DNA of 14,698 bases from Podochytrium sp. JEL0797 (Eukaryota; Chytridiomycota; Chytridiomycetes; Chytridiales; Chytriomycetaceae), in NCBI GenBank assembly GCA_027596195.1, contig JADGJG010000653.1, forward strand, positions 1 through 14,698, written 5' to 3'. The position numbers were made by a program, and so were the translations under genes. The notes below the pieces were generated by a model, which saw only the letters and a program-made list of their open reading frames with translations, had not been told where the DNA came from and ran no database searches. This document shows, in pieces, positions 1-14,698 of the stretch (its first letter is position 1; every line of letters begins with the position of its first letter).

Positions 1-11
1 TCCACAAAGTA
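1..11. repeat. Copy of TCCACAAAGTA motif at window edge
   Basis: The first 11 bases, TCCACAAAGTA, recur exactly at 6238-6248 and in inverted form at 6267-6277. A chance match of this length exactly at the window edge is unlikely, so this could be a repeat at which an assembly broke, or the end of a repeated element. No larger homology to the 6.2-kb copy is visible beyond these bases. Confidence 0.4.
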
Positions 12-18
12 GAAAACT

Positions 19-1351
19 ATGCCAACGCCAATGGAAGATGAGTCATCTCTTTTTTTCTCAAAGATTTGCATATCTGACAATTCCGAAACGCGCTTCTTCT
101 TCAAAAAATACAGTAGTGACAACTTGGATCTTTCGTATCGCTTTGATCTCGACGAGATTGAGCGGAGTCGCTATAGAGAAGACAACGATGCCGCAGAGAA
201 ATACGCCGATGACAGCAGCAGATTCATGCGCGAATTTGGCGATGCGTCCATCGAAGTCGAGCATGAAGACTCGGATTCCGCCTTTGTTTCTCTCTCCAAC
301 CGATTACAGTATGATCACGAAGCAGTCGAGGACGAGGATTCGTATTTCAACTACAGTCTGGACAACACGCGCGATTGTCTGGCCTCTGCAAAGAGAGAAG
401 AGCGAAGGAGTCAGTTCACAAACTCGATGGGTAACAGCGACATTATTCGAAAATTCGCGTGGATTCCACTTCCTTCGATTATTAAATCCACTCTAGCATC
501 CGAATCGAACGCTTCATTCACCTCAAAAAAAGACACCCCCGAATCTCCTCTGAGTGTGATTCAGCGTTTGGCGAGTCTCGATTTGTCGTCGATGCAAAGT
601 CGCGTTGTTTCTCAGCAGCGCCAAAAACAAACTTCGGCAACCAAACCCATCCCCACCACCGCGAATCAATACTCGAACGAAAACCGTCATGAAACTCTTA
701 GTGGCCGTCCCGTCCCCGCTACGAAAGAAAAACTGCCCGCAAAATACACTGCAGCAAAACACAAATCGCTTCCCGTCGAACTGGATTACGTTGTGAGTTG
801 GATTCCCTCCTTTTCGAATCTACGGGCCGCAAATTGATTCCAAATTACCAGGATGACGACTCTTCCTCAATATTCTCCGTCCGATCCTCGCATCGCCCGC
901 CAACACGCGGAAACGGATGTGAGCTTTCCACCATACACCACCTCTCCACACACACTATCGATCAGCCAATCAAACATCTAATTTGCCCTCTCCAAAACCA
1001 GTCATCCGCACAGCACCCCCCGTCACCCTCAAAAAGTCGGACCCCGTCGCCAAATTCCACGCCCACCAGCAACGCTGGAAAAAGGACGAATTCCTCGCAC
1101 GTCGCGATGCGAAACCGAAACCCACGCTAACTGGACAACACAGCTCTGTCAACAGTGGGGCGTCGGTGATTCCTGTGAAACAGAGGCATGATTTGGCGGC
1201 CATGAGGCCGACTTACGGTTTGTGATGAATGTTTGGGGGTTTGGTTCTTGCAAGTGGCTTATTTCATACTTTGTATTCAGTGATTCCTTCGGACAAGAAA
1301 CGGAGTGATGTGGTGTGGGAAGTGAGGACAAAACTTGCTCGTGCTGGATGA
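19..1351 (+). CDS. HYLS1: HYLS1-like centriole/basal body protein
   Basis: The model has four exons: 19-792, 852-918, 1002-1217 and 1281-1351. Introns of 59, 83 and 63 bp start GTGAGT, GTGAGC and GTTTGT and all end CAG. The product is 375 aa. Residues 1-258 are polar and acidic with no recognised domain. The C-terminus has the HYLS1 pattern: F281-I-R, then DPVAKFHAHQQRW at 294-306, and a final block with VIPSDKK and W365-x-V-R before the stop. HYLS1 family members bind centrioles and basal bodies and are needed for cilium formation, which fits a fungus with a flagellated zoospore. The N-terminal HYLS box was not found. The start at 19 is simply the first ATG in the open frame; an upstream exon could lie outside the window. 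The family call rests on the C-terminal motifs only. Confidence 0.7.
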
Positions 1352-1607
1352 GGGACATAATTGCGAGTTAATTATTTCGCCGGCCACGCGATGGAAAGCG
1401 ATGGCAGGAACAAACGCGCTGATAAACCACTTTTTAAAACCCAATTCCTCTTTTCTGTGATTTACGGGCAGATAATAATTTCGGCCCCGCAGCCGCCCTG
1501 CCGCTGTTGAAAAAGAACCACCACCCCCAACACGTGGTGTGGGGTGGGTGTGGGGCAGGCAGAGTTTGGAAATTGGTCTTGGCAAAAAAATTTAAATCGA
1601 AATCTTG
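1352..1607. promoter_or_regulatory. Intergenic spacer with E-box palindrome
   Basis: This 256-bp spacer separates the HYLS1-like stop from the TIR gene ATG. It contains a near-palindrome around 1521-1550 (a C-rich arm, then AACACGTGGTGT, then a G-rich arm) centred on the E-box CACGTG at 1531-1536. E-boxes bind bHLH factors in fungi. A promoter role for the downstream gene is inferred from position. An AAATTTAAAT-like AT-rich stretch lies just before the ATG. No gene is seen here. Confidence 0.3.
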
Positions 1608-4600
1608 ATGGCTTCCCCCGGCTCTCCCGCTGATGAGACAGCACAGCCAGCGTCCGTAACTGGTACCGTACAGCGCAGAGACGATCGTCCAACAACTCAC
1701 CACAACTGCACCCCAACCATACAGATATCAAGTCTCCCGACATCGTCCCCATCAAATGGGTCGCAACCTCCCCACCAACCAAACACGCCCTCGGCGATCC
1801 AGACAAATGGATTGATTCTGCTGATACTGCTGCGGAGACCAACGTGGTTGATCATCCGATCGAGGACTCGTTGGACCCGGTCGGTCTCGCAAAAGAGTTG
1901 GTGAGTGGCAGTGCCGCACAAGCCCGAATTTTTAATCAAAGGTTGTAATGCGATTTTTTTGGCAGCTCACTTTGCGCGAGGATTTGAAGATTCTCGCTCT
2001 TTCACGTCAAAAGAATTTTCGCAAGGCCGAAGCGAACCCTCGTCTCGTCGCGTTCGTGGACGCAGTCGCCCCCGAGGACAGCTCGGACAAGACCCGCCAG
2101 ACTGTACCGCGGTACATGCAAGTGTTGGAACACGCCGAAATGATTGTCCGTGCGTCCGCTGCATCCAAGGATGCGTCCAAAACTCCACTAGAGTTCATGT
2201 CGCTGTTGGAAGCCCAGCTCGTCATTCGCGAGCTCTCGAAAGAGCTGGTTGTCAAGGAGCAAGAGTTGAAAGCTAAGCAGCAAGAGTTGGAGGAAAAGGA
2301 CTTGGTGATTAGCGAATTGCGCGAGTCAGCTGAGTCTTTCACGAACAAGCTCAACGAGACTTCCTCCGTGTCAGAAACCCAGGCTGTTGCCAGGAATCCA
2401 CCCACCCCGACTGTCGCCACTACCATGGATTCCGTTTCTGGACTCCTGGGAAAGATCCGATGTACTTCTGGGTCCTTCTTCAACCCTCTGTTGGGTTCTC
2501 GCCCCCCAGCCGCCACTTCGGCCGAGACCGGAATTCAACCCCTAGTTGGTCAAATGGTGCCGGATGCCTCCTCCACGAGCAAGAAAACTCCTGCTCCCGC
2601 CACACCTGCTTCGAAGGAATCCACGACCCCGGATCCCAAATTCGGATCCCCCGACGACCCGTCCGCGTCCGTCACCGCATGCAGCGATTGGTTCCAATGT
2701 GCCGAAACGTACGACTTTTTTATTTCGTATCGCGTGGCCACGGATGCACACACGGCCATGGAGCTTTATTTCCGCCTCATCAACCAACGCATTTCCGACG
2801 AGTATGGGCAAACGAGGCAGGTCAAGGTGTATTGGGACAAGGAGTGTTTGAAGAAGGGGCAGGAATGGCATGTTGGTTTCGTTGAGGGACTCAAAAACTC
2901 GAGGTGTGTGTTGATGTTGATGTCGCCGGGAACGTTGGAGGGTTTCCAGTCGTCGAATGCGAGGATGGATAATGTGTTGTTGGAGTGGGAGACGGCAATT
3001 TTGGCGGCGAGGAAGTATCTCTGTGTTGCACAGCCTGGTATGTTCGTTTTGAGATTTTGGTTGCGTTGCTTGCGGTTTCGAACCAGCCAACTCACTGACC
3101 CATTTTTTATTCCAGTGTTCATCAGCGACTCGGCGAAACATATCAACGCTCTTGACATCAACAACTACATTCGGTCCGACGAATGCCCGAAACTGCAACC
3201 GGGGGGAACCAAAACCCAACAACTTTCCGCCTTCACGACCCTTTCGGCAGCCATGAACCTCCAAGGCGTTCCTCTCGACGTGTCCGAAGTGTCTTGGACC
3301 ATCCCCGACTTGATCAAGGCATTGCAAACCTTCAGCCCCCTCCAATCCAAAGAGGCCGCTGAACTGTGCGAGATCGAGGCGAGCTTCAAAAAGTACTTTC
3401 CGACGGAGGTGTTTGGGTATCCCTGGGAGCACAAGAAGGGGTTTTTGGATGCACGCAAGTTGACGGATCTCAAGCTTTCGTTCAAGAGTGAGATTCTCTC
3501 CGCAATTGGTTTCTTTGATGGTTTCGAATGTTGTGCACTCATTTCGCGGTTTCATCCGTCCACCATTTCCCCCCATGCAGAGTTCCCGAGTATGTCCAAA
3601 CTGTCGATGGAAGTTCTTGCGCATGGCTTGTCGCAAGATTTCTCCTTCCTGAGCGAACTCAATCTCAAATGTAAGAGGGGTGTTGTGATTTTGGGTTCGA
3701 TCGGTCCCGAAGAAAACTCAACAACCAACTAACTTCAGGCGTCAACATTGAGAAAAAATCCACCTGGAACCTTCTCGCCTCGGCCTTGACCGTCAACAAG
3801 TCTCTTGTGCACTGAACCTCACCGAAAACGACATTACGGGTATCCCCGCGCTCCATCTCGCGATTCGTGATCACCCAACTTTGACGTTCGTACTTGTGGG
3901 CTCGGGATTTGACCCCATGCCGCTGCTCAAGCGAACCAAACTGGAAAATTACAGTTGCTGGTCGTGTACTCAAATTGGGCTGAAGATTTTCGTGGAGATG
4001 TGGAATGTGGGGAAGCCGGGCATTCAGGAATTGGTGTTCGGTTCCACTCTTGAGTCCATGCGGGATGAAGAGGTTCCTCCTGAATTGGGTCCAATGCTGG
4101 CGCGCGTGGGTGGACTGGAGTCGCTGATCATCAAGACGGAAACGCCGTCGTTTTTCGATGCCACCGCTAAATGAACATCGACAGCTCGTGCGCAGAACAC
4201 ATCAAAGCAATGATCCAGAACTGCAAAAGGATGTCTTACTTCGAGTTATCCAAGAACCCGCTCGGGGACGAAGTGATTGTTGCTATCTGTGAAGGAATCA
4301 CCGACAAGACCGAGTCAGCACATGTTGAGCTCCACCTTCAAAGTACAAACACTTTCGTTTCGATCCGCTTTAAATTGTTTTTGTTCACTCACCGATCCAT
4401 CACAGAAACGAACATGGGCGATGTGGGGGTGAAAGCGATTGCATCTTTGGTGACCCACCAACTCATGGCGCTTGAAAATTTGGACATTTCTGGTATATGG
4501 CGAACCATGGGACTGTGCGATCATAACATCGATTTTTCCAGAAAACGATTTGACACAGGATGGAATTCGCGAGCTCGGTAACGCGTTGATGAAAATGACG

Positions 4601-6001
4601 GCTCCAACGCTCAAAATAATCGATTTGCACGGTTTGCTTCACCCGAGTCCACCATATTCCAGGCGGTTTATCAGCTCCGACTAACGGTCTTTAATCTTCT
4701 TCATGGCATCAAACTCGTGTTTTCGCCAAACTCGGCAACATTTAGTCAATGGTGAGTTTGAGATATCCCTGGGTTGTTGGAGAGAATAGAAAGCATTCAA
4801 AATTCCAATAAGCGAATACAAAGTTGTTCACAAACTATTACTAGCCAACGAGGATGAAACGGGGGTAGAGAATATCCAGCCATGGACAAAACAAAGGTTG
4901 GTAGTAATTCGGAGCTATTTGAACGGGCCTTCACGCTCAAACCAAACAACAGTCGCGCCACCCAAAAAGCAAGCAGCTCCGTGGAGGAATGCGTTTTGTG
5001 ATGCCTTGATTTCGCGTTCGGCTGGCGAATTCTCTCAAATTGAGGAAATCAGTTTCTGCAGTTGAGCATTTTGTTTCGCCTGCAAAGTGCCGTTTTTGTG
5101 TATTCTGACTCCCGCCTGGCCCAACCCCCAACCCCGACAGAGATGGGATTGTGCGATGAGGATTTCAATCTGATGGATTTCTCTCGTAAATAATCAAAAT
5201 TCTAGATTGCGGAAACGGACCCGAAGGCTTGGAATCGATCGCTGACGCGGTGAAAACCCCCCAGTGCTCTGTGGACAACTTGAATGTCAGTAACTGCGGG
5301 TTGGGAGATGCTGGAGCCGCGTTGTTCCTGGACCATGCGACGGCGTCCAAGGTGATCACTTTGGATTTGTCTGGTTTGCGCTGTTGTTTTGCGCACCCAT
5401 TCGTAGCTTTCCGCATTCGATATTTACAACTTGTTTCATGGCAGACAACGAGATCCAAGGAACGAGCGGATTTACTGATGTCCCCAAGGATCAGAAACGG
5501 GGACATCACTTCGTTGGATCTTTCCGGTAATTGACTCAGGGAAACAGGTTCTGTTTCAAACAGCTGAATTTCATTTACTTTCCTACTTCAGGCAACAAGT
5601 CGCTCACTCTTGAATTCATGAGAGACCTTGGGGTGCTCCTCGGGCAGGCCGGCTTGGAAGCCAGCAAGAGACAAGCGGACGCCATTGAAGCAAGATGGGT
5701 GGAAGTCTCCGCACAGAGAGCGTTGAACCAACCAGCTGAAAGCGACCCCAAAGGGGAATCCTTGAGTAACGATAACGCGCCAGATGATTCTGAACTCCCA
5801 GCTACCAAGGAAGATATTGAGGTTGAATATTCTGGATTTGTCGAGCTCGATTTGACGGGTGAGCATGAATGAATCGCGCTTCTTGTCCAACTGCTGGCTG
5901 AACCACACCAATTTCCAGGAACAAACTGCGGCTTGGAAGGCGCCAAAGCAATTCTGGCAGTGTTATATGTAACAGAGATTCCATGTAGTTCGCTCGTGTA
6001 G
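1608..6001 (+). CDS. TIR-domain LRR protein, multi-exon, LRR half frame-broken
   Basis: The supported start is ATG 1608. Exons are 1608-1662, 1725-1900, 1966-3037, 3116-3508, 3581-3670, 3739-4342, 4406-4492 and 4542-4631, then an unresolved stretch, then 5206-5373, 5445-5526, 5592-5858 and 5919-6001. The 3509-3580 intron is optional, since it reads through in frame. Residues 1-155 have no known domain; about 158-205 is a heptad-rich coiled coil; about 324-465 is a TIR domain. TIR evidence: box 1 YDFFISYR at 326, box 2 VYWDKECLKKGQEW, and LLEWETAILAA, where E419 aligns with the NADase catalytic glutamate. Residues after about 560 form RNI-type LRRs, for example LSELNLK, LDISEND and ITLDLS. There is no NB-ARC or NACHT motif between TIR and LRR. 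TIR domains act as NADases or signalling adaptors; an immune or self-recognition role here is inference. Three frame breaks (near 3813, 4172 and 5484) interrupt the LRR half. If real, translation stops at 3813-3815 after 620 aa. Confidence 0.65.
2698..3185 (+). other. TIR domain coding segment
   Basis: This marks the TIR domain within the larger gene. It starts at AETYDFFISYR, and a 78-bp intron (3038-3115, GTATGT...CCAG) interrupts the last strand. Splicing gives ...AQPVFISDSAK, which restores the usual hydrophobic beta-D/beta-E strand pattern (cf. IVPII in SARM1). The joined frame across the intron is what identifies the acceptor. The W-E pair in LEWETAI supplies a candidate catalytic Glu, as in enzymatic TIRs. 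NADase activity is not shown by sequence alone. Confidence 0.75.
3739..6001 (+). pseudogene. LRR region with frame breaks (decayed or mis-assembled)
   Basis: RNI-type LRRs run through this segment, but not in one frame. Near 3813, reading SLVH must jump frame to continue as NLTENDITG. Near 4172, DATAK must jump to NIDSSCAEH. Near 5484, in a CCCC run, NEIQGTSGFTDV must jump to RNGDITSLDLS. Supporting evidence: exon 5445-5526 is 82 nt and would be 81 (27 codons) with one base removed. Exon 3739-4342 is 604 nt and would be 606 with two bases restored. The other LRR exons are multiples of 3 (87, 90, 168 and 267 nt). Each break is therefore a single-base indel. Either the LRR half is a pseudogene, or the assembly has uncorrected indels. 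Confidence 0.55.
4632..5205 (+). other. Unresolved segment inside LRR gene with partial LRR exons
   Basis: The exon ending at 4631 (TLKIIDLH) has no convincing acceptor for several hundred bases. An open frame from 4790 to 5061 ends in an LRR-like segment (FCDALISRSAGEF, then QIEEISFC). It could splice (donor after 5061, acceptor CGACAG near 5140) to a short piece reading KMGLCDEDFNLMDFS, ending at 5185. Only 20 bp (5186-5205, GTAAAT...TCTAG) separate that from the next clear LRR exon, which starts CGNGPEGLESIADAV. A 20-bp intron is far below the others in this gene, so this part may be a deletion scar or mis-assembled. The exon model here is tentative. Confidence 0.35.
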
Positions 6002-6236
6002 AGTGGGTTTGGTCTTGTGTGCGGCAACTTGTCAGAACTTGACAATTCGGTCGACGCGAAGTGGTGGTTTTGACGCGGGTGTTTGGCAATGCGTGGAGTA
6101 GATGACCTTTTAAAATGCAGCGACTTTTCAACAATTCGGTCGGTGCACAAGGTGATCAATGAAGCTCGAGTAGAAACCTTCCTCCAAAACATCCGATCAA
6201 TAACTCAACACAACACAACAGAATGAATGTACGCAC
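6002..6236. other. Downstream region of the TIR-LRR gene
   Basis: The LRR frame ends at TAG 5999-6001. Beyond it, a 41-codon open stretch (6101-6226, with DDLLKCSDFSTIRS and VHKVINEARV) follows a TAG that could be an acceptor. It may be a further C-terminal exon, but I found no donor giving a matching phase. ACAATTCGGTCG occurs twice (around 6042 and 6130). Nothing else is recognised. Confidence 0.25.
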
Positions 6237-6278
6237 CTCCACAAAGTATGCAATAAATGAAGCAAGTACTTTGTGGAG
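6237..6278. repeat. Perfect 12-bp inverted repeat (hairpin)
   Basis: CTCCACAAAGTA at 6237-6248 is perfectly inverted as TACTTTGTGGAG at 6267-6278 around an 18-bp loop. An inner TGC/GCA pairing extends the stem with a 2-base bulge. Eleven bases of the left arm also form the start of the window. The arms end in TA, so they could be abutting ends of TA-flanked elements, or a simple hairpin between converging genes (TIR-LRR on + and transposase on -). Confidence 0.7.
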
Positions 6279-6288
6279 AGAAAAAAAA

Positions 6289-6350
6289 AAGAGCGCGCCG
6301 AAATTAACCCGACAACATCAAGAGCGCGCCGAAATTAACCCGACAACATC
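6289..6350. repeat. 31-bp perfect tandem duplication
   Basis: Two identical 31-bp units, 6289-6319 and 6320-6350, each contain GAGCGCGCCGAAATTAACCC. They follow an A-run at 6281-6290. A partial third GC-rich echo, GACGCGCC, follows. No coding frame is associated. Confidence 0.9.
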
Positions 6351-6636
6351 GCCGACGCGCCACCAAACAAATAAAACAACGTAGGACAATTAGAATTCAG
6401 CCACCAATCAGCCACCAATTCAGAGTCGGAAAGTAATAACGTATTGACGACTTTGGCTGAGGAAGTGGCCATTTCATGCGAGATCTCTGTGCGACTGGCC
6501 TTGCGGCCAAACGCTTTCTCCTCCCGGTGAGTTTTTCATAGAATCATACTCGTTTAGGGATGTTTCATTGTTGTGTGAGCTTAGGTCCCCCATTTTTTCG
6601 TCCATCCAATCGAAGCACTTCTCAACAACGATTCAT
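6351..6636. other. Spacer 3' of the transposase gene
   Basis: No gene is seen. GCCACCAAT recurs twice around 6400-6420, and there is a TGGCC...GGCCA inverted repeat near 6497-6511. This is the 3' flank of the minus-strand transposase. It could hold an element end, but no terminal inverted repeat partner was found on the far side. Confidence 0.4.
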
Positions 6637-9417
6637 TTATTCCATCAACTCATCCACGATATCAATGATCACGAACGAATGCTTGCCAACCTGCATCCTC
6701 TTCAGTCGCCTCACGTACGACTCCTCGGCATCAACAACGAAGACCTCGTCAGTCATTTCCTCGCCATACTCCAACCATTGAACACTGCCCTCCATCCTTG
6801 TTTCGCATTTTGACTGCATGAGAGGGCGTCTGTACAGCATCTGGGAACACGCCTGACCACATTCTGGCGTCGCAGCTGCAAAGTACATCCCCAACTCAAA
6901 GTCCCCACCCACGCGAACCAAGATGGCATCATCGCGCTTGAGCTGTTGCCAGTTGAGAACACAGTTTCCCGTGCTATGTGTGAATAGCGTCTCAGTGATC
7001 TCCTCACTTGACTCTCGCGAAATGAATGTCCCATTTGGTGGCGGAGACAGCGTCTTGTTACTTCGGGGCAGCACGAATCTACGATATTGATTTTGAGGCG
7101 TCAGATTGATTTTTTTGCTCGATTGAATAAAGACTTACTGTTTGGGGCATGAATGGTCGAATCCCTTTGCTTGGTTCAGCAATTCCAAAAACATCACAGC
7201 CACATGGCGACGAAAAACGCCAACCGAGACGTTTCTGTTGTTGGTATTGCTGTAGTATGACTTCAGGACCTTGATCAGGTGCTCGTTGACGAAGCACCAA
7301 TGGTCGCGAGCAGGTCCGTATCGGGCGAGATTCTTGGGGACATGTTGAAAGAGGTGGTTGTTGAATTTGAAGTCCTTTGGGTGCACGGATCCGTAGACCA
7401 TCTCTTTGAATTGGCGCGCAGAAATGTCGTGAAGGCAGAGGATTCCAACAACGCGAATTCGAAAGCACCAGTATCGAAACTCGCGCAGTTGATTCACCGT
7501 GGCCTTCTCAAACACCCCCAGCCGCATGAGAATCCAAGGACTGGCGAGGAAGAACTCCTTCAACCCAAACGCCTTCAAGCCTTTCAATGTGTTCGAGTCC
7601 TTGAACTCGTATTCGGCAGGAATGCGACTGAGCTTGCAGTACTCCTCAAAGACGCGATTCATGCGTGGGAAGAGGTTCTCAAACTGAACTCCCTTGATGA
7701 GGATGAGGAAATGGGTCTGGAGGGCGCCAAGAAATTCTTGGTGCATGATGTCGGGGACTTCGGATTCGGGAACGTTTTGGCCGGGCCAGGTACACGTGAC
7801 TGGAATCTCCTCTATCCCCAGTGCCTTGGCAGTCGTCGCGGTTACACCAGACATCTTCCCGGGGCCTCCATTCGCTTCCAGGAGTTGTTGGTGGTAGCTG
7901 GCGTTCCTGGCGGGTTTGAGTTTGGAAGGGTCTTGGGCTGCCAGAGGGAAATCGCGGTACTCAGTCAGGCAGCCACCACATGCGAAGGTGTGGGTCACAG
8001 ACACGTTGAGCCCAAGGATCCGCTTTCTGGCTGGTGTGTCCCCAGTGTATGCCCACACAAAGGCAAACACAAGGAAGCGAATCCCTTCAATTGTCATTTC
8101 CACCCCACGTGCAAACTCCTCCAACTCTGGAGTGTAGCATTCCAGCAGCGGGCCCATGCCGTTTTGTTTGACTCCGAGAGCTGAGGCAAGCATCATGGGA
8201 ATGACTCCCAACCCCTTGGTGGAACCGCGGATTGCCCTCGACGCCTGAGCAGGGGCCATGCAAAAGAGAGTCTGACCCTTGCTGGCTTTCACCTTGTCCA
8301 TCCACGAGAAGTCATCGCTGTATGCGCCAAGGTGGAGAACAATGACCTCCCTCCGGAGCTCGAGTGGGAGGCCTTCGTTGCGTTCGAACGCCGGCTTCCA
8401 GAGATGGATGGTTCGTCGGAGAATGGAGAGAAACTCAGCTCCATGCTCAACGCGGTCAACCCCATACTTTTCCGGGTACGTCTCGAGAGTCTTGATCCGC
8501 GCGTCCAAGACGGATTCCGTGTTGTCGACTGATAAGAAGGGAAGGACGTACTCGCGAACAGAAGTACGGATAGACTCGCGAATGATGGGAGATGCCAGCC
8601 ACAGGAAACACGCGGAGTGGATGGTCAGAAATGGGGTTTTGTTGACTTTTCCGGCAACCTCGTGTTCGAGCGTTTTCACGTCCAGAATGGACATGACGCT
8701 TTTCAGGATGCGCTTCTCCAGCGTCTGGAACGTAGACGGAGAACCGCAGTCTTGTGCCATCGAGATAGTTCGATTCAAGTCTGTCAGCGGCATAGACAGT
8801 TTCGTCAAAGCCGCGTACTCAGCGTGTGTGACCTTGTGCGTCGTGCAGTGGAAGTAAAGATCAAACTCGAACTTTGACTGTGGAGAGTTGTCTATTTTCG
8901 ATTGTAGTTCCGACAACAGGGGCCACTCTGACGGGAAACAAGGGAATGAGAAAGTGACAACAGGGAAGCCACCAGGCTGGCTGAATCCTGGCTCTTCACT
9001 CTCATTTTCCTCGACAGAACCGCCATGACCCCCTTCACTCTCCACCTCCTCACCGAAACCGCCAAGACCCGATTCCTCGCCCTCACTCACAACACCATGA
9101 CCCCCTTCACTCTCCACCTCCTCACCGAAACCGCCAAGACCCGATTCACTTTCGAGTTTCGCTGCTTTAGAAGCTGGTTGGGTTGCAACAGGCGCTGAAG
9201 CTCCACGTTTAGAAGGGCGTGCCATAATGTGGGTTTTGAGGTGATCCAATACGGCATTGCGTGATACGGAATGACCAACAGCGAATTCAACGTGGCACAG
9301 AGCAATCGGACAGTGCCAACTTGGCAAGGTTGCCAATTCATGCTTCATGGTTTGCAAGTGAGCAACCAACTTGGAAAGACTCGTCCAATCTGTTGAGCAG
9401 AAGGGACACGATGGCAT
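6637..9417 (-). CDS. C2H2 zinc-finger CACTA/Tnp2-like transposase
   Basis: There are two exons on the minus strand, 9417-7139 and 7078-6637, joined across a 60-bp intron (GTAAGT...CGTAG) so that CPKQ continues into FVLPRSNK. The product is 906 aa. I chose the start at 9417 (MPSCPFC) because the zinc finger begins right after it and the further-upstream frame overlaps the divergent gene. Finger 1: C4-x2-C7-x12-H20-x5-H26. Finger 2: C36-x4-C41-x17-H59-x3-H63. An acidic Gly/Glu repeat follows at about 90-150. The core has YSDDF at 366-370, TGDTPA with D460, a CGGC pair near 483, and PDIMHQEF with D556/H559. This order (D-D/G-F, then G-D-P, then C-x2-C, then D-x-M-H) resembles Tnp2/Plavaka-type CACTA (CMC) transposases, which cut and paste DNA. 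The frame is intact across 906 codons, so it may be active or domesticated. The superfamily call is by eye. Confidence 0.6.
9023..9147. repeat. 53-bp direct repeat, 72-bp period, inside transposase
   Basis: Identical 53-bp copies lie at 9023-9075 and 9095-9147, offset by 72 bp (24 codons), so the frame is kept. They encode the repeated acidic segment ESGLGGFGEEVESEGGHG in the linker after the zinc fingers. The identity at DNA level suggests a recent duplication. Confidence 0.9.
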
Positions 9418-9496
9418 GTTGGGTCGGTGAAAAACTTGAAGACAAAAAAAATCGCCAAAACCATCACCGCCAAACCTCCCCCCCATACCCCGCTCC
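9418..9496. promoter_or_regulatory. 79-bp bidirectional promoter spacer
   Basis: Only 79 bp separate the two divergent start codons (9417 minus and 9497 plus). The spacer has an A-run (AAAAAAAATCGCC) and a C-rich tract on the plus strand. The minus start has A at -3 (AACATG). A shared promoter is inferred from the spacing; no specific box is claimed. Confidence 0.5.
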
Positions 9497-11811
9497 ATGA
9501 CCATCGACAGCAGCGTTTCTGGCTCCATCACCTCCTCCCAGCCGATTGCGACCCAATCCAGCCCAGCGGACCCCGGGGAGGTCGTCCGTTTGCGTGCCGA
9601 GGTCGAATCAATGCACGACACCATCCGCACCCTCCAACACACCATCACCACTCAGCAAGCCGAAATCGACCGCCTCCTGTCGTTCCATCAACGCCGGCAC
9701 CAAGACGACAAGATCTACAACAAGGCCGTGAAAGACGGGTTGAGGTGTGTAGCGGAGTTTCGGTTATCTGTCGTTATCTATCTGTGCTTTGCTGATCCAC
9801 CCAACCAGCTTGCGTGATGCCGATCGTCTCAAGACCAACACACCCACACCAATCAAACCTGAGGCTTTCTTCTTGCCTCCCTCCAAGCCTTCTGCCGTGT
9901 TAGCCACACCTCCAACCACGCATCCCCGGGTGTTATCAAAATCCACCACCGCAGCTGTCGGCAAAAAGGAAGCTGTGAAACAGGTATGCTTTCACCTGTC
10001 TGAAGCTATATGAACTCATCACTCTCTCTGCCATTTCAGATTCTCGTGGAGCTTATCAACATGTGGAACTCGTCTCCGCCAGCCTCTCGTGTCCACAAGA
10101 ACATGAAACTGTCCAACGCACCACAATCACGGAACCATCCCAGCGCGTCTACCGACTTCCAGGCCATGTTTAAGAACGACACCAGGTTGAAGGAAGACTC
10201 AATCAACATCATCACTGCCGCGCACAAGAAGTCTCCCGAAAGCCCCCCTCCCTCAAACCCCTCAATTGCAGGGTCCATCCTCCAAACCTGGATCAACGGT
10301 CTCGAACCAGATGGCTGCTTGATTGAGTACATGTATGAGCTGTCCACCAACACGAAATTCGACTCCTCCACGCCGGCGTTTTCTGCTCTCCACTCCATGA
10401 TATGGGCCATTTTGGTCTCTTGGAATGATAAGGTCAAGGGTTTTTTGAAGGACTCTCGAAAAGGTGAATTTGACGTGTTACTTGCCTTTTTTCCTTACGT
10501 GTTTTTTTTTGTTAGAATTTCTCAACAAGAGCCACATCACACCCCAGGAGCCTGTCGTTCAAGACGAGACACCTCCTGCACCACCTGCTTCTCAAATCCC
10601 AAAGAGGAATTTCATGTGGAAGACGCATTCATTTTCGCGTCATCCAGTGTCTGTTTCTGGAGCGGGTCTCGCCTTTGTGAAGTCATTGACGAATGGGACC
10701 ACCAACCCGAAAGATATCGAGAATCAGCTCTCGGCTTTGGATCAAGATCTCATGGACGGAACTGTGAGTGTTTTGTTTTCACAATTCGTGTTTTCATGTT
10801 TTTTTGCAGATTGACTTCTCCAACGCGACTCATTTGAAACTCTTCAAGCCTTGTATGATGCAGCTGATGACGAGGCTGGCCCACTTGGGTGTCACGACAA
10901 CTATCTCCGACTTTATTGATTCCTTCTTTGGGGGCTTGCTTTCTCTCTTGGCGACCATCCATTTCTCCTCGCGCTTTGACCAACTTGATTCATTCCTTGA
11001 TTCCGACCATTTCGAACACGGTGCCCATGATGGCGATTTTGATGCGATTTTCGTGGCTCTATCCAAGTCGACCAAAAAGGCGTGCCTGTCCATCCAGATT
11101 CTACAATTTATCGTGGCTCAGCTCGTTGACGATGACAGCATAATGGATCGGTCTGCCTCTGATTGGATCCAATTTGTCACCAAGGACTTGAAACTGCAAT
11201 CACATGAGGTGGATGGATCTCTGAAGTCGAATTCGCTTGACGATTGTGTCCATCTTCTTGGTTTTGTTTTTCTGCACTTTGGCTTTGATTCTGTTCAACA
11301 CCGCGTGAGGGATGTCCCTGCTCTCCCTGTGCCAGCGCCACACCTGCAGGGTTTGCGCCTTGTAATAGACGCAATCATCCGCGTGTTGTTCCAACGGTTC
11401 GGTTTTTTATTACGTTAATCTAGTTTTTATCTTTCTTCTCTTAGAAATCAGGCTGCTGACTTTTGGGCAAACTGGCCATTCAAGCCACTTGGCAACAACC
11501 ATGCTCGCTTCTTCATTGAGAACAAGGTCCCTTCGTTTCTGAGTGTCACGACCGCCCGCGAGATTGCTGCCGACAAGAGTGCTGCTACCAAAGTCCCAAG
11601 CGCCCAACCCTCTGCCCGTAAGAGGAATGCTATGAAGAAGACCAGCACCAAGAGAACCAGCTCTACCGCCAGAAATCCTCAACCAGACTCCATTCCCTTC
11701 TTGACCTCCTCGGCCAAAAAACGAAGCACCAGCAAGACTGAAGCTGAACCGAAGGGAAAGCGTACCAAGAAACCGGTTGTGCTTGATGAAGTGTTGGTTG
11801 ACAGCGAGTAG
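9497..11811 (+). CDS. Unknown coiled-coil, basic-tail protein divergent from transposase
   Basis: There are six exons: 9497-9744, 9809-9983, 10040-10463, 10516-10763, 10810-11396 and 11445-11811. Introns are 46-64 bp with GTGTGT, GTATGC, GTGAAT, GTGAGT and GTTCGG donors, and all phases join without a stop. The product is 682 aa. Residues 27-66 form a likely coiled coil (VVRLRAEVESMHDTIRTLQ). Residues about 83-150 are Pro/Thr/Lys-rich. Residues about 140-560 are a helical, mostly hydrophilic region I do not recognise. The last 90 residues carry Lys/Arg clusters (SARKRNAMKKTSTKR, AKKRSTSK, PKGKRTKK) like bipartite nuclear signals, then an acidic end. No enzyme motif is seen. Head-to-head placement with the transposase suggests either an accessory protein of the same element (compare TnpA of CACTA elements) or a host gene sharing a promoter. 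The function is unknown. Confidence 0.75.
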
Positions 11812-11957
11812 TTGAACATGAAGATGTGTCGGATTGCAGCGAGTTGGGTTTTTTGTTTGCTTTTATGTGTCGTTTGTATTCGTGAAATATATTGCAATTT
11901 GAGTGATTTGGGAGAGGTCCAACGAAATGGAGGGATATGGGTATGTGAGGGATTCTG
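11812..11957. other. 3' flank of the unknown gene
   Basis: This is an AT/GT-rich stretch just after TAG 11809-11811 and probably the 3' UTR. No gene is seen before the palindromic array. Confidence 0.3.
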
Positions 11958-12164
11958 CAGGGGTTTCACGGGGATTTTCGGGGATTCCCCTGGGATTCCC
12001 CATATTTCTCCCGATTTAGCTTTTTCCTCGCGATTCCCCGAGGAATCCCCGGGGAATCCCCGGGGGATTTCCGAGATCCACCGCGTTTCCCCGAGGTTTC
12101 CCCGGGGATTCCTCGGGGATTTCCCAGGATTTCCCCGGGGATTCCTCAGGGACTCCCGGGGGTC
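11958..12164. repeat. Array of GGGGATTCC / GGAATCCCC palindromes
   Basis: About ten imperfect copies of GGGGATTCC, or its complement GGAATCCCC, are packed into about 200 bp in alternating orientation, often fused as CCCCGGGG. TTCCCCGGGGATTCCTC repeats exactly at 12098 and 12131 (33-bp offset). The array can fold into many hairpins. Open frames across it (Gly/Pro/Phe/Arg-rich) reflect the repeat and are not a gene. Single units resemble kappa-B-type sites, which may be coincidence. Confidence 0.8.
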
Positions 12165-12193
12165 AATTTGCTGTGTACAAAAGAATAAAAAAA

Positions 12194-12276
12194 TTAAAAC
12201 GCCATGAGCACCTCATCATCCACACCCAAACCCCGACCATCCCCCAGCAGTTCAATCTTGCGAAGTGTCTTAACTG
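12194..12276 (-). other. Possible C-terminal exon on minus strand
   Basis: Downstream of the gene at 12812-12354, a minus-strand frame follows a CTTCAG acceptor-like site. It reads VKTLRKIELLGDGRG, then LGVDDEVLMAF, and stops at TAA 12196-12194. It looks coding. However, the acceptor needs a phase-1 donor, and the preceding frame has no suitable codon, so the join is unproven. Confidence 0.25.
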
Positions 12277-12353
12277 CTGAAGGTTTGAATTGACCACCCC
12301 CAACAACAACCGGCAACCCGCACGTGATTAACAGACTGGCAACACGAACCATA

Positions 12354-12812
12354 TCAATACAGCATCGAGCAATCTGAAAAGGCCTTCACCAACGGCGACG
12401 TGTGGTACTTGCGAGCCTCCTCCTCCGGCAGAGCCAGCGACAACAGTTCTTTCATTGAGGTGATCATGGGAAGGTCTCGGCGAGGCGGGGCAGCGGCAGC
12501 GGTTTGATTCGGCTGCAGTTCGTCAACGTAAAACTCGTCCTCGCCAGAATCCGCTTCACACTCGTCAAAGATGGCATTGAAGTTGACGGGGTATCAAGCG
12601 CCTCCTTTCGGTCCAATGGTAGTGTACAATGTCTGCATCGCCTTTGTAGCCGTGATACTGGCGGAACGGGCGGGGAGGACATTCTGAGAGTCTGATGATG
12701 GTGACATGGACTGATCAAGAGAGGCGCTGATTGGTGTGTTCGATCCCGAAGATAATGCAGCCCTCTTGGCGATGTTGATCTTGCCAGCTTGACTGCGTTT
12801 CGTTGGGCCCAT
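12354..12812 (-). CDS. Small unknown protein with in-frame TGA or intron
   Basis: The minus-strand frame from ATG 12812 encodes MGPTKRSQAGKINIAKRAA and a Ser-rich stretch, then reaches TGA at 12596-12594. The same frame continues for 79 sensible codons (acidic ECEADSGEDEF, then ITSMKELLSLALPEEEARKY) to TGA at 12356-12354. A 105-bp intron at 12658-12554 (GTATCA...GAAG) would remove the TGA and keep the frame: exons 12812-12659 and 12553-12354, 117 aa. Its acceptor lacks a good pyrimidine tract, so a nonsense-mutated pseudogene is the alternative. No domain is recognised. A basic N-terminus with an acidic C-terminus suggests a nuclear protein, weakly. Confidence 0.35.
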
Positions 12813-13442
12813 GGAAAAAAATTCTGCGATGAAAACCCCCACCTCTTTTTCCGTCCACACCTCTATCAAATTTGAAAATATCAGCCTCTCTTCTAATAAC
12901 AAATGGAAAAAGATGAGGAATCAGTCAATGGCGAAAAAAACAGATGCTCTCATGTGGTGGGGAGTCCGTTGCTGTTTAGCAAACGACGAAAATCAAAGAA
13001 AATTGTACTTTTGCCATTCCCGAACGTGATCTACTCTGCACCATACTATTCTTTCTAATAGCAATTGTTGATATATACTATGAGATGATGTATGCCGAGT
13101 TTCACAAGAAAATATTTACGTATGAGGTCTGTGCTGCTTTTGGCGTGTGGTGAAAAACACCCCATTTGCTCCATTTTGACGCCACCCAAATTCACTTCGA
13201 AAGTTGGGGAGTAAAATATGACCGCAGAATCGTGATCACCGGCATTCTTTCTATGAGGGAAATTTTAAATGTGTGCCGTTTGTTGCACAGGCAGGGTGAA
13301 TTTGGAAAGAGCTGGGGAAAATCGTTTCCATTTTCTTCGATTTTCGATTTTTGAACTCTCAATTGAAAAAGCGTGGAGATGGGGTCCACCCTTAAGAATT
13401 TCCTCCCCAAAAGGAAATACTAAAATTAAAATAATTAAAGTC
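12813..13442. other. AT-rich intergenic region
   Basis: This 630-bp region lies upstream of the minus-strand small gene and downstream of the tRNA on its strand. Only short open frames without recognisable motifs are present. AT-rich tracts (ATATATAC near 13070, TCGATTTTCGATTTTTG near 13336) are visible. A run of T-rich sequence on the minus strand just past 13443 (TTTAATTATTTTAATTTTAG) can serve as the Pol III terminator of the tRNA. Confidence 0.5.
13421..13442 (-). terminator. Pol III T-run terminator of tRNA-Pro
   Basis: Directly 3' of the tRNA on the minus strand are TTT and two TTTT runs within about 20 bases. These are typical RNA polymerase III stops. Confidence 0.6.
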
Positions 13443-13514
13443 GGGCCCAACCGGGAATTGAACCCGGGACCTCGTCTACCCTAAAGACGAATCATACTAC
13501 TAGACCATTGGGCC
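13443..13514 (-). tRNA. tRNA-Pro(AGG)
   Basis: The minus strand folds as a complete 72-nt cloverleaf. The acceptor is GGCCCAA paired with TTGGGCC plus discriminator C. The D arm contains TGGTCTAGTAGTATGATTC (A-box). The anticodon stem is CGTCT/AGACG with loop TTAGGGT, giving anticodon AGG (Pro). The T arm is CCGGG-TTCAATT-CCCGG (B-box). There is no intron. It decodes CCU, and CCC after wobble modification. The body matches the usual eukaryotic tRNA-Pro consensus. Confidence 0.97.
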
Positions 13515-13559
13515 GATAATATATTTCAAAGTATAAAAAGTAAATATTCGGTGGAGATG

Positions 13560-14525
13560 TCATTTCTATAAAGGGAGGTAGATATATCAAGTCCTTTGCG
13601 TTCCTTTTCGAGGTGAAGCCAACAGTGAGGTGAAGAAAGAAACTTCCGTCTTTTTTTTTGATGATTCCTGTCTGCAACAGCATGAACAACTTGGCTAAGT
13701 TGGCCAAGTCCTTCTTTGGTTTGGAATGGTGTGGGACATAGGAAACCAGGGTATCAATTGAGTTTTGCAAGGGTGGACAAATTTGATTGTTTAAGTGATA
13801 AACACAGTCTGACACCACTCATGCAGGCTCAAGAACAGCTCCCCAACCTTCCAAACTGTCCATGCTCAGCCAGATTGGTGGTGGTTCTCTTGACAGTGGA
13901 TGTCAAGTATTTGGATGTCACATCAGGTGGAGAAGGAATGAAAATGATGGTTTCCATGCTTGGCACCTGTCAGCCATGTTGCTTCCTCCAATGTTCAAAA
14001 CCGCGGAACGTTCGTTTCCCATTTGTGGCTTGCACAACAATTTTGAAGGTGCTTCATAAAGTATGGGTCCCAAGGGCTGTATTGACATGACTCTGTTCCA
14101 TGAGTTCATCAGTGACTCCAAAAGCTTTGTGTGCCATCATCATGGAAAGCTTGCCAACTGACTTTGAAGTTAGGAAACCACCGAATTCACACACACTCCT
14201 TCATTTGAGCCAATCCTGATCAAGCCGATTTTTGGATCACTCTTTTTGTTGACATCTGTCCTGGCCACAATGGCTGCCCACTTTTTTGTCATGCTCTGGC
14301 CAAAGCTGGTGGCAAGCTCCATTTCTTTCCACCCAACATGACCCAAACATGACCGAGTTCTGTCAATCTGCGGACCAGTGGCCAATTCAAAGGATCAAGG
14401 AGATTTGGACGCGTTTATGGGAAGCGAATAAGTTTGAGATGATGAAGTATCAGACATGTCTTTCAAACCCAGGCAAGCGGTTTTTTCTTGAGCTTGCAGC
14501 TGAGTCAGTCCAGTGGCGGAGCTAA
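13560..14525. pseudogene. Decayed coding-like sequence, identity unknown
   Basis: Both strands hold fragmentary open frames with protein-like composition. On plus, frames include CGLHNNFEGAS, then MGPKGCIDMTLFHEFIS in the same frame after a stop (around 14020-14110), and IQRIKEIWTRLWEANKF to FFLELAAES (14390-14510). The first faintly recalls DDE_1/pogo transposases (G-x-ID-x2-LF). On minus, KSVGKLSMMMAHKAFGVTD and KIGLIRIGSNEG are equally open. Stops and frame changes interrupt all of them. I cannot decide strand or family. A degraded mobile element is the likeliest reading. Confidence 0.3.
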
Positions 14526-14590
14526 GAGCGTTTTTCTGGGGGGGCGCCGGGGGGTGAGGGTACTCCCGTGATCCCCTGGGTACCATGTGC
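14511..14590. mobile_element. Possible hAT-type terminus
   Basis: CAGTGGCGGAGCTAAGAG at 14511-14528, followed by a T-run and G-rich sequence, resembles terminal inverted repeats of many hAT-like elements and their derived MITEs (CAGTGGCGGA...). The rest of the element would lie past the window end. This rests on family knowledge and a short motif only. Confidence 0.3.
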
Positions 14591-14597
14591 AAAAATT

Positions 14598-14606
14598 GGG
14601 GGGGGT

Positions 14607-14646
<40 letters not shown>

Positions 14647-14698
14647 CGGGGGGGGGGGCCGGGGGGGGGGGGGGCGGGGGGGGGGGGGGGGCGGGGGG
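14598..14698. repeat. Poly-G low-complexity end
   Basis: About 100 bases of nearly pure G with scattered C and one T run to the window end. It is not a known telomere repeat. Two-colour sequencing and assembly artefacts produce such tails; a genuine G-run inside a repeat element is the alternative. Confidence 0.9.

Follow-up and report, generated by a model that had tools for sequence, protein, structure and literature searches.

A damaged paralogue of a coiled coil-TIR-LRR gene in Podochytrium sp. JEL0797 and its NTPase-free relatives in chytrids

The locus and its gene

The DNA under study, hereafter the window, is a stretch of 14,698 nucleotides corresponding to contig C616 in the assembly of Podochytrium sp. 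JEL0797 (24.4 Mb, 995 contigs), an organism assigned by taxonomic look-up to the Chytridiomycota (Chytridiales, Chytriomycetaceae), so that a preliminary description made from the sequence alone had rightly supposed a probable chytrid. The contig terminates in about 100 consecutive G. By homology with a paralogue on contig C320 of the same genome, positions 1608 to 5958 are a damaged copy of a coiled coil-TIR-LRR gene, with the following parts.

1608..1662 (+): exon 1, with ATG 1608 at the start of homology with C320; the first 44 nt align at 73%, splice site chosen to match that of C320
1725..1900 (+): exon 2, 87% identity with C320 exon 2, gapless
1966..3037 (+): exon 3, with a long helix taken as a coiled coil (about 2185-2358) and the first part of the TIR (from 2704)
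2704..3333 (+): TIR domain, interrupted by the intron 3038-3115
2983..2985 (+): codon of E417, the Glu aligning with SARM1 E642 in the profile alignment
3116..3487 (+): exon 4, TIR end and linker, 19 codons lost in frame with respect to C320
3581..3670 (+): exon 5, first LRR, 90% identity with C320
3739..4162 (+): exon 6 (LRR), 1-nt deletion near 3812, TGA at 3813-3815, 3' end gone
4174..4342 (+): exon 10 (LRR), first 5 nt and acceptor AG absent, fused to the exon 6 remnant
4406..4492 (+): exon 11 (LRR), by alignment to C320
4542..4629 (+): exon 12 (LRR), 88 of 90 nt aligned
4641..4742 (+): piece lying 3' of the stop codon in our C320 model (blastn, gene model)
4962..5060 (+): exon 8, displaced, by alignment to C320
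5141..5176 (+): first 36 nt of exon 9, displaced, by alignment to C320
5206..5373 (+): exon 13 (LRR), by alignment to C320
5447..5524 (+): exon 14 (LRR), 5-nt deletion, by alignment to C320
5592..5857 (+): exon 15, blastn covering its first 130 nt and codon alignment the remainder
5919..5958 (+): first 40 nt of exon 16, where homology ends
5961..6400 (+): dispersed repeat in place of the gene's 3' end; copies on C446, C36 and C474 begin at 5961

The start at ATG 1608 was chosen by homology with C320, whose blastn match begins at 1607. In exons 1-5 (1608-3670), the frame and the GT/AG splice sites are preserved, and the encoded protein runs from an N-terminal part through a long helix, taken to be a coiled coil, to the TIR and the first LRR; up to the stop at 3813, the product comprises 613 aa in our own model. 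The protein annotated in GenBank for the window (HDU98_009903, hereafter P0002, 804 aa) follows another model, where an upstream open frame is fused to the TIR exons, and terminates at the first stop past the frameshift (3813). As for the 3' side, the gene was first thought to end at 6001, a boundary that has to be abandoned, the stop at 5999-6001 being repeat sequence; since the dispersed repeat starts at 5961, this earlier 3' end lies inside it. Three of the seven other places listed for the repeat (the copies on C446, C36 and C474) share that start and the remaining four begin further inside, and no clear terminal repeats for this 3' element were found among the 25 of 37 inverted-repeat pairs listed for the window. 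A Pfam scan of positions 10768-11415 of the window returned no match.

Comparison with the paralogue

The paralogue on C320 yields an unbroken model of 18 exons and 1351 aa, which is our own and depends on splice sites chosen by the analyst; its introns span 46-93 nt, with phase 1 in 16 of 17. The corresponding GenBank protein, P0001, departs from it in a few exons as well as at the C-terminus, and its N-terminus seems to include a fragment of a neighbouring copy. At least two further loci match the DNA of the gene, namely a fragment directly upstream on C320 and pieces on C92, and among these four loci (window, C320 gene, C320 fragment and C92 pieces) an unbroken model could be drawn for the C320 gene only.

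Aligned exon by exon to this model, the window copy lacks 1 nt in exon 6, with a TGA thereafter, and has lost the sequence between late exon 6 and the beginning of exon 10; exon 8 lies 3' of exon 12 together with 36 nt of exon 9, most of exon 9 is missing, and exons 7, 17 and 18 of C320 were not found. In addition, a piece of the 3' flank of the C320 gene sits inside the window gene (blastn). An intact window gene was rejected on this alignment, as was an intron at 4162-4174, the start of exon 10 being without an acceptor AG. As such, the combination of TIR and LRR without an NTPase that had been ascribed to this locus holds for the family, i.e., the C320 copy and six other genera, but not for the window copy, broken just past its first LRR.

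Family members in chytrids

A protein search with the C320 query retrieved 13 proteins, 12 of them with chytrid names and none of the 13 with a precomputed NACHT or NB-ARC domain. The proposal that chytrid genomes be searched for the same architecture was thus answered by relatives in seven genera, namely Podochytrium, Siphonaria, Obelidium, Rhizoclosmatium, Entophlyctis, Physocladia and Chytriomyces, the membership of the last resting on a protein that starts within the TIR; the chytrid affiliation was looked up for Podochytrium and Cladochytrium, and the other genera are chytrids. Pfam TIR_2 and an LRR family occur together in five of these seven genera. TIR_2 exceeds its cut-off of 28 bits in five of seven scanned proteins (P0001, P0003, P0007, P0008 and P0012), reaches 27.9 bits in P0004 and stays at 24.9 bits in the window protein P0002. 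A second TIR-LRR subfamily comprises Podochytrium HDU98_002663 (on C61) and proteins of Siphonaria, Entophlyctis and Physocladia (the latter 46% covered), and single proteins of Cladochytrium and Blyttiomyces combine TIR, LRR and ankyrin repeats. That TIRs can accompany an NTPase in chytrids is shown by Zopfochytrium P0019, which carries a TIR with an NB-ARC. The second and third protein searches scored the best 7993 and 7997 candidates by shared words, so that distant relatives may be missed; a TIR-profile search of GTDB contigs produced 19 pattern matches, of which none could be confirmed to be a relative.

Over the ten pairs formed by five members, identity amounts to 60-79% in the TIR, 38-70% in the linker, 28-47% in the LRR and 28-44% in the N-terminal part, the TIR being the most conserved part of these proteins. 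The C320 copy and the relatives in other chytrids show that the NTPase-free TIR-LRR layout is genuine for the family.

TIR domain

The TIR fold is present and resembles those of SARM1, TIR-1 and RUN1, and the best PDB sequence match of the domain is the NADase SARM1. In the profile alignment, the Glu at the position of SARM1 E642 is E417 and not E419, the candidate catalytic residue initially put forward, which was rejected on this basis. The Glu at this position is invariant in 9/9 aligned TIRs, together with the Asp and Gly of the BB-loop and the Tyr of FISYR, and the counterparts of SARM1 Y568, D594 and G601 are kept. The recommended comparison with SARM1 consequently bore out a similar fold and a Glu at the catalytic position but not three further residues: the position of W638 is an Asn in 9/9 aligned TIRs, that of H640 is a Leu, and K628 has likewise been replaced (by Gly in the window). 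Because mutants of SARM1 at K628, W638 and H640 have lowered activity and these residues are replaced here, the TIR may catalyse weakly or not at all. H685/E686 lie beyond the end of the alignment to SARM1.

NTPase, membrane and repeat features

No Walker A motif was found in 11 proteins (nine of the subfamily, some partial, with P0012 and P0016), and the motif is present in both controls, P0019 and P0027, which are NTPase-domain proteins. Pfam returned no NACHT or NB-ARC in seven proteins or in ten pieces of the window, and no ARM or SAM at E <= 0.1 in the seven proteins. In the structural model of P0006, TIR matches extend up to residue 560 and LRR matches begin at 568. Since the introns of C320 measure at most 93 nt, there is no room for a missed NTPase exon; a nucleotide-binding domain hidden in such an exon, which would have overturned the original reading, was thus sought with Pfam and Walker A and not found. 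Whole-model structure searches, whose listings are filled by LRR or TIR matches, barely probe the other parts of the proteins. With the model of P0002, Foldseek listed Ras-like GTPases from rank 5 (E 1.6e-3 and weaker), rejected as reflecting the common alpha/beta sandwich, P0002 being without a Walker A. At the genome level, Podochytrium exhibits 13 exon-level matches to TIR_2 and no match to NB-ARC, and NACHT/NPHP3_N domains adjoin TIR exons at C786 and C488; judging from these domain matches, the genome seems to hold both TIR layouts, with and without an NTPase.

Regarding membranes, the TIR lies N-terminal to the LRR in the aligned members, i.e., the Toll-like order of LRR, transmembrane helix and TIR does not apply. 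The highest 19-residue hydropathy windows range from 1.1 to 1.9 in 11 proteins and fall in the repeats for 8 of them, a weak test of membrane insertion where only the top window per protein was inspected. The claim that no transmembrane segment is present stands as far as the stretch between TIR and LRR is concerned, with no sign of a helix there, and is less secure for three of the 11 proteins (P0003, P0012 and P0006), where the value exceeds 1.6; by this measure, contact of family proteins with a membrane may occur. The repeats are of the RNI type, with beta-alpha units of about 28 residues and a match of the family profile to ribonuclease inhibitor at E 7.1e-45, and the P0006 model has matches to RanGAP and NLRP3 in its LRR region.

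Selection and age of the break

For the pair of window and C320 copies, dN/dS takes values of 0.42 ahead of the TIR, 0.16 within it, 0.22 across the remainder of exon 4 with exon 5 and 0.27 past the frameshift (over 399 codons, with exons 9, 14 and 16 left out), these pairwise values not separating the two lineages; dS amounts to 0.29 before the break and 0.63 after it. Because dN/dS is low past the frameshift, the break would be recent relative to the divergence of the copies. Of the 87 TIR positions that do not vary in seven relatives, one is changed in the window only, one in C320 only and eight in both, D380V being a window change at such a site; with private changes at one against one, the window TIR is without clear decay. 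This low post-frameshift ratio and this TIR without clear decay may reflect a recent break, a partial assembly error or a truncated coiled coil-TIR product in use.

Proposed mechanism and alternatives

The architecture, the fold, the conserved Glu, the absence of an NTPase, the conservation of the TIR and the disablements of the window copy are computed results. In the mechanism proposed for the intact members, the C-terminal arc of RNI-type LRR is probably the sensor and the coiled coil would gather the TIRs together; upon binding of a ligand by the LRR, the SARM1-like TIR, with its Glu at the catalytic position, would act on NAD+ or a related nucleotide, with presumably no nucleotide-binding switch between LRR and TIR. 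We infer the sensing of a ligand, assembly, catalysis, a location in the cytosol and an outcome in immunity or cell death. The idea of direct control in the cytosol, already advanced in the preliminary description, fits the layout predicted here. A conserved TIR beside fast-changing repeats is only suggestive of a sensor-effector pattern, and since the N-terminal part (28-44%) is equally divergent, the LRR cannot be designated as the sensor from divergence alone. That the window holds a recently broken gene copy and the intact members are cytosolic sensors with an LRR-gated TIR enzyme seems to us an evenly balanced proposition; direct control of the TIR enzyme by the LRR, taken by itself, would rank between somewhat doubtful and even. 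The broader reading, a chytrid class of cytosolic receptors where RNI-type LRR gate a TIR enzyme directly and where birth-and-death turnover has made the window one of its casualties, is put forward tentatively and with more doubt than confidence.

For the locus itself, a still useful truncated coiled coil-TIR protein (to 3813, 613 aa), e.g., as a partner of the intact C320 protein, is distinctly unlikely: the intact frame and splice sites of exons 1-5, the low dN/dS of the TIR with its single window-only change at 87 invariant sites, and a GenBank protein with the same end, if another N-terminus, all speak for it, but a recent break gives the same pairwise numbers, which mix both lineages, and the product bears D380V at an invariant site and lacks 19 codons of exon 4. 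It is more improbable still that the gene is intact and its breaks are assembly errors, as a 995-contig assembly, the poly-G contig end and the low dN/dS past the frameshift might suggest; against this, the damage is of diverse types, the displaced block (4938-5176) shares 84% identity with C320 and is hence no chimera of that contig, and the 3' junction falls where a repeat also present at other places ends.

For the family, the TIR might be a non-enzymatic scaffold like MyD88-type adaptors, signalling by contact with TIR proteins of the same genome, which we hold to be rather unlikely. The loss of SARM1 W638, H640 and K628 agrees with it, potential partners exist among the 13 exon-level TIR_2 matches, two of them beside NACHT/NPHP3_N, and the presence of the Glu is not always tied to activity in the excerpts available of one study (PMC7075850); against a scaffold stand the best PDB match, a NADase, and the invariance of Glu, BB-loop Asp and Gly, and FISYR Tyr in all nine TIRs. 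Highly improbable, finally, is a structural role in which the TIR is incidental, e.g., in the flagellum, with its RNI-type LRR proteins. Chytrids do have flagella, and the LRR profile also matches the axonemal LRRC34 and DRC5, but ribonuclease inhibitor and NLRP proteins outscore these in the same list, and the TIR is the most conserved part.

Comparison with known systems

In the parts consulted, a 2010 survey of 49 fungi reported no TIR (PF01582) proteins, LRR receptors in four fungi only and no LRR combined with NACHT (PMC2939053), and a 2014 survey no LRR-bearing fungal NLRs (PMC4986451); other excerpts mention TIRs in fungi (PMC7075850) and in NLRs of Chytridiomycota (PMC9815663), and those of PMC4102429 and PMC6321704 add nothing on TIR-LRR. 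Among the matches listed in the open-licence PMC literature, there is no report of NTPase-free TIR-LRR proteins in fungi, and as far as this literature was searched the layout is undescribed. A layout "little described in fungi," as initially stated, is therefore a fair account of the architecture, although TIR domains have already been reported for Chytridiomycota NLRs (PMC9815663). A conserved chytrid TIR-LRR family fills the gap left by both surveys and constitutes a natural setting in which to ask whether an LRR sensor can govern a TIR in the absence of nucleotide-driven assembly, a question testable through the C320 paralogue and orthologues from other chytrids and not through the window copy alone.

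Fungal NLRs with TIR or HET share with the family a fungal origin and a TIR-related effector (PMC9815663, PMC10197012) but, in the excerpts seen, carry NACHT or NB-ARC with ANK, TPR or WD repeats and no LRR (PMC4986451, PMC9815663). Animal NLRP and NLRC proteins have the same RNI-type LRR, from which the GenBank names of two members, "NLR, CARD 3" and "NACHT, LRR and PYD 14," probably stem, whereas the family lacks NACHT and has a TIR in place of PYD/CARD. Toll-like receptors likewise unite TIR and LRR in a single protein, but in the family the order is reversed, no sign of a transmembrane helix appears in between and the LRR are of the RNI type. Compared with the plant TIR-NB-LRR proteins (RUN1, RPP1, Roq1), the family is without NB-ARC, its LRR are again of the RNI type and a helical region precedes the TIR. 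The established example of sensor control over a TIR with no NTPase is SARM1. With SARM1 and TIR-1 (ARM-SAM-TIR NADases), the family shares the TIR fold, the Glu at the catalytic position, the best PDB sequence match and, by what would be the same principle (established for SARM1), sensor and assembly parts controlling an NTPase-free TIR; it differs by an LRR for the ARM, a coiled coil for the SAM, a central instead of C-terminal TIR and the replacement of K628, W638 and H640. If the proposed mechanism were true, the chytrid family would add to plant TNLs and SARM1 a third way in which a sensor is linked to catalysis by a TIR.

The window copy and its C320 paralogue

Between the broken gene of the window and its intact paralogue on contig C320, dS is 0.29 in the 5' part and 0.63 in the 3' part, a sharp contrast, and intron identity likewise differs sharply between the two parts. 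Because both measures differ in this way, gene conversion between the two copies is suggested for the 5' part.

The 3' end and other features of the window

Features of the window
5961-6400: dispersed repeat, terminating the window gene
7135-9651 (-): open frame, 838 aa
12032-12162: tandem repeat of GATTCCCCGGG, 11 bp, about 12 copies
13443-13514 (-): tRNA-Pro (AGG)
14598-14698: G run of about 100 nt, at the contig end

The repeat that terminates the window gene has, among the matches listed, counterparts on contigs C446, C113, C36, C733, C474, C501, and C35. Within it lie two tandem units of 31 bp (6289-6350) and a palindrome spotted by eye, i.e., CTCCACAAAGTA...TACTTTGTGGAG (6237-6278), to be compared with TCCACAAAGTA, also read at the very first bases of the window. 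As for the 838-aa frame, its match to a Plavaka transposase is weak (E 0.027, under the cut-off), and contig C521 carries a stretch of 90% identity. The terminal G run is likely an assembly artefact.

TIR loci elsewhere and TIR-LRR proteins

Features of other loci of the Podochytrium genome
L018 (contig C61), about 3047-8000: second TIR-LRR subfamily (HDU98_002663, P0031)
L019, 5269-6856: probable double-TIR gene
L020, 1788-4031: two consecutive TIR matches
L023, 3155-4609: NPHP3_N/NACHT domains directly behind TIR exons
L024, 1424-2803: NPHP3_N/NACHT domains directly behind TIR exons

At L023 and L024 alike, the TIR exons and the NPHP3_N/NACHT domains would form a single gene. The TIR pair of L020 is preceded by about 300 residues without Pfam match. 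L019 probably holds one gene with two TIRs, the second exhibiting a DSVLLE motif. In the second TIR-LRR subfamily, the GenBank models of HDU98_002663 and of P0029 from Entophlyctis both place a methyltransferase-like domain, under the cut-off, ahead of the TIR-LRR part. Judging by precomputed Pfam domains, namely TIR, LRR, and a Ras/Roc-type GTPase, the unnamed protein P0047 is a predicted TIR-LRR protein carrying an NTPase.

Exon pattern of the C320 gene

L017, 448-5602: C320 gene

Several LRR exons of this gene measure 87, 90, 168, 171, or 174 nt and are flanked on both sides by phase-1 introns, so that exons could be lost or moved without frame change. In their arrangement, these LRR exons may resemble those of NLRP genes in vertebrates.
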